64,000 nucleotides of DNA. It comes from Paenibacillus sp. FSL R7-0273 (GTDB taxonomy: Bacteria > Bacillota > Bacilli > Paenibacillales > Paenibacillaceae). Numbering within the stretch: the first letter of the stretch is position 1; the number at the start of each line of letters is the position of its first letter. Shown here in pieces: positions 1 through 64,000 of the stretch. The notes beneath the pieces are model-generated. The model was not told the DNA's origin. It was given only the letters and a program-made list of their open reading frames with translations, and made no database searches. Location of the stretch: positions 3,731,501-3,795,500 of the forward strand of contig NZ_CP009283.1 in NCBI RefSeq assembly GCF_000758625.1. The letters are read 5' to 3'. The position numbers and the translations under genes are program-made.

Positions 1-62
1 ATCGCCTGTCATAATCTAGAATGTAGTCACAATTCCATATTATGAGAATGGAGCTGATGAAG

Positions 63-533
63 ATGAGTGACAGAATGGTAGCTGTGTTAAGAAGACAGTT
101 CGAGCCGTCGTTAGAAATGCTGCAGCAGCTGGTCGATGCCGGGCCTGATGCGCTTTGGCTGGATGCGAAGCAGAAGTACTGGAAGCATATTTTTCATACG
201 GCAACGAGCATGAAATTCTGGTTCAGGCTGCAGAAGGAGGAAGAATTCATTATACCTGACTTCGGCAGAGATATAACGGAAGCGTTGGATGAGGATTGCA
301 CGGACTATCCCACCAAAGAGGAAATGAAGACTTACATACAGGAAATAGCAGGCATAGCCCGTACGTTTCTGGATCAGCTCACAGACGACAATGTAATGGA
401 GCCCTGTGTCCTATTTGCTGAAATCACCAACATGGATGTTGTCCTGATGCAGATCCGCCATGTGCAGCACCATGTAGGATATTGCAACAGTATCCTGAAT
501 TCCAACTCACTCAAAGCAGTAGAATGGGTGTAA
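63..533 (+). CDS. DinB-like family protein
   Basis: A small soluble protein of about 156 residues that reads as a DinB/YfiT-like four-helix bundle. A histidine in the first helices (IFHTATS) and a C-terminal histidine cluster (RHVQHHVG) are placed like the three metal-binding histidines of that superfamily. The reading frame is open from an ATG at 42, but a GGAG at 50-53 lies 9 bases before the ATG at 63, so I prefer 63. DinB-fold proteins in Bacillota are often metal-dependent thiol transferases or of unknown role, and the substrate cannot be told here. It stands alone and is followed by a terminator. What precedes it lies outside the window. Confidence 0.8.
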   Translation: MSDRMVAVLRRQFEPSLEMLQQLVDAGPDALWLDAKQKYWKHIFHTATSMKFWFRLQKEEEFIIPDFGRDITEALDEDCTDYPTKEEMKTYIQEIAGIARTFLDQLTDDNVMEPCVLFAEITNMDVVLMQIRHVQHHVGYCNSILNSNSLKAVEWV

Positions 534-555
534 AGTAACAGCACAATTTCAGGAT

Positions 556-594
556 AAATCCCGTAGCCGGCCAACTCCGATTACGGGATTTTTT
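556..594 (+). terminator. Rho-independent terminator after the DinB-like gene
   Basis: AAATCCCGTA pairs with TACGGGATTT across a 16-base loop and runs into a T-rich tail. It separates the DinB-like gene from the metal ATPase promoter. Confidence 0.8.
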
Positions 595-626
595 GTGCAC
601 ACTCAGGAAATAATAGGCTTTTCACC

Positions 627-656
627 TTGACGAACAGGAATTTGGAAGAATATAAT
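627..656 (+). promoter_or_regulatory. SigA-type promoter of the metal ATPase gene
   Basis: TTGACG at 627-632 and TATAAT at 651-656 are separated by 18 bases, close to the housekeeping consensus. Transcription would start near 663, next to the palindrome at 666-685. Confidence 0.75.
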
Positions 657-665
657 AAAACCATC

Positions 666-685
666 ATATGAACAGTTGATCATAT
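666..685 (+). promoter_or_regulatory. Putative ArsR/SmtB-type operator
   Basis: ATATGAACAG followed by TTGATCATAT is a 20-base dyad with 8 of 10 positions symmetric. It resembles the AT-rich TGAACA-type operators of CadC/CzrA/SmtB repressors and sits at the expected transcription start, so binding would block the promoter until zinc or cadmium rises (inference). No ArsR-family gene lies next to it. Confidence 0.55.
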
Positions 686-706
686 ATAATCGTGAGGTGA
701 AAGGCC

Positions 707-3001
707 ATGGAAGCAAGCTCATCCTTAGTCAAACGTAAGGTTCTGCTGAAAGGATTGGATTGTGCCAACTGCGCACTGAAGATTGAAGACGGCGTAAAGA
801 AAATTGACGGTATTTCTTCCTGCTCTGTAAATTACGTGAACCAGTCATTGACGATGGAGTTCGACTCTGCCCGTGAAGCGGAAATTATGGATTCCGCCCG
901 GAAGAAAGTGAAGCTACTTGAACCGGGAATTGCATTTATCAGCCAAATTAAACCCTCTGCTCCAAAAATAGCGGGCCATCGCGGTAAAGAAAGCAACAGT
1001 GAGACTGGACAGCATGATCATACAGATGGCAGTAGCCACTCTCATCATACTCATCAGCACGAGGTCGGTGCAGACCACGATCACGCGCATGCTCATGCTC
1101 ATGCGGAGGAGGATCACGGACATAGCCATGACCACGGTGCCGGCGGCGTCCGGACAATGATCATACGCCTGATTGCGGGCTCTGCGATCGGCGCTGCAGC
1201 TATGCTCCTGACGCTTAATCCGACAGCCGAGCTTCTGCTGTTCCTTGTCTCTTACCTTATTGTAGGCGGAGATATCGTACTTAGAGCGCTCAGAAACATT
1301 ATCCGGGGAAAAGTGTTCGACGAGCATTTTCTCATGTCCATTGCAACCATCGGCGCTTTTACCATCGGTGAATATCCTGAAGGCGTAGCGGTCATGCTGT
1401 TTTACCAGGTAGGGGAGCTTTTTCAGAGCATCGCCGTTAACCGTTCCCGTAAATCCATCAGCTCTCTGCTCGATCTCCGGCCGGATTATGCCAATGTGAA
1501 GACCGGTGATGAAATCAAGCGGGTTAATCCTGAAGAGGTCAGAGTCGGTGACAGGATCATTGTCCGGCCGGGTGAACGCGTACCGCTGGACGGAGTTGTG
1601 CTGGAAGGCAGCTCGGCGATGGATACTTCCGCACTGACAGGAGAATCCATACCGCGAGAAGTTGCCGCAGGCGATGATGTACTGAGCGGCTTTATCAACA
1701 AAAACGGAGTGCTGACGATAGAGGTGGCCAAAACCTTTGGAGACTCTACGGTAGCCAAGATTCTCGATCTGGTTGAGAATGCCAGCAGCAAAAAGGCGGA
1801 GACCGAGAAATTCATCACCAAATTTGCCCGTTACTATACACCTGTTGTAGTCATTGTTGCTTTGCTACTTGCGGTTCTGCCGCCGCTATTGTTAGCCGGT
1901 GAGACCTTCTCTGAATGGGTCTACCGCGCTTTGGTCTTCCTGGTTATCTCTTGCCCTTGTGCTTTGGTGATATCGATACCGTTAGGCTTCTTTGGCGGGA
2001 TTGGAGCTGCTTCCAAGAATGGCGTGCTCGTTAAAGGAAGTAACTACTTAGAAGGGCTCAACGATGTAAAATATGTGGTTTTTGACAAAACGGGTACTCT
2101 TACAAAAGGCTCATTTAAGGTAAATGCCATTGTATCTGCCGGGGAATGGAGTAAAGAGGATATCCTGCAGTACGCCGCTTACGCGGAAATGCACTCTACA
2201 CATCCTATTGCACAGTCCATTAGAGAGGCTTATGGCGTTGAGCTGGATGAACGGCGGATATCCGATTACAACGAAATATCCGGTCATGGTATACAGGTTA
2301 CATTCGAAGGCAGCTCCGTTCTTGCCGGTAATGCCAAGCTGATGCAGGCTGAAGGAATCTCCTTCCAGGAGCCTTCAGAGGTTGGGACCATAGTACACCT
2401 GGCCATTAACAAAGGTTACGCAGGTTATATTGTAATAGCGGATGAGGTAAAAGAGGATTCGGCAGCTGCTATCCGTTCACTCAAGCAGCTTGGCGTAAAG
2501 AAGGTTGTAATGCTCACCGGAGATAACAAAGCGGTAGGCGAAGAAATTGGACGGAGGCTGGGCGTTGATGAAGTTCATGCCGAGCTGCTGCCGCAGCACA
2601 AGGTAGAAGAGCTGGAGAAGCTGGATGCTTCCAAATCAGCTAAAGAAAAAATCATCTTTGTCGGCGATGGCATTAACGATACACCGGTTCTGGCCAGAGC
2701 CGATATCGGTGTCGCTATGGGAGGACTCGGCTCTGACGCGGCCATTGAAGCAGCGGATATTGTGATTATGACCGATGAACCCTCCAAGCTGTCTTCCGCC
2801 ATTCAAATTGCCAAAAGAACACGTGCCATTGTCTGGCAGAATATCGTATTCGCCTTGCTCGTTAAAGGACTGTTCCTGCTGTTAGGAGCTTTCGGTATAG
2901 CTACCATGTGGGAGGCTGTAATCGCCGATGTAGGCGTGAGTCTGGTAGCAGTCCTTAACGCAATGCGCGTACTAAAAGCCCAGCCCGCTCCAAGGGTATA
3001 A
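707..3001 (+). CDS. Heavy-metal P1B-type ATPase (CadA/ZntA-like Zn/Cd/Pb exporter)
   Basis: A membrane pump of 764 residues that uses ATP to export divalent soft metals. Visible in order: an N-terminal heavy-metal-associated domain with a CANC metal site at residues 19-22; a long histidine-rich linker at about 103-143; the actuator loop TGES; the transmembrane CPC metal motif near residue 417, typical of Zn/Cd/Pb exporters; the phosphorylation motif DKTGTLT near 460; the HP motif; and the hinge GDGIND. Length is normal for CadA/ZntA. The ribosome site AGGTGAAAGG precedes the ATG. The gene is monocistronic behind an ArsR-type operator. The His-rich linker is longer than in many CadA proteins and could buffer zinc. 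Family is certain; exact metal preference is inferred. Confidence 0.93.
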   Translation: MEASSSLVKRKVLLKGLDCANCALKIEDGVKKIDGISSCSVNYVNQSLTMEFDSAREAEIMDSARKKVKLLEPGIAFISQIKPSAPKIAGHRGKESNSETGQHDHTDGSSHSHHTHQHEVGADHDHAHAHAHAEEDHGHSHDHGAGGVRTMIIRLIAGSAIGAAAMLLTLNPTAELLLFLVSYLIVGGDIVLRALRNIIRGKVFDEHFLMSIATIGAFTIGEYPEGVAVMLFYQVGELFQSIAVNRSRKSISSLLDLRPDYANVKTGDEIKRVNPEEVRVGDRIIVRPGERVPLDGVVLEGSSAMDTSALTGESIPREVAAGDDVLSGFINKNGVLTIEVAKTFGDSTVAKILDLVENASSKKAETEKFITKFARYYTPVVVIVALLLAVLPPLLLAGETFSEWVYRALVFLVISCPCALVISIPLGFFGGIGAASKNGVLVKGSNYLEGLNDVKYVVFDKTGTLTKGSFKVNAIVSAGEWSKEDILQYAAYAEMHSTHPIAQSIREAYGVELDERRISDYNEISGHGIQVTFEGSSVLAGNAKLMQAEGISFQEPSEVGTIVHLAINKGYAGYIVIADEVKEDSAAAIRSLKQLGVKKVVMLTGDNKAVGEEIGRRLGVDEVHAELLPQHKVEELEKLDASKSAKEKIIFVGDGINDTPVLARADIGVAMGGLGSDAAIEAADIVIMTDEPSKLSSAIQIAKRTRAIVWQNIVFALLVKGLFLLLGAFGIATMWEAVIADVGVSLVAVLNAMRVLKAQPAPRV

Positions 3002-3016
3002 GATACGCCGGCAAGC

Positions 3017-3208
3017 TTATTTATAAACATAAGAAAAATATTTAATGGACTCCTTGGCAATAGCTATACATCCAAATCCGGTATCCAGCTGTATGAAGCT
3101 GGAGTTGTAGCTATAGACTAACCAGCCGGAGAATATTTCACCGCTATTCACTTGAATTTTAACCGGTTCTTGCTTTACTAAGGCTTCTTCAATGAATTGA
3201 AAGTCCAT
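3017..3208 (-). CDS. Small conserved-looking protein, possibly Sm-like fold
   Basis: A 63-residue soluble protein convergent with the metal ATPase gene, ending 15 bases beyond the ATPase stop. The ribosome site GGCGGTGA lies about 7 bases before the ATG, which supports it as real. Residues 16-60 alternate hydrophobic and polar positions with a VxVxxGxxxxG pattern that recalls the Sm/Hfq-like barrel, but that resemblance is weak and by eye. No catalytic motif, signal peptide or membrane segment is visible. Function unknown. Confidence 0.55.
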   Translation of the reverse strand: MDFQFIEEALVKQEPVKIQVNSGEIFSGWLVYSYNSSFIQLDTGFGCIAIAKESIKYFSYVYK

Positions 3209-3358
3209 GTGATTTCACCGCCAGTCAAAATGATGTGTAAGTATTATTAAACAAATCATTTGAGAATAATCGCAATAAATAGTCATATATGGTAATTTGC
3301 ATATAGGATTTTTTATGGACAATGAAGCATATGAACTGGGATAATAGAGGAGCATCGC

Positions 3359-3390
3359 AAGCCTGGCCGTTATCCGGCCGGGCTTCTTTA
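3359..3390 (+). terminator. Stable hairpin with T-rich tail before the beta-helix gene
   Basis: AAGCCTGGCCG at 3359-3369 pairs over 11 bases (one G-T pair) with CGGCCGGGCTT at 3375-3385, then a pyrimidine-rich tail. It lies about 40 bases before the ATG at 3425, so it could end upstream transcripts or act as a leader attenuator for the next gene. Confidence 0.6.
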
Positions 3391-3424
3391 TCTTTATATA
3401 GACAGATAAGAAAGGAGTGCAGAG

Positions 3425-4873
3425 ATGTCTATATACACCCTGCGGCCCGCTATATTGCTCGGTATGCTTCTTCTGTGCGGGTGTTCATCTGTCCCGGAGG
3501 AACCGCTGCGGGTTGAAGCTGCTACCTACTATGTTGCTGTCGGCGGGGATGACAATAATCCCGGAACAATAGATTCCCCTTGGGAGACGCTTCAGCATGC
3601 TGCAGACAACGCCGCTCCGGGAAGCTATATCTATGTTCGAGCCGGTGTTTATAACCAGAAGCTGCATATCACGGCCGGCGGATCGGAGACAGCCGGTCCT
3701 GTCACTTTCTCCGGTTATCCCGGAGAAGCAGCCGTTCTCGACGGTGAGGGTCTGTCTGTAGACGGATTGGAAGGACTCGCAGAAATCGATCATGCCAGCT
3801 ATGTGACGATTCGGGATCTGGAAATCCGCAACTACCAAACGGCGGTACAAGGCGAAGTTCCGGCCGGTATTTATGTACATGGTTCAGGACAATCCCTCTC
3901 GCTGCTTAATAACCGCATTCACTCCATTGCGAATACGGCGTCGCCTGCAGGCAAGGAGCTTACCGGAAGAGATGCTCACGGCATAGCCGTGTATGGAACT
4001 GAAGCGGATGAAGCGATAAGCGGGCTTACCATTGAAGGTAATGAAGTGTATGATCTGGTGCTTGGCTCAAGTGAGGCTCTGGCCGTGAACGGCAATGTGG
4101 ATACTTTTGAAATAACGGACAACAGGGTTCATGACAACGACAACATCGGGATCGACATTATCGGATATGAAGGAACAGCAGGAGACGAGGCAGTTGACCA
4201 GACGCGTAACGGAACGGTCAGAGGGAACATTGTATACGGCATATCGTCTAATCATAATCCGTCGTATGGTGCTTCCTTACCTAATAACAACTATTCGGCA
4301 GGCGGAATTTATATAGACGGGGGCAGATCCATTCTTGTTGAGCAGAACCGGCTATACGATAATGACATCGGGATTGAGCTTGCATCTGAGCATAAAGGAA
4401 GGCTCACCAGTGACATAACGGTCCGGGACAATCTTGTCTACCGTAACAGGCTGACCGGCATTGCCCTGGGCGGTTATGACGAAGAGCGTGGAGGCACAAG
4501 CGACAGCAAGGTGGCGTCCAACACCCTATACCAGAATGACCTGCTGGGCGGCGGCAACGGGCAATTGTATCTGCAGGCTAATTTGAGCAGAAATATTATT
4601 AGCGGCAATATCATCGTAGCCGGCGATACCGGTGTTCTAATGAGCAACGATTACACAAGTAATATAGATAATACTATTGACGATAATCTTTATTTTGCAG
4701 AAGCAGGAGCGGACGAAGCCGTCTGGGTCTGGAAAAAGCGGGAATATGCCGGATTCGGCGCTTACCAGCGCGGAACGGGGAATGACCGGAGCTCCCGGTT
4801 CGCTGATCCGGAGTTTGCTGACGCCAGCCGGGACGATTTCCGCCTGGCGCCGGATTCGCCGGCTTTTAAATGA
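3425..4873 (+). CDS. Secreted right-handed parallel beta-helix lipoprotein
   Basis: A 482-residue surface lipoprotein. The N-terminus is a lipoprotein signal with lipobox LLCGC, so lipidation would fall near Cys19. The mature protein starts YYVAVGGDDNNPGT, the DUF1565/NosD-like entry to right-handed beta-helix proteins. It continues with repeated coils rich in GNxVYD, NRxHDN and NLVYRN motifs, typical of pectate-lyase-like or carbohydrate-binding beta-helices. It probably acts on or binds a polysaccharide outside the cell (inference), which fits the many carbohydrate genes nearby. The ribosome site AAAGGAG is well placed. No catalytic residues could be assigned, so lyase, hydrolase or pure binding roles remain open. 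Confidence 0.8.
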   Translation: MSIYTLRPAILLGMLLLCGCSSVPEEPLRVEAATYYVAVGGDDNNPGTIDSPWETLQHAADNAAPGSYIYVRAGVYNQKLHITAGGSETAGPVTFSGYPGEAAVLDGEGLSVDGLEGLAEIDHASYVTIRDLEIRNYQTAVQGEVPAGIYVHGSGQSLSLLNNRIHSIANTASPAGKELTGRDAHGIAVYGTEADEAISGLTIEGNEVYDLVLGSSEALAVNGNVDTFEITDNRVHDNDNIGIDIIGYEGTAGDEAVDQTRNGTVRGNIVYGISSNHNPSYGASLPNNNYSAGGIYIDGGRSILVEQNRLYDNDIGIELASEHKGRLTSDITVRDNLVYRNRLTGIALGGYDEERGGTSDSKVASNTLYQNDLLGGGNGQLYLQANLSRNIISGNIIVAGDTGVLMSNDYTSNIDNTIDDNLYFAEAGADEAVWVWKKREYAGFGAYQRGTGNDRSSRFADPEFADASRDDFRLAPDSPAFK

Positions 4874-4879
4874 AATGAT

Positions 4880-4908
4880 TTGCAAATCTCTTGTGTTCTG
4901 GCTATAAT
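4880..4908 (+). promoter_or_regulatory. SigA-type promoter of deoD
   Basis: TTGCAA at 4880-4885 and TATAAT at 4903-4908 are separated by 17 bases. This shows that deoD is transcribed separately from the beta-helix gene that ends just upstream. Confidence 0.75.
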
Positions 4909-4953
4909 TCATTGATTGCAAACAAACGAAATCATTGAAGGAGTTGTGCATGA

Positions 4954-5673
4954 ATGAGTACATCCCAATTTAAAGAAACCCCGCATATTAAGCCAAACGG
5001 AGCGGAAATCGCAGAAACCATTTTGCTGCCCGGAGATCCGCTCCGCGCAAAATTCATTGCTGAAACCTATCTGGAGAATCCGGTGCAATTCAACGAAGTC
5101 CGTGGAATGCTCGGATATACCGGGACCTATAAAGGCAAGAAAATCTCTGTCATGGGTACAGGGATGGGCGTTCCGAGCATCGGCATTTATTCATGGGAGT
5201 TAATCAACGTATTCGGTGTGAAGAATCTGATCCGCATTGGCTCGGCAGGTGCGTTGCAGGACAACCTGAATCTGTATGATATTGTCTTCGGTATCGGGGC
5301 ATCGACCAACTCGAATTACGCTTCCCAGTTCAATCTGCCGGGACAATATGCCGTTACCGCATCCTATGAATTACTGGAAAAGGCCAAGAAAACAGCCGAT
5401 GCACAAGGGCAGAAGGTTCATATCGGCAATATTCTAACCAGTGATACTTTCTATAATGCGGACAAGTCTGCTGCGTCAAAGTGGAAGGATATGGGGGTTC
5501 TGTGTATCGAAATGGAAGCAGCAGCGCTGTATTTAAATGCTGCGCAAGCAGGCGTTAACGCCCTGTGCATCCTGACAATCAGTGACCACATTTTCCGGGC
5601 AGAGGAAACAACCTCTGAAGAACGCCAAACTTCCTTTACAAAAATGATGGAAATTGCATTAGAGCTGGCTTAA
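4954..5673 (+). CDS. deoD: Purine-nucleoside phosphorylase DeoD
   Basis: A cytoplasmic hexameric phosphorylase of 239 residues that splits purine (deoxy)ribonucleosides with phosphate to base plus (deoxy)ribose-1-phosphate in purine salvage. Family signatures: the N-terminal PGDPLRA phosphate-site segment, GMGVPSIGIYS, RIGSAGAL, and the nucleoside-binding stretch CIEMEAAALY with TISDH near the C-terminus. Length matches bacterial DeoD (about 233-239). AAGGAG at 4938-4943 lies 10 bases before the chosen ATG. It is a single-gene unit with its own promoter and a strong terminator. Confidence 0.96.
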   Translation: MSTSQFKETPHIKPNGAEIAETILLPGDPLRAKFIAETYLENPVQFNEVRGMLGYTGTYKGKKISVMGTGMGVPSIGIYSWELINVFGVKNLIRIGSAGALQDNLNLYDIVFGIGASTNSNYASQFNLPGQYAVTASYELLEKAKKTADAQGQKVHIGNILTSDTFYNADKSAASKWKDMGVLCIEMEAAALYLNAAQAGVNALCILTISDHIFRAEETTSEERQTSFTKMMEIALELA

Positions 5674-5693
5674 GTCCGGCTTGTGCCTGCTTT

Positions 5694-5721
5694 CCCGCAA
5701 TCCCTTGGATTGCGGGATTTT
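5694..5721 (+). terminator. Terminator of deoD
   Basis: CCCGCAATCC and GGATTGCGGG form a perfect 10-base stem with a 3-base loop followed by ATTTTT. Confidence 0.92.
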
Positions 5722-5875
5722 TGGTGTGCAGCAAAGCAGCGGGCTGTTCATGGCACGATATTCATATAATCGCAGGATTTTATCATTGAACTGAGACAAC
5801 CCTAAAATTAATATAGAATGGTAACCCGATAAATTAATATAATTGTTACTTGATTAATAAAGGGAGAGGTTAAAT

Positions 5876-7882
5876 GTGCGTGAATTATTGTATGGCGTAG
5901 CTTATTACGACGAGTACATGCCTTATGAACGGCTGGATGAGGATATCCGGATGATGAAGGCCGCCGGCATCAATCTGGTGCGGATTGCCGAATCCACCTG
6001 GAGCACACATGAGCCGCATAATGGGGTGTTTGATTTTACCAGTGTGGACCGGGTGCTGGATGCCATGCACAAGGCCGGAATTCATGTCATTGTCGGAACG
6101 CCGACCTATGCCGTGCCTACGTGGATGGTTAAGGAGCATCCTGAGGTGCTCGCTGAAACCTCCCGCGGCCCCGGCCGTTACGGTGCCCGTCAGATCATGG
6201 ACATCACCAGTCCTGCATATCTGTTCTATGCGGAGCGGATGATCCGCCGGTTAATCAGCCGTGTCAGCAGGCATCCGGCTGTAATCGGTTACCAGGTGGA
6301 TAATGAAACGAAGCATTACGGGACCTCCGGCCCCAACGTCCAGCTCAGATTTGTAAAATACATCAAACAGAAATTCGGAACGATTGAGCGCCTGAACGAT
6401 GAATTCGGACTCAGCTACTGGAGCAACCGGATCAACAGCTGGGAGGACTTCCCGTCTGCCGTCGGCACCATTAACGGCAGCCTCGGCGCAGAATTCGCCA
6501 GATTTCAGCGGCAGCTGGTTACCGATTTCCTGGCCTGGCAGGCTTCGATAGTAAATGAATATAAACAGGCGGGCCAGTTTGTTACCCATAACTTTGACTT
6601 TGCCTGGAAAGGGCATTCCTTCGGTGTACAGCCGGATGTCGATCATTTTGCGGCTGCTGCGGCACTGGATATTGCCGGGGCAGATATTTATCATCCCTCA
6701 CGCGACGAGCTGACCGGCAAGGAAATTTCATTTGGCGGAGACTTAACACGCTCGCTTAAGCAGAGTAATTACTTTGTGCTTGAGACACAGGCTCAGGCCT
6801 TTCCGGAATGGACTCCATACCCGGGACAGCTAAGGCTGCAGGCATTCAGCCATCTGGCATCCGGGGCAAATATGGTGGAATACTGGCATTGGCACTCCAT
6901 TCACAATTCGATCGAGACCTATTGGAAGGGCTTACTCAGCCACGATCTGGATACCAATCCGACCTATGAGGAAGCAATGACAATCGGTAAAGATTTCGCC
7001 CGGCTGTCGCCGCAATTAATCGATTTGCAGATTACGAATGAAGCTGCCATTCTGGTAAGCAATGAGGCGCTGACCTCTCTGGAATGGTTCAAGCCCCCCG
7101 GGGGTCAGACCGATTACAACGATATCGTCCGCTTGCTGTATGACCGGCTGTATGAGATGAATATCGGCTGTGATCTGCTGCATCCCGGCTCGGCAGGCGA
7201 TCTGGCCAAATACAAGCTGATTGTCGTACCGGCTCTCTATGCAGCATCAGATGAGCTTCTTGAGCAGTTAAACCGATATGTGGAAAATGGGGGACATGTC
7301 GTTTACACCTTCAAAAGCGGATTTGCTAATGAACATATCCAAGTCAGAAGCACCACCCAGCCGGGAATCATCGGTAAGGCATGCGGGATTAAATACAGCC
7401 AGTTTGTTACGCCGAGTGCAGTCCAGTTGAAGGATGATCCGTTTGGCGCCGGCGGGGAACATAACGCTGTGAACACATGGATGGAGTTAATCACTCCGGC
7501 TACTGCTGAAGTTTTGGCCTGGTACGATCACCCTCACTGGGGGGATTATGCGGCTATTACGGAGAACCGCTACGGTAAAGGGGTTGCCACTTATATCGGC
7601 TGTCTCCCGACTCCGGAGGTTGCAGGCAAGGTGCTGGAACGGGCTTGTAAAGAGGCGGGACTGTGGGGGAGAGATCAGGATATCCGTTTCCCGCTGATTG
7701 TTAAGTCAGGCAAGAATCAGGCTGGACAGACGATCCGGTATTATTTTAACTATTCTGCGGGCGGGCAATCTTTCACTTATCCATACAGTGACGGCCTTGA
7801 GCTGCTCAGTAACCGGTCAATCACGTCAGGAGAGACAGTTAAGCTTGAGGCATGGGGCTTTATCATTATCTTAGAAAAATAA
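5876..7882 (+). CDS. Intracellular beta-galactosidase, glycoside hydrolase family 42
   Basis: A 668-residue retaining glycosidase that hydrolyses beta-galactosides, often pectin- or arabinogalactan-derived oligosaccharides after import. It has the GH42 start (YGVAYYDEY), a TIM barrel with the acid/base Glu144 in YQVDNET, the nucleophile Glu303 in FVLETQ, then the flavodoxin-like trimerisation domain (about 390-600) and a small beta C-domain. No signal peptide is present. The start is GTG with AGGGAGAGG 6 bases upstream; the overlapping ATG at 5874 is in another frame and stops quickly. An A/T-rich promoter region with GTAAC and GTTAC inverted arms (about 5820-5849) precedes it. It stands alone, so galactoside import must be encoded elsewhere. 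The substrate is inferred from the family. Confidence 0.93.
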   Translation: MRELLYGVAYYDEYMPYERLDEDIRMMKAAGINLVRIAESTWSTHEPHNGVFDFTSVDRVLDAMHKAGIHVIVGTPTYAVPTWMVKEHPEVLAETSRGPGRYGARQIMDITSPAYLFYAERMIRRLISRVSRHPAVIGYQVDNETKHYGTSGPNVQLRFVKYIKQKFGTIERLNDEFGLSYWSNRINSWEDFPSAVGTINGSLGAEFARFQRQLVTDFLAWQASIVNEYKQAGQFVTHNFDFAWKGHSFGVQPDVDHFAAAAALDIAGADIYHPSRDELTGKEISFGGDLTRSLKQSNYFVLETQAQAFPEWTPYPGQLRLQAFSHLASGANMVEYWHWHSIHNSIETYWKGLLSHDLDTNPTYEEAMTIGKDFARLSPQLIDLQITNEAAILVSNEALTSLEWFKPPGGQTDYNDIVRLLYDRLYEMNIGCDLLHPGSAGDLAKYKLIVVPALYAASDELLEQLNRYVENGGHVVYTFKSGFANEHIQVRSTTQPGIIGKACGIKYSQFVTPSAVQLKDDPFGAGGEHNAVNTWMELITPATAEVLAWYDHPHWGDYAAITENRYGKGVATYIGCLPTPEVAGKVLERACKEAGLWGRDQDIRFPLIVKSGKNQAGQTIRYYFNYSAGGQSFTYPYSDGLELLSNRSITSGETVKLEAWGFIIILEK

Positions 7883-7904
7883 CCTGTAAAAGAGCAAACA
7901 TTAC

Positions 7905-7944
7905 AAAGGCTATGCTCCCACCCTATGAGGGGGGCATAGCCTTT
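7905..7944. terminator. Bidirectional terminator between GH42 and methyltransferase genes
   Basis: AAAGGCTATGC and GCATAGCCTTT form an 11-base stem between two convergent genes, with A- and T-rich flanks so it can serve both strands. Confidence 0.85.
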
Positions 7945-7953
7945 ATTCTGCTA

Positions 7954-8766
7954 TTACAGCTTTCTAGCCTTAATCACAAACGTCACAGGCAGCATCCTTG
8001 CTTTTTTGGCAAAATCGCTGCTGTCTCCCTGAGCTTCGAGCAAATCATCATCTGATTCCTCAACCATCTTCTCAATGATAAAACCTGCTTTGGCGAGCGC
8101 ATTAATATAGGTGGACATTTTGCGGTCGGATAAGGATAATGTATCGTCGCCGAGTGCTACTGTATACCAGGATTCATCGAAATAACTCTTTTTGAAAGCA
8201 AGCGTATTCTTTTCGGCTGCAACACATTTGTGTATCGGGTGGGACCAGCTGAAGATGAATACGCCGTCTTTATTCAGGTAAGAAGCGATCCGGGAAAAGG
8301 TCCCCTCAAGATCGGTGGTCCAGCCTATCGCATAAACCGAATAGATGATGTCAAAATAATCCTCGGGCAAGCCACACTTGTCCTCCATAGGTGCACAGAT
8401 CAATTCTGCCGACAATCCGCGTTCAGTCAGAAGCTGCCGGGTCTTGTTAATCTGGTTTTCGGAAATATCCGTCCCCCATAGCTCAGCGGGCTTGCGCTCC
8501 CCAAGATACTGAAGGGACTGTCCGCTTCCGCAGCCGATCTCCAGAATCTTTTTACCGCTAACCTCACCAAACAGCTGGTGTTTTTCTTCAGAGACAAAGG
8601 CCCCGTACATGGGAAGCGCGGTTGCTCCTAGCACCTCATTTCCTTTTGTATCCCAGAATAAGCTGTTCGTCTGATGTATAGCTTCCTTATCCATCTCTAC
8701 CGTGACCGCGACACCAGCCTCGCTTCCGCCTATAACATTTGTCCTGGAATTAGCTTGCTTGTCCAT
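7954..8766 (-). CDS. Class I SAM-dependent methyltransferase
   Basis: A 270-residue cytoplasmic methyltransferase. The SAM-binding motif I is visible as KILEIGCGSGQSLQYL near residues 75-90, followed by the acidic end of strand 2 (LWGTDIS) and the post-I segments typical of the UbiE/Tam-like group. The ATG is preceded by AGGAGG at 8 bases. It lies 67 bases downstream of the HxlR regulator on the same strand and both genes carry an AGTATATA-type element upstream, so the regulator probably controls it (inference). The methyl acceptor is unknown. Confidence 0.88.
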   Translation of the reverse strand: MDKQANSRTNVIGGSEAGVAVTVEMDKEAIHQTNSLFWDTKGNEVLGATALPMYGAFVSEEKHQLFGEVSGKKILEIGCGSGQSLQYLGERKPAELWGTDISENQINKTRQLLTERGLSAELICAPMEDKCGLPEDYFDIIYSVYAIGWTTDLEGTFSRIASYLNKDGVFIFSWSHPIHKCVAAEKNTLAFKKSYFDESWYTVALGDDTLSLSDRKMSTYINALAKAGFIIEKMVEESDDDLLEAQGDSSDFAKKARMLPVTFVIKARKL

Positions 8767-8833
8767 ACATTCAGCCTCCTCGTCATAATAACCCTATCCA
8801 GTATATAGAATTTTTAGCAGTAAGGTTGTGATG

Positions 8834-9175
8834 TTATGACTCGCTTTTAAGCGTATGCATGTTTTTTTCGCCCCAGGCCACGATGGACTGAATGAGCGGA
8901 ACTAATTCCATGCCGGACGGAGTAAGGGAGTATTCCACCCGCGGAGGGATTTCATTATACTGCTGCCGGTGCACAATTCCGTTATCGATTAATTCTTTAA
9001 GACAGTTGGTTAACGTGGTGCCTGTAATCCCGTTCAGCCTTCTTTTTAATTCGTTGTACCGGATACCTTCTTCCTCACTTAAACAAGCAAGAATAGGAAG
9101 ATTCCACTTGCCGCCGATCACCTGAAAAGCAAAGGTTGCCGGACAGAGCTGATCCATGCTGAGCTCATATTTCAT
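8834..9175 (-). CDS. HxlR-family transcriptional regulator
   Basis: A 113-residue winged-helix DNA-binding protein of the HxlR/YodB type. Family marks: the N-terminal cysteine segment (QLCPATFAFQVIGGKWNLPIL), the recognition helix region RRLNGITGTTLTNCLKEL, and the wing QQYNEIPPRVEYSLTPSG. HxlR proteins often sense electrophiles or redox through the N-terminal Cys (here Cys11). GGAGG precedes the ATG at 9175. It sits upstream of the methyltransferase gene on the same strand and diverges from an ABC exporter operon across 190 bases, so either or both may be targets. Confidence 0.9.
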   Translation of the reverse strand: MKYELSMDQLCPATFAFQVIGGKWNLPILACLSEEEGIRYNELKRRLNGITGTTLTNCLKELIDNGIVHRQQYNEIPPRVEYSLTPSGMELVPLIQSIVAWGEKNMHTLKSES

Positions 9176-9298
9176 GATACATCCTCCAATAGTATATAAA
9201 ATGTACTAAGCATTATTTTGATAGTGATTCTATAAATTACTATACCAAAAAGGATCAGGGTTTAGAAACGGCAGCGGATATGAGCGTTCCTTTTGTCG

Positions 9299-9327
9299 TT
9301 TACATAAAAGTATAATTATGGTATAAA
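9299..9327 (+). promoter_or_regulatory. Promoter of the ABC-2 exporter operon
   Basis: TTTACA at 9299-9304 and TATAAA at 9322-9327 with a 17-base spacer, 37 bases before the first start codon. Confidence 0.6.
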
Positions 9328-9364
9328 GTATATTATTTCTCTGTTCCTTGAAAGGGGCCCGTAC

Positions 9365-10225
9365 ATGGATTCCATGGTAGAAATCCGTAATTTGACCAAA
9401 ACCTATAAACGAAAGATCGATAAGAAGACCGGTCTGCGGTCTATCTTTCAAAAGAATGATTACGAGTACGTCTATGCGCTTAAGGGAATCAACATAAGTA
9501 TCGGCAGGGGAGAGTTCGTCGGCTTTCTGGGAGTTAACGGTGCCGGGAAATCGACCACCATCAAGCTGCTTGCAGGAATTATGCCGCCTGACGAGGGCTC
9601 CGCCACAATCAACGGCCTGGGTACCTATTCAAACATCAAGCAGATTTCACAAAAGATCGGCATTCTGTTCGGGCAGCGCAGCAACCTTGTATGGGATTTG
9701 CCTTTTATCCATTCTCTCGAATTGCTGAAGGCTGTATATTCCGTTTCAGATCCACAGTACGAGGAATCCCTTGACCTGGCGGATCGATTCTTTGAAATTA
9801 AGAGCCTGCTGAATGTTCCGGTACGCACGATGAGCCTGGGACAAAGGATGAAATGTGAATTTACGGCGATTTTGCTGCACCAGCCGGACCTGTACATACT
9901 TGATGAACCGACAATCGGACTGGATATCGTTACGAAAAAGCAGATTAACCGTTTTTTGTCTTATCTCAATCAAGAATTTCAGGCCACGATCTTCCTGACA
10001 ACCCATGATATCGGCGTAGTGGAGAAGTCCTGTAAGCGGATCATCGTCATTAACCATGGTGAGGTTCTGCTGGATAATGCCACAGCGGAGGTTGTTGAGC
10101 AATATCCCGCCATCTTTGCCAGCCTGAGCGTAAAAGACGAGGAGACAGCTGCTGATTTCGGGTCCGGCAGACCGGATCTGGAAAGTATACTGCTTCATCT
10201 CTATGAAAATCTGGATAAGAAGTGA
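9365..10225 (+). CDS. ABC-2 type exporter, ATP-binding subunit
   Basis: A 286-residue nucleotide-binding subunit. Walker A is GVNGAGKST near residue 60, the signature is MSLGQRMKCE (a MSLGQR variant as in ABC-2 exporters of the DrrA/NatA/viologen type), Walker B is LYILDEPTIGLD, and the switch His is in TTHD. It would power efflux through the two following permeases. GAAAGGGG precedes the ATG. The stop overlaps the next start by 4 bases, so the three genes form one operon. The exported compound is unknown; this three-gene arrangement is often linked with drug or viologen resistance (established for the family, not shown here). Confidence 0.93.
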   Translation: MDSMVEIRNLTKTYKRKIDKKTGLRSIFQKNDYEYVYALKGINISIGRGEFVGFLGVNGAGKSTTIKLLAGIMPPDEGSATINGLGTYSNIKQISQKIGILFGQRSNLVWDLPFIHSLELLKAVYSVSDPQYEESLDLADRFFEIKSLLNVPVRTMSLGQRMKCEFTAILLHQPDLYILDEPTIGLDIVTKKQINRFLSYLNQEFQATIFLTTHDIGVVEKSCKRIIVINHGEVLLDNATAEVVEQYPAIFASLSVKDEETAADFGSGRPDLESILLHLYENLDKK

Positions 10226-11025
10226 TGATAACGATGATGAAATATTTGGCGTTCAGTAAAACCAGAATCCGGCTGGAGCTCTTTTATAAGTTTAATTTCC
10301 TTTCTTCCTTTTTTGCGGCGCTCGTTATTTTCTTTGTGGAGTATTTCTTATGGAATGCGATCTATTCCGGAAGCGGAAAGGATGAGCTGGCCCATTTAAC
10401 CTTTTTCAGCGTTTTCTCGTACATCCTTTTCGGCAATATTCTGCGGAAGCTGCTGGGGGATGGTGTGGATGAAAGGATCGGTGAAAGCTACCGCGACGGT
10501 TCAATTGTTCTGGACAAAATAAAGCCTGTGCTGCTTCCGTTCAGGTATCTGTTCGATGATCTGGGGAGGGGGCTGCTTCAGGCTGCTGTTATCAGTATTC
10601 CGCTTGTTTCTGTGTTTCTGTTCAAAGCCGGTGACGTCATATCGTTCCAGCAGGTGATGCTGTTCATCGTTATGGCGGGTTTTGCATACCTGATCTTTTT
10701 TATTCTGAACTTCATTCTGGGACTGGTCAGCTTCTGGACGGGTTCCATTATCGGAATCTATATGCTGAAGATGGCCTGTATGAGCATTCTGTCCGGTCTG
10801 TACATTCCACTGGAATTTTACCCTGAATGGCTCCTGAAGCTAACCTATGTTTTTCCGTTCCGGGCCATTTACTATCTACCGGTCTCGGCCATGATGAAGA
10901 GCTACAGTCTAGAGGAAGGCTTGCTGCTTATTCTTCAGCAGTTAGCATGGGTGACGGTTCTGCTCGTATTGTGTATTTCACTTCAAAGGGCTGCCTTCAA
11001 AAAGCTGACGGTTCAGGGGGGATAG
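10222..11025 (+). CDS. ABC-2 type permease, first subunit (DUF990-like)
   Basis: A 267-residue integral membrane protein with about six hydrophobic segments, no signal peptide and no long soluble domain, matching the ABC-2 permease family that is encoded as two dissimilar permeases after one ATPase. The start is GTG at 10222 or the next ATG at 10225, overlapping the ATPase stop; an ATG at 10234 is also possible because the ribosome site is weak, suggesting translational coupling. It would form a heterodimer with the permease that follows 3 bases later. Confidence 0.85.
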   Translation: MMITMMKYLAFSKTRIRLELFYKFNFLSSFFAALVIFFVEYFLWNAIYSGSGKDELAHLTFFSVFSYILFGNILRKLLGDGVDERIGESYRDGSIVLDKIKPVLLPFRYLFDDLGRGLLQAAVISIPLVSVFLFKAGDVISFQQVMLFIVMAGFAYLIFFILNFILGLVSFWTGSIIGIYMLKMACMSILSGLYIPLEFYPEWLLKLTYVFPFRAIYYLPVSAMMKSYSLEEGLLLILQQLAWVTVLLVLCISLQRAAFKKLTVQGG

Positions 11026-11028
11026 AGG

Positions 11029-11832
11029 GTGGATCGATTTAAGAAATATCTGCGCTGCTACCGGTCTTATTTCAAGACCAACATGCTTGTATATGCAGAA
11101 TATAAGACGGATTTCATTGCGATTAATGTTGCCAGTGCCCTGATCCTGCTGATGGGTGTAGTGAGCCTGGAGATTATCTTCGCCCAAGTGGATACGATAG
11201 CGGGCTGGAACAAATATCAGGTGTTCTGGATGCTCGGTTTCTTCTATCTTATCAGGGCGCTGTATAACACGTTCTTCATTAACACGCTCAATCTGGGGTA
11301 CTGGATCAGGCAGGGCAGCCTTGATACATATATTACCCGTCCGCTGGGCACTTTCTTTCAGCTGCTGTCCACGGGCAGGTATAACACCGAGCTTCCTCTG
11401 GACGAATATCTGATTGGTCTAGGACTGATGATTGTCGCCGAAAGCCATATCCATATCGTCCCCGGCTTGACGGGCCTGCTATATCTGGTCTTTTCACTGA
11501 TTCTTTGCACCATCATCTATACCTGCATCATGTTTCTAATATCGGCGTCCTCCTTCTGGCTTATCAAGAGCAATGCCCTGCATGATCTGGTAAGCAGCAT
11601 AGAAAAACTGGTTGAGTATCCGCTCAACATCTATAATCTGACGGTCAAAATCATTCTGACAACCATTTTGCCGTTTGGATTTATCAGCTTTTATCCCTCG
11701 CAATACTTTTTCAGCTATGAGGCTAACAAGGTCTTTATATTTAGCGTTCCTGTTGTAGCACTGATTCTCGTTCTGCTGAGCAGGTTCATCTGGAAGAAGG
11801 GATTGCAGACCTACCAGAGTCCCGGTGCCTGA
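11029..11832 (+). CDS. ABC-2 type permease, second subunit (DUF990-like)
   Basis: A 267-residue membrane protein with about six transmembrane segments, starting with GTG 3 bases after the previous stop and preceded by GGGGGATAGAGG. The segment RQGSLDTYITRPLGTFFQLL resembles the conserved cytoplasmic loop of ABC2_membrane_6-type permeases. It is the partner of the preceding permease and ATPase and the last gene of the exporter operon; the following esterase has its own ribosome site 73 bases on. Confidence 0.85.
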   Translation: MDRFKKYLRCYRSYFKTNMLVYAEYKTDFIAINVASALILLMGVVSLEIIFAQVDTIAGWNKYQVFWMLGFFYLIRALYNTFFINTLNLGYWIRQGSLDTYITRPLGTFFQLLSTGRYNTELPLDEYLIGLGLMIVAESHIHIVPGLTGLLYLVFSLILCTIIYTCIMFLISASSFWLIKSNALHDLVSSIEKLVEYPLNIYNLTVKIILTTILPFGFISFYPSQYFFSYEANKVFIFSVPVVALILVLLSRFIWKKGLQTYQSPGA

Positions 11833-11905
11833 TGAAATGAGTGAAATGATGCAGCCTGTGTAATTAGTATAGACAAGGATAAATAAAGGATTGGAGTGAT
11901 CAACA

Positions 11906-12829
11906 ATGGCAATACACACCTATACTGGGAAACGCTCTATCCAAAGCTTTATTTTTGAAAAATATATACGTCTGCTGGGAGTAAAAAAGGTGTTTTCCAG
12001 TGCGGAAAACACTCAAAGGTTTGTTGAACAGACTGCTTCAGAAAATAACAAGCCCTATACTATTAAAAAGGTGGCCTTTTCCAGCAGTATAAGAGAGCAG
12101 CGGTTTGAGGGAATGCAGGTGTTCACCCTAAATGACCGGAATTCTGACGCACAAAAAGTGATACTGTATATCCATGGCGGCGCCTGGACGAAGCAGCCCT
12201 TGCCTTTTCACTGGAAGTTCATGGATAAGCTGGCGCAGGCGCTGGATGCCAAAATCATTGCTCCGCTGTATCCAAAGGTTCCTTATTTCAGCTACAGACA
12301 CACGTATCCCAAATTGTTAAGCCTGTACCGGGATATACTTCGCTCTGTAAAAGGACCGGAGCAGCTCACTGTAATGGGGGACTCGTCAGGCGGCAATATT
12401 TCACTTGGTCTGGCGCATCTGCTGAAGCAGGAGGACCTCCCCCAGCCGAAGGATATCATTTTATTGTCTGCCGCTGTTGATTTGGCCTTTGATAATCCGC
12501 TGTTACCGGTGTATGAAAAAAAAGACCCCATGCTGTCATCCGGGGGCATCGGCGTTATTACAAATTGCTGGGCGGAGGATATAAAGCTATCCGATCCCCT
12601 CATCAGCCCGGTGAAAGGTGACTTTAAGGGGCTCGGCCGGATCACGCATTTTGTAGGGACCCATGAAGGTCTTTATCCTGACGCTATGAAGCTTGAGGAA
12701 AAGCTGACAGAGCAGGGTGCCCAAGTGGATACGTTTGTATATCCCAAAATGAATCATGTGTTTGTGATTATGCCGCTGCCGGAAGCAGCAGATGCCCTGC
12801 AGAAAATAATTAAGATTATACAATCATAG
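11906..12829 (+). CDS. Alpha/beta hydrolase, hormone-sensitive-lipase-like esterase
   Basis: A 307-residue cytoplasmic hydrolase. The HGGAW motif builds the oxyanion hole and GDSSGG carries the nucleophile Ser. A late acidic residue and MNHVF supply the rest of the triad, the pattern of the HSL (family IV) esterases. It probably hydrolyses short-chain esters; the natural substrate is unknown. GGAGTGATC precedes the ATG. It follows the exporter operon in the same direction with a 73-base gap and ends 8 bases before a convergent transporter gene. Confidence 0.88.
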   Translation: MAIHTYTGKRSIQSFIFEKYIRLLGVKKVFSSAENTQRFVEQTASENNKPYTIKKVAFSSSIREQRFEGMQVFTLNDRNSDAQKVILYIHGGAWTKQPLPFHWKFMDKLAQALDAKIIAPLYPKVPYFSYRHTYPKLLSLYRDILRSVKGPEQLTVMGDSSGGNISLGLAHLLKQEDLPQPKDIILLSAAVDLAFDNPLLPVYEKKDPMLSSGGIGVITNCWAEDIKLSDPLISPVKGDFKGLGRITHFVGTHEGLYPDAMKLEEKLTEQGAQVDTFVYPKMNHVFVIMPLPEAADALQKIIKIIQS

Positions 12830-12837
12830 ATGAGTAA

Positions 12838-13746
12838 TCATTTCTTTATATTTGTTCCCAGTACACCGGCAATAATAAGCAGCGCTCCAATGATGTGATA
12901 GCCGCTGACCGGCTCATGCAGGATCCATGCACCGCCGGCAATCGACACCAGTGTGGACAGGTTGCTGAATACGCTCATTTGGGAGGCTTCCAAATGGGTC
13001 AGCGCGAAGCTGGATAAGAGGGTAGTAAGCATAGTGGACGCAATGGCCAGGTAAGCCAGTGCCAGGATATATGTTCCATTGCCCAAGGGCTGCACATAAG
13101 CCTCCAGCGTTCCGCTGTAAGCATGCCGGATGAGTGCAGCAGCATTAAAGGCAATGCAGCCGGTCATTAAGGTAACCCAAGTCAGCTCCAGCGGCTTGTA
13201 CTTTCGGGTTAAGGGACGGGCCAGCACGCCATACCCGGCAAAGGAGAGGACAGAGAGCAGAAGCAGCAGGCTGCCTTTGATGTTAACGGAGGAGGAAGAC
13301 AATAAGCCTCCCTTCATCGCAAAGATAAAGACAACCCCGGAGACAGAAAGCAGCATAAACAGCTTTTGGGCAGCTGTCGTCCGTTCCTTCAGGAATAGGG
13401 AGGCGAGAATCAGCGTGAATACGGGAACCAGCGCCTGGATGATACCCGCTTCAGAGGAATTGGAAGTGACCAGTCCAAACGTCTGAAAAGCAAAAAACAG
13501 CACTGGGGACAGCAGGCCAAGCGGAAGAATCCGCCAAATATCCCTTGCCGACAGCCTGATTTTCACCAAGCCTAATAAAATGGGAATGCTGACAACGATT
13601 AGTGAAAGGGTAAAACGGTGGGCTAGGACATCCAGCGGATGGGCGATCTCCACCGTCATTTTGGCGAACATAAACGATAAACCGATAATCATAGCGTACA
13701 GAAGAGCTGCACCGTAGGCGTATGTTTTTACTGTCAAGTGTTTCAT
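12838..13746 (-). CDS. EamA-family (DMT) metabolite exporter
   Basis: A 302-residue inner-membrane transporter with ten hydrophobic segments in two five-helix repeats, the EamA layout. Relatives export amino acids or other small metabolites. It diverges from a MocR-type regulator gene across 113 bases, a pairing seen repeatedly in Bacillota, which suggests that the regulator senses a PLP-linked amine or amino acid and controls this exporter (inference). The ATG at 13746 has AGGAAG 5' to it. Confidence 0.9.
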   Translation of the reverse strand: MKHLTVKTYAYGAALLYAMIIGLSFMFAKMTVEIAHPLDVLAHRFTLSLIVVSIPILLGLVKIRLSARDIWRILPLGLLSPVLFFAFQTFGLVTSNSSEAGIIQALVPVFTLILASLFLKERTTAAQKLFMLLSVSGVVFIFAMKGGLLSSSSVNIKGSLLLLLSVLSFAGYGVLARPLTRKYKPLELTWVTLMTGCIAFNAAALIRHAYSGTLEAYVQPLGNGTYILALAYLAIASTMLTTLLSSFALTHLEASQMSVFSNLSTLVSIAGGAWILHEPVSGYHIIGALLIIAGVLGTNIKK

Positions 13747-13830
13747 GATGCTTCCTCCATCCTGTGATCTGTGAGCCTGGATTCAATATACAGGCTGACC
13801 ATTCATGTTACAATCAAGAAAAGCTTGAAT

Positions 13831-13842
13831 TGTACCGGTACA
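13831..13842. promoter_or_regulatory. Perfect palindrome, candidate MocR operator
   Basis: TGTACCGGTACA is a perfect 12-base palindrome directly before the regulator's ribosome site and inside the divergent intergenic region. GntR-type winged helices bind such short palindromes; its place suggests autoregulation and control of the divergent exporter. Confidence 0.5.
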
Positions 13843-13859
13843 GTTGAGGAGGAGCAGAT

Positions 13860-15254
13860 ATGAAGAAATTTGAGCTCATCGCACGTTCGCTTGAAGAATG
13901 GATGCAGGAGCAGACAGCGCCGGGCAGCAGGAACAGCCGGGATGCAAAAGGCATCAAGCTCCCTGCGGTCCGGGTACTCGCTAACCAGTATCAGTGCAGC
14001 ATCAGCACGATTTTGCGTGCCTATGAATGGCTCGAGCAGCGGCATCTGGTATATGCCGTCCCACAGTCCGGATATTATGCTGTGCCTGACGGCGGACTGC
14101 CGGAGGAAGCGCAGTGGGAGGGACCGCTTGATTTTGCTTCAGCCGCGCCTGATCCGCGTGTATTCCCTTATGCGGATTTCCGGCATTGTGTGGACCAGGC
14201 GATGAAGCAGAAGCAAGCCGAGCTGTTTCTCTACGGTACCGACCGCGGCTTGCCTTCACTAATCGAATTATTGAGCGAACAATTTACGGATTATCAGGTG
14301 TTTGCTAAGAAGGAGCAGCTATTTATCACCTCAGGCGTACAGCAGGCGCTTGCCGTGCTTGCGCTGATGCCTTTTCCTAACGGTAAGCAGACGGTATTGC
14401 TGGAGCTGCCCGGCTATCACAACATGCCTCCGCTGCTGCAGGGGCTAAATGTGCCGTTTACCGGAGTAACCAGAACAGCAGAGGGACTGGATTGGGACGG
14501 GCTGGAGCGCAGCTTCAGGGAGGATAACATCAAATTTTTCTATGTAATGCCGCGCTTTCACAATCCGCTGGGGACTTCCTTATCAGCCCGGGACAAGAAG
14601 AGGCTGCTGCAGCTCGCTCATAAATATGATGTCTATCTGGTGGAGGATGATTATCTTGCTGATCTGGAGAACGATTCACGGAAGGACCCGCTATGGTCAG
14701 CCGATACGCTGGGACGGGTCATTTATCTGAAAAGCTATTCCAAAATCCTTTTCCCCGGCCTGCGTCTCGGCGTCGCTGTGCTGCCGCATTCACTGGTACC
14801 CTTATTCGGGGCTCATAAGAGAATGCTGGATATCGATACTTCGCTGCTGTCGCAGGCTGCCCTTGAAATCTATATCCGCAGCGGGATGTTCGCCCACCAC
14901 GGCAAGGTGATCCGCAGCCGGTACGCCGAGCGTATGCGCAGGGTGCATCAGCAGCTGGATGCCTTTGCTGACCTGACATCCTTCGGACTCGCACCTCGTA
15001 ACGGAGGAGAACACACCGTGCTGCCTTTACCTGACCGCATGCCTGTAAGGGTGCTGTTATCGCGGCTCGCAAAGCGGGGTATCCTGGCAGAAACAACTGA
15101 GCGTTATTACCCGCAGGCGTATCCTCCGCAGGATAAGATGCTGCGGCTTAACATTTCCAATGTTCCAAGCCTGCGGGTTGCAGAGGGAATGAACATCATC
15201 CGGGAGGAGATCATCAGGCTGACTAGTTCAACACACCGTTACCCACAAGCTTAA
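13860..15254 (+). CDS. MocR-type regulator (GntR helix-turn-helix fused to PLP aminotransferase-like domain)
   Basis: A 464-residue chimeric regulator. Residues 1-75 form a GntR-type winged helix (LPAVRVLANQYQCSISTILRAYEWLE). From about 100 on there is a fold-type I aminotransferase-like domain with PRFHNPLG, DDYLAD and the PLP lysine in YLKSYSKIL. Such proteins bind PLP and use it to sense an amino compound rather than to catalyse. The N-terminal extension is slightly shorter than in classical MocR. A strong GAGGAGGAG site precedes the ATG. It is divergent from the EamA exporter gene, its likely target. Confidence 0.92.
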   Translation: MKKFELIARSLEEWMQEQTAPGSRNSRDAKGIKLPAVRVLANQYQCSISTILRAYEWLEQRHLVYAVPQSGYYAVPDGGLPEEAQWEGPLDFASAAPDPRVFPYADFRHCVDQAMKQKQAELFLYGTDRGLPSLIELLSEQFTDYQVFAKKEQLFITSGVQQALAVLALMPFPNGKQTVLLELPGYHNMPPLLQGLNVPFTGVTRTAEGLDWDGLERSFREDNIKFFYVMPRFHNPLGTSLSARDKKRLLQLAHKYDVYLVEDDYLADLENDSRKDPLWSADTLGRVIYLKSYSKILFPGLRLGVAVLPHSLVPLFGAHKRMLDIDTSLLSQAALEIYIRSGMFAHHGKVIRSRYAERMRRVHQQLDAFADLTSFGLAPRNGGEHTVLPLPDRMPVRVLLSRLAKRGILAETTERYYPQAYPPQDKMLRLNISNVPSLRVAEGMNIIREEIIRLTSSTHRYPQA

Positions 15255-15723
15255 CCTTAATCTGCGGATGAAAATGCACCTTTCCCGCTCATAATGGAAT
15301 ACAGGCCTCCCTGTTCCGTTTCCGGATTGCCTGTGCATTTTTGTCCGTGAAATATCGTTATTCCCTGTACTGCAATATTCACTCCATCTTTATGATTTGC
15401 TTCGTGATCCATTCTTCGGTCAGCTGACTGCACCCCCTGCTTAAAGAAGCCTATATCCCCAAACACCTATGCGTGAATCCGGTTCTCCTCCTGCTGCACC
15501 AAATATGTGAAATCCAGGCAGTAAAATGACAGCCATACCACGTTATGCCCGATCAAACAATAGCTCGAATGGGTGGTTTCGGCGGTTTTCACCGAGATGT
15601 AAAAAAGAATCGATGCTTTCTTGAACGTTTAAAGGCAATGAAGTGACCATGACCGTTTTAATTAAAGTTAAAGATATAATAATTTAAAATATCTTAAAGC
15701 TTTACAGGGAGGCAGAAAAACCA
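15255..15723. other. 469-base intergenic region without a convincing gene
   Basis: Directly after the MocR gene, AAATGCAC (15272-15279) can pair with GTGCATTT (15333-15340), enclosing an inner GC-rich stem and followed by a T-rich run, a possible terminator. A 69-codon minus-strand frame (15257-15466) starts with GTG and has no ribosome site at a usable distance, so it is not called. The stretch 15480-15650 shows nothing recognisable; the last 50 bases hold the cyd promoter. Confidence 0.6.
15671..15695 (+). promoter_or_regulatory. cyd promoter -10 element within a dyad
   Basis: A perfect TATAAT (15675-15680) lies 44 bases before cydA, with no good -35. AAGATAT and ATATCTT arms at 15671-15677 and 15689-15695 flank it. 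A regulator bound to this dyad would cover the -10. I saw no clear Rex (TTGTGAA-N4-TTCACAA) or Fnr site nearby. Confidence 0.45.
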
Positions 15724-17091
15724 ATGGGCATTGATACGGTACTGTGGAGCAGACTGGTGACAGGCTTGACACTCGGGTTCCACGTTATTTTCGCAACAAT
15801 TGGCGTCGGGGTTCCTCTGATGATCGCAATTGCCGAATTTATGGGCATACGCAAAAAAGATCCTCACTACACGCTGATGGCAAAGAGATGGGCCCGCGGG
15901 TTTGTCATTTCTGTTGCAGTGGGCGTGGTGACCGGTACGGCGATTTCGCTGCAGCTGGCCCTGGTATGGCCAAATTTCATGAAGCTTGCGGGGAATGTGA
16001 TTGCGCTCCCGTTATTTATGGAAGTGTTTGCTTTCTTTTTCGAAGCGATCTTCCTGGGCATTTACCTCTATACCTGGGACCGGTTCAAAAAACCGTACAT
16101 ACACTGGCTCCTTACAATTCCGATTGTGGCCGGTGCAGGGATGTCCGCTGTTTTTATCACTACAGTCAACGGATTCATGAATCAGCCCGAGGGCTTTGCT
16201 ATGGCAGGCGGACAATTCACGGCCGTTAACCCGGTGCAGGCAATGCTGAATACGGCGACATTCTCCAAAGTGTTCCATGTATTGAGCTCAGCTTATCTGA
16301 CCGGAGCCGCACTGCTGGCAGGGATTGCCGCGTTTGCCCTTCTTAAGAAGGGTGCCTCGGAATACCACAAAAAAGCGCTGAAGCTGATGATGGCCGTTGT
16401 TATGGTGTTTGGTCTGCTAAATGCACTCGCCGGAGATGTGTCTGCAAAATTTTTGGCTGAGCATCAGCCGGAAAAGCTGGCGGCGGCGGAATGGCATTTT
16501 GAAACCGAAAGCGGTGCAGATCTGATTCTGTTAGGGTGGCTTAATGCAGAGCATGAGGTGCTGGGTGCACTCCACATTCCCAAGCTGCTCAGCTTCCTTG
16601 CCTTTGGAGATTTTAATGCAGAGGTGACCGGTCTGAATGAATTCCCTCTGGATGAACAGCCGCCGCTTCTGGTCCATTATTTGTTTGACCTGATGGCGGG
16701 TGTCGGCTTCACGCTGTTAGGCATTTCATTCCTGTATTTCCTGTTTGTATTCTGGAAAAAGCGCAACGAGCATAACAAGTGGCTGCTGCGTGCGATCGCA
16801 TTAGGTGCTCCGCTTGCATTTCTGGGAGTCGAGCTAGGCTGGTTTTACGCTGAACTCGGCCGGCAGCCCTGGATTTTACGGGGATATATGCGTGTAGAAG
16901 AGGCGGCGACGACCTCGCCGAGCGTGAGAATCCTGTTCTTTGTTTTCCTGCTACTGTACATCCTGTTAGGGACGGTTTGTGTTCTCGTGCTGCGGCGCAT
17001 GTTCAAAAACAACCCGGCAGAAACCGAGATGGAGAAGTGGAATCAGCATCCCGGCGATAAAACAACAGTAAAGGGTGAGCCTGCACAATGA
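15724..17091 (+). CDS. cydA: Cytochrome bd quinol oxidase subunit I
   Basis: A 455-residue membrane subunit with about nine transmembrane helices. It oxidises quinol and carries haems b558, b595 and d, passing electrons to oxygen with high affinity. The haem ligand His near residue 19 is in LGFHVIF, and the quinol-side loop is short, as in Gram-positive CydA, with the conserved EWHFET. GREPW-type residues appear as GRQPWILRGYMR. GGGAGG precedes the ATG. Its last codons overlap cydB by 4 bases, making it the first gene of cydABDC. Confidence 0.96.
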   Translation: MGIDTVLWSRLVTGLTLGFHVIFATIGVGVPLMIAIAEFMGIRKKDPHYTLMAKRWARGFVISVAVGVVTGTAISLQLALVWPNFMKLAGNVIALPLFMEVFAFFFEAIFLGIYLYTWDRFKKPYIHWLLTIPIVAGAGMSAVFITTVNGFMNQPEGFAMAGGQFTAVNPVQAMLNTATFSKVFHVLSSAYLTGAALLAGIAAFALLKKGASEYHKKALKLMMAVVMVFGLLNALAGDVSAKFLAEHQPEKLAAAEWHFETESGADLILLGWLNAEHEVLGALHIPKLLSFLAFGDFNAEVTGLNEFPLDEQPPLLVHYLFDLMAGVGFTLLGISFLYFLFVFWKKRNEHNKWLLRAIALGAPLAFLGVELGWFYAELGRQPWILRGYMRVEEAATTSPSVRILFFVFLLLYILLGTVCVLVLRRMFKNNPAETEMEKWNQHPGDKTTVKGEPAQ

Positions 17092-18101
17092 GTTATGAAT
17101 TAATAGGAATATCAGTGCTCTGGCTGTTCCTGTACGGATATTTAATAGTGGCCTCGATAGACTTCGGAGCCGGCTTCTTTGCCTTTTATGCCCGCCTGAC
17201 AAAGCAGGATCATCTGATCAACCGCCTGATTTCCCGCTACTTATCACCTGTCTGGGAGATCACCAATGTATTTTTCGTCTTTTTTTACATTGGACTTATC
17301 GGCTTTTTCCCGGACACCGCTTATTACTACGGCTCGGCGCTGCTTGTTCCGGGAAGCATTGCGGTCATTCTAATTGCGATCCGCGGCTCGTTCTATGCAT
17401 TTGAGAATTACGGCTCCAAAAATAATATCGTGTATCTGTTCCTGTACGGAGCATCGGGTTTGCTTATTCCCGCATCCTTGTCAGTGGCACTAACGCTATC
17501 TGAAGGCGGCTTTATCTTTAAGCAGGGGGAGACCGTTTCACTGGATTACTGGGCATTGTTCACCAACCCGTTATCCTGGAGCATTGTTGGCCTGGCAATT
17601 GTGTCTGTGCTGTTCATCAGCGGCTCTTTTTTGGCTTTCTATGCCTCCCGCGCCGAGGATCACGCTGCGCTGAAGCTTATGCGGAGCTACGCGCTGTTCT
17701 GGAGTACACCGACCATTGTTACCGCCCTGACAGCATTCATTTATCTGGGCCAGCACAATGAGCGGCATTTTCAAAATATGATGGATTTGTGGTGGCTGCT
17801 TGCGCTTTCCGTTGCTTTCTTCATGCTCGCTATGTGGCTGTTATACAGCGGACGCCGTTACGGCTTAGCATTCATATTCATTATGCTGCAATTTTTCTGC
17901 GCCTTTTTCGCTTACGGGATCGGGCAGTATCCTTATATTCTGGATCCGTTTATCACGATCGAGAATAGCATCACTTCACCGGCGATGGGCCTGGCCCTGG
18001 TCATTGTATTCATCGGCGGCATGTGTATGCTGGTCCCGTCTCTGATTCTGGTGTTCAAGCTGTTCCTGTTTGACGCAGATTATGTGAAAGGGAAGAAGTA
18101 A
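17088..18101 (+). CDS. cydB: Cytochrome bd quinol oxidase subunit II
   Basis: A 337-residue membrane protein with about eight helices that partners CydA. The N-terminal segment GYLIVASIDFGAGFFAFYA is typical of CydB. It starts in an ATGA overlap with cydA, so translation is coupled. It is immediately followed, without a gap, by the first transporter gene needed to assemble the oxidase. Confidence 0.95.
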   Translation: MSYELIGISVLWLFLYGYLIVASIDFGAGFFAFYARLTKQDHLINRLISRYLSPVWEITNVFFVFFYIGLIGFFPDTAYYYGSALLVPGSIAVILIAIRGSFYAFENYGSKNNIVYLFLYGASGLLIPASLSVALTLSEGGFIFKQGETVSLDYWALFTNPLSWSIVGLAIVSVLFISGSFLAFYASRAEDHAALKLMRSYALFWSTPTIVTALTAFIYLGQHNERHFQNMMDLWWLLALSVAFFMLAMWLLYSGRRYGLAFIFIMLQFFCAFFAYGIGQYPYILDPFITIENSITSPAMGLALVIVFIGGMCMLVPSLILVFKLFLFDADYVKGKK

Positions 18102-19862
18102 ATGAAGAAGAAAACTGGCCTGATCGCTGAGCAGATGTCCGGGCAACGCAAACGACTTGTTATGCTGAGTCTCCTTTCGCTCATGCTGGGCATAGCCATA
18201 GTAAGCCAGGCCGGCTTACTGGCTGAGGCAGTCCAGCGGATTTTTGTGGAGGGAGCCTCCTTATCCTCGGTTGGTCTGCTGCTTGCACTTCTGTTGTCCA
18301 TTATGGCTATCCGCACTTTGCTGTCATACGGTAACGGGAGGGTGGGCCTGCTTATGGCTGCTGCTGCCAAGGCAAATATGCGTTCAGCCGTACTCCGGAA
18401 GCTTACACATGCTTCCATGCCTTCAGCCCTTCGCGGACAGACAGGGGGGAAGGTCAGTGTTGCACTCGATGCCGTGGACGAGGCTGACAGCTATTTCAGC
18501 CACTATATGCCGAGAATGGTTGAAGCAGCCGTCATCCCGGTGCTGATTTTGGCCGTTACGTTTATCTTACATGCCAACACAGGCTTCATCCTCCTGTTTA
18601 CGGCACCGTTCATCCCGCTGTTTATGATTCTGGTAGGACTGCAGACAAAGAATAAATCCGAAGAAAAATATGCTCAGCTTGCTGAATTCTCCGGCACCTT
18701 CCTTGACTCTTTGCAGGGACTGGTGACATTAAAAATATTCGGGCGCTCCCGCCGCCAGCAGCAGCAGATTGAACGCAGCAGCCTTGGCTACCGGGATGCC
18801 ACAATGGATATTCTGAAGGTTGCCTTTACAAATACCTTTATGCTGGAATCCGTCGTTATGCTGAGCATCGGGATCGTTGCCCTTGAGCTGGCTATTCAGC
18901 TGCTTGTATTTAAATCGATGCCGTTTCACACCGCCTTTCTTGTCCTGCTGCTCGTGCCTGAGTTCTTTAACCTGCTTAAGAATACAGGCACCGCTTTTCA
19001 CAGCGGGCGGACCAGTATGGGGGCAGTACGTAAGGTTGAGCAGATGCTCGCAGAGACGAATGGCAGCTCCGGTACAGAGCCGGCAGGGATTCAGAAGCCT
19101 GCTGCCAAGCTGCTCCCGCTGCCGCCATCGCTTGAGCTGAATGATGTCCTTTTCCATTATACCGCCGGTTCGTTTGAGCTTAAGGCCGGGCCGGTTTCTA
19201 TAAAGCCGGGAGAGCATGCCGCTATTGTCGGTAAAAGCGGCTCCGGCAAAACGACCCTGCTCCATCTCTTTGCCGGGCTGCTGAAGCCGGTATCAGGTAC
19301 GGTTAATGTGAATGGAGCCCCGCTTGGGCAGCTGGACGAAAACGTATGGTTTGAGCAGGTCAGCTACATTACACAGCATCCTTATATTTTTGCAGGCACG
19401 CTCGCTGATAATATCGCAATCGGCGCCGGACGAAAGGTCACCAGGGCAGAAATCGCCCGGGCAGCCGGGGAGGCGGGGCTTGCACAGCTGGCAGGCCAAT
19501 TGGAGCAGGGACTGGATACCTTTGTCGGGGAAGGCGGCAGGGGGCTATCCGGCGGTGAGAAGCAGCGTCTTGCTCTGGCACGGGCATTTTTGAAGCGGCC
19601 GGCCCTGATTTTGTTTGACGAGCCTACCGTAGGCCTCGACCTGCAGACTGAACGCATACTCCAGGACTCCATCACTGCTTTAGCCCAAAATGCAACAATG
19701 ATTACAGTGGCACACCGGCTATATACGATCCGGCAGGCCGATACCATTTTGTATATGGACCAAGGCGAATTAGCGGCATCTGGAGCTCATAACGAGCTTC
19801 TTGAACGCGTACCTCAATATGCCGAGATGGTCCGCATTCAGCGAAAGGGAGGCTCAGCATGA
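18102..19862 (+). CDS. cydD: Heterodimeric ABC exporter for cytochrome bd assembly, CydD-type
   Basis: A 586-residue fused exporter half: six transmembrane helices (about 1-320), then an ATPase domain with Walker A GKSGSGKTT, signature LSGGEKQR and Walker B LILFDEPT. CydDC exports cysteine/glutathione-type thiols and is needed for haem d insertion into CydAB in other bacteria. The start codon directly follows the cydB stop; the ribosome site (AAGGGAAG) lies within cydB. It overlaps the next gene by 4 bases. In Bacillus this first gene is named cydC; I use the E. coli convention. Confidence 0.93.
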   Translation: MKKKTGLIAEQMSGQRKRLVMLSLLSLMLGIAIVSQAGLLAEAVQRIFVEGASLSSVGLLLALLLSIMAIRTLLSYGNGRVGLLMAAAAKANMRSAVLRKLTHASMPSALRGQTGGKVSVALDAVDEADSYFSHYMPRMVEAAVIPVLILAVTFILHANTGFILLFTAPFIPLFMILVGLQTKNKSEEKYAQLAEFSGTFLDSLQGLVTLKIFGRSRRQQQQIERSSLGYRDATMDILKVAFTNTFMLESVVMLSIGIVALELAIQLLVFKSMPFHTAFLVLLLVPEFFNLLKNTGTAFHSGRTSMGAVRKVEQMLAETNGSSGTEPAGIQKPAAKLLPLPPSLELNDVLFHYTAGSFELKAGPVSIKPGEHAAIVGKSGSGKTTLLHLFAGLLKPVSGTVNVNGAPLGQLDENVWFEQVSYITQHPYIFAGTLADNIAIGAGRKVTRAEIARAAGEAGLAQLAGQLEQGLDTFVGEGGRGLSGGEKQRLALARAFLKRPALILFDEPTVGLDLQTERILQDSITALAQNATMITVAHRLYTIRQADTILYMDQGELAASGAHNELLERVPQYAEMVRIQRKGGSA

Positions 19863-21580
19863 ATAAACTGGCGATTTTGTCCAAGGCAATGATATCAGAG
19901 CGTAAGGATATTCTCCTTTCGATTCTGGGGGGATTTATTGCCGGCACAGCCGGGGTGGCTCTCTTTTCAGCGAGCGGGTATCTGATTTCACAAACGGTCT
20001 TTATGCCGCCGCTCTACACCTTGATTATACTTACCTCAATGGTCAAGCTGCTTGGCCTGCTCCGGGCGGCAAGCCGTTACGGGGAACGCCTCTATTCGCA
20101 TAGAGCAACCTTTTCCATGCTTAGCCGGTTGCGCACAGCCTTTTTTGCCAGGCTGATCCCTTTAACGCCAGGCATATTGAACAAGAACCGCAGCGGAGAT
20201 CTGCTCGCACGGATCGTCGGGGATGTGGAGAGCCTGCAGAATTACTTTTTGCGGGTCGCTTATCCTCCGGTCATTGTCGTTACGGTGTTCCTGGCGACCA
20301 TGCTGTTCAGTGCAGCCTATTCGTTCTGGATTGCCTGCCTGTTCATTGCAGGAATGCTGTTAACAGCCTTGGCCGTACCGGGTATCGTTCTGTTAGGCCA
20401 GCGGTCCGTACACGGCCGTGTCCGTAAGCAGCGGGCGCTGCTCTCTACTGAAGTAACCGAAGTACTGTACGGCTTCCGGGATCTGAAGGTATACGGGCAA
20501 TTGGCACAGAAGGAGCAGCAGCTCCAGCTTGCTTCTGCAGCGCTGACAGCGGAGCAGCAGCGGGCGGCAGGGCAGCTGCTGCGCGGACAGGCCATGCATA
20601 CCTTTGTAACGTTCTTTATCTCCTGGGCTGTGCTGGCGCTCGGCGCCTATCTGATTATGGAGGGGGCGCTGGCCGGCGTATTTCTGGCCATGCTGGTCAT
20701 GGCCTCACAGACTGTATTCGAAGAAGCCGCGGCAATGGCCACGTTACCGGCATATAAGCAAGACAGCGAGCATGCAGCCAAGCGGCTGACTGATACCGTG
20801 CTGACTGCCGGTGAGCAGTCTTTGCAGCCGGGCCGTACCTTGTCCTCTGAAGCAGCAGTTTCGGTGGAGCTAGAGGGCATTACCTTCCAATATGAGGATG
20901 AGTGGCGCCCGGCGTTAAAAGAGCTGTCACTCCAGCTTCCGGCTGGCTCCAGAACCGCGATTGTCGGACCGAGCGGTTCGGGCAAATCGACCCTGATCGA
21001 TTTGCTGCTCAAACTTCGTACGCCTGCATCCGGTGATATACGCCTAAACGGTGTGCCTGTACAGGAACTGGATGAAGCAAGCATTTGGGAGTGCTCTAAT
21101 GTCGTGCTGCAGCAAGGTCATTTTTTCCGCGGAACAGTCCGGGACAATCTGCTGCTGAAGGGGGAAGAGCAGTCTGACGAAGCTTTGCTGGAGGCCCTCG
21201 CTAAGGCTGAGCTGCCGGGTCTGGCCTTAACGGACACCGTGTTCGAAAAAGGAGAGAACCTGTCAGACGGCGAAAAGCAGCGCCTGGCTCTGGCGCGGGT
21301 TATGCTGCGCACAGGACGGTTATGGCTGCTGGATGAGCCGACATTCTCACTTGACTATGTAACGGAACAGCGTGTGTTATCGAGGCTGTACGAACAGGCC
21401 GCCGGAGATACCCTTCTGTTCATATGCCACCGGCTTACCGGCCTGGAGAATATGGACCGGATTGTAGTTATAGAGCAAGGCAGGATGATCGAAACAGGCT
21501 CGTATTCGGAGCTTATGGCGCAGGAAGGCTATTTTTACCGGATGAAGCAGATCGAGCTGCAAATGATTGGAGAGCTGTAG
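19859..21580 (+). CDS. cydC: Heterodimeric ABC exporter for cytochrome bd assembly, CydC-type
   Basis: The second 573-residue half of the exporter, with six helices and an ATPase domain: Walker A GPSGSGKST, Walker B LWLLDEPTFSLD. The signature is LSDGEKQR rather than LSGGQ, so one of the two ATP sites is probably weaker, as is common in heterodimeric exporters. It starts within the cydD stop (ATGA). It ends 38 bases before a response-regulator gene in the same direction with no terminator seen between, so they may be co-transcribed. Confidence 0.93.
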   Translation: MNKLAILSKAMISERKDILLSILGGFIAGTAGVALFSASGYLISQTVFMPPLYTLIILTSMVKLLGLLRAASRYGERLYSHRATFSMLSRLRTAFFARLIPLTPGILNKNRSGDLLARIVGDVESLQNYFLRVAYPPVIVVTVFLATMLFSAAYSFWIACLFIAGMLLTALAVPGIVLLGQRSVHGRVRKQRALLSTEVTEVLYGFRDLKVYGQLAQKEQQLQLASAALTAEQQRAAGQLLRGQAMHTFVTFFISWAVLALGAYLIMEGALAGVFLAMLVMASQTVFEEAAAMATLPAYKQDSEHAAKRLTDTVLTAGEQSLQPGRTLSSEAAVSVELEGITFQYEDEWRPALKELSLQLPAGSRTAIVGPSGSGKSTLIDLLLKLRTPASGDIRLNGVPVQELDEASIWECSNVVLQQGHFFRGTVRDNLLLKGEEQSDEALLEALAKAELPGLALTDTVFEKGENLSDGEKQRLALARVMLRTGRLWLLDEPTFSLDYVTEQRVLSRLYEQAAGDTLLFICHRLTGLENMDRIVVIEQGRMIETGSYSELMAQEGYFYRMKQIELQMIGEL

Positions 21581-21618
21581 GCAGGCCCAAAGCTCAAGCA
21601 AAACGGAGGTGCAGAGAC

Positions 21619-22347
21619 ATGACTAATACCCATAAACGAATTCTGCTGGTAGACGACGAAACTCGAATCCGCACGCTGCTGAGGAAATATTTAGAGAAAG
21701 AGGGCTATGTTGTAGAAGAAGCGGATAGCGGCGAACAAGCCATTTTGAATTGCTGTATGACCGGCGGGAATTACGATCTGATGGTGCTGGACTGGTTACT
21801 GCCCGATATAAGCGGCATTGAGATCTGCAAGCATGTGAAGCTGAATCATCAGGAGGTTCCTATACTGATGCTGTCGGGGCGAGCGGAGGAAAAGGACCGG
21901 ATCGAGGGCTTTAAGGCAGGTGTTGACGATTATGTCGTCAAGCCGTTTAGTCCAAGAGAGGTCGTATTGCGTATCCAAAGTATCTTGGCCCGTACGCAGG
22001 AAGCATACAATTTCGATTGCAGTACGGACTCAGGCAGTCAAATTCTGATTGCAGAGATTGTAATTCAGCCGTCTGCCCGCCGCGTGCTTGTACAGCGCAA
22101 TGAGATTCATCTGACGCCCAAAGAATACGATTTGCTTTATTTCCTGGTAACCAATCAGGAAACGGCCTTTTCCCGGGAGGATCTGCTTAAGGAAGTATGG
22201 AAGACAACCCACAAGGAGATATATGACCAGCGTACCGTGGATAACCATATCAAACGATTACGCAAAAAGCTGTTTTACCGTTACCCGAAAGGGGATGAAT
22301 TCATTCAGACGCTCTGGGGACAAGGCTATATCTTCCGCAGCCCTTAG
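21619..22347 (+). CDS. OmpR/PhoB-family response regulator, orphan
   Basis: A 242-residue two-component regulator. The receiver domain (about 5-120) has the acidic pair DDE, the phospho-acceptor Asp58 in MVLDWLLPD and Lys in VVKPFS. Residues 145-240 form the winged-helix trans-activation domain (HLTPKEYDLLYFLV, RTVDNHIKRLRKK). The reading frame is open further upstream inside cydC, but CGGAGGTG at 21604-21611 fixes the ATG at 21619. No kinase gene is adjacent. Its position 38 bases after cydC suggests a link with respiration, like ResD in Bacillus (inference), though synteny alone is weak evidence. Confidence 0.9.
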   Translation: MTNTHKRILLVDDETRIRTLLRKYLEKEGYVVEEADSGEQAILNCCMTGGNYDLMVLDWLLPDISGIEICKHVKLNHQEVPILMLSGRAEEKDRIEGFKAGVDDYVVKPFSPREVVLRIQSILARTQEAYNFDCSTDSGSQILIAEIVIQPSARRVLVQRNEIHLTPKEYDLLYFLVTNQETAFSREDLLKEVWKTTHKEIYDQRTVDNHIKRLRKKLFYRYPKGDEFIQTLWGQGYIFRSP

Positions 22348-22429
22348 CATCTTACGGTATGCTCAAGAATGTCCTCCTAAGCAGGATTGTTGTATGATAG
22401 ACAAAACAACCTGTTAGGAGAGGATATAA

Positions 22430-23845
22430 ATGTCGAGCCTGTTTGTTACTGAAGCGGACCGTGTGCTGCTGAGGCAGAATGAAGGAGAACCCGTGCCGCT
22501 CAAGGGCGGCATCACCAGTGAAGGCTTCTCCGTGGTTCACATCTTCAATCGCGGTTGGCTGCCGTTCGGATATTTGCGGGACACTCAAGGGGTATGGTGG
22601 TTTGACGGCCGTAAGAGCAAGGTGACTCTGGTGAGCCGGGAAGCGGAAGGATTCCGCGTCCTGGATGAGGATTATGGACTGGATGCTAAGCATGTCTATC
22701 TGGAAGACAAAGAGATTCCGGGGGCAGATCCTGACACGTTCAGGCTGCTGCCGGGCTCTCCTTATTTCTCTGTGGACAAGCGCCGTTTGTATGTCAAGAA
22801 TGGTGACCGCTTTCATACCTGGGACGATATTGATCCAGAAACTGCGGTGGCCAAAATGGATTACTGCATAGACAAGGATCATGTGCTGCACCTGTTTAAT
22901 TCCCTGTCCTATGCCAACGGCAGCAAAGGGGAACTCGTAGAATGGCTACGGGAAAGCTGCCCCGATGTGTGCGGCTGGTGGCATCCTGATTACGCTATGA
23001 CAGTGCAAGGTGCTGAGCATATTCAGGGCAATTGGTACAGGACTTCAGCAGCTGTATTCTACCTGGAGGAGCTTGGGACCTCAAACAGGAGGGAGCCGCG
23101 CCAGGTGTATAATCTCGTGAGAGGGGCAGACCCGGCAACGTTTGAGGTGCTCAGCGGCATATATGGGCGCGATTCGGAGGGGATCTACTGTACATGGAGG
23201 AAGGTTAGCGCCGCCCGCACGCAGGCATTCGAAGCACTCGGCGGTTTATACGGAAAAGATAGTGAGAACATCTTCTATAACGGATATCGGGTAGACAGCG
23301 CTGATCCGGATTCCTTTCAATGTCTGCTGCCAGCAGGGTACCTGGGGCTCTCTAAAGACAACCAGCATGTATACCATGCAGTATTTGACCGCACAGAGCC
23401 GCCTTTCGGACATCCGGACTACATTCTGGAGCCGCTGCCGGGTGCCGAGCCGGAGAGCTTCGAGGTGCTGTCGGAGAACGGAAGCTGGGCTGTTGACCGG
23501 GATAAGGTGTACCAGTGGGGGAGTCCGGCCAGGAAGCTGGACCGGGCCAGCTTCGCCTATCTGTTCGATCAGGGTCCTGAGAGCTGGGCTGCGGACAGTA
23601 ACGGGCTCTACAACGCTAACGGCAAGCGCACGGTAAAAGGAATTGACGGCCGGAGCTTCCGGATGCTGAACCGCTTCTGGGGTAAGGACGATCAAGCGGT
23701 GTTCTGCTTCGCCACCGGGGGCGTGCAGCGTGCTGCGGATGCGGCGACATTTCAGGTGACGGATGACAAAGGCGGCGCAGAGGACGCGGGCTGTTACTAT
23801 ACAATTAAAACGGATGGAACGATAAAGAAGACTAAGAAAAAATAG
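22430..23845 (+). CDS. DKNYY-repeat protein
   Basis: A 471-residue soluble protein built from irregular repeats of the type (D/K)(K/D)xxVYYxG with a following acidic 'DPxTFxxL' unit: examples are VDKRRLYVKNG, YGKDSENIFYNG, AVDRDKVYQWG and AADSNGLYNANG. This is the DKNYY pattern found in proteins of unknown function, often encoded next to membrane or surface genes. No signal peptide is present. AGGAGAGG precedes the ATG. A -10-like TATGAT at 22393 lies between CAGG-TTGTT and AACAA-CCTG inverted arms, a possible operator. Confidence 0.8.
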   Translation: MSSLFVTEADRVLLRQNEGEPVPLKGGITSEGFSVVHIFNRGWLPFGYLRDTQGVWWFDGRKSKVTLVSREAEGFRVLDEDYGLDAKHVYLEDKEIPGADPDTFRLLPGSPYFSVDKRRLYVKNGDRFHTWDDIDPETAVAKMDYCIDKDHVLHLFNSLSYANGSKGELVEWLRESCPDVCGWWHPDYAMTVQGAEHIQGNWYRTSAAVFYLEELGTSNRREPRQVYNLVRGADPATFEVLSGIYGRDSEGIYCTWRKVSAARTQAFEALGGLYGKDSENIFYNGYRVDSADPDSFQCLLPAGYLGLSKDNQHVYHAVFDRTEPPFGHPDYILEPLPGAEPESFEVLSENGSWAVDRDKVYQWGSPARKLDRASFAYLFDQGPESWAADSNGLYNANGKRTVKGIDGRSFRMLNRFWGKDDQAVFCFATGGVQRAADAATFQVTDDKGGAEDAGCYYTIKTDGTIKKTKKK

Positions 23846-23950
23846 ACATTGCAAGAACAGATAAATCCATTGGCTATTCACCGGTATATCTATACGGATA
23901 ATTTGGGTAAATACGGTTAAGAACACAGCTACGGAAGGAGGACTGCAGTT

Positions 23951-24496
23951 ATGGAGTACTCTTCAAACCACAGCCAGCCCCTGATGATTTATATGGGAAA
24001 AGGTAAGCTATGGCTATTCAGCTTTGCCTGTCTGGCTTTTATTGCTACAGGAGCCTGGATCCTGTCATTACATCTGCGCGGGGAAGAGATGTTACTTTAT
24101 GGAGTAATAGGGGGTATCTGTATCATCATTTTTGCCGCCTGCCTGCTTTTCTTTATCCGGAAGCTGCTGGATCATTCGCCTGGTCTTGTTATAGATCATG
24201 AGGGGATTCTTGATAACTCCTCTTATATTGCCGGAGGACTGATCCGTTGGGAGGATATCCGCCATATAGAAATGTACCAGCTGACCGGTCAGGTGCTGAT
24301 CGGCATCCAGCTAAATGATCCGGAGGCTTACCTCCGGAATCAGCAGGGTTTAAAGCTGGGCCTGATAAAAATCAACCTGAGGCTGGTAAATGCCCCGGTT
24401 AATATCGCCCAGTCTGCCCTGCGGATGCCGTTATCCAAGATATACGAAGAAATGCTTATCCGCTGGCATTTATACCAAAGATCCCGCACAAGCTAA
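23951..24496 (+). CDS. STM3941-like membrane protein
   Basis: A 181-residue protein with two adjacent transmembrane helices at about 20-75 (LWLFSFACLAFIATGAWIL and a second segment) and a C-terminal cytosolic beta-rich domain with IRWEDIRHIEMYQL. This matches the STM3941 family pattern of unknown function. GGAAGGAGG precedes the ATG closely. Not obviously operonic with the DKNYY gene 105 bases upstream, though same-strand co-expression is possible. Confidence 0.75.
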   Translation: MEYSSNHSQPLMIYMGKGKLWLFSFACLAFIATGAWILSLHLRGEEMLLYGVIGGICIIIFAACLLFFIRKLLDHSPGLVIDHEGILDNSSYIAGGLIRWEDIRHIEMYQLTGQVLIGIQLNDPEAYLRNQQGLKLGLIKINLRLVNAPVNIAQSALRMPLSKIYEEMLIRWHLYQRSRTS

Positions 24497-24579
24497 GTTC
24501 CTGATTAAGCCGGACAAAGCGCACTGCAGAAAAAAGTGTTGTAGTAATGCCCTAATCTTCCCGGTAAATATATTAATTT

Positions 24580-24608
24580 TGGAACGTTTACCCAATTAAT
24601 AACGTATA
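24580..24608 (+). promoter_or_regulatory. ECF-sigma-like promoter of the zinc-ribbon gene
   Basis: TGGAAC at 24580-24585 and CGTATA at 24603-24608 with a 17-base spacer resemble SigW-class ECF promoters (TGAAAC, 16-17 bases, CGTA). The downstream element AATAACGTATAAAC is nearly repeated before the next gene. Confidence 0.4.
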
Positions 24609-24639
24609 AACTAAAAACACTCAAGGAGGAACCATACAC

Positions 24640-24828
24640 ATGAACATTGCTGATAAGAAATGTACGAATTGCGGAGAAAACTCTTTTGTACAAGCTACCG
24701 ATTATATAAATCTTCGGCCGCTGGACAAGAAAATGTCGATAGGCGCCGAGAGGGTTTATACGGTTTGCTTGAATTGCGGAGAAGTCGTTTCCATCCAGGT
24801 GAAGGATCCGGAAAAGCTATTAAAATAA
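24640..24828 (+). CDS. Small zinc-ribbon protein
   Basis: A 62-residue soluble protein with two CxxC knuckles (CTNC at about 8-11 and CLNC at about 47-50) separated by 35 residues, a zinc-ribbon arrangement. The rest is hydrophilic. AAGGAGGA sits before the ATG and a strong terminator follows, so it is a single-gene unit. Similar tiny zinc ribbons occur widely in Bacillales with unknown roles. Its upstream region looks like an ECF-sigma promoter. Confidence 0.8.
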   Translation: MNIADKKCTNCGENSFVQATDYINLRPLDKKMSIGAERVYTVCLNCGEVVSIQVKDPEKLLK

Positions 24829-24850
24829 TTATATATATAAGATAATTTCA

Positions 24851-24887
24851 AAAAAAATCAACTCATTTCTTGAATGGGTTGATTTTT
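24851..24887 (+). terminator. Terminator of the zinc-ribbon gene
   Basis: AATCAACTCATT pairs with AATGGGTTGATT (one G-T pair) around a short loop, flanked by A7 and T7. Confidence 0.92.
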
Positions 24888-24954
24888 TTATGCCTGATTT
24901 TCTGTTAACCATCTCTATTATCTTTTTTTTGGGTGAAGGAAGTCCAATCTAGCA

Positions 24955-24982
24955 TGGAAGCTTCACAATATAATAACGTATA
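24955..24982 (+). promoter_or_regulatory. ECF-sigma-like promoter of the 141-residue protein gene
   Basis: TGGAAG at 24955-24960 and CGTATA at 24977-24982, 16 bases apart. The -10 region AATAACGTATAGAC matches the preceding unit at 13 of 14 bases, so both may answer to the same sigma factor. Confidence 0.4.
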
Positions 24983-25005
24983 GACCTGAAGAGGAGTGAT
25001 GATAG

Positions 25006-25431
25006 ATGGCGACAATAATCAGTTATGGTTCACAGGCGAAAATCCCGTTAGACCCGCTTAACACCGTTGTAACAATTGCCGGAATCGTTGGGGCAGGGGC
25101 GGGGCTGGCGACCTCACAAGTAAATATCAGCCCGGCCAATCCGGCTTCTTTTTCCAGCAGAGTGGAGTTAAACGGCAGCTTTAGCGTTACTGCGCTTGCA
25201 AACAGCCAATTCTTTGTTTTGATACGGCGTGCCGGAGTGGATATCTACCGGTCCTTTTTCCGCTTTACTACCCTAACAGACATCCAATTAAATGTTCAGT
25301 GGGTAGATGGCCCCTATATTGGAATCCACAACTACGAGCTGGTTATTCAAAATGACAGCACACTGCCCATAAGTCTGTTTGGACCTATCTCTTTCACAGC
25401 GACTGCTATTGGAGGAGAGGGCGTGATTTAA
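25006..25431 (+). CDS. Uncharacterised beta-rich protein
   Basis: A 141-residue protein with no signal peptide, no cysteine and a composition rich in Ser, Thr, Ala, Ile and Val in alternating beta-strand patterns (VNISPANPASFSSRVELNG, FFVLIRRAGVDIYRSFF). The region 20-40 is Gly/Ala rich. By eye it recalls jelly-roll proteins of spore or exosporium surfaces, but no motif proves this. GAGGAGTGATG precedes the ATG, its own promoter-like element lies upstream and a terminator follows, so it is probably real and monocistronic. Confidence 0.7.
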   Translation: MATIISYGSQAKIPLDPLNTVVTIAGIVGAGAGLATSQVNISPANPASFSSRVELNGSFSVTALANSQFFVLIRRAGVDIYRSFFRFTTLTDIQLNVQWVDGPYIGIHNYELVIQNDSTLPISLFGPISFTATAIGGEGVI

Positions 25432-25465
25432 GTAATCTGAGCTTCACAATTATGTCCGATAAAAG

Positions 25466-25488
25466 CCTGCGCCTAGCGCGGGTTTTTT
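25466..25488 (+). terminator. Terminator of the 141-residue protein gene
   Basis: CCTGCGC and GCGCGGG form a 7-base stem with a 3-base loop, followed by TTTTTT. Confidence 0.88.
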
Positions 25489-25681
25489 CTTTTACAGGCT
25501 CCCTAAGGTTAATATTCCATAATCGTGCACAGCTCTTAAGTCATATGTCCTATTTCAGAAGTCATCCCCTGTTTCAAAAACGTTCAAATTTGGTACATTA
25601 TTAAAAGGTTCTCTTAAAAAAGCTAATCTTAAAGCAGGACCAATGACCTACCACAACTAATAGTGATTGCGGGGAATTGAA

Positions 25682-26617
25682 TTGACTTTACTGGCCTTGG
25701 ATAACAAAGATACTATAGCGGACGAAACAATCACAGATGAGCTGGTTCTTAAGTCTATGGAAAATAATCTTGCTATCATCCGATTCGGTCTCGACCGGCG
25801 GGTAAAATATGTAAATGCTGTATTTGCATCTACGATGGGGTATGAAGCAGCGGAAATGCTAGGAATGCAGCATCAGCAATTGTGCTTTGACGGCTTTGTA
25901 AACAGCAGGGAATATGAGCTATTCTGGCGCAGTATGTTTAACGGTTTATGCTTTCAGAATAAAATTGAACGCAAGGCTAAAAACGGAAACACCGTATGGC
26001 TGGAAGCTACTTATATGCCTATCTATGATGAAGCTAATCAGAAGGTACTGGGAGTATCCAAAATTGCAACCAATATTACACACCGCCAGAACAATATCTC
26101 GGCAGTGGTCAATGAATTAAAGACAATGTCTAATGACCTTAACGGGCTTTCTTCTATTGGCATGGAGCGAAGCCGTGAATTAATGTCTGATATTACTTAC
26201 ATATCTGGAGTATCTGCTCATAATAGTGCAACACTGACTCATTTACAGGAAAAGGCGGGTTCTGTTCAGGGAGTTGTCAGTACAATCCGTGAGATCGCCT
26301 CCCAGACACAGCTTCTAGCCCTGAATGCCGCGATTGAAGCGGCACATGCAGGCGAGTACGGACGCGGCTTTGATGTTGTAGCCAAGGAAGTAAGGAAATT
26401 ATCTGACATGGTTGCAAGCTCTATTAATGATATCCGGGACAATGTTGAAGGGATAGCTAAAGAGATCAGGACGATTTCCGGCGGAACACAGAAGGTTGAA
26501 GAGAGCCTTAAGCAAAGCCGGCAGCAGCTTGAGGTAGCGATGAAGGATTTCACTGCTATCTCTGCTTCTGCCCGGCTGCTGGATGCCAAGGCGCAGCATG
26601 TGACAGAAATTGTTTAA
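25682..26617 (+). CDS. Soluble PAS-domain methyl-accepting chemotaxis-type protein
   Basis: A cytoplasmic chemoreceptor of about 311 residues. A PAS domain (about 20-135; [21 protein letters not shown], then the PAC region ATYMPIYDE) is followed by a methyl-accepting signalling hairpin whose tip [18 protein letters not shown] is nearly canonical. No transmembrane helix is present, so it senses an internal signal. The signalling domain is short, lacking full methylation-helix bundles. I place the start at TTG 25682, 6 bases after GGGGA; the frame is also open from TTG 25667. It stands alone and ends in a convergent terminator. Confidence 0.88.
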
Positions 26618-26643
26618 GTTTACGAAATGATTGTATACAAACA

Positions 26644-26670
26644 GCCTGCCGTTTCGGCAGGCCTATTTGT
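26644..26670. terminator. Terminator between chemoreceptor and TetR genes
   Basis: GCCTGCC and GGCAGGC form a 7-base stem with a GTTTC loop between convergent genes; the tail CTATTTGT is moderately T-rich. Confidence 0.7.
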
Positions 26671-26700
26671 CTGTTCTCCTCCAGGCAGCATTGAATCAAA

Positions 26701-27318
26701 TCAATGTGCCTTCGCCCCTTGAAGGAAAAGGGCTACCAGCTTCTGCCCCAGGACAAGAGGGGATTCATATTTGGGAAGGGTGCTTTCTCGATTCCCCATT
26801 AGCATAAGGGTCGAAAAGCTCTCCGCCAGGAACATAGGATCTTCTTCACGAAGAAAATTCCGGCTGATGGCCAGCCTGAAATGGCCTGCTAACAATTCGT
26901 GAATCTGCTGCTCTGCTTCCCGGATAGCATGAAGCTGAGATTTTTCAAGAAAAGGCTCGGCCTCTCTCATCATTGTAACCATTTCAGCATGGGGATTCGC
27001 TAATCTGGCCTCAGCCAAAAGCACCAGTCCCTGCTCCAGCTGGCCGGCATCATCCAGCAGTCTGGAGGTCACTGTCCGGATGTTCTGAAGCATGGTTGTC
27101 ATCGCGACGCTGAATAGTTCCGGCTTGCTTGCGAAATGATAATATATAGCCTGCTTGGACACACCGCATTGTTTACCGATTTGTTGAAGGGAGACGGCCT
27201 CATAGCCGTGCTCCTTAAATAATGCAGACGCAGTAGAAATGATAGTCTGATATATAGAAATATCTGTATTAGCCTGTTTGGGCCTGCCCGGCAGACGTTT
27301 TGCTGGCTTCTCTGGCAT
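26701..27318 (-). CDS. TetR-family transcriptional repressor
   Basis: A 205-residue regulator. Residues 15-65 form the TetR helix-turn-helix (IISTASALFKEHGYEAVSLQQIGKQCGVSKQAIYYHFASK), followed by an all-helical ligand domain. The N-terminus is basic (KPAKRLPGRPKQ). GGAG precedes the ATG at 27318. It diverges from a hydrolase gene, and a perfect palindrome lies inside that gene's promoter, so the hydrolase is the predicted target. Confidence 0.92.
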   Translation of the reverse strand: MPEKPAKRLPGRPKQANTDISIYQTIISTASALFKEHGYEAVSLQQIGKQCGVSKQAIYYHFASKPELFSVAMTTMLQNIRTVTSRLLDDAGQLEQGLVLLAEARLANPHAEMVTMMREAEPFLEKSQLHAIREAEQQIHELLAGHFRLAISRNFLREEDPMFLAESFSTLMLMGNRESTLPKYESPLVLGQKLVALFLQGAKAH

Positions 27319-27375
27319 TGCGCACTCTCCTTCAAGATTATATTATGGCATAATCCGATTGTAAGCAAAATCCTC

Positions 27376-27404
27376 TTGTAATTTTACTTACCGGTAAATA
27401 TAAT
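27376..27404 (+). promoter_or_regulatory. Hydrolase promoter with embedded TetR operator
   Basis: TTGTAA at 27376-27381 and TATAAT at 27399-27404 are 17 bases apart. The spacer holds TTACCGGTAA (27388-27397), a perfect 10-base palindrome. A repressor bound there would block polymerase. Confidence 0.65.
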
Positions 27405-27447
27405 TTAATAGATAATTAAAATTGAAACAAGTAAAGGTGGTTTTAAA

Positions 27448-28212
27448 TTGAAAACGGCGAAGCGCATGAGCAGATGGAAAAAAGTACTGATATGGACAAG
27501 TGTGATCGTCGTTGTCCTTGTAGCAGGCGGATTTGCCTATTTAGCGTCGGCCACCTACAGCCCGTCCAGGCAAGCAGAGGCTGCAATGCAAAGTGACGCT
27601 AAGGTAACTGTCACTGAAATCAAACAAGGGTTCCGGTTTGAGCCGCAGGGAGCTGAGGCGGTGGGGCCGAATATCATTTTTTATCCGGGCGGTCTGGTAG
27701 ATCCGGCAAGCTACTCCCCTCTCGCCAGAACATTGGCAGAACAGGGACACCGGGTATATATTGCCAAGATGCCGTTGAATTTGGCTATTTTCGGTCAAAA
27801 CAAAGCGGACTCCTTCATTGCTGAACATCCGGATGAAGCCTACGTAATTGGCGGCCACTCACTGGGCGGTGCTTTTGCATCCCGCTATGCAGCGGATCAT
27901 TCCGATAAGCTCGAGGGAATTTTTTACTTGGCCTCTTATGCCGATGATGGCGGAAGCTTAAGCGCAACCGGCTTATCCGCTTTGCAGATTACAGGAACCG
28001 CTGATGGCGTACTCAATTGGGAGGAATGGGAGAAGACCAAAGCTAATCTTCCCGCTGATACGGCATTTATCAGTATAGATGGAGGTAATCACGGGCAATT
28101 TGGATCGTACGGCATGCAAAAGGGTGATAACGCGCCGGAAATTACCGAGGACGAGCAGCTTCAGAATGTCGTTCAGGCGCTGGATGAATGGTTCATCACA
28201 CTAAGTAAATAA
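27448..28212 (+). CDS. Membrane-anchored or exported alpha/beta hydrolase
   Basis: A 254-residue hydrolase. An N-terminal basic stretch and one hydrophobic helix (KVLIWTSVIVVVLVAGGFAYL, about 12-33) anchor or export it. The nucleophile elbow is GGHSLGG near residue 139, and the late His lies in DGGNHGQFG, the PF12695-like pattern. The start is TTG with AAAGGTGG 7 bases upstream. It is divergent from a TetR gene that probably represses it, a common layout for detoxifying hydrolases. Substrate unknown. Confidence 0.88.
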   Translation: MKTAKRMSRWKKVLIWTSVIVVVLVAGGFAYLASATYSPSRQAEAAMQSDAKVTVTEIKQGFRFEPQGAEAVGPNIIFYPGGLVDPASYSPLARTLAEQGHRVYIAKMPLNLAIFGQNKADSFIAEHPDEAYVIGGHSLGGAFASRYAADHSDKLEGIFYLASYADDGGSLSATGLSALQITGTADGVLNWEEWEKTKANLPADTAFISIDGGNHGQFGSYGMQKGDNAPEITEDEQLQNVVQALDEWFITLSK

Positions 28213-28240
28213 TAGCTTATGCCGTTTAGCATTTGTTTCA

Positions 28241-28308
28241 AAAACACCTTCAGGAACATCCCAGTATTGCCACAGGGCATGGAATCTTCCGGAGGTGTTT
28301 TTTTTCTA
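28241..28308 (+). terminator. Terminator after the hydrolase gene
   Basis: AAAACACCT at 28241-28249 pairs with AGGTGTTTT at 28293-28301, with extra GGAA/TTCC pairing inside, followed by a run of T. The loop is large (about 30 bases). Confidence 0.7.
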
Positions 28309-28323
28309 AGCCAAAAGAATGTA

Positions 28324-28352
28324 TTGACCGCAGCTAATATCGTGGATATAAT
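28324..28352 (+). promoter_or_regulatory. SigA-type promoter of the cnt operon
   Basis: TTGACC at 28324-28329 and TATAAT at 28347-28352 with an ideal 17-base spacer. Transcription should begin near 28359, just before the Zur box. Confidence 0.85.
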
Positions 28353-28362
28353 TTACAATGAT

Positions 28363-28381
28363 AATCGTAATCATTACAATT
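28363..28381 (+). promoter_or_regulatory. Zur box (zinc uptake repressor operator) of the cnt operon
   Basis: AATCGTAATCATTACAATT differs at one position from a perfect dyad of the Bacillus Zur type (TCGTAATNATTACGA). It lies immediately downstream of the promoter. The overlapping stretch TGATAATCGTAATCA (28359-28373) is also a partial Fur-like 7-1-7 element. Zinc-replete Zur would therefore shut off metallophore production (inference from the family). Confidence 0.8.
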
Positions 28382-28423
28382 TAATTCTATTCTCGTATAA
28401 TTCCTTCAGACAGGAGGTGAGGA

Positions 28424-29260
28424 ATGCTTCAGGAAATTTCGTTCGTCAAATTAAGCCCGACACAGAACATGACCATTCTGGTTACAAGCATGCATAAAGA
28501 AGAGGATTATGCACCGATTGCTTCTAAGCTTATGTCCTACGACAGTGTTTATGCTGAGCAGGTTGGCTTTGTTAAAATGGCAGCACATCCTGATGCCGCT
28601 GCTGCTCTTGATATGGCAGGAGGTGAATTTTGCGGAAATGCCTGCATGGCATTGGCTGCATTAACCGCCCGGCAGCAGAGCATGGAATACGGCGACTTCA
28701 CAACAATACATTTGGCGGCTTCCGGAACAGATCAACTGATCAGCTGTCTTGTGCAAAAAACAGATAAGGATGATTTCTTCTGCAAGCTTAGAATGCCCGT
28801 CCCCTGGAACATTGATGCCAGAACCTTAAAACACGAGGGAAACGATTATACCGTCGGATTAGTCCAATACTCCAATTATCTGCACCTTGTTTTGGAAGTA
28901 AAGCAGTTTACCGCCTCCTTAAAGAGAATGGCTGAAAATTTGGCAAGAATGCTTGAAATTACATCCTCTTATTCCCTCATCGGTGTCTTATTGTTTAGGC
29001 CTGATTTCAATGAGCTGCTTCCGCTTATGCATGTTACATCGCTGGATACTCTGGTTTGGGAAAGAGGCTGCGGATCTGGAACGGCTTCAGTGGGTGCCTA
29101 CGCGGCTTGGAAGAATAACAGTGTATTTGAAGCGCCAATCCAACAGCCCGGCGGAATTATCCGGGTCTCCGCGAATGGCAGGAATCACAAAAATGCAGGT
29201 GTGAGTATATCAGGAAATGTCTGTATTGTTGCAGAGGGTAAAGCGTATATCAATCTTTAA
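28424..29260 (+). CDS. cntK: Histidine racemase CntK (DapF-like)
   Basis: A 278-residue PLP-independent racemase of the diaminopimelate-epimerase fold that converts L- to D-histidine, the first step of staphylopine synthesis. The two catalytic cysteines are visible as Cys70 in GGEFCGNAC and Cys216 in ERGCGSGTAS, matching the Cys pair of the S. aureus enzyme. A very strong site AGGAGGTGA lies 6 bases before the ATG. It is the first of nine same-strand genes in the order cntKLMABCDFE. The true DapF for cell wall is presumably elsewhere; the neighbours make the metallophore role far more likely. Confidence 0.92.
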   Translation: MLQEISFVKLSPTQNMTILVTSMHKEEDYAPIASKLMSYDSVYAEQVGFVKMAAHPDAAAALDMAGGEFCGNACMALAALTARQQSMEYGDFTTIHLAASGTDQLISCLVQKTDKDDFFCKLRMPVPWNIDARTLKHEGNDYTVGLVQYSNYLHLVLEVKQFTASLKRMAENLARMLEITSSYSLIGVLLFRPDFNELLPLMHVTSLDTLVWERGCGSGTASVGAYAAWKNNSVFEAPIQQPGGIIRVSANGRNHKNAGVSISGNVCIVAEGKAYINL

Positions 29261-29289
29261 ACTATGATAAAGAGAGGCGCTGGTTGTAA

Positions 29290-30072
29290 ATGTTCCTGTC
29301 TTCACTTTATGATTACGCAGCCAGGTTCAGGCAAATGGCAGATCTATATGATGGCACTACGGAGAGAAGCGCTGAACTCACTGAAATTATTGACGGTTAT
29401 ACCGGTTTTATAATGAATCCAAGTAACCAGCCATTATGGGAGGAGCTTGAACGATCAGGCTCAAAGAGGGGGCTTGAGCTTGCTGCAGATTTAAGAGAAG
29501 TCTCCGCAAAGTGTGTATCCATCATGGAAAAGAACCGTGCAATTAATCTCTTAAGCGGGATTGAAGCACCAGCTGATTATTTTACTAACATTGAATTTTG
29601 CATTGAACAGGAATTCGGGAGCTTTCAGCTCACCCCCGACTCTAAGGTTGTGATGATTGGCTCGGGAGCCTTTCCGATGACACCCATGCTGATTGGAAGG
29701 CGGATGAATGTAGAAGTACTTGGACTGGATATTGATGACACAGCGGTAAAGCTTAGCAATAAGGTCCTGAAAAAGCTGGGGAATACCCTGCCAATACGTC
29801 TGGTAACAGGGGAAATAGATGATTACAGGCTGGAAATAAAGCTGGCGACCCATATTATTTTCAGTTCAACGGTTGCCCAGAAATATGAATTACTGGACCG
29901 TCTATATGCACTAACCTCTGAGGATATCGTTGTATCGATGCGGTACGGGAATCAGCTTAAATCACTTTTTAATTATCCTATGCAGACTGTGGATGATTGT
30001 AAATGGAAGCTTGCAGAGCAAGTATTGTGTCCCGATCAGGTCTTTGATGTAGCGTTGTACTGCAAAGCTTAG
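29290..30072 (+). CDS. cntL: Nicotianamine-synthase-like aminobutanoyl transferase CntL
   Basis: A 260-residue enzyme that transfers one aminobutyrate unit from S-adenosylmethionine onto D-histidine. The SAM-site loop reads VVMIGSGAFPMTPMLI (about 118-133), characteristic of nicotianamine synthases, and the fold continues with LGLDIDD. Length is close to S. aureus CntL. It follows cntK by 29 bases and precedes cntM by 27, so it is part of one transcription unit. Confidence 0.92.
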   Translation: MFLSSLYDYAARFRQMADLYDGTTERSAELTEIIDGYTGFIMNPSNQPLWEELERSGSKRGLELAADLREVSAKCVSIMEKNRAINLLSGIEAPADYFTNIEFCIEQEFGSFQLTPDSKVVMIGSGAFPMTPMLIGRRMNVEVLGLDIDDTAVKLSNKVLKKLGNTLPIRLVTGEIDDYRLEIKLATHIIFSSTVAQKYELLDRLYALTSEDIVVSMRYGNQLKSLFNYPMQTVDDCKWKLAEQVLCPDQVFDVALYCKA

Positions 30073-30099
30073 TAACAAGCCTAAATAAGGGAGGCCGTT

Positions 30100-31386
30100 A
30101 TGGACGGATTTAAACGCGTGCTATTGCTGGGTACGGGTCCAGCAGCAGTTCAGCAGGCTGTTCTGGTAAAGAATGCTTTCCATTGCGAGGCTGGAATTGC
30201 CGGACGGGTGTCTAGCCGCTCCGAGCTATTCATGGCTGCACTCCGCACAAGCGGAAACCGGTTGTCCTCAAAGGTACAGAATGAATCACACCGGCTGATG
30301 GCAGGGGAGTGCTGTTTGGACCAGGTATTTCACGGCTATGACACAGCTACGGGGAAATGGGATACCGTAATCCTGAACGTGACCGCTGATGCATATCTGA
30401 ATGTCTTACGCAGCCTTAACAGGGATTTGCTGGCGCATGTAAAATGCATACTGCTGATTTCTCCAACCTTAGGCTCCAACAGTCTGGTACACAATTACAT
30501 ACAAGAGACAGGCCTGGAAGCGGAAATTATCAGCTGTTCCACCTATCTGGGGGATACCCGCTGGGTTAATGGAAAACCTTCAAGCAGTGTACTTACTACT
30601 GCCGTGAAAAGAAAGCTGTTCATCGGTTCCACTCAAGGCAAGTCTCCCAGCATTAACAGATTAACTGAGCTGTACAGGCAAGTGGGGATTACGCTGGAGT
30701 TCATGAGCTCACCGCTGGAAGCAGAGAGCAGAAACATTTCGCTATTCGTGCACCCGGCGCTATTTATGAATGAGTTCTCACTTAATACCCTTTTCAGACA
30801 AAGACCAGAAATCAAATATGTGTATAAATTATTTCCGGAAGGGCCGATTACTTACGGGCTGATCCATGAAATGTCTGAATGCTGGAAAGAGCTGCTGACG
30901 ATATTTGAGGCTTTGAACCTGAAGAGTATTAATCTTCTTAAATTCATGACAGAGGATAATTACCCGGTCAGAGCAGAGAGCCTGCCGCAGTCAAGCATAG
31001 ACAGCTTCATGTCGCTTGAACCGATTCATCAGGAGTATCTGCTGTACATCCGTTATGCCTCCCTGCTGATCGACCCCTTCTCTGAGCCGGATTCAGAGGG
31101 AAGGTATTACGATTTCTCTGCTGTTCCAATCCAGCCGGTATTTATTAACCGCGACGGAGCGTGGGATATTCCGCGAATGCCTAAGGAGGATTATTACCGC
31201 ACCAAAATAATTCAGGGCTTGGCCCGGCACTTAAAGCTGAGCAGCCCGATCATTGATACCTTTATTGACCGGTATGAACAGCAATTAATGTTCTCTTCCC
31301 ATTTGCTTCAAGGACAGAAGCTGTCTGAAGCATTTCAGGCACAGGATTTTTCTGAAGATATTCAATTGATCTGCAGTTATTTCTAG
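30100..31386 (+). CDS. cntM: Opine dehydrogenase CntM (staphylopine dehydrogenase)
   Basis: A 428-residue NAD(P)H-dependent enzyme that reductively condenses the CntL product with an alpha-keto acid to give the finished metallophore. The N-terminal Rossmann motif is LLLGTGPAAVQQA. The segment STYLGDTR holds Asp152; in published work on CntM enzymes, as I recall it, Asp here (Asp150 in S. aureus) goes with pyruvate and Ala (Ala153 in P. aeruginosa) with 2-oxoglutarate. The sequence therefore predicts pyruvate and staphylopine rather than bacillopaline. LFPEGPITYGLI and IPRMPKEDYYRT are further family blocks. Confidence 0.93.
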   Translation: MDGFKRVLLLGTGPAAVQQAVLVKNAFHCEAGIAGRVSSRSELFMAALRTSGNRLSSKVQNESHRLMAGECCLDQVFHGYDTATGKWDTVILNVTADAYLNVLRSLNRDLLAHVKCILLISPTLGSNSLVHNYIQETGLEAEIISCSTYLGDTRWVNGKPSSSVLTTAVKRKLFIGSTQGKSPSINRLTELYRQVGITLEFMSSPLEAESRNISLFVHPALFMNEFSLNTLFRQRPEIKYVYKLFPEGPITYGLIHEMSECWKELLTIFEALNLKSINLLKFMTEDNYPVRAESLPQSSIDSFMSLEPIHQEYLLYIRYASLLIDPFSEPDSEGRYYDFSAVPIQPVFINRDGAWDIPRMPKEDYYRTKIIQGLARHLKLSSPIIDTFIDRYEQQLMFSSHLLQGQKLSEAFQAQDFSEDIQLICSYF

Positions 31387-31411
31387 AAACTATAAACATG
31401 GGGGAAATCAA

Positions 31412-33013
31412 ATGAAACGGAAATTAATTACTTTACTGGCGGCAGTCACAGCGCTGGCTTTACTGGCCGGATGCGGTAAAACAGAGAACGCACAAACCAA
31501 TGCGTCCAGTCCAAAGCAGGAGCTCGTATACGCAACAGTAAAGGATATTAATGATATGAATCCGCATCTTTATCCAGGCTCTATGCCGGCACAAGGAATG
31601 GTATATGAATCACTGGTTGAAAACACACCTGAAGGAATCAAGCCGTTATTGGCTGAATCATGGGATATCTCTGCAGACGGAACTGTATATACGTTCCATC
31701 TGAGACAAGGCGTCACCTTCCATGATGGTGAACCGTTTAACGCTGAGGCAGTCAAGCAGAATATCGATGCTGTCCAGCATAATGCCGTCAAGCATTCCTG
31801 GATCAAGCTGTCGGCCAAAATTACGGATACCAAGGTGCTGGACGAATATACCTTTGAGCTGAAGCTGTCAGAGCCATACTACCCGGCAATGCTTGAGCTT
31901 TCCATGACCAGACCTTATGTCTTCCTTTCACCAAAGGACTTTGTGAACGGTGAAACCAAGGATGGGGTTCAGGGCTATAACGGAACCGGCCCTTACCGGC
32001 TAACCGAACATCAGACGGATCAATATGCTGTTTTTGAAGCCAATAATGAGTACTGGAACGGTGCCCCGGAGCTCAAGAAAATCACGGCCAAGGTGCTGCC
32101 GACTGGTGAAACAACATTTCTGGCCTTGCAAAAGGGAGAAGTCAACTTTGTCTTTACCGATGACAGGGGAACGGACAGCATTGATACAGAGGCGATGGAC
32201 CGGCTGATTGAATCCGGGGATTATCAGGTTGTCAGAAGTGAAGCGATGAACACGAAAATGATTGTTGCCAACAGCAGCAAAACGGATAGTCCGGCGCATG
32301 ACAGAGCAGTACGGGAAGCTGTCTGGCATGCGATTGACCGCGAAAGTATCGCCAGTCAAATTTTTAACGGAAAGGAAACTCCTGCTGAAACCTTATTCTC
32401 CGCAAACGTGAACTATGCAGATATCGGCTTGAAGGCGCGTGCTTATGATCTGCAGGAAGCAGCACGGCTGCTTGACGGTGCCGGCTGGGCGGCCTCAAGC
32501 GGCGGAACCCGCACCAAGGACGGGAAGGCGTTATCCATGGAGCTGTTTTATGATGCAGCTTCCTTATCCCAAAAGACACAAGCTGAGCTGATCCAAAACA
32601 CTGTAAAAGGGATAGGTATGGAGCTGAGGCTGATCGGCGAAGACTCCTCCTCTATCGCTAACCGGAGAGCAGCAGGGAATTATGACTTGCTGTTCAACCA
32701 GACCTGGGGGCTTGCATATGACCCGCAAAGTACAGTTTCTGCATTCACATCTGAATCCTCGTATTATCATGCAACAAGCGGTATTGCCCAGGCGGAGGAG
32801 CTCTTCGGAAAAATCAGCAGTGTTATGGTAGCTACTGAAGAGGATCAGAGAAAATCGCTGTACAGAGATATCTTGACGATTGTCCATGATGAAGCTATTT
32901 TCATTCCGATCACGAACGGAAATCTTACTGTGGTTGCTCCAAGCGGCCTGCAGGGCATCGGCTTCAAGCAAACGCAATTTGAGCTGCCTTTCGAGAAAAT
33001 GCGCTTTGAATAA
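31412..33013 (+). CDS. cntA: Metallophore-binding lipoprotein CntA
   Basis: A 533-residue extracellular solute-binding lipoprotein of the nickel/peptide (SBP_bac_5) class. The signal peptide ends in lipobox LLAGC (lipidated Cys21). The signatures GTVYTFHLRQGVTFHDGEPFNAEAV and NGTGPYRL are typical. It would capture the metal-loaded opine and hand it to CntBC. GGGGGAA precedes the ATG. It sits directly after the biosynthetic genes, in the S. aureus order. Confidence 0.92.
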   Translation: MKRKLITLLAAVTALALLAGCGKTENAQTNASSPKQELVYATVKDINDMNPHLYPGSMPAQGMVYESLVENTPEGIKPLLAESWDISADGTVYTFHLRQGVTFHDGEPFNAEAVKQNIDAVQHNAVKHSWIKLSAKITDTKVLDEYTFELKLSEPYYPAMLELSMTRPYVFLSPKDFVNGETKDGVQGYNGTGPYRLTEHQTDQYAVFEANNEYWNGAPELKKITAKVLPTGETTFLALQKGEVNFVFTDDRGTDSIDTEAMDRLIESGDYQVVRSEAMNTKMIVANSSKTDSPAHDRAVREAVWHAIDRESIASQIFNGKETPAETLFSANVNYADIGLKARAYDLQEAARLLDGAGWAASSGGTRTKDGKALSMELFYDAASLSQKTQAELIQNTVKGIGMELRLIGEDSSSIANRRAAGNYDLLFNQTWGLAYDPQSTVSAFTSESSYYHATSGIAQAEELFGKISSVMVATEEDQRKSLYRDILTIVHDEAIFIPITNGNLTVVAPSGLQGIGFKQTQFELPFEKMRFE

Positions 33014-33037
33014 CCGGTTACGGAAAGGAAGGTCTGT

Positions 33038-33970
33038 ATGGGCCGTTTTATCCTAAAGAGAACATTGCTTGCGGTTCCGCTGCTTATTATAATTTCATTC
33101 CTGACCTTTGGCCTGAACCACCTCTCACCAATGGATCCGGCTGAGGTCGTTCTCCGGGCACAGGGCGTCCCGCAAGTCACTGAGGCCTTGCTCGCAGAGA
33201 CCAAAGCTGCATTGGGCATGGACCGGCCGTTTCTGATCAGATACTTCACCTGGCTGGCCTCCTGCTTCCGCCTGGATTTTGGGGAATCGTACATTACAGG
33301 CACACCAGTGTGGGCCTTACTTGGTCCTGCCTTTATGAATACGCTCAAGCTAACCATGGTATCGGTAATTGCTATTCTCGCATTTTCAGTCGGGCTTGGA
33401 ATTCTCTGTGCGCTGAGGGAAGGGCGGCTGCTTGACCGTTCTATCCGGGGTGTTTCATTTTTCCTGACCTCTATGCCTTCAGCTTGGCTTGCAGCGCTGA
33501 TGATCTGGTTTTTCTCAGTAAAGCTGGACTTGCTGCCAACCAGCGGGTTGGATTCCTATGCCAGCTATATTCTGCCGGTAATCGTCCTTACAGTCAGCTA
33601 TGCCGGGATTTACTTCCGTCTTGTCCGCAGCGCAATGCTGAGTCAGCTTCATGAGGACTATACACTATATGCCAGAGCCTGCGGTCTGCAGGAGAGAAAA
33701 ATCACACTGCGGATGCTAAAAAACTCCATGCAGGTTGCTACTTCAGTGTTCTGTATGGCGGTCCCTATTATTCTGGGAAGCACGGTGGTAGTGGAAAGCA
33801 TCTTCGCTTGGCCCGGCCTTGGCTCATTAACCGTGAATTCAATCCTCGGAAGGGATTTTCCGGTTATCCAGGCCTATGTGCTGGTGCTGGCCGTTTCCTT
33901 CGTGCTGTTTAATACACTGTCGGATCTCATTAATGCAGCACTGGATCCCAAGCTAAGAAAGGAGTTCTAG
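33038..33970 (+). CDS. cntB: Metallophore ABC importer permease CntB
   Basis: A 310-residue inner-membrane permease of the DppB/NikB class with six helices, a large loop after helix 1 (DPAEVVLRAQG) and the cytoplasmic EAA-type loop YARACGLQERKITLRMLKNSM. It pairs with CntC. AAGGAAGG precedes the ATG, 25 bases after cntA; the next gene begins directly after its stop. Confidence 0.92.
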   Translation: MGRFILKRTLLAVPLLIIISFLTFGLNHLSPMDPAEVVLRAQGVPQVTEALLAETKAALGMDRPFLIRYFTWLASCFRLDFGESYITGTPVWALLGPAFMNTLKLTMVSVIAILAFSVGLGILCALREGRLLDRSIRGVSFFLTSMPSAWLAALMIWFFSVKLDLLPTSGLDSYASYILPVIVLTVSYAGIYFRLVRSAMLSQLHEDYTLYARACGLQERKITLRMLKNSMQVATSVFCMAVPIILGSTVVVESIFAWPGLGSLTVNSILGRDFPVIQAYVLVLAVSFVLFNTLSDLINAALDPKLRKEF

Positions 33971-34864
33971 ATGAGTGTATTCCATAAGATGCGGGGGGAC
34001 AGGCTTGCAGCAATGTCTCTGACTGTCATCCTGTTGACCGCATTTGCGGGAATCTTCGCGCCTTGGTTAGCGCCCCATAGTCCGGAGCAGGTCGATATGG
34101 AGCTGCGCTACGCATCACCATCCTGGCAATACCTGCTTGGCAACGATCACCTGGGGCGATGTGTATTATCCAGATTAATATACGGCATACGTCCCAGTGT
34201 CCTGTGGGTGTTTGTTGCGTTGGCCGTATCAGCCCTTTTCGGCGCAATGCTCGGACTGCTGGCCGGTTATTTCAGGGGGAAGACGGATAATGCAGTCATG
34301 AGGATCTGTGACGTTATGCTGTCCTTTCCCGGTTATGTCATGTCGCTGGCTGTAGTAGGCATATTAGGTCCGGGCATCCAGAACATTCTGATTGCCTTTG
34401 TCATCATGAAGTGGGCCTGGTTTGCACGTGTTATCCGTACTTCGGTCATGCAGTATGCCGATGCGGACTACGTAAGATTTGCCAAGGCGACTGGAATGAG
34501 CAATTTGACGATTATGATAAAGCACATCGTACCTGTGGCGCTTCCGGATTTTGCCGTCATTTCAAGCAGTGCGTTTGGAACGATGATTCTGCAAATTTCC
34601 GGCCTATCCTTTCTTGGTTTAGGCATCGAGGCTCCTCATGCAGAATGGGGAATGATGCTGAATGAAGCAAGAGGGGTGATGTTCTCCCGGCCGGAGCTCA
34701 TGCTGGCTCCGGGGCTTGCTATCGTCATCGTGGTATCAGCGGTAAATTTCTGTTCCGATGCGCTGCAAGCAGCCCTGGATCCGAAACTGCAAAGAAAATT
34801 GTCCAAACCGCGGCGGGCAGTTAGAGGATTGTCTGCCAAACTGAAGGGGGAAGAGGTGGTATAG
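33971..34864 (+). CDS. cntC: Metallophore ABC importer permease CntC
   Basis: A 297-residue permease of the DppC/NikC class: one N-terminal helix, the LLGNDHLGR motif near residue 56, then five helices with EAA loop FAKATGMSNLTIMIKHIVP. It starts at the base after the cntB stop and uses a ribosome site inside cntB (AAAGGAG). It forms the channel with CntB. Confidence 0.92.
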   Translation: MSVFHKMRGDRLAAMSLTVILLTAFAGIFAPWLAPHSPEQVDMELRYASPSWQYLLGNDHLGRCVLSRLIYGIRPSVLWVFVALAVSALFGAMLGLLAGYFRGKTDNAVMRICDVMLSFPGYVMSLAVVGILGPGIQNILIAFVIMKWAWFARVIRTSVMQYADADYVRFAKATGMSNLTIMIKHIVPVALPDFAVISSSAFGTMILQISGLSFLGLGIEAPHAEWGMMLNEARGVMFSRPELMLAPGLAIVIVVSAVNFCSDALQAALDPKLQRKLSKPRRAVRGLSAKLKGEEVV

Positions 34865-34869
34865 CTTTA

Positions 34870-35691
34870 ATGCATACGCTGGAGGTTTCAAATTTACGAA
34901 TATGGGATGAGCAAACGGACAAGATCCTTGTCAAGGATAGTTCCTTTCAGATCGAGCCCGAGAGCTGTCTGGCTATTGTAGGAGAGAGCGGCAGCGGCAA
35001 GTCTGTAACCTGCCGTGCAATAATGCGGCTGAACAAAGCAAATATCAGACACACCGGCAGCATTAAGCTTGCCGGACTGGAGCTCTCAGAGCTCTCCGAA
35101 GCGGAAATGCGGAAGCTAAGGGGCAGGCAGTTAGGACTGATCATGCAAAACGGGATGCGGGCCTTCGATCCTTCCAGTGTTGTCGGCAGTCATTTCAAAG
35201 AGACGTTAAAGCAGCATTACGGCTGGAGCCAAGCAGAAATTACGGCAAGGATGGCCAGAGCTATGGAAAACGTTATGCTTAAGGACCCGGTAGCACTGAT
35301 GAATAAATATCCGCATCAGCTATCGGGAGGCATGCTGCAGCGGATGATGATTGCACTGGCAATCGTTCTAAAACCAACGCTGATTATCGCCGATGAACCA
35401 ACCTCCGCACTGGACACCTTATCCCAGTATGAGGTTATGGAGCAGTTAATCACCCTTAAGGCTGAAACCGGCTGCTCTATGATTTTTGTGTCGCATGATC
35501 TTAGCGCGGTAAAGCGGATTGCAGATGATGTCGCGGTTATGAGAAACGGCGAGATTATCGAGAGTGGAACAGCAGCCGAGATTTTCACTAATACTCAGCA
35601 TGCTTACACCAAGTATCTTATCGATGCGAAGCAGGCATTGAACAGCCACTTCATCCGGAGTATGGGAGGACTTGCACTTGTTGACCGTTAA
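34870..35691 (+). CDS. cntD: Metallophore ABC importer ATPase CntD
   Basis: A 273-residue ATPase of the DppD class: Walker A GESGSGKSV, signature LSGGMLQR, Walker B LIIADEPTSALD, switch His in VSHD. It powers CntBC together with CntF. The ATG is 5 bases after cntC. Its 3' end overlaps cntF, so the two ATPases are translationally coupled. Confidence 0.92.
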   Translation: MHTLEVSNLRIWDEQTDKILVKDSSFQIEPESCLAIVGESGSGKSVTCRAIMRLNKANIRHTGSIKLAGLELSELSEAEMRKLRGRQLGLIMQNGMRAFDPSSVVGSHFKETLKQHYGWSQAEITARMARAMENVMLKDPVALMNKYPHQLSGGMLQRMMIALAIVLKPTLIIADEPTSALDTLSQYEVMEQLITLKAETGCSMIFVSHDLSAVKRIADDVAVMRNGEIIESGTAAEIFTNTQHAYTKYLIDAKQALNSHFIRSMGGLALVDR

Positions 35692-36460
35692 TGATGTAGA
35701 CAAATCATATTCTGGCGGCGGTATGTTCTTCAGCAGGAGCAAGCAGGTATTACATAATATCAGCTTTACCTTGGACGCAGGCGAGATACTGGGAATCATC
35801 GGAGAAAGCGGCAGCGGCAAATCAACTTTGGGACGTCTGCTGCTGGGCATTGAGAAGCCGGATCGCGGCACTATTCAATTTGAAGGCAGGGATATAGGGG
35901 AGCGGGCTGGGAGACAGGGGAGGATCAGTGCTGTATTTCAAGATTATACTTCATCTATCCATCCATACTACAGTGTGGAGAAGGCCTTGACCGAGCCCCT
36001 CAAACTTCAAGGTCGAAGTAATGCAGAAATTAATCGGAAGATAAACAGCCTGCTGCGTGAAGTGGGATTGGACAGCTCTTACCGGAAGAAGTATCCCCAT
36101 GAACTGTCCGGAGGGCAGGCCCAACGGGTATGCATTGCAAGGGCTGTTTCAACGGAGCCCCGGTATATCCTCCTGGATGAAGCCGTCAGTTCACTGGATG
36201 CATCCGTTCAATTTCAGATATTGGAGCTGCTGAAGAAGCTGAAGGAAGCGTACGGCATGAGCTATATATTTATCACACATGATATTCAGGCGGCTGCCTA
36301 TTTATGTGACCGGATGATGTTTGTCCGCAGCGGTCAAATCGAAGAGATCGTATCCGCCCGGCGGTTAAACGAGGTACAGTCCGAATACTCCAAAGCGATG
36401 CTGCAGATGGCATTACGTATAACTGACGGCGGGGCCGGGAAGGAGAGTCGTATATTGTGA
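35678..36460 (+). CDS. cntF: Metallophore ABC importer ATPase CntF
   Basis: The second ATPase, about 260 residues, of the DppF class: Walker A GESGSGKST, signature LSGGQAQR, Walker B ILLDEAVSSLD. GGGAGGA at 35664-35670 points to TTG 35678 (or 35681) as start; the frame is also open from TTG 35672. All options lie inside cntD. The stop overlaps the next gene by 4 bases (GTGA). Confidence 0.9.
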   Translation: MLTVNDVDKSYSGGGMFFSRSKQVLHNISFTLDAGEILGIIGESGSGKSTLGRLLLGIEKPDRGTIQFEGRDIGERAGRQGRISAVFQDYTSSIHPYYSVEKALTEPLKLQGRSNAEINRKINSLLREVGLDSSYRKKYPHELSGGQAQRVCIARAVSTEPRYILLDEAVSSLDASVQFQILELLKKLKEAYGMSYIFITHDIQAAAYLCDRMMFVRSGQIEEIVSARRLNEVQSEYSKAMLQMALRITDGGAGKESRIL

Positions 36461-37632
36461 AGGGAGTCCTGGCGTGGCCCTTTCTGAGATTGTATCTGCT
36501 GACATTTTTGTATTTCAGCGCCAATTCGATTTTGAATGTAATTATACCCTTGAAAGGTGAATCACTCGGTGCCAGCAATTCGACCATAGGTGTAGTCATG
36601 GGGGCTTATTTATTTACAACGATGTTCCTGCGCCCCTGGGCAGGTCAGGTCATTTATCGACAGGGTCCTGTAAAGGTGCTGCGGATCATTCTGCTTATCA
36701 ATGCCGTAGCTTTATCACTTTATACCTTTACAGGATTAGGCGGATATTTCTTTGCACGGATGCTGCAAGGTATATGCACAGCCTTTTTCTCCATGTCGCT
36801 GCAGCTGGGCATCATCGATTCACTGCCCGAAAAGGACCGTTCACAAGGTATTTCAATGTATTCGCTCTGCGCTTCGTTACCCGGAGTCATTGGGCCATTA
36901 ATGGCAGTGAATATTTGGGAGACCGGGAGCATGAGTGTTTTTTCAGTAACACTTATCAGCATGGCTGTGCTTACCGGTGCTTTTGGCTTCAGTGCCACGA
37001 TGAAGGCTGCAGATATCCGTCCTGTGCCTCAGCAGGCTGACAGGCAGGGCTCCTTTAGCCAGCTATTCACGAACCCGCACTTATTTCTCTGTAGTATTCT
37101 GATGCTGGGTTCATCCGTTGTTTTCGGTGGAGTAACAACGTTTATTCCCTTGTACGCAGGGCAGATCGGGCATGCAAGCGCAGCTCTCTATCTGATGCTG
37201 CAGGCGGGGATGATAGTAGCAGCAAGATTCTTTTTGCGTAAAAAAATACCCTCGGACGGCAAATGGCATCCTGGCTTTGTAAAAGGGATCATTTTGTCTC
37301 TTACTGCTGCTTCCCTATGCACTGGACTATCCGGTTATGGCGGATTTGCAGTTTTCTATTGCGGAGCTTTGCTAATGGGCTTGGCCCAAGCGATGCTGTA
37401 TCCGACATTAACCACCTATTTGACCTTCGTTCTGCCGGAGTCCAAGCGCAACGTACAAATCGGGTTATTCATTGCTATGGCTGACCTGGGCGTATCACTT
37501 GGTGGGGTAATGCTTGGTCCTGTTGCCGACTTGTTATCCTATTCCTGGATGTATATGATTTGCGCCATACTTGGAGCAGGGCTGCTGCTCTTTATTTCCA
37601 GGCAGCAGCTCCGCTTGCATCATGAGAATTGA
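36457..37632 (+). CDS. cntE: Metallophore exporter CntE (MFS)
   Basis: A 391-residue major-facilitator protein with about twelve helices. The first half carries FLRPWAGQVIYRQGP, the loop 2-3 motif of drug-exporter-like MFS proteins. In S. aureus CntE secretes apo-staphylopine. It starts with GTG in an overlap with cntF and is the last gene of the operon. A convergent FAD oxidoreductase gene ends 19 bases later; no clear terminator is seen between. Confidence 0.9.
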   Translation: MKGVLAWPFLRLYLLTFLYFSANSILNVIIPLKGESLGASNSTIGVVMGAYLFTTMFLRPWAGQVIYRQGPVKVLRIILLINAVALSLYTFTGLGGYFFARMLQGICTAFFSMSLQLGIIDSLPEKDRSQGISMYSLCASLPGVIGPLMAVNIWETGSMSVFSVTLISMAVLTGAFGFSATMKAADIRPVPQQADRQGSFSQLFTNPHLFLCSILMLGSSVVFGGVTTFIPLYAGQIGHASAALYLMLQAGMIVAARFFLRKKIPSDGKWHPGFVKGIILSLTAASLCTGLSGYGGFAVFYCGALLMGLAQAMLYPTLTTYLTFVLPESKRNVQIGLFIAMADLGVSLGGVMLGPVADLLSYSWMYMICAILGAGLLLFISRQQLRLHHEN

Positions 37633-37651
37633 AATAATCCTTATTGTTCAT

Positions 37652-38869
37652 TCATGTCACAGCAAGGGGTCTGGTCTGCAGATAAAGGTCCAGATCCGGG
37701 CTGGACCCTGTGAGGATCTTGTCGGAGACAATTTTGGCTAAAACCCCGTTGTACACAGTGCCGTTATCTCCATAAGCCATAATCATATAGCAATGCGGAT
37801 AGGCATCATATTGGCCGATGATTGGCATGCCGTCGTGCGTTCCTCCATAAAAGGCACCCAGATAGTATTCCGGTACAGCCTGAATATCCGGGAATAGCTC
37901 GCTAAACGCCTCAATCAGCTTATCCTTGCTTGCAAGGATTCTGGAATCCCTTGTTTCAGCATAGGCCGTATCCTTGTCCATGCCTCCAATGATAATCCGG
38001 TTGTCGGGTGTTGTACGCATATACACATAAGGGCGTGCAGTTTCCCATATTAAGGTTCGTTTATGCCAGCTTGAAAAATCGGCGATAGGCCTTGTGATTA
38101 CAGCATAAGAGCTGGCCAGTGTAGCATTTTTTTCTACTTTAAAATCACTGTCTTCATAACCTGCTGCGATAATAACATGTCTGGCCCTAATTTCCCGGTG
38201 CTCTTTGGTATAGAAGAGGGCATAATCCTGTTCGAAACGTCTGCCTGTTATCTCTGTATTTTCAAATATCAAGCCTCCCAGTGACTTAACCTTCTCAAGC
38301 AGACCGTAAACGAATTTAAGCGGATTCATCTCAGCATCATCGTGATAGTACAGTGCGGACTCTTTCTGAAAGGGATACAGGGCGGATATTTGCCGCGCAT
38401 CCCACAGATCCACTTTGAACCCGTATTTCTTAAGGAGAGCATGCTCACTGACCAGGTCTGATACATCCTCTTTGCAGCTAGCATAATACAGGCTGTCCCG
38501 TCTGATAAATTCAGGATTTATGGGTAGCTGGCTGCTTACCCGCTCAATGTCGTTAATAGACTGCTCACATAGCTTGAGATGACGTGCAGCAGCCTCCTCA
38601 CCAAAAGAATGGCTCAGGGAAACAAAGCTTTTTTCTCCTGCGTACTGTATTAATGCTGTATTGGTGCTAGTGCTGCCTTCTCCCGCTTTTCTTTTGTCGA
38701 CTATAACGACAGACATCCCTTGCTCACACAGGAGATTTGCACACTGGGCGCCTGAGCTGCCTGCACCAATGATCAGGACATCACAGGATATGTTCTCTTC
38801 GAGCTTGGGATAAGAAGGGGGGGCAGCGACCGTTGTCGGCCAGTACAATTTACCGCTTTGCAGATCCAT
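37652..38869 (-). CDS. FAD-dependent oxidoreductase (DAO/glycine-oxidase-like)
   Basis: A 405-residue flavoprotein. The N-terminal Rossmann motif is VLIIGAGSSGAQCANLL (about 31-47), followed by STSTNTALIQYAGEKS. The C-terminal FAD segment MIMAYGDNGTVYNG is typical of the DadA/glycine oxidase group. It lacks the C-terminal Rieske domain found in some related Bacillus enzymes. It probably oxidises a secondary or D-amine, and its convergent place after cntE invites a link to opine or D-histidine turnover, but that is only positional. A 9-base direct repeat sits in its promoter region. Confidence 0.87.
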   Translation of the reverse strand: MDLQSGKLYWPTTVAAPPSYPKLEENISCDVLIIGAGSSGAQCANLLCEQGMSVVIVDKRKAGEGSTSTNTALIQYAGEKSFVSLSHSFGEEAAARHLKLCEQSINDIERVSSQLPINPEFIRRDSLYYASCKEDVSDLVSEHALLKKYGFKVDLWDARQISALYPFQKESALYYHDDAEMNPLKFVYGLLEKVKSLGGLIFENTEITGRRFEQDYALFYTKEHREIRARHVIIAAGYEDSDFKVEKNATLASSYAVITRPIADFSSWHKRTLIWETARPYVYMRTTPDNRIIIGGMDKDTAYAETRDSRILASKDKLIEAFSELFPDIQAVPEYYLGAFYGGTHDGMPIIGQYDAYPHCYMIMAYGDNGTVYNGVLAKIVSDKILTGSSPDLDLYLQTRPLAVT

Positions 38870-39052
38870 ATTCAGTCTCTCCCTTATTCATATTCGACAC
38901 TTAGTATGGACACTTAGCAGTGACCCGATGCAAGATGTTTTGCTGCTGTTCATGAAATAGCATAAATATTACTTGCATAAGCAGCTGGTTACCTAGGAAA
39001 ACTTCCATGGAACGATCAAGCAGTGAGATTTGATTTCCGGGAGGTTAAAACA

Positions 39053-39241
39053 ATGACAACTCAGGATCCGAAGGAGCTTCTAAAGAAAAAACACGAGCAG
39101 GATGAGCACAAACGGCAGTTCACCAATTTTGCCCGCAGCGTAAGCGGTCACGGCGAGGAAGAAGCAGGCCAGGAATTCAGTAATGACCGGGTGTCTGATG
39201 ATCAAAACCGTATGAAATCTGTAGAGAACAAACGCGATTAA
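39053..39241 (+). CDS. Small hydrophilic protein of unknown function
   Basis: A 62-residue, highly charged protein (many Lys, Glu, Asp, Gln), without cysteine, signal peptide or hydrophobic segment, and probably disordered. The frame is open from 39023, but GGGAGG lies about 9 bases before the ATG at 39053. A strong bidirectional terminator follows. Such short soluble proteins in spore formers can be spore-associated, but no motif supports this here. Confidence 0.65.
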   Translation: MTTQDPKELLKKKHEQDEHKRQFTNFARSVSGHGEEEAGQEFSNDRVSDDQNRMKSVENKRD

Positions 39242-39257
39242 CCCTGTAAAGGCCATA

Positions 39258-39290
39258 AAGAAAGCCGATCCCGGAAGGATCGGCTTTCTT
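39258..39290. terminator. Bidirectional terminator
   Basis: A perfect 14-base stem AAGAAAGCCGATCC / GGATCGGCTTTCTT with a 5-base loop lies between convergent genes. Confidence 0.93.
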
Positions 39291-39303
39291 ATAACCTGCT
39301 GTT

Positions 39304-40599
39304 CTAATCCGTATCCAAATCGAAATTCTTGTCTCCGATATTAAAGCTTCCATCTGCCTGAAGGAAGAAGAGGGCGCTTTCAACCTTACCGTCATTATAG
39401 ACCATCACAATGGTATTGCCGCTTATTTTGTATGAACCGGAGGATGCATTCCCCGCTGCTCCGGTGGTCGGTGCGCCGCCCTGAACATTCCCGATCATGA
39501 AATTGTCACTTTCAAAGGAGCCGTCAGCACGGAGGACCAGTGTTTCTTTCCAGGAGGTGGAGCCGGCTGAAATCCCGCTGAGTCCCTGGAAGCCCCGGTG
39601 GATATACGTATTGTTCAGGGTCAGACCGCTCTTGACCGGCTTAACCTGCTCCAGCTCTACGTCATCGATATACAGCTTGCCGGATTTAACCGCAATCGGA
39701 TACGTTTCGCCGTTGTTAAGCTTCATCGTTCCACTCTGAATGGTATAGGTCTGGCAGCTGTCGCGCTTACAGTCAATCGTTTCCGGTCCGCCTTTGGACG
39801 GTGCATCAACCACGACCTTGTTGCCTGGCAGGAAGGTGAAGATATTCCAGCACATGCCGCCGCATTCATATCCGCTGTAATCCGGACTGAAGCCGTAATA
39901 CATCCCCTGAAGCTTATTGAGCTCCGCTGTGCCTGAGGCCGGCGCCTTGTACGAGCCGTCTCCCGCTGGAGGGGCAGGCACGGTTACCGGTTTTTGCGGC
40001 TGTGATGACGGCTGCGGCGATGGCTGGTTTACGCCTGCTTGATCTTCAAGCTGCTTTTTAAAATGTTCCAGCTGCTTATCAATTTCAGCTTTGGCCGTTG
40101 CTTTGGTTAACCCTTGACTGGTCAGATAAGGCTCCGTATACACCAGCACCTGCGGCAGATACGGATTCCAGGCCACCAGCGCCTGCGTGGACTCTCCAAT
40201 GAAGCGCAGAGGAACCATCGTGTAATTATCGATTATTGTAGGAGCCTGCAATAAAGTTAACGTGGAGCCGTTAACAGCTGCCGTTTTGCTGTTTATTGTC
40301 ATGACAATAGTTAATCCTTCCTTATTGCCGGTCACCTTCTGAGCAGCTTGATCCCAGCTTACCTCCATGCCCATTGCCTCAAACAGGGGTCTGAACGGAA
40401 CAAGCACCGTACCCTTTTCATTGACAGGTGCTTTTTCAAAAGCAAGGACTTTATCATCCAGCTTAACCTCAATATTCTTGTTGACCGCAGCGAATGTCTG
40501 ACCGGGGGACAAATTCAGCAGCAATATCGCTCCCGCCAATACAGCGGTACATAACAGCCACCTCATACCTTGAGCCGGAAGCCCTCTCCACCTGACCAC
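39304..40599 (-). CDS. Secreted protein with copper-amine-oxidase-N-like domain
   Basis: About 431 residues. An N-terminal signal or anchor helix (LLCTAVLAGAILLLNLSPG) is followed by a typical Paenibacillaceae copper amine oxidase N-like domain (about 40-150; VLVPFRPLFEAMG, TMVPLRFIGE). Next come a coiled-coil stretch, a Pro/Gln linker (NQPSPQPSSQPQKP) and a C-terminal region with two CxxxC-type pairs. The domain is structural and does not imply amine oxidation. I place the start at GTG 40599 because AAAGGGTGAT lies 5' to it; ATG 40605 and an upstream start at 40665 are alternatives. Role probably at the cell surface. Confidence 0.82.
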   Translation of the reverse strand: MVRWRGLPAQGMRWLLCTAVLAGAILLLNLSPGQTFAAVNKNIEVKLDDKVLAFEKAPVNEKGTVLVPFRPLFEAMGMEVSWDQAAQKVTGNKEGLTIVMTINSKTAAVNGSTLTLLQAPTIIDNYTMVPLRFIGESTQALVAWNPYLPQVLVYTEPYLTSQGLTKATAKAEIDKQLEHFKKQLEDQAGVNQPSPQPSSQPQKPVTVPAPPAGDGSYKAPASGTAELNKLQGMYYGFSPDYSGYECGGMCWNIFTFLPGNKVVVDAPSKGGPETIDCKRDSCQTYTIQSGTMKLNNGETYPIAVKSGKLYIDDVELEQVKPVKSGLTLNNTYIHRGFQGLSGISAGSTSWKETLVLRADGSFESDNFMIGNVQGGAPTTGAAGNASSGSYKISGNTIVMVYNDGKVESALFFLQADGSFNIGDKNFDLDTD

Positions 40600-40697
40600 T
40601 AACATCACCCTTTCCCGATTGTAGAATAAATGACAGATTTTTATTTTATTAACCGGATGTGCCAAAAGACAAACAAAAGCTCCTCATCCCAAAACAA

Positions 40698-40726
40698 TTG
40701 ACCATAGGACAAAACGATCTTATAAT
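40698..40726 (+). promoter_or_regulatory. Promoter of the receptor/peptide pair
   Basis: TTGACC at 40698-40703 and TATAAT at 40721-40726 with a 17-base spacer, 36 bases before the receptor start. Confidence 0.8.
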
Positions 40727-40762
40727 TGTAATAATATGGTACATAAAGGGGTGAAATAGAAT

Positions 40763-41602
40763 TTGTTGGAACTTGATGGAATGAATGCTGATTCATTAAT
40801 CGACATGCTAAAAGCCTCATTCTCTCTAGATAACTGGACAGCCATGATAGAGATATCTGACAAGCTTATAGAAGTAGTCTCAGTCATACATGCAACCAAT
40901 CTGGATGGATTAGAAGCGCAGCTGCTCAAACGGTCTCTAGTTTACTATTTTGGTTTCAGCCTTTGCGCAAAGGGGATCGCTTTTCAGAAATTAGGAGATT
41001 ATAACTTTACAAGGGAGTGTATTAAAAGGTATTCGAACTTGAGCTGGTTAAAGCTTTACGATGAAGATTCATTGTCGGAAATTGAATATTATAAGAGCAT
41101 TGCCGTAGCAAATGCATTTGTAATTGATTTGCTTGAGGGGGACACAAGGGTTCTGCCTGATTATGTTGAATTCCTTAAGACCTGTAGCAGAAATGAGCTT
41201 ACTGCCGGCTTGCTAAACATTTTAGACTCAGCATTAAAATACAATTATTCAGTGGACTCAGCATTGGACGAATTACAAGGTTATGTTATAAAAGCCAATG
41301 CTTCCTCACCAGCTGTAGATGTTCATTATTACATAGAATATACTCATCTATTATCGGTTTACTCATTTAAAAGAGGAAAAATAGAATATGCAATAAACCT
41401 AATAATTGAAAATATAGTATTGAGTGGTAGACTAGGAGATGGGAGCGGTTTTAGAAAGTCGACTGCTTTTTATGAACTTGTTAGAGCTGACGCCAATGCT
41501 TCCCAGCAGCAGGAGTATCACTACATAATGAAAAAAATCATAGAGAGGGAGTTCAATGATGAAAAAGAAGCTTTTGTTATTGACCACCGTATTACTGATT
41601 AG
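40763..41602 (+). CDS. RRNPP-like peptide receptor (AloR/Rap-like, TPR-type)
   Basis: A 279-residue all-helical soluble protein whose helices pair in TPR-like fashion (for example AKGIAFQKLGDYNFTRECIKRYSNL and VYSFKRGKIEYAINLII). I see no N-terminal helix-turn-helix, so it would act by protein binding like Rap proteins, or it is a shortened AimR/AloR relative. The start is TTG (40763 or 40766) after AAAGGGGTGA. Its 3' end overlaps a gene for a 47-residue secreted peptide in another frame, the classic organisation of rap-phr and alo pairs. Codon use is more AT-rich than its neighbours. The receptor call rests mainly on this pairing. Confidence 0.72.
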   Translation: MLELDGMNADSLIDMLKASFSLDNWTAMIEISDKLIEVVSVIHATNLDGLEAQLLKRSLVYYFGFSLCAKGIAFQKLGDYNFTRECIKRYSNLSWLKLYDEDSLSEIEYYKSIAVANAFVIDLLEGDTRVLPDYVEFLKTCSRNELTAGLLNILDSALKYNYSVDSALDELQGYVIKANASSPAVDVHYYIEYTHLLSVYSFKRGKIEYAINLIIENIVLSGRLGDGSGFRKSTAFYELVRADANASQQQEYHYIMKKIIEREFNDEKEAFVIDHRITD

Positions 41603-41699
41603 TTCATTCTCAATTTTGGCTGCGGCAAGTGCTGATGAAGTGAAAAGTGTAGTTTATAAAGGAACAATTACAACAAACACCCATGGTATGGGTCACTAA
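41556..41699 (+). CDS. Secreted signalling pro-peptide (AloP/Phr-like)
   Basis: A 47-residue protein too short for usual gene calling. It has MMKKK, a hydrophobic helix (about 6-21) and an AxA signal-peptidase site (ASA at 24-26), then a 21-residue tail ending NTHGMGH. Phr/Alo pro-peptides have this build, and the C-terminal hexapeptide THGMGH resembles the SHGRGG-type peptides reported for Paenibacillus polymyxa. AGAGGGAG precedes ATG 41556/41559. It overlaps the receptor gene by 47 bases in another frame and ends 58 bases before a terminator. Expected path: export, proteolysis, reimport by an oligopeptide permease, binding to the receptor. Confidence 0.75.
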   Translation: MMKKKLLLLTTVLLISSFSILAAASADEVKSVVYKGTITTNTHGMGH

Positions 41700-41757
41700 A
41701 TTACTATTATTGATTGGATTCTGTTTTGACACCGGACAAGAACATATTCCATTAAGA

Positions 41758-41779
41758 CCCGCGCTGAGCGCGGGTTTTT
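41758..41779 (+). terminator. Terminator of the receptor/peptide operon
   Basis: CCCGCGC and GCGCGGG form a perfect 7-base stem with a TGA loop, followed by TTTTT. Confidence 0.92.
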
Positions 41780-41826
41780 ATTTGTGGAATCAGGTACCTG
41801 CTGGAGGCTTCCCGCTGAGACCGGTT

Positions 41827-41860
41827 TGATCATTTACTGAAACTTGATTTACAATGATCA
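41827..41860 (+). promoter_or_regulatory. Promoter of the orphan kinase with inverted repeat
   Basis: TGATCATT (41827-41834) and AATGATCA (41853-41860) are perfect inverted arms. A TACAAT -10 (41850-41855) overlaps the right arm, and the left arm lies at the -35 position 17 bases upstream. A dimeric regulator could bind here. Confidence 0.5.
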
Positions 41861-41903
41861 TAAAAGGTAATGATACATAGGCTGAAAGGGATGGCGTTAA
41901 ATT

Positions 41904-43286
41904 ATGGTCAGATCTTTATATACACGAGTCGTACTAATCTTTCTGGCTTCTGTAATCGGGGGCACCCTTATATCCTTTTTACTGGCAGCCTGGATCTTTG
42001 AAGATAAGCTGAATGAAAACCTGCAGATTCCTATGATCTATTTCGGCCAGGATATTGCCCGTATGTACGGGACATTCCCGGCAGATGAAGCAAGTGCTTA
42101 TGTGAGCGGAATGAGTCAGCTTAAAATGTATAACCTCAGGTTTTTTGACGAGACCGGCGAGTATGAGTCATTTGGAGAGCCTAACGAATATCAGCCGGCA
42201 ACAGTTACCAAAGAGCAGATCAACCTCATCTTGAACGGAGATGTGGTTCAGGTGAACCGAGGTGTGGTGAGCACTACTCTTGTCGGGCTGCCTTTTACAA
42301 GCAACGGGGAGACCAAAGCCATGTTCATCGACCAAAGAACGCCTACCTCTAACACGCTGGCGATACAATTTCTGCTGAACTTTTCCATTTATACACTGGT
42401 GACAGGCAGTCTGGTTATACTCGTTGCCACCAAGTTCCTCGTTAATCCGATTAAAAAGCTGACGGATGCTACCAGGCATATCGCCGGCGGGAATTTCAAC
42501 ATCAGGCTGAATATTAAGCAAAAAGGGGAGCTGGGGGCGCTGGCCCAGAGCTTTGAAGAAATGACCCGGGATTTGCAGCAGGTGGAGCAGCTGCGCCGGG
42601 ATTTTGTTTCAAATGTATCTCATGAAGTCCAGTCACCGCTAACCTCGATCACCGGATATGCCAAAGCGCTGAAGCAGATGAACCTCCCGGACCGGGAGCG
42701 GGACCGTTATCTGGATATTATTATCTCTGAAGCGGAACGGATGTCCAAAATGAGCGACGGCCTCCTGAAGCTGAGCCTGCTTGAATCACAGTCACAGCAG
42801 CTGCAGTTCAGCACCTTCAGTCTGGATGAGCAGATCAGGCGGGTTATTGTGGCGCTTCAGCCGCAATGGTCAGCGCGCAGCATCAGCTTTGAGCTTCAGT
42901 TAAAGCCCATTCAAATGGAAGCAGATTATGATCTTTTAAACCAGGTATGGACGAATATTCTCGGCAACAGCATTAAATTCTCCAATGAGGGAGGTGCGGT
43001 TACCGTCAGTATCAGGCAGGATAGCAGGAGTGTCATCGTCCGGATAACCGATACGGGAATCGGCATATCTCCGGAGGACCAGCGGCGCATTTTCGAAAGG
43101 TTCTTTAAGGCAGACCGCTCTCACAGCCGACAGAATGGCGGCAGCGGCATGGGCTTAGCGATCGTGAAGCAGATTGTTATGCTGCATTCCGGTGACATCC
43201 GGGCCGAAAGCGAAAGCGGCAAGGGCACAAGCATCATTATTACTTTGCCGCTAAAGCCGCCAACCGGGCAGGCTAATATAACCTAA
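41904..43286 (+). CDS. Sensor histidine kinase, orphan
   Basis: A 460-residue membrane kinase. TM1 at about 8-30 and TM2 at about 155-178 flank an extracellular sensor domain. Then come HAMP (NPIKKLTDATRHIAGGNFN), the HisKA box with phospho-acceptor His240 in FVSNVSHEVQSPL, and the ATPase domain with N box (NILGNSIKFSNEGG), G1 (DTGIGI) and G2 (GGSGMGLAI). Such kinases normally follow a response regulator gene; none is adjacent. It has its own promoter and terminator. The orphan OmpR-type regulator at 21.6 kb is one conceivable partner, without direct evidence. Confidence 0.92.
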   Translation: MVRSLYTRVVLIFLASVIGGTLISFLLAAWIFEDKLNENLQIPMIYFGQDIARMYGTFPADEASAYVSGMSQLKMYNLRFFDETGEYESFGEPNEYQPATVTKEQINLILNGDVVQVNRGVVSTTLVGLPFTSNGETKAMFIDQRTPTSNTLAIQFLLNFSIYTLVTGSLVILVATKFLVNPIKKLTDATRHIAGGNFNIRLNIKQKGELGALAQSFEEMTRDLQQVEQLRRDFVSNVSHEVQSPLTSITGYAKALKQMNLPDRERDRYLDIIISEAERMSKMSDGLLKLSLLESQSQQLQFSTFSLDEQIRRVIVALQPQWSARSISFELQLKPIQMEADYDLLNQVWTNILGNSIKFSNEGGAVTVSIRQDSRSVIVRITDTGIGISPEDQRRIFERFFKADRSHSRQNGGSGMGLAIVKQIVMLHSGDIRAESESGKGTSIIITLPLKPPTGQANIT

Positions 43287-43302
43287 GCATATTCAACCAC
43301 AT

Positions 43303-43341
43303 GGGGCGTGTACATCTAATGGATGTAGCGCCTCTTTTTTT
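43303..43341 (+). terminator. Terminator after the orphan kinase gene
   Basis: GGGGCG and TACATC pair with GATGTA and CGCCTC in one long stem with a small bulge, followed by seven T. Confidence 0.85.
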
Positions 43342-43449
43342 ATGCCAGTTCATACTCCGTTCATATTGCCGTCACGAAGGGGACATATGGACTGGGTACA
43401 CTTTAAACATGCCGATAATACGGCTCTACAGATATAAGGACAGGAGAAG

Positions 43450-44430
43450 ATGAACGTGGAAGAAAATGTGAACATCAGGAACGGAACCGGAATCCGCAAA
43501 AAACGGAGACTGTGGTTAAAGATAATAGGAGGAATACTCCGGGCACTTGTGTTGTTCGTGGGCATTGTATTTATCGTGCATGTGATCAGTAAAGGGGTCG
43601 AGAAAAATAAAATCGAAACTTACGGTCAATATGTCACCGTGGATGACAAGCAGATGAATGTGTTCATTCAAGGCAGCGGTCCACAGACAATCGTCCTTCT
43701 GCCAGGACAGGGGACCCCGTCGCCAGTGCTTGATTTTAAACTGCTGATCGACGAATTGTCCCCGGATTACCGGGTCGTCGCCATTGAACCCTTCGGATAC
43801 GGACTCAGCGACACAACAGATAAGGCAAGGACAACCGAGAATATCGTAAGCGAAATTCACGAAGCTGTTCAGCAGCTGGATATCGGCCGTTACATTCTTA
43901 TGGGACATTCGATCACTGGACTGTACGGTGTGTCCTATGTGAACAGCTATCCTGATGAGGTTCTCGCTTTTGTCGGCATTGACAGCAGTGTTCCGAATCA
44001 ACCCGGTATGGATGTCAAGCTCCCTCTGAAATCAATGCAGCTTCTGCAGCAGTCAGGTCTGATGAGGTTACTCCAAAAAGTGAGCGGAGATGCTTATGCG
44101 TCACTTGACTACGATGAGCATACTAAAGAGCAGATGCGTCTCATTACAAATCAAGTCGGGGGTAATGCAACATTGATGGACGAGCTTAAGCATCTCGGCT
44201 CCAATTTTAAGAATGGAGAACAGCTCACTTATCCTAATGAACTGCCGGTGCTCCTCTTTGTCCAGTCGAACAACGAGCAGAACGAGCAATGGGTTCCGCT
44301 GCATGAGGCCCAAGTCAAACAGTCTGCGCAAGGCCTGATGATCCCGATGGAAGGCTCTCATTACCTGCATCATACGAAATACAAGGAAATCGCTGAGGCC
44401 TTCAAAGATTATATGAAGCATATCCAATAA
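43450..44430 (+). CDS. Membrane-anchored alpha/beta hydrolase, copy 1
   Basis: A 326-residue hydrolase with an N-terminal transmembrane helix (about 22-44) and an extracellular alpha/beta domain. VLLPGQGTPSP precedes the oxyanion region, MGHSITG carries the nucleophile Ser, and the late His lies in GSHYLHH. The elbow is GHSIT rather than canonical GxSxG. The next gene is a close paralogue. The start may be ATG 43450 or GTG 43456, since AGGAG is very near. Substrate unknown; possibly a lipid or small ester at the cell surface. Confidence 0.87.
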   Translation: MNVEENVNIRNGTGIRKKRRLWLKIIGGILRALVLFVGIVFIVHVISKGVEKNKIETYGQYVTVDDKQMNVFIQGSGPQTIVLLPGQGTPSPVLDFKLLIDELSPDYRVVAIEPFGYGLSDTTDKARTTENIVSEIHEAVQQLDIGRYILMGHSITGLYGVSYVNSYPDEVLAFVGIDSSVPNQPGMDVKLPLKSMQLLQQSGLMRLLQKVSGDAYASLDYDEHTKEQMRLITNQVGGNATLMDELKHLGSNFKNGEQLTYPNELPVLLFVQSNNEQNEQWVPLHEAQVKQSAQGLMIPMEGSHYLHHTKYKEIAEAFKDYMKHIQ

Positions 44431-44456
44431 ATAGTGTTCAAGAGGAGAAGAAGCGT

Positions 44457-45452
44457 ATGATTCAACCAGCAGGAGCGGCAGTCCAGAATCGTTCCACAGC
44501 CAAGAAAGTGCTTCATATTGTGCTGAAAATAATCGCAGCGTTCATTATACTTGTCCTGCTTTTTATAGCTGTGGTGTTTACAGTAAATAAAGCAAGCTCT
44601 TATTCAGAACAAAAAAGAACAGATCATTACGGCCAGCTTGTGCCTGTAGACGGTAAACAAATGAATGTGTTCATTGAAGGTCAGGGAAAGGAAACCATCG
44701 TGCTTCTTCCCGGCTATGGAACCGCGGCACCCGCCCTGGATTTCAAGCCGCTTATATCAGAGCTAAGCCCCTACTATAAAGTGGTGGTGGTCGAGCCCTT
44801 TGGTTACGGGTTAAGCGACCAGACCGGGAAGGAACGCACTACCGCCAACATCGTTAGTGAGATTCATGAAGCGCTGCAAAGCCTTCATATTGACCGTTAC
44901 ATTCTGATGGCTCACTCTATCTCCGGACTCTATAGCCTGGATTATGTGAACCAGTATTCTAATGAAGTGAGTGCTTATATCGGGCTGGACAGCAGCGTCC
45001 CTGCATTAAGAGAACAGAGGATTACTTCATCCGACACGAAGCCGGTAAAATGGTTCCGCGACCTTGGCTTCGCCCGCGTCCAGCTGAAGCTAAGTCCCGA
45101 CGCTTATGAGGGCTTGCCATATGATGAGCACACGCTGGATCAAATAAACATCCTGATGCGTAAAAACATGTACAATCCCACTCAATTAAATGAAGCGGTA
45201 AGCATGTATGCCAACTATGATGCAGCGGAACAGCAAAGCTTTCCCGCCAATTTACCGGTCCTGTTCTTTCTCCAGGAGAATCACCCGGTAACAGACCAGT
45301 GGGTTCCGGAGCATGAGAAGCAAATAGAGGACTCTCTGCAAGGAGAAATCATCTTACTGGATGCGGACCATTATTTGTACCGTTCCCATTCCGCTGAAAT
45401 ATCTGAGAAGATAAGAGGTTTCACAGATCAAAATACAAACAGAGCACTATAA
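44457..45452 (+). CDS. Membrane-anchored alpha/beta hydrolase, copy 2
   Basis: A 331-residue paralogue of the preceding gene, 26 bases downstream and presumably in one operon. Shared blocks include KQMNVFI, TIVLLPG, EPFGYGLSD, NIVSEIHEA and DSSVP. The nucleophile elbow is AHSISG. The late His lies in DADHYLYRSH. GAGGAGAAG precedes the ATG. The pair looks like a tandem duplication with divergence mainly in the lid region (about 200-260), which suggests different substrates. Confidence 0.87.
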   Translation: MIQPAGAAVQNRSTAKKVLHIVLKIIAAFIILVLLFIAVVFTVNKASSYSEQKRTDHYGQLVPVDGKQMNVFIEGQGKETIVLLPGYGTAAPALDFKPLISELSPYYKVVVVEPFGYGLSDQTGKERTTANIVSEIHEALQSLHIDRYILMAHSISGLYSLDYVNQYSNEVSAYIGLDSSVPALREQRITSSDTKPVKWFRDLGFARVQLKLSPDAYEGLPYDEHTLDQINILMRKNMYNPTQLNEAVSMYANYDAAEQQSFPANLPVLFFLQENHPVTDQWVPEHEKQIEDSLQGEIILLDADHYLYRSHSAEISEKIRGFTDQNTNRAL

Positions 45453-45539
45453 ATGTCAATACAGCCCCTGTTTCTGTGAAAAGCGAACTGATATGATAAT
45501 AAATGAATCGCTTACATTATGCTCAGTATAATGAACAGT

Positions 45540-45578
45540 AATGCCCTTTCGCTCCTCCGTGAGAAATGAAAGGGCATT
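45540..45578 (+). terminator. Terminator after the hydrolase pair
   Basis: AATGCCCTTTC and GAAAGGGCATT form an 11-base stem around a 17-base loop. The T tract is short. Confidence 0.7.
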
Positions 45579-45701
45579 TACTGCATTCAAGCGGCACTTG
45601 CCTTTGCGATTGTTGATTATAAAATTAATACATTAATTCAAGTTAAATTAGTGTTACTATGATTATACTTAATCAGTATACAGCCAAGAAGGGGAAGACT
45701 C

Positions 45702-47603
45702 ATGAAGGAACAAGGCAAATTCAACGGGTGGCCCTTTATTGGAGACATGAGCATGGAACGCAAGCTGCTGCTGGTCTTCCTGGTTATCGTTACACTGCCG
45801 CTTTCCATTATCGGTATTATCAGTTATAAGAGCTATTCAGAGTCGATTGAGGCCAATACAGTTGCTTATTCAGAGAAGCTGATTGATCAAATGATGGACG
45901 GGATCGACGACTACATAGAAGATATGAAACGGATTTCTTCCATGCCGGCTTATGTGAACGAGATCAAACAAAATCTGATTGCCTCCAACCGCTACCATGA
46001 ACAAAAGAGCCGGGGCGAAGGGGACACGGGAAGCAGAACCGTTGCACCGGGAGACTTTGACCTGCTGTTGTCCATCCAGCGGGGGATTGAAGGCAATATC
46101 TCTTTTATCAACAATATTAAACGGGGTACGAACTCTGTCTATATTTTTGACGCTTATGGAAACGGTTATTATTCTGCAAAGGACGGCGGTGTCCGGCTGG
46201 ACCTTGATCAGAGCTACAAATTCTGGAGCCGGCAGGCGAGGGATTCCAGTGGTGAAGCCCTGCTCTTTGGCACCCAGGCCTATACTACTAACCTTCAGAG
46301 TACACGTTATGCCTATACTGTAGTCCGAAAAATCGTTGACGGTCTATGGAATCCCATCGGACTGATTGCGGTAGAGGCTAATATAAGTAATATGGAGAGC
46401 CAGGTAGCTGAATTGGACAAGGTAACCCGGGGGAAATCCATGATCGTGGATCAGGATGGCAAGGTGGTTTATGACAGTGACCAGAAACTGCTGACTATGG
46501 ATATTTCGCAAACGATGCTGTTCCGGAATGCTCAGGGAGCGGCAGGGAGCTTTTATGATACAGTATCAGGCAAGCAGCGGCTTAATATCTATTCCAGTTC
46601 AGCCAAGACCAACTGGAAGGTGATTATCTCCATTCCGGTCGATGAATTAACCCGTGATGTCAAGCTGACCCGCAACGCAACCTTGCTGGCCACCTTGATT
46701 ATTATTGTCGTGGCGTTAATCATTTCTATTGTGCTGTCATTCGCACTGACCAAACCGCTGAAGCAAATGATTCAGCTGATGAAAAGGGTGCAGAACGGGG
46801 ATCTGGATGTAAACTTTCTTGTGAAGCGGCGGGACGAAATCGGACTGCTGGGTCATCAGTTTAACCGGATGCTTGCCCGCATCAGAGAGCTGATTCAGGA
46901 TATTTACCGTATTGAGGAGCAAAAGAAAGAAGCGGAGCTTCATGCCCTGCAGAGCCAGATCAATCCGCATTTCATCTATAATACACTGGAATCCATACGG
47001 ATGACCGCAGAAATTAATGATGATGTGGAAGCCGCCGATATGATTTCGATTCTGGGCAAGCTGCTGCGTTACAGCACAGGTGAAGTAACCGGCCGAACAA
47101 CAATGAAGCAGGAGCTTCTGTATGTCCGCAACTATGTTGAGCTGTTAAACTGCCGTTATCCCGGAAGATTTGTGCTGCAGATTGATGTTCCGGAAGAATT
47201 AAATGAGTACAACATTATCAAGCTGGTGTTCCAGCCAATCATAGAAAATGCAGCCTATCATGGACTTGATGACAGCAAAGAGCACATGCATATCAGCATC
47301 AGATGTGAATTCACAGCAGATAAACTGCTGTTCCATATCCGCGATGACGGCTGTGGGATGGATCATCAGACCCTGGATAAACTGAAAGCTGATTTAAAGC
47401 GGGAGACCCCTCACAAGAAGAGCATTAACGGCGGAATCGGCATGAAAAATGTTCATCAGCGGGTGCAGCTTAACTATGGAGCAGCTTATGGTATTGAGCT
47501 GTTTAGTGAGCTGGGGGAGGGAACAGACGTAATCCTCTCACTGCCGCTTCCCTCATACCGCAAAGAAAGCATATCAGAAACAGAAGGGGGCGATCTGGAT
47601 TGA
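45702..47603 (+). CDS. YesM-type sensor histidine kinase
   Basis: A 633-residue membrane kinase. TM1 (about 22-43) and TM2 (about 323-348) flank a large extracellular Cache-like domain. HAMP follows (KPLKQMIQLMKRVQNGDLDV), then the His_kinase region with phospho-acceptor His423 in QINPHFIYNTLE and the ATPase domain (PIIENAAYHG, DDGCGM, GIGMKNV). Such kinases pair with YesN/AraC-type regulators; one is encoded at 50445. Its stop overlaps the start of a solute-binding lipoprotein by 4 bases, implying a joint sensor complex. AGAAGGGGAAG precedes the ATG. Confidence 0.93.
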   Translation: MKEQGKFNGWPFIGDMSMERKLLLVFLVIVTLPLSIIGIISYKSYSESIEANTVAYSEKLIDQMMDGIDDYIEDMKRISSMPAYVNEIKQNLIASNRYHEQKSRGEGDTGSRTVAPGDFDLLLSIQRGIEGNISFINNIKRGTNSVYIFDAYGNGYYSAKDGGVRLDLDQSYKFWSRQARDSSGEALLFGTQAYTTNLQSTRYAYTVVRKIVDGLWNPIGLIAVEANISNMESQVAELDKVTRGKSMIVDQDGKVVYDSDQKLLTMDISQTMLFRNAQGAAGSFYDTVSGKQRLNIYSSSAKTNWKVIISIPVDELTRDVKLTRNATLLATLIIIVVALIISIVLSFALTKPLKQMIQLMKRVQNGDLDVNFLVKRRDEIGLLGHQFNRMLARIRELIQDIYRIEEQKKEAELHALQSQINPHFIYNTLESIRMTAEINDDVEAADMISILGKLLRYSTGEVTGRTTMKQELLYVRNYVELLNCRYPGRFVLQIDVPEELNEYNIIKLVFQPIIENAAYHGLDDSKEHMHISIRCEFTADKLLFHIRDDGCGMDHQTLDKLKADLKRETPHKKSINGGIGMKNVHQRVQLNYGAAYGIELFSELGEGTDVILSLPLPSYRKESISETEGGDLD

Positions 47604-48904
47604 AGAAGGCTAAAGAGCATTGGCCGCTGCATACAGTGCTGCTTCTCCTTATCCTATTCACTGCAGGGTGTTACAAAACAGGCAGCAAACAGGCACTCTC
47701 AGCCACACCGGCCACAGATAATGAACAGGCGAGTCTGTCCGGGAACATTCTTATGCTTACAAACCGGATTGACCTGATAGAGAATGGCACAATGCAGGGC
47801 TACGCCGATCAGTTTAGAAAGAAATATCCCGAGGCTGCTGTGGAGTTCGAAGGATTATCCAACTATGCTACAGATATAATGGTCCGGCTGTCTACCAAGG
47901 ATGCCGGGGATGTGCTGCTGCTGCCGGTTAATCTGCCTGCGAAGGAGCTGAGCTATTTTTTTGAACCGCTGAGTGAGGAGATGTCCGCCGATGAGAGGTT
48001 TAAAAGCTTTACGGCGTTTGACGGTAAGCGCTATGGTCTGTCCACCGGGACAACTACAAGCGGGATCATCTATAATAAGAAGGCTTTTCAGCAGGCGGGT
48101 ATCGCAGAAATTCCGCAAACTCTGGATGATTTCTATGCAGTCTGCGCTAAACTCAAGCAAGCCGGCATCATACCGCTGTACATGAATTATGGCGCGGTCT
48201 GGCCGCTCCGGGAATGGGGCAACAATATGGTTAATTATATGACCGGTAATGCTGAATATCTAAATAACATGGTTCATAACAACAATCCTTGGCAGACAGA
48301 TAACGAATGGGGGCGCTCGCTCGGTATCGCCCGTACGCTGGTTGCCCGGGGATATGTGGAGGATGAGCTGTTCTCGAACAACTGGGAGGTATCCAAGACA
48401 AGGCTGGCTAAGGGGGAAGCCGGGATGTACCTGAGCGGGAACTGGACGATTCGCCAGGTTCTTGATGCCGGGGCTGCTTCAGTGGATATCGGCTTTTTCC
48501 CGTTACCTTATGATAACGGCCTGACACACTATGCCCCGCTAAATCCCGACTGGTTTATTGGCGTCAGCAAGTTCAGTAAAAACAAGGAGCTGTCGATGGC
48601 ATGGGTGAACTTTCTGGTCAAGGAAACCGCTTATACCGCAGAGAGCTTTCTTCCGGTTGATGGTTCGTCTGAGCCTTCAATGGAACAGTATACGGAATTT
48701 AATTCCTATCATCCTGAACTGGTGGAAGCAGTGGTACAGACAGATGCATTTATTGATATGGCTAACCGCTCAAAGCTTTCTTTTGCTACTGGCGACTACA
48801 TTCAGGAGCTGATCGCTGCACCGGATCTGCAGAAATCCTTTGATGAGCTGAATCAAAGATGGAAGGATGCCCGTGAAGGGCAGCCCGCTTCCTTTCAACC
48901 TTAA
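47600..48904 (+). CDS. Orphan extracellular solute-binding lipoprotein, probable co-sensor
   Basis: A 434-residue family 1 sugar-binding lipoprotein with lipobox FTAGC near residue 24. It is clearly homologous to the transporter binding protein at 51524: shared blocks include DVLLLP, FFEPL, SGIIYNK and IPLYxNY. It starts with TTG overlapping the kinase stop, so it is made together with the kinase and no permease genes follow before the terminator. I infer that it presents the sugar to the kinase rather than to a transporter. It could also supply the permeases encoded 5 kb downstream. Confidence 0.88.
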   Translation: MKKAKEHWPLHTVLLLLILFTAGCYKTGSKQALSATPATDNEQASLSGNILMLTNRIDLIENGTMQGYADQFRKKYPEAAVEFEGLSNYATDIMVRLSTKDAGDVLLLPVNLPAKELSYFFEPLSEEMSADERFKSFTAFDGKRYGLSTGTTTSGIIYNKKAFQQAGIAEIPQTLDDFYAVCAKLKQAGIIPLYMNYGAVWPLREWGNNMVNYMTGNAEYLNNMVHNNNPWQTDNEWGRSLGIARTLVARGYVEDELFSNNWEVSKTRLAKGEAGMYLSGNWTIRQVLDAGAASVDIGFFPLPYDNGLTHYAPLNPDWFIGVSKFSKNKELSMAWVNFLVKETAYTAESFLPVDGSSEPSMEQYTEFNSYHPELVEAVVQTDAFIDMANRSKLSFATGDYIQELIAAPDLQKSFDELNQRWKDAREGQPASFQP

Positions 48905-48948
48905 ACAGCGCAGCACTACAATCCCGCAAAGGCCAAGCTGCAGAAAAG

Positions 48949-48988
48949 CAGCCCCGGACAGAAAGTCATTTCTGCCGGGGCTGTCTTT
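48949..48988 (+). terminator. Terminator of the kinase/binding-protein operon
   Basis: CAGCCCCGG and CAGAAA pair with TTTCTG and CCGGGGCTG (one bulged A), followed by TCTTTT. It may also serve the convergent GH130 gene. Confidence 0.9.
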
Positions 48989-49010
48989 TGGAATACCCAT
49001 AAGGTACAGA

Positions 49011-50183
49011 TTACTGCTGCAGATTACGGTCTATCAGCTCAATGCGCTGCTGAACGCTGGCATAAGAGCGGAGCGGATCTTCCGGGGTATTCAGCACATA
49101 ATCCAGCATCTGGTCAACTGTGGTGGTAGCGACATGTATGCGGGTATCCGATGAAGCGTAATAGATATAAATCTCTCCGTTGTCACGGGCAATAACACCG
49201 TTACAGAACACGACATTCGAAACATCCCCGACACGTTCTTCGCCGTCAGGGGCGATGAAATGGCCGCCGGGAGCATGGGTAACCTTGTTTGGCTGCTCCA
49301 GATCGGACAGGAAGGCGTAGAGCACGTAACGCAGACCGGCAGCTGTGTTGCGTACGCCATGAGCAATATGGAGCCAGCCTCGGGCCGTCTTGATCGGAGC
49401 CGGACCTTGTCCGTTCTTTACTTCCTTGATGGTATGGTAATAGCGCTGATCCATGATAGTTTCGCTGGTGATAACAGCATTCTCGATGGAGTCAGACAGG
49501 CCCCAGCCGATACCGCCGCCGGAGCCTGCGTCGATGAAGCCGTCCTGAGGGCGGGTGTAGAAGGCATATTTACCCTCTACGAATTCAGGGTGCAGGACAA
49601 CATTGCGCTGCTGGGCAGAGCCGGTCTTGAGATCCGGCAGCCGTTCCCAGGTCTTGAGATCCTTGGTGCGGGTGATGCCGCACTGGGCTACAGCACTGGA
49701 CAGGTCGCCGGGTGCAGCTTCCGGATCTTTGCGTTCAGTACAGAACAGCCCGTAAATCCATCCGTCGGCGTGTTTGACCAGACGCATATCATAGACATTG
49801 GTATCGGGAATTTCGGTCTCTGGCAGGACGACGGGGTGATCCCAGAAGCGGAAGCCGTCTACCCCGCTGCTGCTCTCAGCCACAGCAAAGAAGGACTTGC
49901 GGTCGTTGCCTTCTACACGGGCTACTATGTAGAATTTGCCGTCCAGTTCAATCGCACCCGGATTGAACACGCCGTTCACGCCGATTCTCTCAGCAAAATA
50001 CGGATTGGTCACAGGATTAAAATCATAACGCCAGATTAAGGGGGCATGTTCTGCGGTCAGCAGCGGATATTGATAACGGTCATAGATCCCGTTGCCGAAA
50101 GACATCTTTTCATTTTTGCGGGCAATCAGCGTCTCGTAACGTCCTGTTAACAGGGCTTTGCGCTCTTCAAATACTGTTGTCAT
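49011..50183 (-). CDS. GH130 glycoside phosphorylase, probably 4-O-beta-D-mannosyl-D-glucose phosphorylase type
   Basis: A 390-residue cytoplasmic five-bladed beta-propeller phosphorylase. The predicted catalytic Asp lies in NVYDMRLVK, and GPAPIKT with HGVR resemble the phosphate-binding segment. The long form with FNPGA and [12 protein letters not shown] resembles subfamily GH130_1, which splits mannosyl-glucose with phosphate to mannose-1-phosphate and glucose. GGAGA 8 bases upstream fixes the ATG at 50183 (frame open to 50204). It faces the opposite way to its neighbours and shares ATAACAAA motifs with the binding-protein promoter at 51.5 kb, so both may be controlled by the regulator at 50445. 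Subfamily and substrate are inferred. Confidence 0.87.
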
Positions 50184-50218
50184 TACACTGTCTCCTTTTC
50201 TCACACTGTAAAATAAAA

Positions 50219-50270
50219 AATAACAAAATAGATATGTTATTATTTAAGTGTTATGTTAGTAATAACAAAA
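50219..50270. promoter_or_regulatory. Direct repeats in the GH130/regulator divergent region
   Basis: AATAACAAAA occurs at 50219-50228 and 50261-50270, 42 bases (about four helical turns) apart. The longer TAGTAATAACAAA (50257-50269) reappears as its exact reverse complement at 51483-51495 before the binding-protein gene. Candidate AraC-type activator sites. Confidence 0.4.
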
Positions 50271-50444
50271 CACATCTAAGTTATAACGGTTTTTTTAACG
50301 GATTACAAGAGGCGAATATGTAAGGTAAAGACAAGACTATAAAAATGCTGTACAACACATATTATCTTGAAGACATCAGGCCTATAATTAAAATGGTAGC
50401 GCCATCATTTTGCACATGTATTACAATTGGAGGCGATTGTCCAG

Positions 50445-51212
50445 GTGATCAGAATCATGATTGCGGATGATGAGGAGGTTATCCGCCGCGGGCTTGAGAA
50501 AATCACTTCCAGAATGGATCTGGAAGTGGAGGTTATCGGCTCGCACGGCAATGGAATGGAAGCATGGAACCAGCTTTCGACTATAACAGCGGAGGATATT
50601 GATCTGCTGATTACGGATATCAAGATGCCCCGGATGGACGGCTTCATGCTGATAGAAAAGGCCAGAGGCTGGATGAAGGATTTGCCGATCGCGGTACTGA
50701 GCGGTTTTAGTGATTTCGACTATGCCCGGCGGGCGATACGTTATGGCGTACTGGATTACCTGCTTAAGCCGATAGAAAAAGCACAGCTGTATGATCTGCT
50801 GAAGCGGGTGGAGGAGAATAAACAAAGCAGCTCTTCTGAACCTCAGCAGCTGGCCGTCCAGACTTCGGAAGGCGGGGAACATTACGTTGTCGAGCAGGCC
50901 AAAGGTATTCTTGAGAAGGAATACGGACACATTTTCGAGCTAGAGCGTCTCGCAGAGACAGTAGGGATGAATGCCAGTTATCTTAGCCGCCTGTTTAAAT
51001 ATAAGACGGGCCAGACGATTACTGATTATCTTATCGGCATACGGATTGCCAAAGCCAAAGAACTGCTGATCAACCAGCCTGATCTCAAAAATTACGAGAT
51101 TGCCGAAAAGGTCGGGTACAGCGATCCTGTATATTTCAACAAGCTGTTTAAGAAAATATGCGGTGTGACACCCAAGGATTATAAAAGCGGTTGTAGAATG
51201 CCAAAAGTCTAG
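50445..51212 (+). CDS. YesN-type response regulator with AraC helix-turn-helix
   Basis: A 255-residue regulator. The receiver domain (1-120) has phospho-acceptor Asp58 in LLITDIKMP and Lys in LLKPIEK. Residues 155-255 hold a double AraC helix-turn-helix (LAETVGMNASYLSRLFK, YEIAEKVGYSDPVYFNKLFK). GGAGG at 50429-50433 points to GTG 50445; the frame is open from TTG 50427. It is the probable partner of the kinase at 45702 and would activate the downstream transporter operon and perhaps GH130. A terminator ends it 38 bases later. Confidence 0.92.
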   Translation: MIRIMIADDEEVIRRGLEKITSRMDLEVEVIGSHGNGMEAWNQLSTITAEDIDLLITDIKMPRMDGFMLIEKARGWMKDLPIAVLSGFSDFDYARRAIRYGVLDYLLKPIEKAQLYDLLKRVEENKQSSSSEPQQLAVQTSEGGEHYVVEQAKGILEKEYGHIFELERLAETVGMNASYLSRLFKYKTGQTITDYLIGIRIAKAKELLINQPDLKNYEIAEKVGYSDPVYFNKLFKKICGVTPKDYKSGCRMPKV

Positions 51213-51250
51213 GCTGCTAATGCTGAACAAAATAGGGTAAATCTATCACC

Positions 51251-51274
51251 AGAGGGCGGAAAGCCCTCTTTTTC
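51251..51274 (+). terminator. Terminator after the YesN-type regulator
   Basis: AGAGGGC and GCCCTCT form a 7-base stem with a GGAAA loop, followed by TTTTTC. The rest of the 311-base gap to the next gene is A/T-rich, holds ATAACAAA-type motifs, a -10 box and a cre site, and no gene. Confidence 0.88.
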
Positions 51275-51374
51275 ATTTTTATTTGCATATATTATTATTT
51301 TTATAAAAACAATAATAACAAATACAAGACCAGAAAAAACAATAGAAACCATCGTTTTCATGCTTTTTACGCAT

Positions 51375-51399
51375 TATAATGTGTTTGTAAGCGATATCA
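51375..51399 (+). promoter_or_regulatory. -10 element and CcpA cre site before the sugar ABC operon
   Basis: A TATAAT at 51375-51380 with no good -35 suggests an activator-dependent promoter. TGTAAGCGATATCA at 51386-51399 fits the cre consensus TGWNANCGNTNWCA at every fixed position and covers the predicted transcription start, so CcpA should repress the operon when glucose is present (inference). Confidence 0.75.
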
Positions 51400-51523
51400 A
51401 CACACTTTCACAGAGTTAAAATGGAATATATAGCCCTTTAAAGGTGTTGGTCGTTTGGATCATCTATTTATTTGTTAGTTTATTTGTTATTACTATGTTT
51501 GAATGAAGAGAGGGGCTTTAACA

Positions 51524-52894
51524 ATGAAAAAAACAAAAGCAATCACCGGTTTGGCAGCATTGACACTGATGGCGGGCTTATTCGCAGGCTGTTCATCAAA
51601 CAATAATGCAGATAATGCTGCAGGAACCAACGCCGGAAATAATGGAGCCGGTACGGCAGCAACGGCAGCTCCCGAAGGAGACGGCGCAAAGGACCTGAAA
51701 GGCAATATCACAGTAATTACGCAGAGAACAGATATTGTTGATACCGTGTTCAAAGATTATGCAGCTAAATTTAATGAACAATATCCAAATGTCAAAGTGA
51801 ACTTTGAAGCGCTCTCCACCTATGAGGACCAGATCAAGATCCGCATGAGCACCAATGATTACGGTGATGTGCTCCTGCTTCCTACAAGCGTAGCTATCAA
51901 GGACCTTCCGGATTTCTTTGAACCGCTGGGTCAAAAAGCCGAGCTGGAGCAGCAGTATACCGGTCTTGAGGAACGCAGTGTAGACGGAATTGCTTACGGG
52001 ATTCCGATAACTGTTAACTACTCGGGAATCATCTACAACAAACAAGTGTTCAAGGATGCAGGCATCACTGAGGTTCCAAGAACCATTGAACAGTTCATGA
52101 CTGCACTGCAGAGTATAAAAGACAAAACGGATGCTGTTCCGCTGTATACAAATTACGCGGCAGGCTGGACGCTGACCCAGTGGGAGGCCGTGCTGGCAAC
52201 AGTTGCCGGCAACCGTGACTATGTAAATATTGCTCAAGTTGCTTCAGATGATAACTTTGTGCAGGGACAACCTCACTATGATCTGTACAAGGTAATGTAT
52301 GATGCGGCAAAAAATGGCCTGATTGAAGAAGACCCTACAACAACCGACTGGGAGTCCTCCAAGGCTGATCTGGCCAACGGTAAAATCGGGACAATGGTTC
52401 TCGGTTCATGGGCGATTGGTCAAGTTAAAGGCTTGGCAACCAATCCTGATGATGTGGGCTTCATGCCGTTCCCTACGAATGCAGAGAAGGTGCTTGTACC
52501 TCTTGCTGACGATTATAACCTCGGGATCAGCATCCACAGTAAAAACAAAGAAGCAGCCAGAGCATGGGTTGACTGGTTTATAAATGAGTCGGGCTATCCG
52601 ACAACTGAAGGCGGCGGCATGAGTCCTGTTAAGGGAGCTGAGCTTCCGGAAATCCTGAAGCAATTTGACGGTACAGAGGTTACATTTGATACCCTTGCCC
52701 CTGCCAAAGAGGGTGAAGAAGGCTGGGTTGATGCGATTGACAAGGAAGCTGAAATCGGACTTTGGCAGCCTGACTTCAAGAAAGTAATTATCGAAGCAGC
52801 AATCGGCAACCGCAAAGATTCTTACGATGACATCATGAAGGATCTGAACGATAAATGGAAAGCGGCAAGAGCTAAGGTTACAGCTGCCCAGTAA
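51524..52894 (+). CDS. Sugar ABC transporter substrate-binding lipoprotein
   Basis: A 456-residue family 1 binding protein with lipobox LFAGC and an Asn/Ala-rich linker after it. Blocks include TVITQRTDIVD, DVLLLPTSV and NYSGIIYNK. The start ATG at 51524 lies 8 bases after AGAGAGGGG; the frame is open from 51503. It is the first gene of a transporter/GH130/CE7 operon, so it should bind hemicellulose oligosaccharides, likely (acetylated) manno-oligosaccharides (inference). The paralogue at 47600 accompanies the kinase. Confidence 0.92.
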   Translation: MKKTKAITGLAALTLMAGLFAGCSSNNNADNAAGTNAGNNGAGTAATAAPEGDGAKDLKGNITVITQRTDIVDTVFKDYAAKFNEQYPNVKVNFEALSTYEDQIKIRMSTNDYGDVLLLPTSVAIKDLPDFFEPLGQKAELEQQYTGLEERSVDGIAYGIPITVNYSGIIYNKQVFKDAGITEVPRTIEQFMTALQSIKDKTDAVPLYTNYAAGWTLTQWEAVLATVAGNRDYVNIAQVASDDNFVQGQPHYDLYKVMYDAAKNGLIEEDPTTTDWESSKADLANGKIGTMVLGSWAIGQVKGLATNPDDVGFMPFPTNAEKVLVPLADDYNLGISIHSKNKEAARAWVDWFINESGYPTTEGGGMSPVKGAELPEILKQFDGTEVTFDTLAPAKEGEEGWVDAIDKEAEIGLWQPDFKKVIIEAAIGNRKDSYDDIMKDLNDKWKAARAKVTAAQ

Positions 52895-52922
52895 ACCTGG
52901 AAGCTAACAGCAATCTAAGCAG

Positions 52923-52982
52923 AGTGATGACAGAATCAAGAGATCGGGGAGATGCGCTCGGCGTATTTTCCCCATCACTTTT
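52923..52982 (+). terminator. Intercistronic hairpin between binding protein and permeases
   Basis: AGTGATG (52923-52929) pairs with CATCACT (52973-52979), with inner GGGGA/TCCCC pairing and a short T run. Such partial terminators raise binding-protein over permease expression. Confidence 0.6.
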
Positions 52983-53044
52983 GCAGCATTCATTGAGGAT
53001 CTGGAGTAAGTAGCCTGTGTTTGTTCCTGGGAGGTGTGGAGAGA

Positions 53045-53917
53045 GTGTCCAACTTAAGTTATAAAAATCAGCGTATTTTGATCATCCTTTTATTCTCGCT
53101 AGTTCCGGTTGTCCTGCTGTTAACATTCTCATATCTGCCTGTTATTAAAATGTTCCAGTACAGCTTCACAAGCTGGGACGGCTTCAGCAAAAACATGGAG
53201 TACGTCGGGTTCGACAACTATAAGACGATTTTTACGAGACCGGAGTATTTTGCCGTATTTAAGGTCAGTCTGTATTATTTCTTTGCCACGTTTGTGCAGA
53301 TGGGGCTGGCGCTCTATTTTGCGACGATTCTGAGCTTTAATGTCAGGCTGAAGAACTGGTTCAAAGGCATTTTGTTCTTTCCTACACTGCTTAACGGCGT
53401 GGCCATCGGTTTTATCTTCCTGTTCTTCTTCAAACCGGAAGGTACCTTGAACACACTGCTTGATCTGGCGGGCCTCGGAGCCTGGCAGCAGAAATGGCTG
53501 CTTAACCCGCATTTGATTAACATTTCGCTTGCGTTTGCTTCGGTGTGGAGATATATGGGAATGAACTTCATTATTTTCCTGGGTGCTATTTCATCGATCG
53601 GCAGCGATATTTATGAAGCCTCGGAGATTGACGGTGCCAACCGCTGGCACCAGTTCAGACATATTATTCTTCCGAGCATCAAGCGAATCCTTCAGCTCAA
53701 TCTGATTCTGGCAGTAAGCGGGGCAATCGGCGTATTTGAAATTCCTTACGTCATGACCGGCGGTTCCAACGGCAGCAGTACCTTTGTCATTCAGACCGTA
53801 GACGTGGCATTTAAATACAGCAAGCTGGGTCTTGCTTCGGCAATGGCAGTAGTCCTGCTGGGTATTGTTATCATCGTAACGATTCTGCAGCGTGTTCTGA
53901 TAAAGGAGGAGAAGTAA
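53045..53917 (+). CDS. Sugar ABC transporter permease (MalF-type)
   Basis: A permease of about 290 residues with six helices and the EAA loop YEASEIDGANRWHQFRHIILPSI. GGGAGG at 53029-53034 precedes GTG 53045 by 10 bases; the frame is open from TTG 53021. It pairs with the permease that starts 3 bases after its stop. No ATPase gene is in this region, so a shared MsmX-type ATPase must serve it, as is usual in Bacillota. Confidence 0.92.
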   Translation: MSNLSYKNQRILIILLFSLVPVVLLLTFSYLPVIKMFQYSFTSWDGFSKNMEYVGFDNYKTIFTRPEYFAVFKVSLYYFFATFVQMGLALYFATILSFNVRLKNWFKGILFFPTLLNGVAIGFIFLFFFKPEGTLNTLLDLAGLGAWQQKWLLNPHLINISLAFASVWRYMGMNFIIFLGAISSIGSDIYEASEIDGANRWHQFRHIILPSIKRILQLNLILAVSGAIGVFEIPYVMTGGSNGSSTFVIQTVDVAFKYSKLGLASAMAVVLLGIVIIVTILQRVLIKEEK

Positions 53918-53920
53918 GAG

Positions 53921-54754
53921 ATGCATACTATTAAATACAGCGCAGCCTCCTTCTTTAAATATCTTACTTTGGTTTTTGGAGCCCTTGCCGCCCTCATTCC
54001 GATTATTGTGGTCTTTTTCGCATCACTCAAAACCAATACCGAATACGCAAATACCGGTCCGCTTACTTTACCGGAGAACTGGCTTAATTTCAGCAATTAC
54101 ACCAAGGCCTTTGTTGACGGCAACATGCTGCTGGGCTTCATGAATACCATCATTATCGTGCTGATCTCTATAGCAGGAGCAACATTGACCGGATCAATGA
54201 TGGCCTACATTCTGGCCCGCTTCAAATTCAAAGGCAGCAAGCTGCTGATGAGCGCTTTTCTGCTGGCAACCCTGATTCCAGGAGTAACAACACAGGTTGC
54301 CACCTTTCAGATCATCAATTCCCTTGATTTGTTTAACACGCGCTGGGCGCCGATCCTGATGTACCTGGGCACGGACATTATAGCTGTTTATATTTTCATG
54401 CAGTTCCTTGACTCCATTTCCGAATCGCTGGATGAATCGGCAATGCTAGACGGTGCCTCATATTGGACGATTTATTGGAGAATCATTCTGCCGCTGCTGA
54501 GTCCTGCAATTGTTACGGTCATCATTGTGAAGGGTGTCAACATCTATAACGACTTCTATACCCCCTTTCTGTATATGCCAAAAAGCAGCCTCCAGGTTGT
54601 TTCCACCGCGCTTTTTAAATTCAAGGGGCCCTACGGCTCACAATGGGAGGTAATCTGTGCGGCGATTATGATTGCCATTATCCCCACACTGATTGCTTTC
54701 ATTGCCTTGCAAAAATATATTTACAACGGGTTTGCCCAAGGCTCGGTTAAATAA
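53921..54754 (+). CDS. Sugar ABC transporter permease (MalG-type)
   Basis: A 277-residue permease with six helices and EAA loop DESAMLDGASYWTIYWRIILPLL. AAGGAGGAG lies within the preceding gene's end. It forms the channel with the MalF-type subunit, and is followed 41 bases on by a GH130 phosphorylase gene in the same operon. Confidence 0.92.
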   Translation: MHTIKYSAASFFKYLTLVFGALAALIPIIVVFFASLKTNTEYANTGPLTLPENWLNFSNYTKAFVDGNMLLGFMNTIIIVLISIAGATLTGSMMAYILARFKFKGSKLLMSAFLLATLIPGVTTQVATFQIINSLDLFNTRWAPILMYLGTDIIAVYIFMQFLDSISESLDESAMLDGASYWTIYWRIILPLLSPAIVTVIIVKGVNIYNDFYTPFLYMPKSSLQVVSTALFKFKGPYGSQWEVICAAIMIAIIPTLIAFIALQKYIYNGFAQGSVK

Positions 54755-54795
54755 TGCACGCTTACGCAGAACCAGAATTGAGAGGAGAATGAAAG

Positions 54796-55818
54796 ATGAA
54801 ACAAGTAGAACTGATAGGAACTAATCTGCCTAATATCCCTTGGCAGGAGCGGCCGGCCGGAAATGACAATCCGGTGTGGAGACATAATGATAACCCGGTT
54901 ATCAGACGGAATCCGGCCAAAGGGGTAGCACGGATTTTTAACAGTGCCGTAATTGCTTATGAAGGCAGCTTCCTTGGCGTATTCCGTGTAGAGGACAACA
55001 CGACCCGCCCTCATCTCCGGATGGGCTATAGTGCCGACGGACTGGACTGGAAGATCGAGGATGAGCCGATTCTGTTCACTGACGAAGCAGGCAACCCTTA
55101 CGCACCACGCTATGCTTACGATCCGCGTCTGATCAAAGTGGAAGATACGTATTATATCATCTGGTGTACCGATTTTTATGGAGCAGCGATCGGGGTAGCC
55201 CGGACGCAAGACTTTAAAACCTTCGTCAGCCTGGAAAACCCGTTTCTGCCGTTTAACCGTAACGGGGTGCTGTTCCCCAAAAAAATAAACGGTAATTTTG
55301 TAATGCTGTCCCGTCCGAGCGACAGCGGACACACGCCGTTTGGTGATGTATTCCTGAGCGAAAGCCCTGACTTTGTCTATTGGGGGAAGCATCGTCATGT
55401 TATGAGCAAGGGCGGACAAGGCTGGTGGCAGAGCACCAAAATCGGCGGCGGCCCGGCGCCGATTGAAACGAGTGAAGGCTGGCTGATGTTCTATCATGGC
55501 GTAACTACTACCTGTAACGGTCTAGTGTACAGCATGGGGGCAGTTATTCTGGATAAGGACGAGCCCTCCAGAGTCAAATTCCGCTCCAGAAACTTCGTCC
55601 TGACCCCAGAAGAATGGTATGAGGAGAGAGGCTTCGTTAATAATGTGCTGTTCCCTTGCGCAGCCCTTACCGATGCTGAAACAGGCCGTATCGCCATTTA
55701 CTATGGCGCTGCTGATACTTATGTTGGCGTAGTCTATACCACTGTTCAGGAAATCGTCAGCTATGTCATTGAAACCCATGAAGAAGTGGGTGACGATGCC
55801 GGGCTTGGCAAAATCTGA
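54796..55818 (+). CDS. GH130 glycoside phosphorylase, probably beta-1,4-mannooligosaccharide phosphorylase type
   Basis: A 340-residue cytoplasmic beta-propeller phosphorylase, shorter than the one at 49011, which fits subfamily GH130_2. The catalytic Asp is in YAYDPRLIK, and GGGPAPIET with YHGVTTT recalls the phosphate site. It would release mannose-1-phosphate from the non-reducing end of imported manno-oligosaccharides, saving ATP. GAGAGGAGAATG precedes the ATG. It sits between permeases and a CE7 deacetylase in one operon. Substrate is inferred from subfamily likeness and context. Confidence 0.87.
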   Translation: MKQVELIGTNLPNIPWQERPAGNDNPVWRHNDNPVIRRNPAKGVARIFNSAVIAYEGSFLGVFRVEDNTTRPHLRMGYSADGLDWKIEDEPILFTDEAGNPYAPRYAYDPRLIKVEDTYYIIWCTDFYGAAIGVARTQDFKTFVSLENPFLPFNRNGVLFPKKINGNFVMLSRPSDSGHTPFGDVFLSESPDFVYWGKHRHVMSKGGQGWWQSTKIGGGPAPIETSEGWLMFYHGVTTTCNGLVYSMGAVILDKDEPSRVKFRSRNFVLTPEEWYEERGFVNNVLFPCAALTDAETGRIAIYYGAADTYVGVVYTTVQEIVSYVIETHEEVGDDAGLGKI

Positions 55819-55841
55819 GCCGGGTATAAGGAGAAACATCT

Positions 55842-56801
55842 ATGAACGAACGATCTTTGTCCCAATTGCAGGCCTATGAAGGGATCAGCCCGAAGCCGGC
55901 TGATTTCGACCGGTACTGGGAACGCGCCTTAAGTGAGTTGGATGCCCAGTCTTTGGAATATGAGCTGGTGCCCGCTGCATTTACAAGTGCGCTTGCGGAA
56001 TGCTTCCATTTGTATTTTACCGGAGTAGGCGGAGCCAGAATTCACTGTAAATATGTAAGACCGAAGAACCAGAGCGAAGGAAAGGGACCCGGTGTTGTCA
56101 TGTTTCACGGATATGCCTGTGACAGCGGCGACTGGTTCGAGAAGGCGGGTTATGCGGCTCACGGAATCAGCGTGCTGGCAATGGATTGCCGGGGCCAGGG
56201 CGGGACATCCGAGGATAACCTGACCGTTCAGGGCACGACGATCCGCGGTCATATCATCCGCGGAATTGATGATCCCGATGCGGATAACCTGTACTACCGG
56301 AATGTATTTCTGGATACAGCTCAGGCGGCACGAATTTTGATGGCCATGCCGGAGGTGGACCCGGAACGCGTCGGGGCGTTCGGACTGTCTCAGGGCGGCG
56401 GCCTTACGGTTGCCTGCGCTTCGCTGGAGCCGCGCATCAAAATAGCAGTGCCTGTCTATCCCTTTCTCTCCGACTATAAGCGGGCATGGGAAGCGAATAT
56501 CACTGCGTCCGCCTATGAGGAGCTTAACTATTATTTCCGGTTCTTCGATCCGCATCATCTGCGTGAACAGGACATTTTTAACCGTCTCGGTTATATCGAT
56601 ATTCAAAATCTGGCTGACCGCATAAAAGGCAAGGTATTATGGGTCACCGGACTTATGGACCCGGTTTGTCCGCCATCGACACAGTTTGCTGCATATAACA
56701 AGATTATGGCACCCAAGGAATTGTTGGTCTATCACGAATACGGACATGAATACCTGCCGTATCTCGCAGACCGGACTCTGCAAATCTTTTTGACTCTGTA
56801 A
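55842..56801 (+). CDS. CE7 acetyl esterase (acetylxylan esterase/cephalosporin-C deacetylase family)
   Basis: A 319-residue cytoplasmic alpha/beta hydrolase with the three CE7 marks: RGQGG near residue 124, the nucleophile elbow GLSQGG near 183, and the terminal HEYGHE with the triad His. CE7 enzymes are multimeric and remove acetyl groups from short imported sugars, so here it would deacetylate acetylated manno- or xylo-oligosaccharides before phosphorolysis. No signal peptide, consistent with an intracellular role. AAGGAG precedes the ATG; a strong terminator follows. Confidence 0.94.
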   Translation: MNERSLSQLQAYEGISPKPADFDRYWERALSELDAQSLEYELVPAAFTSALAECFHLYFTGVGGARIHCKYVRPKNQSEGKGPGVVMFHGYACDSGDWFEKAGYAAHGISVLAMDCRGQGGTSEDNLTVQGTTIRGHIIRGIDDPDADNLYYRNVFLDTAQAARILMAMPEVDPERVGAFGLSQGGGLTVACASLEPRIKIAVPVYPFLSDYKRAWEANITASAYEELNYYFRFFDPHHLREQDIFNRLGYIDIQNLADRIKGKVLWVTGLMDPVCPPSTQFAAYNKIMAPKELLVYHEYGHEYLPYLADRTLQIFLTL

Positions 56802-56821
56802 TGATATAGCACTTCTTCCCG

Positions 56822-56860
56822 GCTGCAGCCCTTATGACTTGTAAGGGCTGCAGCTATTTT
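56822..56860 (+). terminator. Terminator of the GH130/CE7 transporter operon
   Basis: GCTGCAGCCCTTA and TAAGGGCTGCAGC form a perfect 13-base stem with a 7-base loop, then TATTTT. Confidence 0.92.
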
Positions 56861-56864
56861 CGTG

Positions 56865-56882
56865 CGATTTTAAAATAAATCG
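56865..56882. promoter_or_regulatory. Palindrome upstream of the aldouronate operon
   Basis: CGATTT, six bases, AAATCG: a perfect interrupted palindrome about 90 bases before the binding-protein gene, flanked by CGTGC direct repeats at 56861 and 56881. Candidate operator. Confidence 0.4.
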
Positions 56883-56968
56883 TGCATCACCCTCATATGA
56901 ACTTCCATCTTTAATTGTTACTATAACGGTGTAGCAAGTGAATACAGATTATATTAGGAGGGTTAAAG

Positions 56969-58303
56969 ATGTTGAAATGGAAGCGTTCTCTTACAGTGCT
57001 GGCCATGACGGCCTTGCTGGGAACGATGGCAGCCTGCGGAGGTAACGGAAACGGTGCTACAAACAAGGCTGAGCCTACTGCCGGACCTGCCAGCACTACT
57101 GCAGCGGCAACGGCTGCACCCAGCAATGAGCCTGTTAAACTGCGTATTATGTGGTGGGGCTCCCAGCCCCGGCATGAGGCAACCTTGGCTGCGCTGGAAT
57201 TATACACTAAGAACAATCCTAATGTGACCTTCGAGCCGGAATATTCAGGTATGGATGGCTACCTGGATAAATTATCGACCCAGGCTGCAGCGAAAAATGC
57301 ACCGGATATCGTTCAGCTTGATCCGGGCTGGATGCCGGACTGGATGTCCCGGGGCCAGTTAGCTGACCTGGCGCCTGAGGTGGATGTCAGTAAATTCGAT
57401 GCCAAGCTGCTGTCCGGCGGACAGCTTGACGGCAAGCAGTTCGCTGTTCCGCTTGGCTCGGTAGCCTTCGGAATGGTATACGACAAGGCAGCTATGGATA
57501 AGCTCGGTATTGCAAATCCTTCTAACGGCTGGACATGGGATGATTTCTTCGCGCTGGCCAAGGAGTCCAAATCCAAGCTGCCTGACGGTCAATATTTCAC
57601 CCTGGATTATGGCGGCAACTACTTTATGTACTCAGCCTACCAGTACGCCAAAGGCAAGGGGCAGGTCATTACAGATGACGGCCACTTTAACGTCGATCAG
57701 GCAGCCTATCTGGAGTGGACCAAGAAATTTGAAGAGCTGCGCAAGGAAGGGCTGGTTCCTCCGGCTGACGTAAATGCTTCCGATAAGGAAAATGATCCGC
57801 AAATGGATCTCCTAGCAGCGGGTAAGGTTCTGTTCCGGTACAGCTTCTCCAATAACCTTGGTACCTGGGACAGCATCAAGCCGGGTGCTTATGCCCTGGT
57901 AACGATGCCGCGTGCGGAGGAAGCTGGCGGTTGGCTGAAGCCGTCCATGTACCTGTCCGTTTCCGAAAACTCCAAGCATGCTGAGGAAGCCAAGAAATTC
58001 ATTAACTGGTTCGTGAATGATCAGGAAGCAGGAAATATACTCAAGACTTTCCGCGGTCTTCCGGCCAACAAGGAAATTGCAACAGCTCTGGAAGCGAGCA
58101 TGAGCGAGCTGGATAAGGTGGGGCTGGGCTTGCTCCGCGCTACAGAGCCGGACGGCCAGACCTGGTCAGCCGGAGCCGGCGGCTGGACCAACTTCATCGA
58201 CAAGGACTGGGTGCTTGTCCGTGACCAGCTCAGCTTTGGTAAAGTGACACCGGAGAATGCTTTTGAGCAGCTGAAGGAAGCAGCCCAGTCTTACGAAAAA
58301 TAG
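56969..58303 (+). CDS. Sugar ABC transporter substrate-binding lipoprotein (aldouronate operon)
   Basis: A 444-residue family 1 binding lipoprotein. The lipobox is MAACG at about residue 22, followed by an Ala/Thr/Pro linker. IMWWGSQPRHEATL and PDIVQLDPGWMPDW are typical of oligosaccharide-binding members of this family. AGGAGGG precedes the ATG. It is followed by an alpha-glucuronidase gene and two permeases, so I infer binding of 4-O-methylglucuronic-acid-bearing xylo-oligosaccharides. A hairpin after it probably tunes expression of the genes behind. Confidence 0.9.
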   Translation: MLKWKRSLTVLAMTALLGTMAACGGNGNGATNKAEPTAGPASTTAAATAAPSNEPVKLRIMWWGSQPRHEATLAALELYTKNNPNVTFEPEYSGMDGYLDKLSTQAAAKNAPDIVQLDPGWMPDWMSRGQLADLAPEVDVSKFDAKLLSGGQLDGKQFAVPLGSVAFGMVYDKAAMDKLGIANPSNGWTWDDFFALAKESKSKLPDGQYFTLDYGGNYFMYSAYQYAKGKGQVITDDGHFNVDQAAYLEWTKKFEELRKEGLVPPADVNASDKENDPQMDLLAAGKVLFRYSFSNNLGTWDSIKPGAYALVTMPRAEEAGGWLKPSMYLSVSENSKHAEEAKKFINWFVNDQEAGNILKTFRGLPANKEIATALEASMSELDKVGLGLLRATEPDGQTWSAGAGGWTNFIDKDWVLVRDQLSFGKVTPENAFEQLKEAAQSYEK

Positions 58304-58316
58304 TTCAAGAACGAAA

Positions 58317-58348
58317 GCCCGGAGCATTTTGTTCCGGGCCTTGTTTTA
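58317..58348 (+). terminator. Hairpin terminator after the binding-protein gene
   Basis: GCCCGGA and TCCGGGC form a 7-base stem, followed by CTTGTTTTATT; probably partial read-through into the GH67 gene. Confidence 0.75.
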
Positions 58349-58394
58349 TTAAGAATTCCAATACGGTACAAAGGTTAGAGAGGATGTGTCACTC

Positions 58395-60470
58395 ATGAAT
58401 AACAATGTAGAATGTCAGCCGGGAGACGGGTATCTGGGCTGGCTGCAATACCGCCGTCCTGCGGCTGAAGAGCAGGTCCGGTATCAGGATTACCAGCATA
58501 TTGTTGCCGCTGGCCAGGGAGATGCTGTTGTTCGTACGGCTGTGGACGAGCTGGCCCAGGGCCTGAAGGGAATCACAGGCAATGATATTTTGATCTCGAA
58601 GTCACGGGCAGCGGCCCCCAGTATCATTATTGGAACCTTCGGTACCTGCGCCGAGGTTGATGAGGCTTTCAGCAAGGAGGTGAGCTCTGCTGTTAAAGCG
58701 GAGGGCTATGCCATTCAAACCAACAGCCATACCGGAAGTATTGTTATTGGGGCCCTTACCTCTGCAGGGGTATTATATGGCGTATTTCATCTGCTGCGGA
58801 TTATGGGGACAGGAGATTCTGTCCGGCAGTTAAATATTCTTGAGAATCCGGCCAATCAGCTGCGCATGATCAACCAGTGGGATAATATGGACGGCAGCGT
58901 GGAGCGGGGGTATGCCGGGCAATCCATCTTTTATGAGAATAACCGGGTCACAGGCAATCTTGAACGGATACAGGATTATGCCCGTCTGCTGGCCTCCGCC
59001 GGCATCAACGCCATTACGATCAATAATGTGAACGTGCATCAGACCGAGAGCCTGCTGCTCACGGATTTCCTGGCGGATGTAGCAACGCTGGCAGCCATTT
59101 TCCGCAGCTATGGCATCAAGCTGTTTCTGAGTATTAATTATGCCAGCACAATGGACATCGGAGGGCTGGAGACAGCAGATCCACTGGACCCTAATGTCCG
59201 GGATTGGTGGCGCATGGCAGCATCTGCTGTATATGAAGCTGTGCCTGATTTCGGGGGATTTCTGGTCAAAGCCGATTCGGAGAACCGGCCGGGACCATTC
59301 AGCTACGGCAGAGATCATGCAGACGGAGCCAATATGCTGGCTGAAGCGCTGAAGCCGTATGGCGGTATTGTCATCTGGCGCTGCTTCGTCTACAACTGCA
59401 AGCAGGACTGGCGTGACCGTGCCACCGACCGTGCAAGGGCAGCCTATGACCATTTTCAGCCGCTGGACGGACGCTTTATGGACAATGTCATTTTGCAGGT
59501 AAAGAATGGGCCGATTGACTTTCAGGTAAGAGAGCCTGTCTCGCCGCTGCTGGGTGCAATGCCAAAGACGAATCAGGTCATTGAATTCCAGATTGCCCAG
59601 GAGTATACCGGCCAGCAGCGCCATGTGTGCTATCTGGTGCCCCAGTGGAAGGAAATCCTGGATTTTGATACACAGCTCCACGGGGAAGCAACAACTGTAC
59701 GGCGCATTGCGGATGGCTCTGTTCATGGCAATCCTTATAGCGGCTGTGCAGCCGTCTCTAATATAGGCAATGACAATAACTGGACGGGCCATCTGCTGGC
59801 GCAGGCCAATCTATACGGTTACGGCCGTCTTGCCTGGAATCCCGGACTCTCTGCCGGGGGGATAGCTGGGGAATGGATTACCCTTACTTTTGGCTTTAGC
59901 CCGGAGCATAAGCCGTTTCAGATCTTGTTAAGAATCCTAATGGATTCCTGGGAGATCTATGAAGCGTATACGGCCCCGCTGGGCGTCGGATATATGGTCA
60001 ACCCTGAACATCATTACGGGCCTAATGTGGACGGATATGAGTATTCCATGTGGGGCACATATCACTTTGCGGATTGTCACGGAATTGGTGTTGACCGCAC
60101 AGCTGCCACCGGAACAGGTTATACAGTCCAATACGCCAAGCCCAATATGGAAAAGTATGAGTCGCTGGAAAGCTGTCCGGATGACCTGCTGCTGTTCTTC
60201 CATCATGTGCCTTATACACATGTGCTGCATTCGGGTAAAACTGTGATCCAGCATATATATGACACGCATTTTGATGGCGCAGAGCGGGCATACGGGCTGC
60301 TGTCTGACTGGAAGCAAATGAAGGGACACGTAGATGAACAGGCGTACAGCCATGTTGAAGCGCGTCTTACAGAACAGGCAGGGCACAGTAAAGAGTGGCG
60401 GGACCGGATTAATACCTACTTCTTCCGGAAAAGCGGTATTCCCGACCTGCATGGAAGAACAATCTACTAA
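58395..60470 (+). CDS. Alpha-glucuronidase, glycoside hydrolase family 67
   Basis: A 691-residue cytoplasmic enzyme that removes (4-O-methyl)glucuronic acid from the end of imported aldouronic acids from glucuronoxylan. N-terminal beta domain, then a TIM barrel: [14 protein letters not shown] with Glu296, [10 protein letters not shown] with Asp375 and [10 protein letters not shown] near 400 align with the known catalytic acids of GH67. The C-terminal helical domain mediates dimerisation. No signal peptide. AGAGAGG lies 11 bases before ATG 58395; GTG 58386 is too near. Full length for the family. Confidence 0.95.
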
Positions 60471-60485
60471 TTATGCTGTTGGAGA

Positions 60486-60512
60486 GAGGCGGAGCAATCC
60501 GCTTCTTTTTTT
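60486..60512 (+). terminator. Terminator after the GH67 gene
   Basis: GAGGCGGA and TCCGCTTC form an 8-base stem (one G-T) with loop GCAA, followed by T7. Confidence 0.85.
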
Positions 60513-60572
60513 CCCGTTATATTTTGAAAGAATTCGAGCATTCCCCTCCTTTAGGAGGACAAAAGCGGCCTA

Positions 60573-60587
60573 TATACTTAAAGTATA
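60573..60587. promoter_or_regulatory. Palindrome before the second permease pair
   Basis: TATACTT-A-AAGTATA, a perfect 7-1-7 palindrome, lies 27 bases before the permease start. It follows a terminator, so these permeases may have their own promoter with an operator here. Confidence 0.4.
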
Positions 60588-60614
60588 CAAATTAACCACA
60601 AGAGGTGACCACAG

Positions 60615-61577
60615 ATGAACCGTTCCACAGCCGCCATAGCCAAAACTGCTGCGAGGCCGAAAAAGAGCTCCTATTTCAAAAGCAGATGGAACGCTCCGCT
60701 AGCAGGCTATTTGTTTATATCTCCCTGGCTGATCGGGTTTCTAGCGCTTACGGCGTACCCGTTATTTTTGTCCCTGTATTACTCTTTTACCGACTACACG
60801 CTGATGCAGCCGATGAACTGGATCGGAGCCCGCAACTATGAACGGATCTTTACAGCAGATCCCCGATTCGTCCAATCCGCCAAAGTCACCTTCATGTATG
60901 TGCTGGCTTCCGTGCCCTTAAAGCTGATAGCTGCTCTCCTTGTAGCTATGATTCTGAGTAAGGCTGTCAAAGGGATCAGCATCTACCGGACGGCCATTTA
61001 TTTTCCGTCGTTGATCGGGGGCAGTATCGGGGTATCGCTGCTCTGGCGCAACATCTTTGGCGTGGACGGGGTTTTCAACAAGCTGATCGCTGTCTTCGGC
61101 TTTGAAGGAAAGGGCTGGATCACAAGCCCCGATACGGCGCTTGGTACGCTGATTCTGCTGACAGTCTGGCAATTCGGCTCAACGATGGTTATTTTCCTGG
61201 CAGGCCTGAAGCAAATTCCTAATGATCTGTATGAAGCCTCTTCCGTAGACGGGGCCAATAAAGTGACACAGTTCTTCAGAATTACACTGCCGATGCTTTC
61301 GCCGATTCTGTATTTCAACCTGATCATGTCTGTTATTAACGCCTTTCAAATGTTCACCTCCGCATTTGTCATTACGAACGGCGGCCCGATGAATTCTACT
61401 TATGTGTATGCAATGTATTTGTACGAGAGGGCCTTCAGCCGTTATGAGCTGGGGTATGCTTCAGCACTTGCCTGGATTATGCTTCTGGCGATTATTGCAG
61501 CTACACTGTTAATCTCTTATACCTCGAAGTATTGGGTATTCTATGAAGCAGACACTGGAGGGAGAAAACGTAAATGA
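60615..61577 (+). CDS. Sugar ABC transporter permease (MalF/UgpA-type)
   Basis: A 320-residue permease with a charged N-terminal tail, six helices and EAA loop YEASSVDGANKVTQFFRITLPML. AGAGGTGACC precedes the ATG. It overlaps the next permease by 4 bases. With the binding protein at 56969 it should import aldouronic acids for the GH67 enzyme (inference). No ATPase gene is present locally. Confidence 0.92.
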   Translation: MNRSTAAIAKTAARPKKSSYFKSRWNAPLAGYLFISPWLIGFLALTAYPLFLSLYYSFTDYTLMQPMNWIGARNYERIFTADPRFVQSAKVTFMYVLASVPLKLIAALLVAMILSKAVKGISIYRTAIYFPSLIGGSIGVSLLWRNIFGVDGVFNKLIAVFGFEGKGWITSPDTALGTLILLTVWQFGSTMVIFLAGLKQIPNDLYEASSVDGANKVTQFFRITLPMLSPILYFNLIMSVINAFQMFTSAFVITNGGPMNSTYVYAMYLYERAFSRYELGYASALAWIMLLAIIAATLLISYTSKYWVFYEADTGGRKRK

Positions 61578-62419
61578 CCACATTAAAGATAAAGCCGGCG
61601 CTTCGTCATCTGTTCATGATTCTCTTCAGCTTCGTGATGGTCTATCCGGTGCTCTGGTGGATCGGCGCCTCGCTGAAGCATACTACTGAGCTTAACTCGC
61701 CGTCCATTTTCCCGTCTGTTCCGCAGTGGAGCAACTTCAGCAACGGCTGGAATTCGGTACCCGGACATACCTTCACTGATTTTTATCTGAATACCTTCGG
61801 CCTTGAGCTGGCGGTCATTGCTGCGACACTCCTGTCCACTACACTGGTTGCCTTCGGGTTTGCCAGACTGGATTTTCCGCTTAAAGGCTTCTGGTTTTCC
61901 ATTCTGATGCTTACCTTGATGATGCCGGGACAAGTGCTGATTATCCCTCAGTATGCGTTGTTTTATCAGCTTGGCTGGGTAAATACATATCTCCCGTTCA
62001 TTATCCCCCATCTGCTCGCAGGCGGGGCAGGCGGCAGCTTCTTCGTCTTCCTGCTGATCCAGTTTATACGCGGAGTTCCCAGAGAGCTTGACGAATCTGC
62101 CAAAATCGACGGCTGCTCCTGGTTCGGTATCTTCTGGAGAGTGGTAATGCCGCTTGCCTTTCCGGCCATCGTTACAGTGACGATCTTCTGCTTCCTGTGG
62201 AACTGGGATGACTTCCTGGGTCATCTCCTGTATATCAACACAGTAGACAAGTACACGGTCGGCCTGGCGCTGCGGATGATTAATGATTCCCAATCCGCCC
62301 AGGAATGGGGCCAGCTGCTTGCCATGTCACTTGTATCGATTCTACCGGCAACCATCGTGTTCATGTTCCTCCAGAAGTATTTTGTGGAAGGGATTGCAAC
62401 AACGGGAATTAAAGGATAA
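61574..62419 (+). CDS. Sugar ABC transporter permease (MalG/UgpE-type)
   Basis: A 281-residue permease with six helices and EAA loop DESAKIDGCSWFGIFWRVVMPLA. Its start overlaps the previous stop (ATGA). It completes the importer. A terminator and then a kinase gene follow. Confidence 0.92.
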   Translation: MTTLKIKPALRHLFMILFSFVMVYPVLWWIGASLKHTTELNSPSIFPSVPQWSNFSNGWNSVPGHTFTDFYLNTFGLELAVIAATLLSTTLVAFGFARLDFPLKGFWFSILMLTLMMPGQVLIIPQYALFYQLGWVNTYLPFIIPHLLAGGAGGSFFVFLLIQFIRGVPRELDESAKIDGCSWFGIFWRVVMPLAFPAIVTVTIFCFLWNWDDFLGHLLYINTVDKYTVGLALRMINDSQSAQEWGQLLAMSLVSILPATIVFMFLQKYFVEGIATTGIKG

Positions 62420-62441
62420 GATGTAAAAACATTGGTCCGAT

Positions 62442-62487
62442 AACGGTAAAGCCCCGAATCTCTTTCGCTGCTTTGCCGTTTATTTTG
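62442..62487 (+). terminator. Terminator of the aldouronate permease operon
   Basis: AACGGTAAAGC and GCTTTGCCGTT pair over 11 bases (one G-T) around a 17-base loop, then TATTTTG. Confidence 0.8.
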
Positions 62488-62508
62488 TCTAGACAATAGC
62501 CGGGGGGA

Positions 62509-64000
62509 GTGAAGGAACTGACTAATCCTTTTAAAAAATATAGAATTGACCGGCTGTTTTTTCATAGCTTTGCCATTGTGCTGATTGCAGTAATCGGGGT
62601 TACCGCATGGACAAGCTACAGCAATTCCTCCAAAGCGCTCGTAAAGACAACCTCCCATTACCAGCAGCAGCTGCTGGATGAGCTTAACAATGAAATTACA
62701 ACCAAGCTGGTCATGATTGAGCAGATTTCCTTGTCCAGCACCCGCGACAGTGAATTAACCAACTTCCTGCTGAACAGGCAGGATGAGTTCGAGAGATACC
62801 GGAGGCGTGCCGGGGTGGAGAGTGCACTCGCGAATCTGACCTACGCCATTCCCCTGATCCAGGGGATCGATCTTTACATGGATAACCCCATCTTCAGCGA
62901 GCGGCAAAGCTATATTCAATTCCGCAGCTTCAAAGATCTGAATAAGCAGGAGGGGATCAAGTGCCTGGAGAAAAGCGACTTCTGCTGGTCCAGGGAATAT
63001 AACTTATCTACTTCACAGGGGGACGTTCCGGTACTAAGCTTTTTCCGGAAAATTGTCTATGAAAATGACTACCTCGGTGTTCTGATGGTACATATCAAAG
63101 CGGGTGAAATAAGGAAGCTGTTAACCGGCAATTCTGACGGATCTAACCGGATCATGGCTGACAGCGAAGGCCGGGAGATTATGAAGATCGGCGATACGCT
63201 GGCCCAGGACGACTGGCCGCGGTGGATTGATCTGAAGAGCAATAACTCAGGTTATGTGCATATACCGGCAAAGGACGGAGCGCGTGATACACTGCTAGTC
63301 TATTCCAGGGTAGATAATTCCATCTGGACGCTCATAGAGTTTACTTCCTGGAAGCAGATCACGGCAAGCAGCCTGAAGCTGGCGGAATGGATTGGTCTAA
63401 TCGGGCTTGGTGCAGTGCTGATGGTCGTGCTGCTGACCCATTTTTTGAGCAGGCAGTTTACGAAGCCGATCAGGAGACTTGTAAATGCGATGCGGGTATA
63501 CTCCGTAGGCGGCGATAATGTGGAGCTCCCCTCGGACTATGAGAATGAGTTCGGGTATTTATTCTCCGGCTACCGTAAGCAGAATGAGCGGATTGAAGAG
63601 CTGTACCTGTCCCTGGAGCGCCGTTATGAGCAGCAGCGCAAAGCTGAAATTGAAGCGCTGCAGGCTAATATTAATCCGCATTTCCTGTACAATATGCTGG
63701 ACCAGCTTAACTGGATGGCGATTGAGGCCGGCCAGGATGAGTTAAGCCGGATTCTGGAGCTCATGGGCCGGATGTTCCGGATCGGATTGTCGAACGGGGA
63801 CAGCCTTATCACCATTGCAGATGAACTTATGCATATTAATTGTTATCTTGAAATCCAGCAGCTGCGCTGGGGTGAGGGTCTGGAATACAGCATCGAGGCA
63901 TCCGCAGACCTTCAGTCTTTATACATTCCCAAGCTTACGCTGCAGCCGTTCGTGGAGAATTCGATCGTCCATGGCTTCAATAAGCAGCGGAGCGGTTTGG
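62509..64000 (+). CDS. YesM-type sensor histidine kinase, truncated by the window edge
   Basis: At least 497 residues, running off the right edge without a stop. TM1 lies at about 20-42, an extracellular sensor domain follows (about 43-285), then TM2 (about 288-312), HAMP, and the His_kinase box with His391 in ANINPHFLYNMLDQ. The N box begins in LQPFVENSIVHG at the edge. The start is GTG at 62509; GGGGGGAG lies unusually close, so CTG at 62518 is a less likely alternative. It follows the aldouronate importer and would sense its sugar together with a YesN-type regulator expected just beyond the window. Confidence 0.9.
   Translation, partial: MKELTNPFKKYRIDRLFFHSFAIVLIAVIGVTAWTSYSNSSKALVKTTSHYQQQLLDELNNEITTKLVMIEQISLSSTRDSELTNFLLNRQDEFERYRRRAGVESALANLTYAIPLIQGIDLYMDNPIFSERQSYIQFRSFKDLNKQEGIKCLEKSDFCWSREYNLSTSQGDVPVLSFFRKIVYENDYLGVLMVHIKAGEIRKLLTGNSDGSNRIMADSEGREIMKIGDTLAQDDWPRWIDLKSNNSGYVHIPAKDGARDTLLVYSRVDNSIWTLIEFTSWKQITASSLKLAEWIGLIGLGAVLMVVLLTHFLSRQFTKPIRRLVNAMRVYSVGGDNVELPSDYENEFGYLFSGYRKQNERIEELYLSLERRYEQQRKAEIEALQANINPHFLYNMLDQLNWMAIEAGQDELSRILELMGRMFRIGLSNGDSLITIADELMHINCYLEIQQLRWGEGLEYSIEASADLQSLYIPKLTLQPFVENSIVHGFNKQRSGL

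Follow-up and report, generated by a model that had tools for sequence, protein, structure and literature searches.

PlcR and NprR carry an HTH, and the N-terminal three-helix bundle of the Rap receptors contacts response regulators. Excerpts of a 2022 survey (PMC9765709) give such an N-terminal bundle for both Rap and NprR, and excerpts of the description of the AloR-AloP systems (Voichek et al. 2020, PMC7425212) state that all Alo receptors carry an N-terminal HTH. AimR, the receptor of the arbitrium system AimR-AimP, likewise combines an HTH with a TPR domain that recognizes a hexapeptide. A further receptor-propeptide cluster of the Paenibacillaceae, cluster 8, was reported as novel in the work on RRNPP_detector (Bernard et al. 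2023, PMC10075063), whose excerpted text places it beside an AloR pair on a plasmid of B. laterosporus LMG 15441.

The gene pair described here lies in a window of 64,000 nucleotides from Paenibacillus sp. FSL R7-0273 (NZ_CP009283.1, positions 3,731,501 to 3,795,500), to which all coordinates below refer. With AloR-AloP it shares the homology of the TPR receptor domain, a propeptide with a signal sequence that is encoded downstream in an overlapping or adjacent position and an HG-containing C-terminal hexapeptide (SHGRGG in AloP13) and the presence of several paralogues per genome; unlike AloR, however, it belongs to a branch without the HTH and without the ~120 residues behind it. The same absence of an HTH separates it from AimR. 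With Rap-Phr it has in common a TPR-like receptor without HTH, a downstream propeptide of its own and a probable output by protein contact, whereas it differs in that the Rap N-terminal bundle does not fit here, in that the sequence kinship of the receptor lies on the AloR side, and in that the HTH-less receptor has no known response-regulator target. It is thus the missing HTH that sets the receptor apart from canonical AloR, and the missing bundle together with the kinship that sets it apart from Rap. Cluster 8 is probably not the HTH-less branch either, since on plasmid pBRLA33, which we took as the one cited in the excerpted text, the pair that is not AloR-like has a receptor of 432 aa with an annotated HTH; this distinction is one of annotation.

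The receptor lacks the HTH of its AloR relatives

No family in Pfam, NCBIfam or PHROGs matches the receptor up to E 1, and the frame, in which the Pfam and NCBIfam scans detected no HTH, begins directly at the TPR part. The source genome contains three such HTH-less genes (frames of 270-284 aa) beside three full-length AloR-like genes (468-480 aa), and the three short genes align only to positions ~189/190-457 of the full-length profile. When the HTH-less receptors were aligned by hhalign with a profile of 47 full-length receptors, among them one from P. terrae, the match reached 99.9% with an E value of 3e-35. As judged from these alignments, the receptor is homologous to residues ~190-460 of HTH+TPR receptors of 460-480 aa, and it is without the HTH and the ~120 residues that follow it in these relatives. 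Two of the three long genes were scanned and gave HTH matches just under the Pfam cut-offs, the long-receptor profile matches solved HTH proteins, and for two of the three a propeptide is encoded at the 3' end (with the endings THGWGG and SNIHGCL). The long receptors fit the published AloR description (HTH, weak TPR/AimR similarity, propeptide), the comparison being with that description rather than with the named AloR1-16. The NCBIfam AimR model NF038310 gives a weak partial match, far below cut-off, in 15 of the 47 full-length relatives and matches 0 of 32 HTH-less receptors. The other two HTH-less pairs of the source genome are found at G000:C1:720218-721060 and C1:3699539-3700369, with peptides that end in NNHGTGH and LGHGVDH.

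Among 100 Paenibacillus genomes, 57 encode HTH-less receptors (A1 profile, E <=1e-60). From 82 profile places, 80 loci were fetched, the two left out being a place in G003 and a second G068 copy inside L141, and 79 of the 80 frames measure 267-328 aa; the remaining one is a broken gene. A FastTree phylogeny, in which the full-length side comprised every third of 120 listed proteins plus loci, separates 127 of 128 short tips from 53 full-length tips with a support of 0.944. In an IQ-TREE phylogeny of a set thinned from 190 to 108 tips at 78% identity, a single clade with UFBoot 99 unites 61 short tips and contains none of the 45 full-length tips; the two short tips outside it are L033_272 and a frame truncated at the end of its locus. 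The short tips were collected with a profile built from relatives of the query itself, a search that could overlook HTH-less genes in other parts of the AloR tree, and L033_272 may be such a separate HTH-less gene. As the HTH-less receptors form one widespread clade, the absence of the HTH is no local accident. The earlier note had remarked on the lack of a visible DNA-binding domain only in passing; this was borne out, and it is the actual novelty, as it marks a whole clade. In trees that are unrooted by an outgroup, loss of the HTH is a simpler reading than its absence from the start. HTH-less receptors with their peptides are also found on plasmids of P. polymyxa M1 and P. polymyxa SC2, on one P. 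peoriae plasmid and on one contig of a viral collection. A full-length HTH+TPR receptor is encoded on the Brevibacillus phage SecTim467 (65465-70244, L203), where a 45-aa ORF overlaps the receptor end and an annotated Spo0E gene lies on one side, which constitutes an Alo-like pair on a phage.

The AF2 model of the receptor is all-helical and TPR-like (pLDDT 88.7). NprR-NprX, Rap and PlcR rank high among the structures that match it, but unrelated TPR proteins tie with them, and in these structural searches the RRNPP chains did not stand clearly above such proteins. A sequence search of solved structures with the HTH-less profile returned nothing credible, and neither PlcR-PapR nor NprR-NprX was matched in it. 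Weak TPR_2 matches are found in 18 of 32 HTH-less members, the receptor of the window not being one of them; its proposed kinship with TPR receptors is reflected in a TPR-like helical model but not in a Pfam TPR match at E 1. Residue 5 of the model aligns to residue 93 of Rap (4gyo), and as just four residues precede the aligned part, the model has space for neither an HTH nor the Rap N-terminal bundle. There are 16 positions conserved at >=85% in both the HTH-less and the full-length group, and the receptor core is therefore presumably retained, while 19 positions show conservation chiefly among the HTH-less receptors and 20 chiefly among the full-length ones. Ten of these 19 fall within residues 61-93 (permutation p 0.0006, with the width of the interval chosen after the sites had been seen), which form a single helical hairpin, and this hairpin could be the output face.

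We also attempted to link the pair to AloR13 by means of a DNA pattern for SHGRGG plus stop, which additionally admitted some other residues and TGG, in the 100 genomes of the genus. The pattern occurs at 15 places in 14 genomes, and a profile scan of these 15 loci found no AloR-type frame of >=150 aa. At six inspected places (L170, L172, L175, L178, L182 and L183), four of which read SHGRGG, the frames are unrelated to AloR. No AloR-type locus was obtained in this way, and the link was dropped.

The gene pair from promoter to terminator

A receptor gene with its own promoter, a small gene overlapping it by 47 nt and a terminator had been described in the earlier note, and all of these elements were found (Table 1). 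The 47 nt that both ORFs have in common (41556-41602) are read in different frames. A second in-frame ATG of the propeptide at 41559 would give 46 aa and an overlap of 44 nt; both ATGs are present in the window and in its nearest relatives. The ribosome-site spacing, judged by eye, agrees with 41559, a start offset of this type was assigned to 21 of 66 homologous peptide ORFs, and the true start may be 41559 (46 codons) rather than 41556.

Table 1. Features of the receptor-propeptide pair in window coordinates
Feature	Position	Strand	Remarks
Promoter	40698..40726	+	-35 TTGACC, 17-bp spacer, -10 TATAAT; 11/12 consensus
HTH-less AloR-lineage receptor ORF	40763..41602	+	TTG start, 279 aa, predicted TPR-like helical fold
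Receptor codons 61-93	40943..41041	+	helices 59-76 and 80-91; candidate output surface
Propeptide ORF	41556..41699	+	47 aa, ends in NTHGMGH; overlaps the receptor 3' end
Doubly coding overlap, 44 nt	41559..41602	+	0 changes, window vs two relatives
Predicted signal peptide MKKKLLLLTTVLLISSFSILAAASA	41559..41633	+	boundary by eye; hydropathy 2.66
Likely mature hexapeptide THGMGH (inferred)	41679..41696	+	
Intrinsic terminator hairpin	41754..41778	+	11 pairs

TTGACC is found upstream of the receptor in 54 of 79 homologues, with 2.9 expected from mononucleotide shuffles, and the segment 41738-41790 around the terminator has a folding energy of -22.9 kcal/mol (z -5.6). The promoter region was also inspected by eye for an inverted repeat of the operator type, and the candidate was dropped as not conserved. 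Sixteen loci are without TTGACC (L096, L100, L103, L107, L113, L114, L116-L124 and L126), and they have in common an upstream GTGA-N6-TCAC palindrome, which resembles a CRP/FNR-type site. Allowing <=2 mismatches, this palindrome occurs at 20 of 80 loci, against ~9 expected from shuffles, and 4 of the 20 fall outside the subclade of these sixteen. A TTG start was assigned to 63 of 79 HTH-less receptor genes, including that of the window (ribosome-site heuristic, counted by eye), and set against the ATG of the peptide gene it may mean that the receptor is weakly translated.

Selection acts on both frames. Against the relatives L098 and L084, dN/dS is 0.15 and 0.12 for the receptor and ~0.2 for the propeptide, compared with 1.2-2.5 (at few sites) for the two other frames beyond the overlap in the same relatives. 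In the receptor gene outside the unchanged 44-nt overlap, 93 and 111 of 796 positions differ in these two relatives. Both frames are real genes under purifying selection; the dN/dS values, the unchanged overlap and the recurrence of a signal-like ORF with an HG motif in 64 of 80 loci show that neither is a product of chance.

In Paenibacillus sp. DMB5 (L036) and PastM-3 (L038), DNA identity to the window sets in at 40690 and 40686, respectively, just before the -35 element, and ends at 41775 and 41795, at the terminator, so that by alignment the conserved block extends from promoter to terminator. The flanks mostly differ from those of the window, with two exceptions: DMB5 and PastM-3 each have a counterpart of ~38953-39290 at a distance of 5-7 kb from the pair, and directly behind the terminator PastM-3 has a match of 42 columns to 42095-42135, a segment inside the adjoining gene. 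On account of these two shared pieces, the pairs of the window, DMB5 and PastM-3 probably reside in one old, much rearranged region and have not moved there by transposition.

The adjoining gene at 41904-43286, which by eye encodes a histidine kinase, was weighed as a possible partner of the receptor and rejected. It is not a kept partner, since G022 and G064 have the block from 41821 onward but not the pair, and the kinase-like gene is absent beside the two nearest orthologous pairs, those of DMB5 and PastM-3; in PastM-3 it was probably deleted, given the relic of 42095-42135. The flanking alignments thus point to an adjacency of kinase and pair that is older than the window but was not kept. 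The block 41821-45426 comprises the kinase-like gene and one or two hydrolase-like genes (named by eye) and is ~82% identical in G022 (to 45426) and G064 (to 44427), where the neighbourhood is ordered differently. The commonest other neighbour, identified by eye, is a regulator-like ORF upstream at 13 of 80 loci in two sister groups, followed by a catalase-like ORF at 10 close loci.

The propeptide and its predicted hexapeptide

A small ORF with a basic-hydrophobic start, which is how the signal sequences were called (hydropathy and a basic N-terminus), accompanies the receptor at 66 of 80 loci, overlapping it at 54 and following directly at 12; five of 71 peptide candidates had been excluded by eye as false or broken (L126, L133, L142, L145 and L149). 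The HG motif is present in the peptide ORF at 64 of 80 loci, the window included, and the small frame is thus conserved in relatives. Together with the profile homology and the all-helical model, this conserved downstream propeptide supports the Alo-like peptide-receptor reading proposed in the earlier note. The ORFs end in NHGAGH, [TSN]HGMGH, NHGTGH, xHGVDH, NHGV[DG]Y, NHGA[EN]Y, NHGADF and similar sequences. A hypervariable C-terminal hexapeptide, which had been suggested as a check, was not found: among 28 close loci, pairwise identity averages 0.63 for the signal and 0.33 for the linker but 0.82 for the last six residues, where HG is nearly fixed and the remaining positions depend on the clade.

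Several precursors contain more than one copy of this hexamer. Three loci encode three NHGANY copies each, with differing spacers, and two HTH-less receptors are accompanied by longer arrays of NHGAEY, with 14 tandem copies in a 157-aa propeptide (L147, G014:C1:3048695-3052989) and 8 in a 103-aa propeptide (L148, G020:C144:1-3338). According to excerpts of the 2022 survey (PMC9765709), <=6 peptide copies have been reported for the AimR, NprR, PlcR and Rap systems, a number that both precursors exceed. As it is a hexamer that is repeated in the multi-copy precursors, the mature signal of the window is likely THGMGH, so that of the two forms considered earlier the hexapeptide is favoured over the heptapeptide NTHGMGH. 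THGMGH has the same length as SHGRGG of AloP13, and both contain HG.

Possible output of the receptor

We regard it as probable that the hexapeptide switches the contact of the receptor with a protein other than AloR. The two genes, with a promoter and a terminator of their own, would then constitute a unit of peptide signalling, in which the small gene yields an exported propeptide that would be cut outside the cell to its C-terminal hexapeptide, most likely THGMGH; this would be re-imported and would dock in the TPR groove of the receptor from the overlapping gene. The receptor shares its descent with the AloR-type HTH+TPR receptors, but as it is without the HTH and the ~120 following residues, it cannot act on DNA as these do. 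It would bind a protein other than AloR, with the peptide switching this binding, which amounts to a Rap-like logic without the Rap bundle. A more far-reaching proposal, which we advance only tentatively, is that the TPR-only receptor represents a third RRNPP architecture, neither HTH+TPR nor bundle+TPR. It would have a single origin on the AloR side and, accompanied by its propeptide, would have reached chromosomes and plasmids across Paenibacillus; it would control a non-AloR protein directly via the clade-specific TPR hairpin, as an independent reinvention of the Rap logic.

Alternatively, the HTH-less receptor could modulate full-length AloRs through mixed dimers or peptide competition and thus act as a built-in brake. 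The source genome, with its three full-length AloR-like genes beside the three HTH-less ones, would provide the partners, the HG motif is common to the peptides of both groups, and cross-regulation among Alo systems is described in the excerpted Alo study (PMC7425212). However, most of the receptors have a propeptide gene of their own (66/80), and 14 genomes contain HTH-less receptors without a full-length match at E 1e-70, 13 of which have no HTH-bearing relative at E 1e-5 either (a loose first look with one full-length profile; the exception is G068, where a frame of 305 aa includes an HTH part). These 13 genomes make an obligate AloR partner unlikely, and we consider this explanation an unlikely one, although modulation of AloR may occur in genomes like the source genome. 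That no effector domain is recognizable could also mean that the receptor is a peptide sink or decoy, which buffers the intracellular pheromone and has no partner; as the clade-specific positions cluster in hairpin 61-93 (10 of 19), which would not be required of a mere binding pocket and is an indirect argument, we find this improbable.

The proximity of a short secreted peptide and a helical protein would in principle also suit an antimicrobial or other secreted effector with a TPR protein for immunity or maturation, but this is very improbable, as the TPR protein is homologous to receptors with an HTH, some precursors contain tandem hexamers and the peptide resembles AloP13 SHGRGG of the Alo description (PMC7425212). 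Least credible of all is a decaying AloR remnant after the loss of the HTH, to which the altered or broken propeptides at L103, L126, L133 and L142 and the loci without a propeptide could be attributed: the dN/dS values of 0.12-0.15 for the receptor and ~0.2 for the peptide (two relatives) speak against it, as does a clade that retains 61 tips even after thinning at 78% identity.

In the portions of the literature on Paenibacillus and RRNPP from 2020 onward that we covered, no description of HTH-less Alo receptors was found. The excerpted Alo survey retained matches of >=250 aa (PMC7425212), a threshold under which HTH-less members may stand uncommented in its tables. According to the excerpted description of RRNPP_detector (PMC10075063), its default step takes TPR-HMM matches at E <1e-5, with TPRpred and homologue expansion as options, and it may miss such receptors, as Pfam yields no TPR match at E 1 for that of the window. 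The pair is a real, selected peptide-receptor pair and a variant of the Alo kind that is widespread and testable. The HTH-less branch is common across a genus used in agriculture, and the receptor is a compact one, with a target that could be fished out with the known peptide. A second branch without an HTH, separate from the first, would show that a change of output from DNA to protein recurs among peptide receptors.
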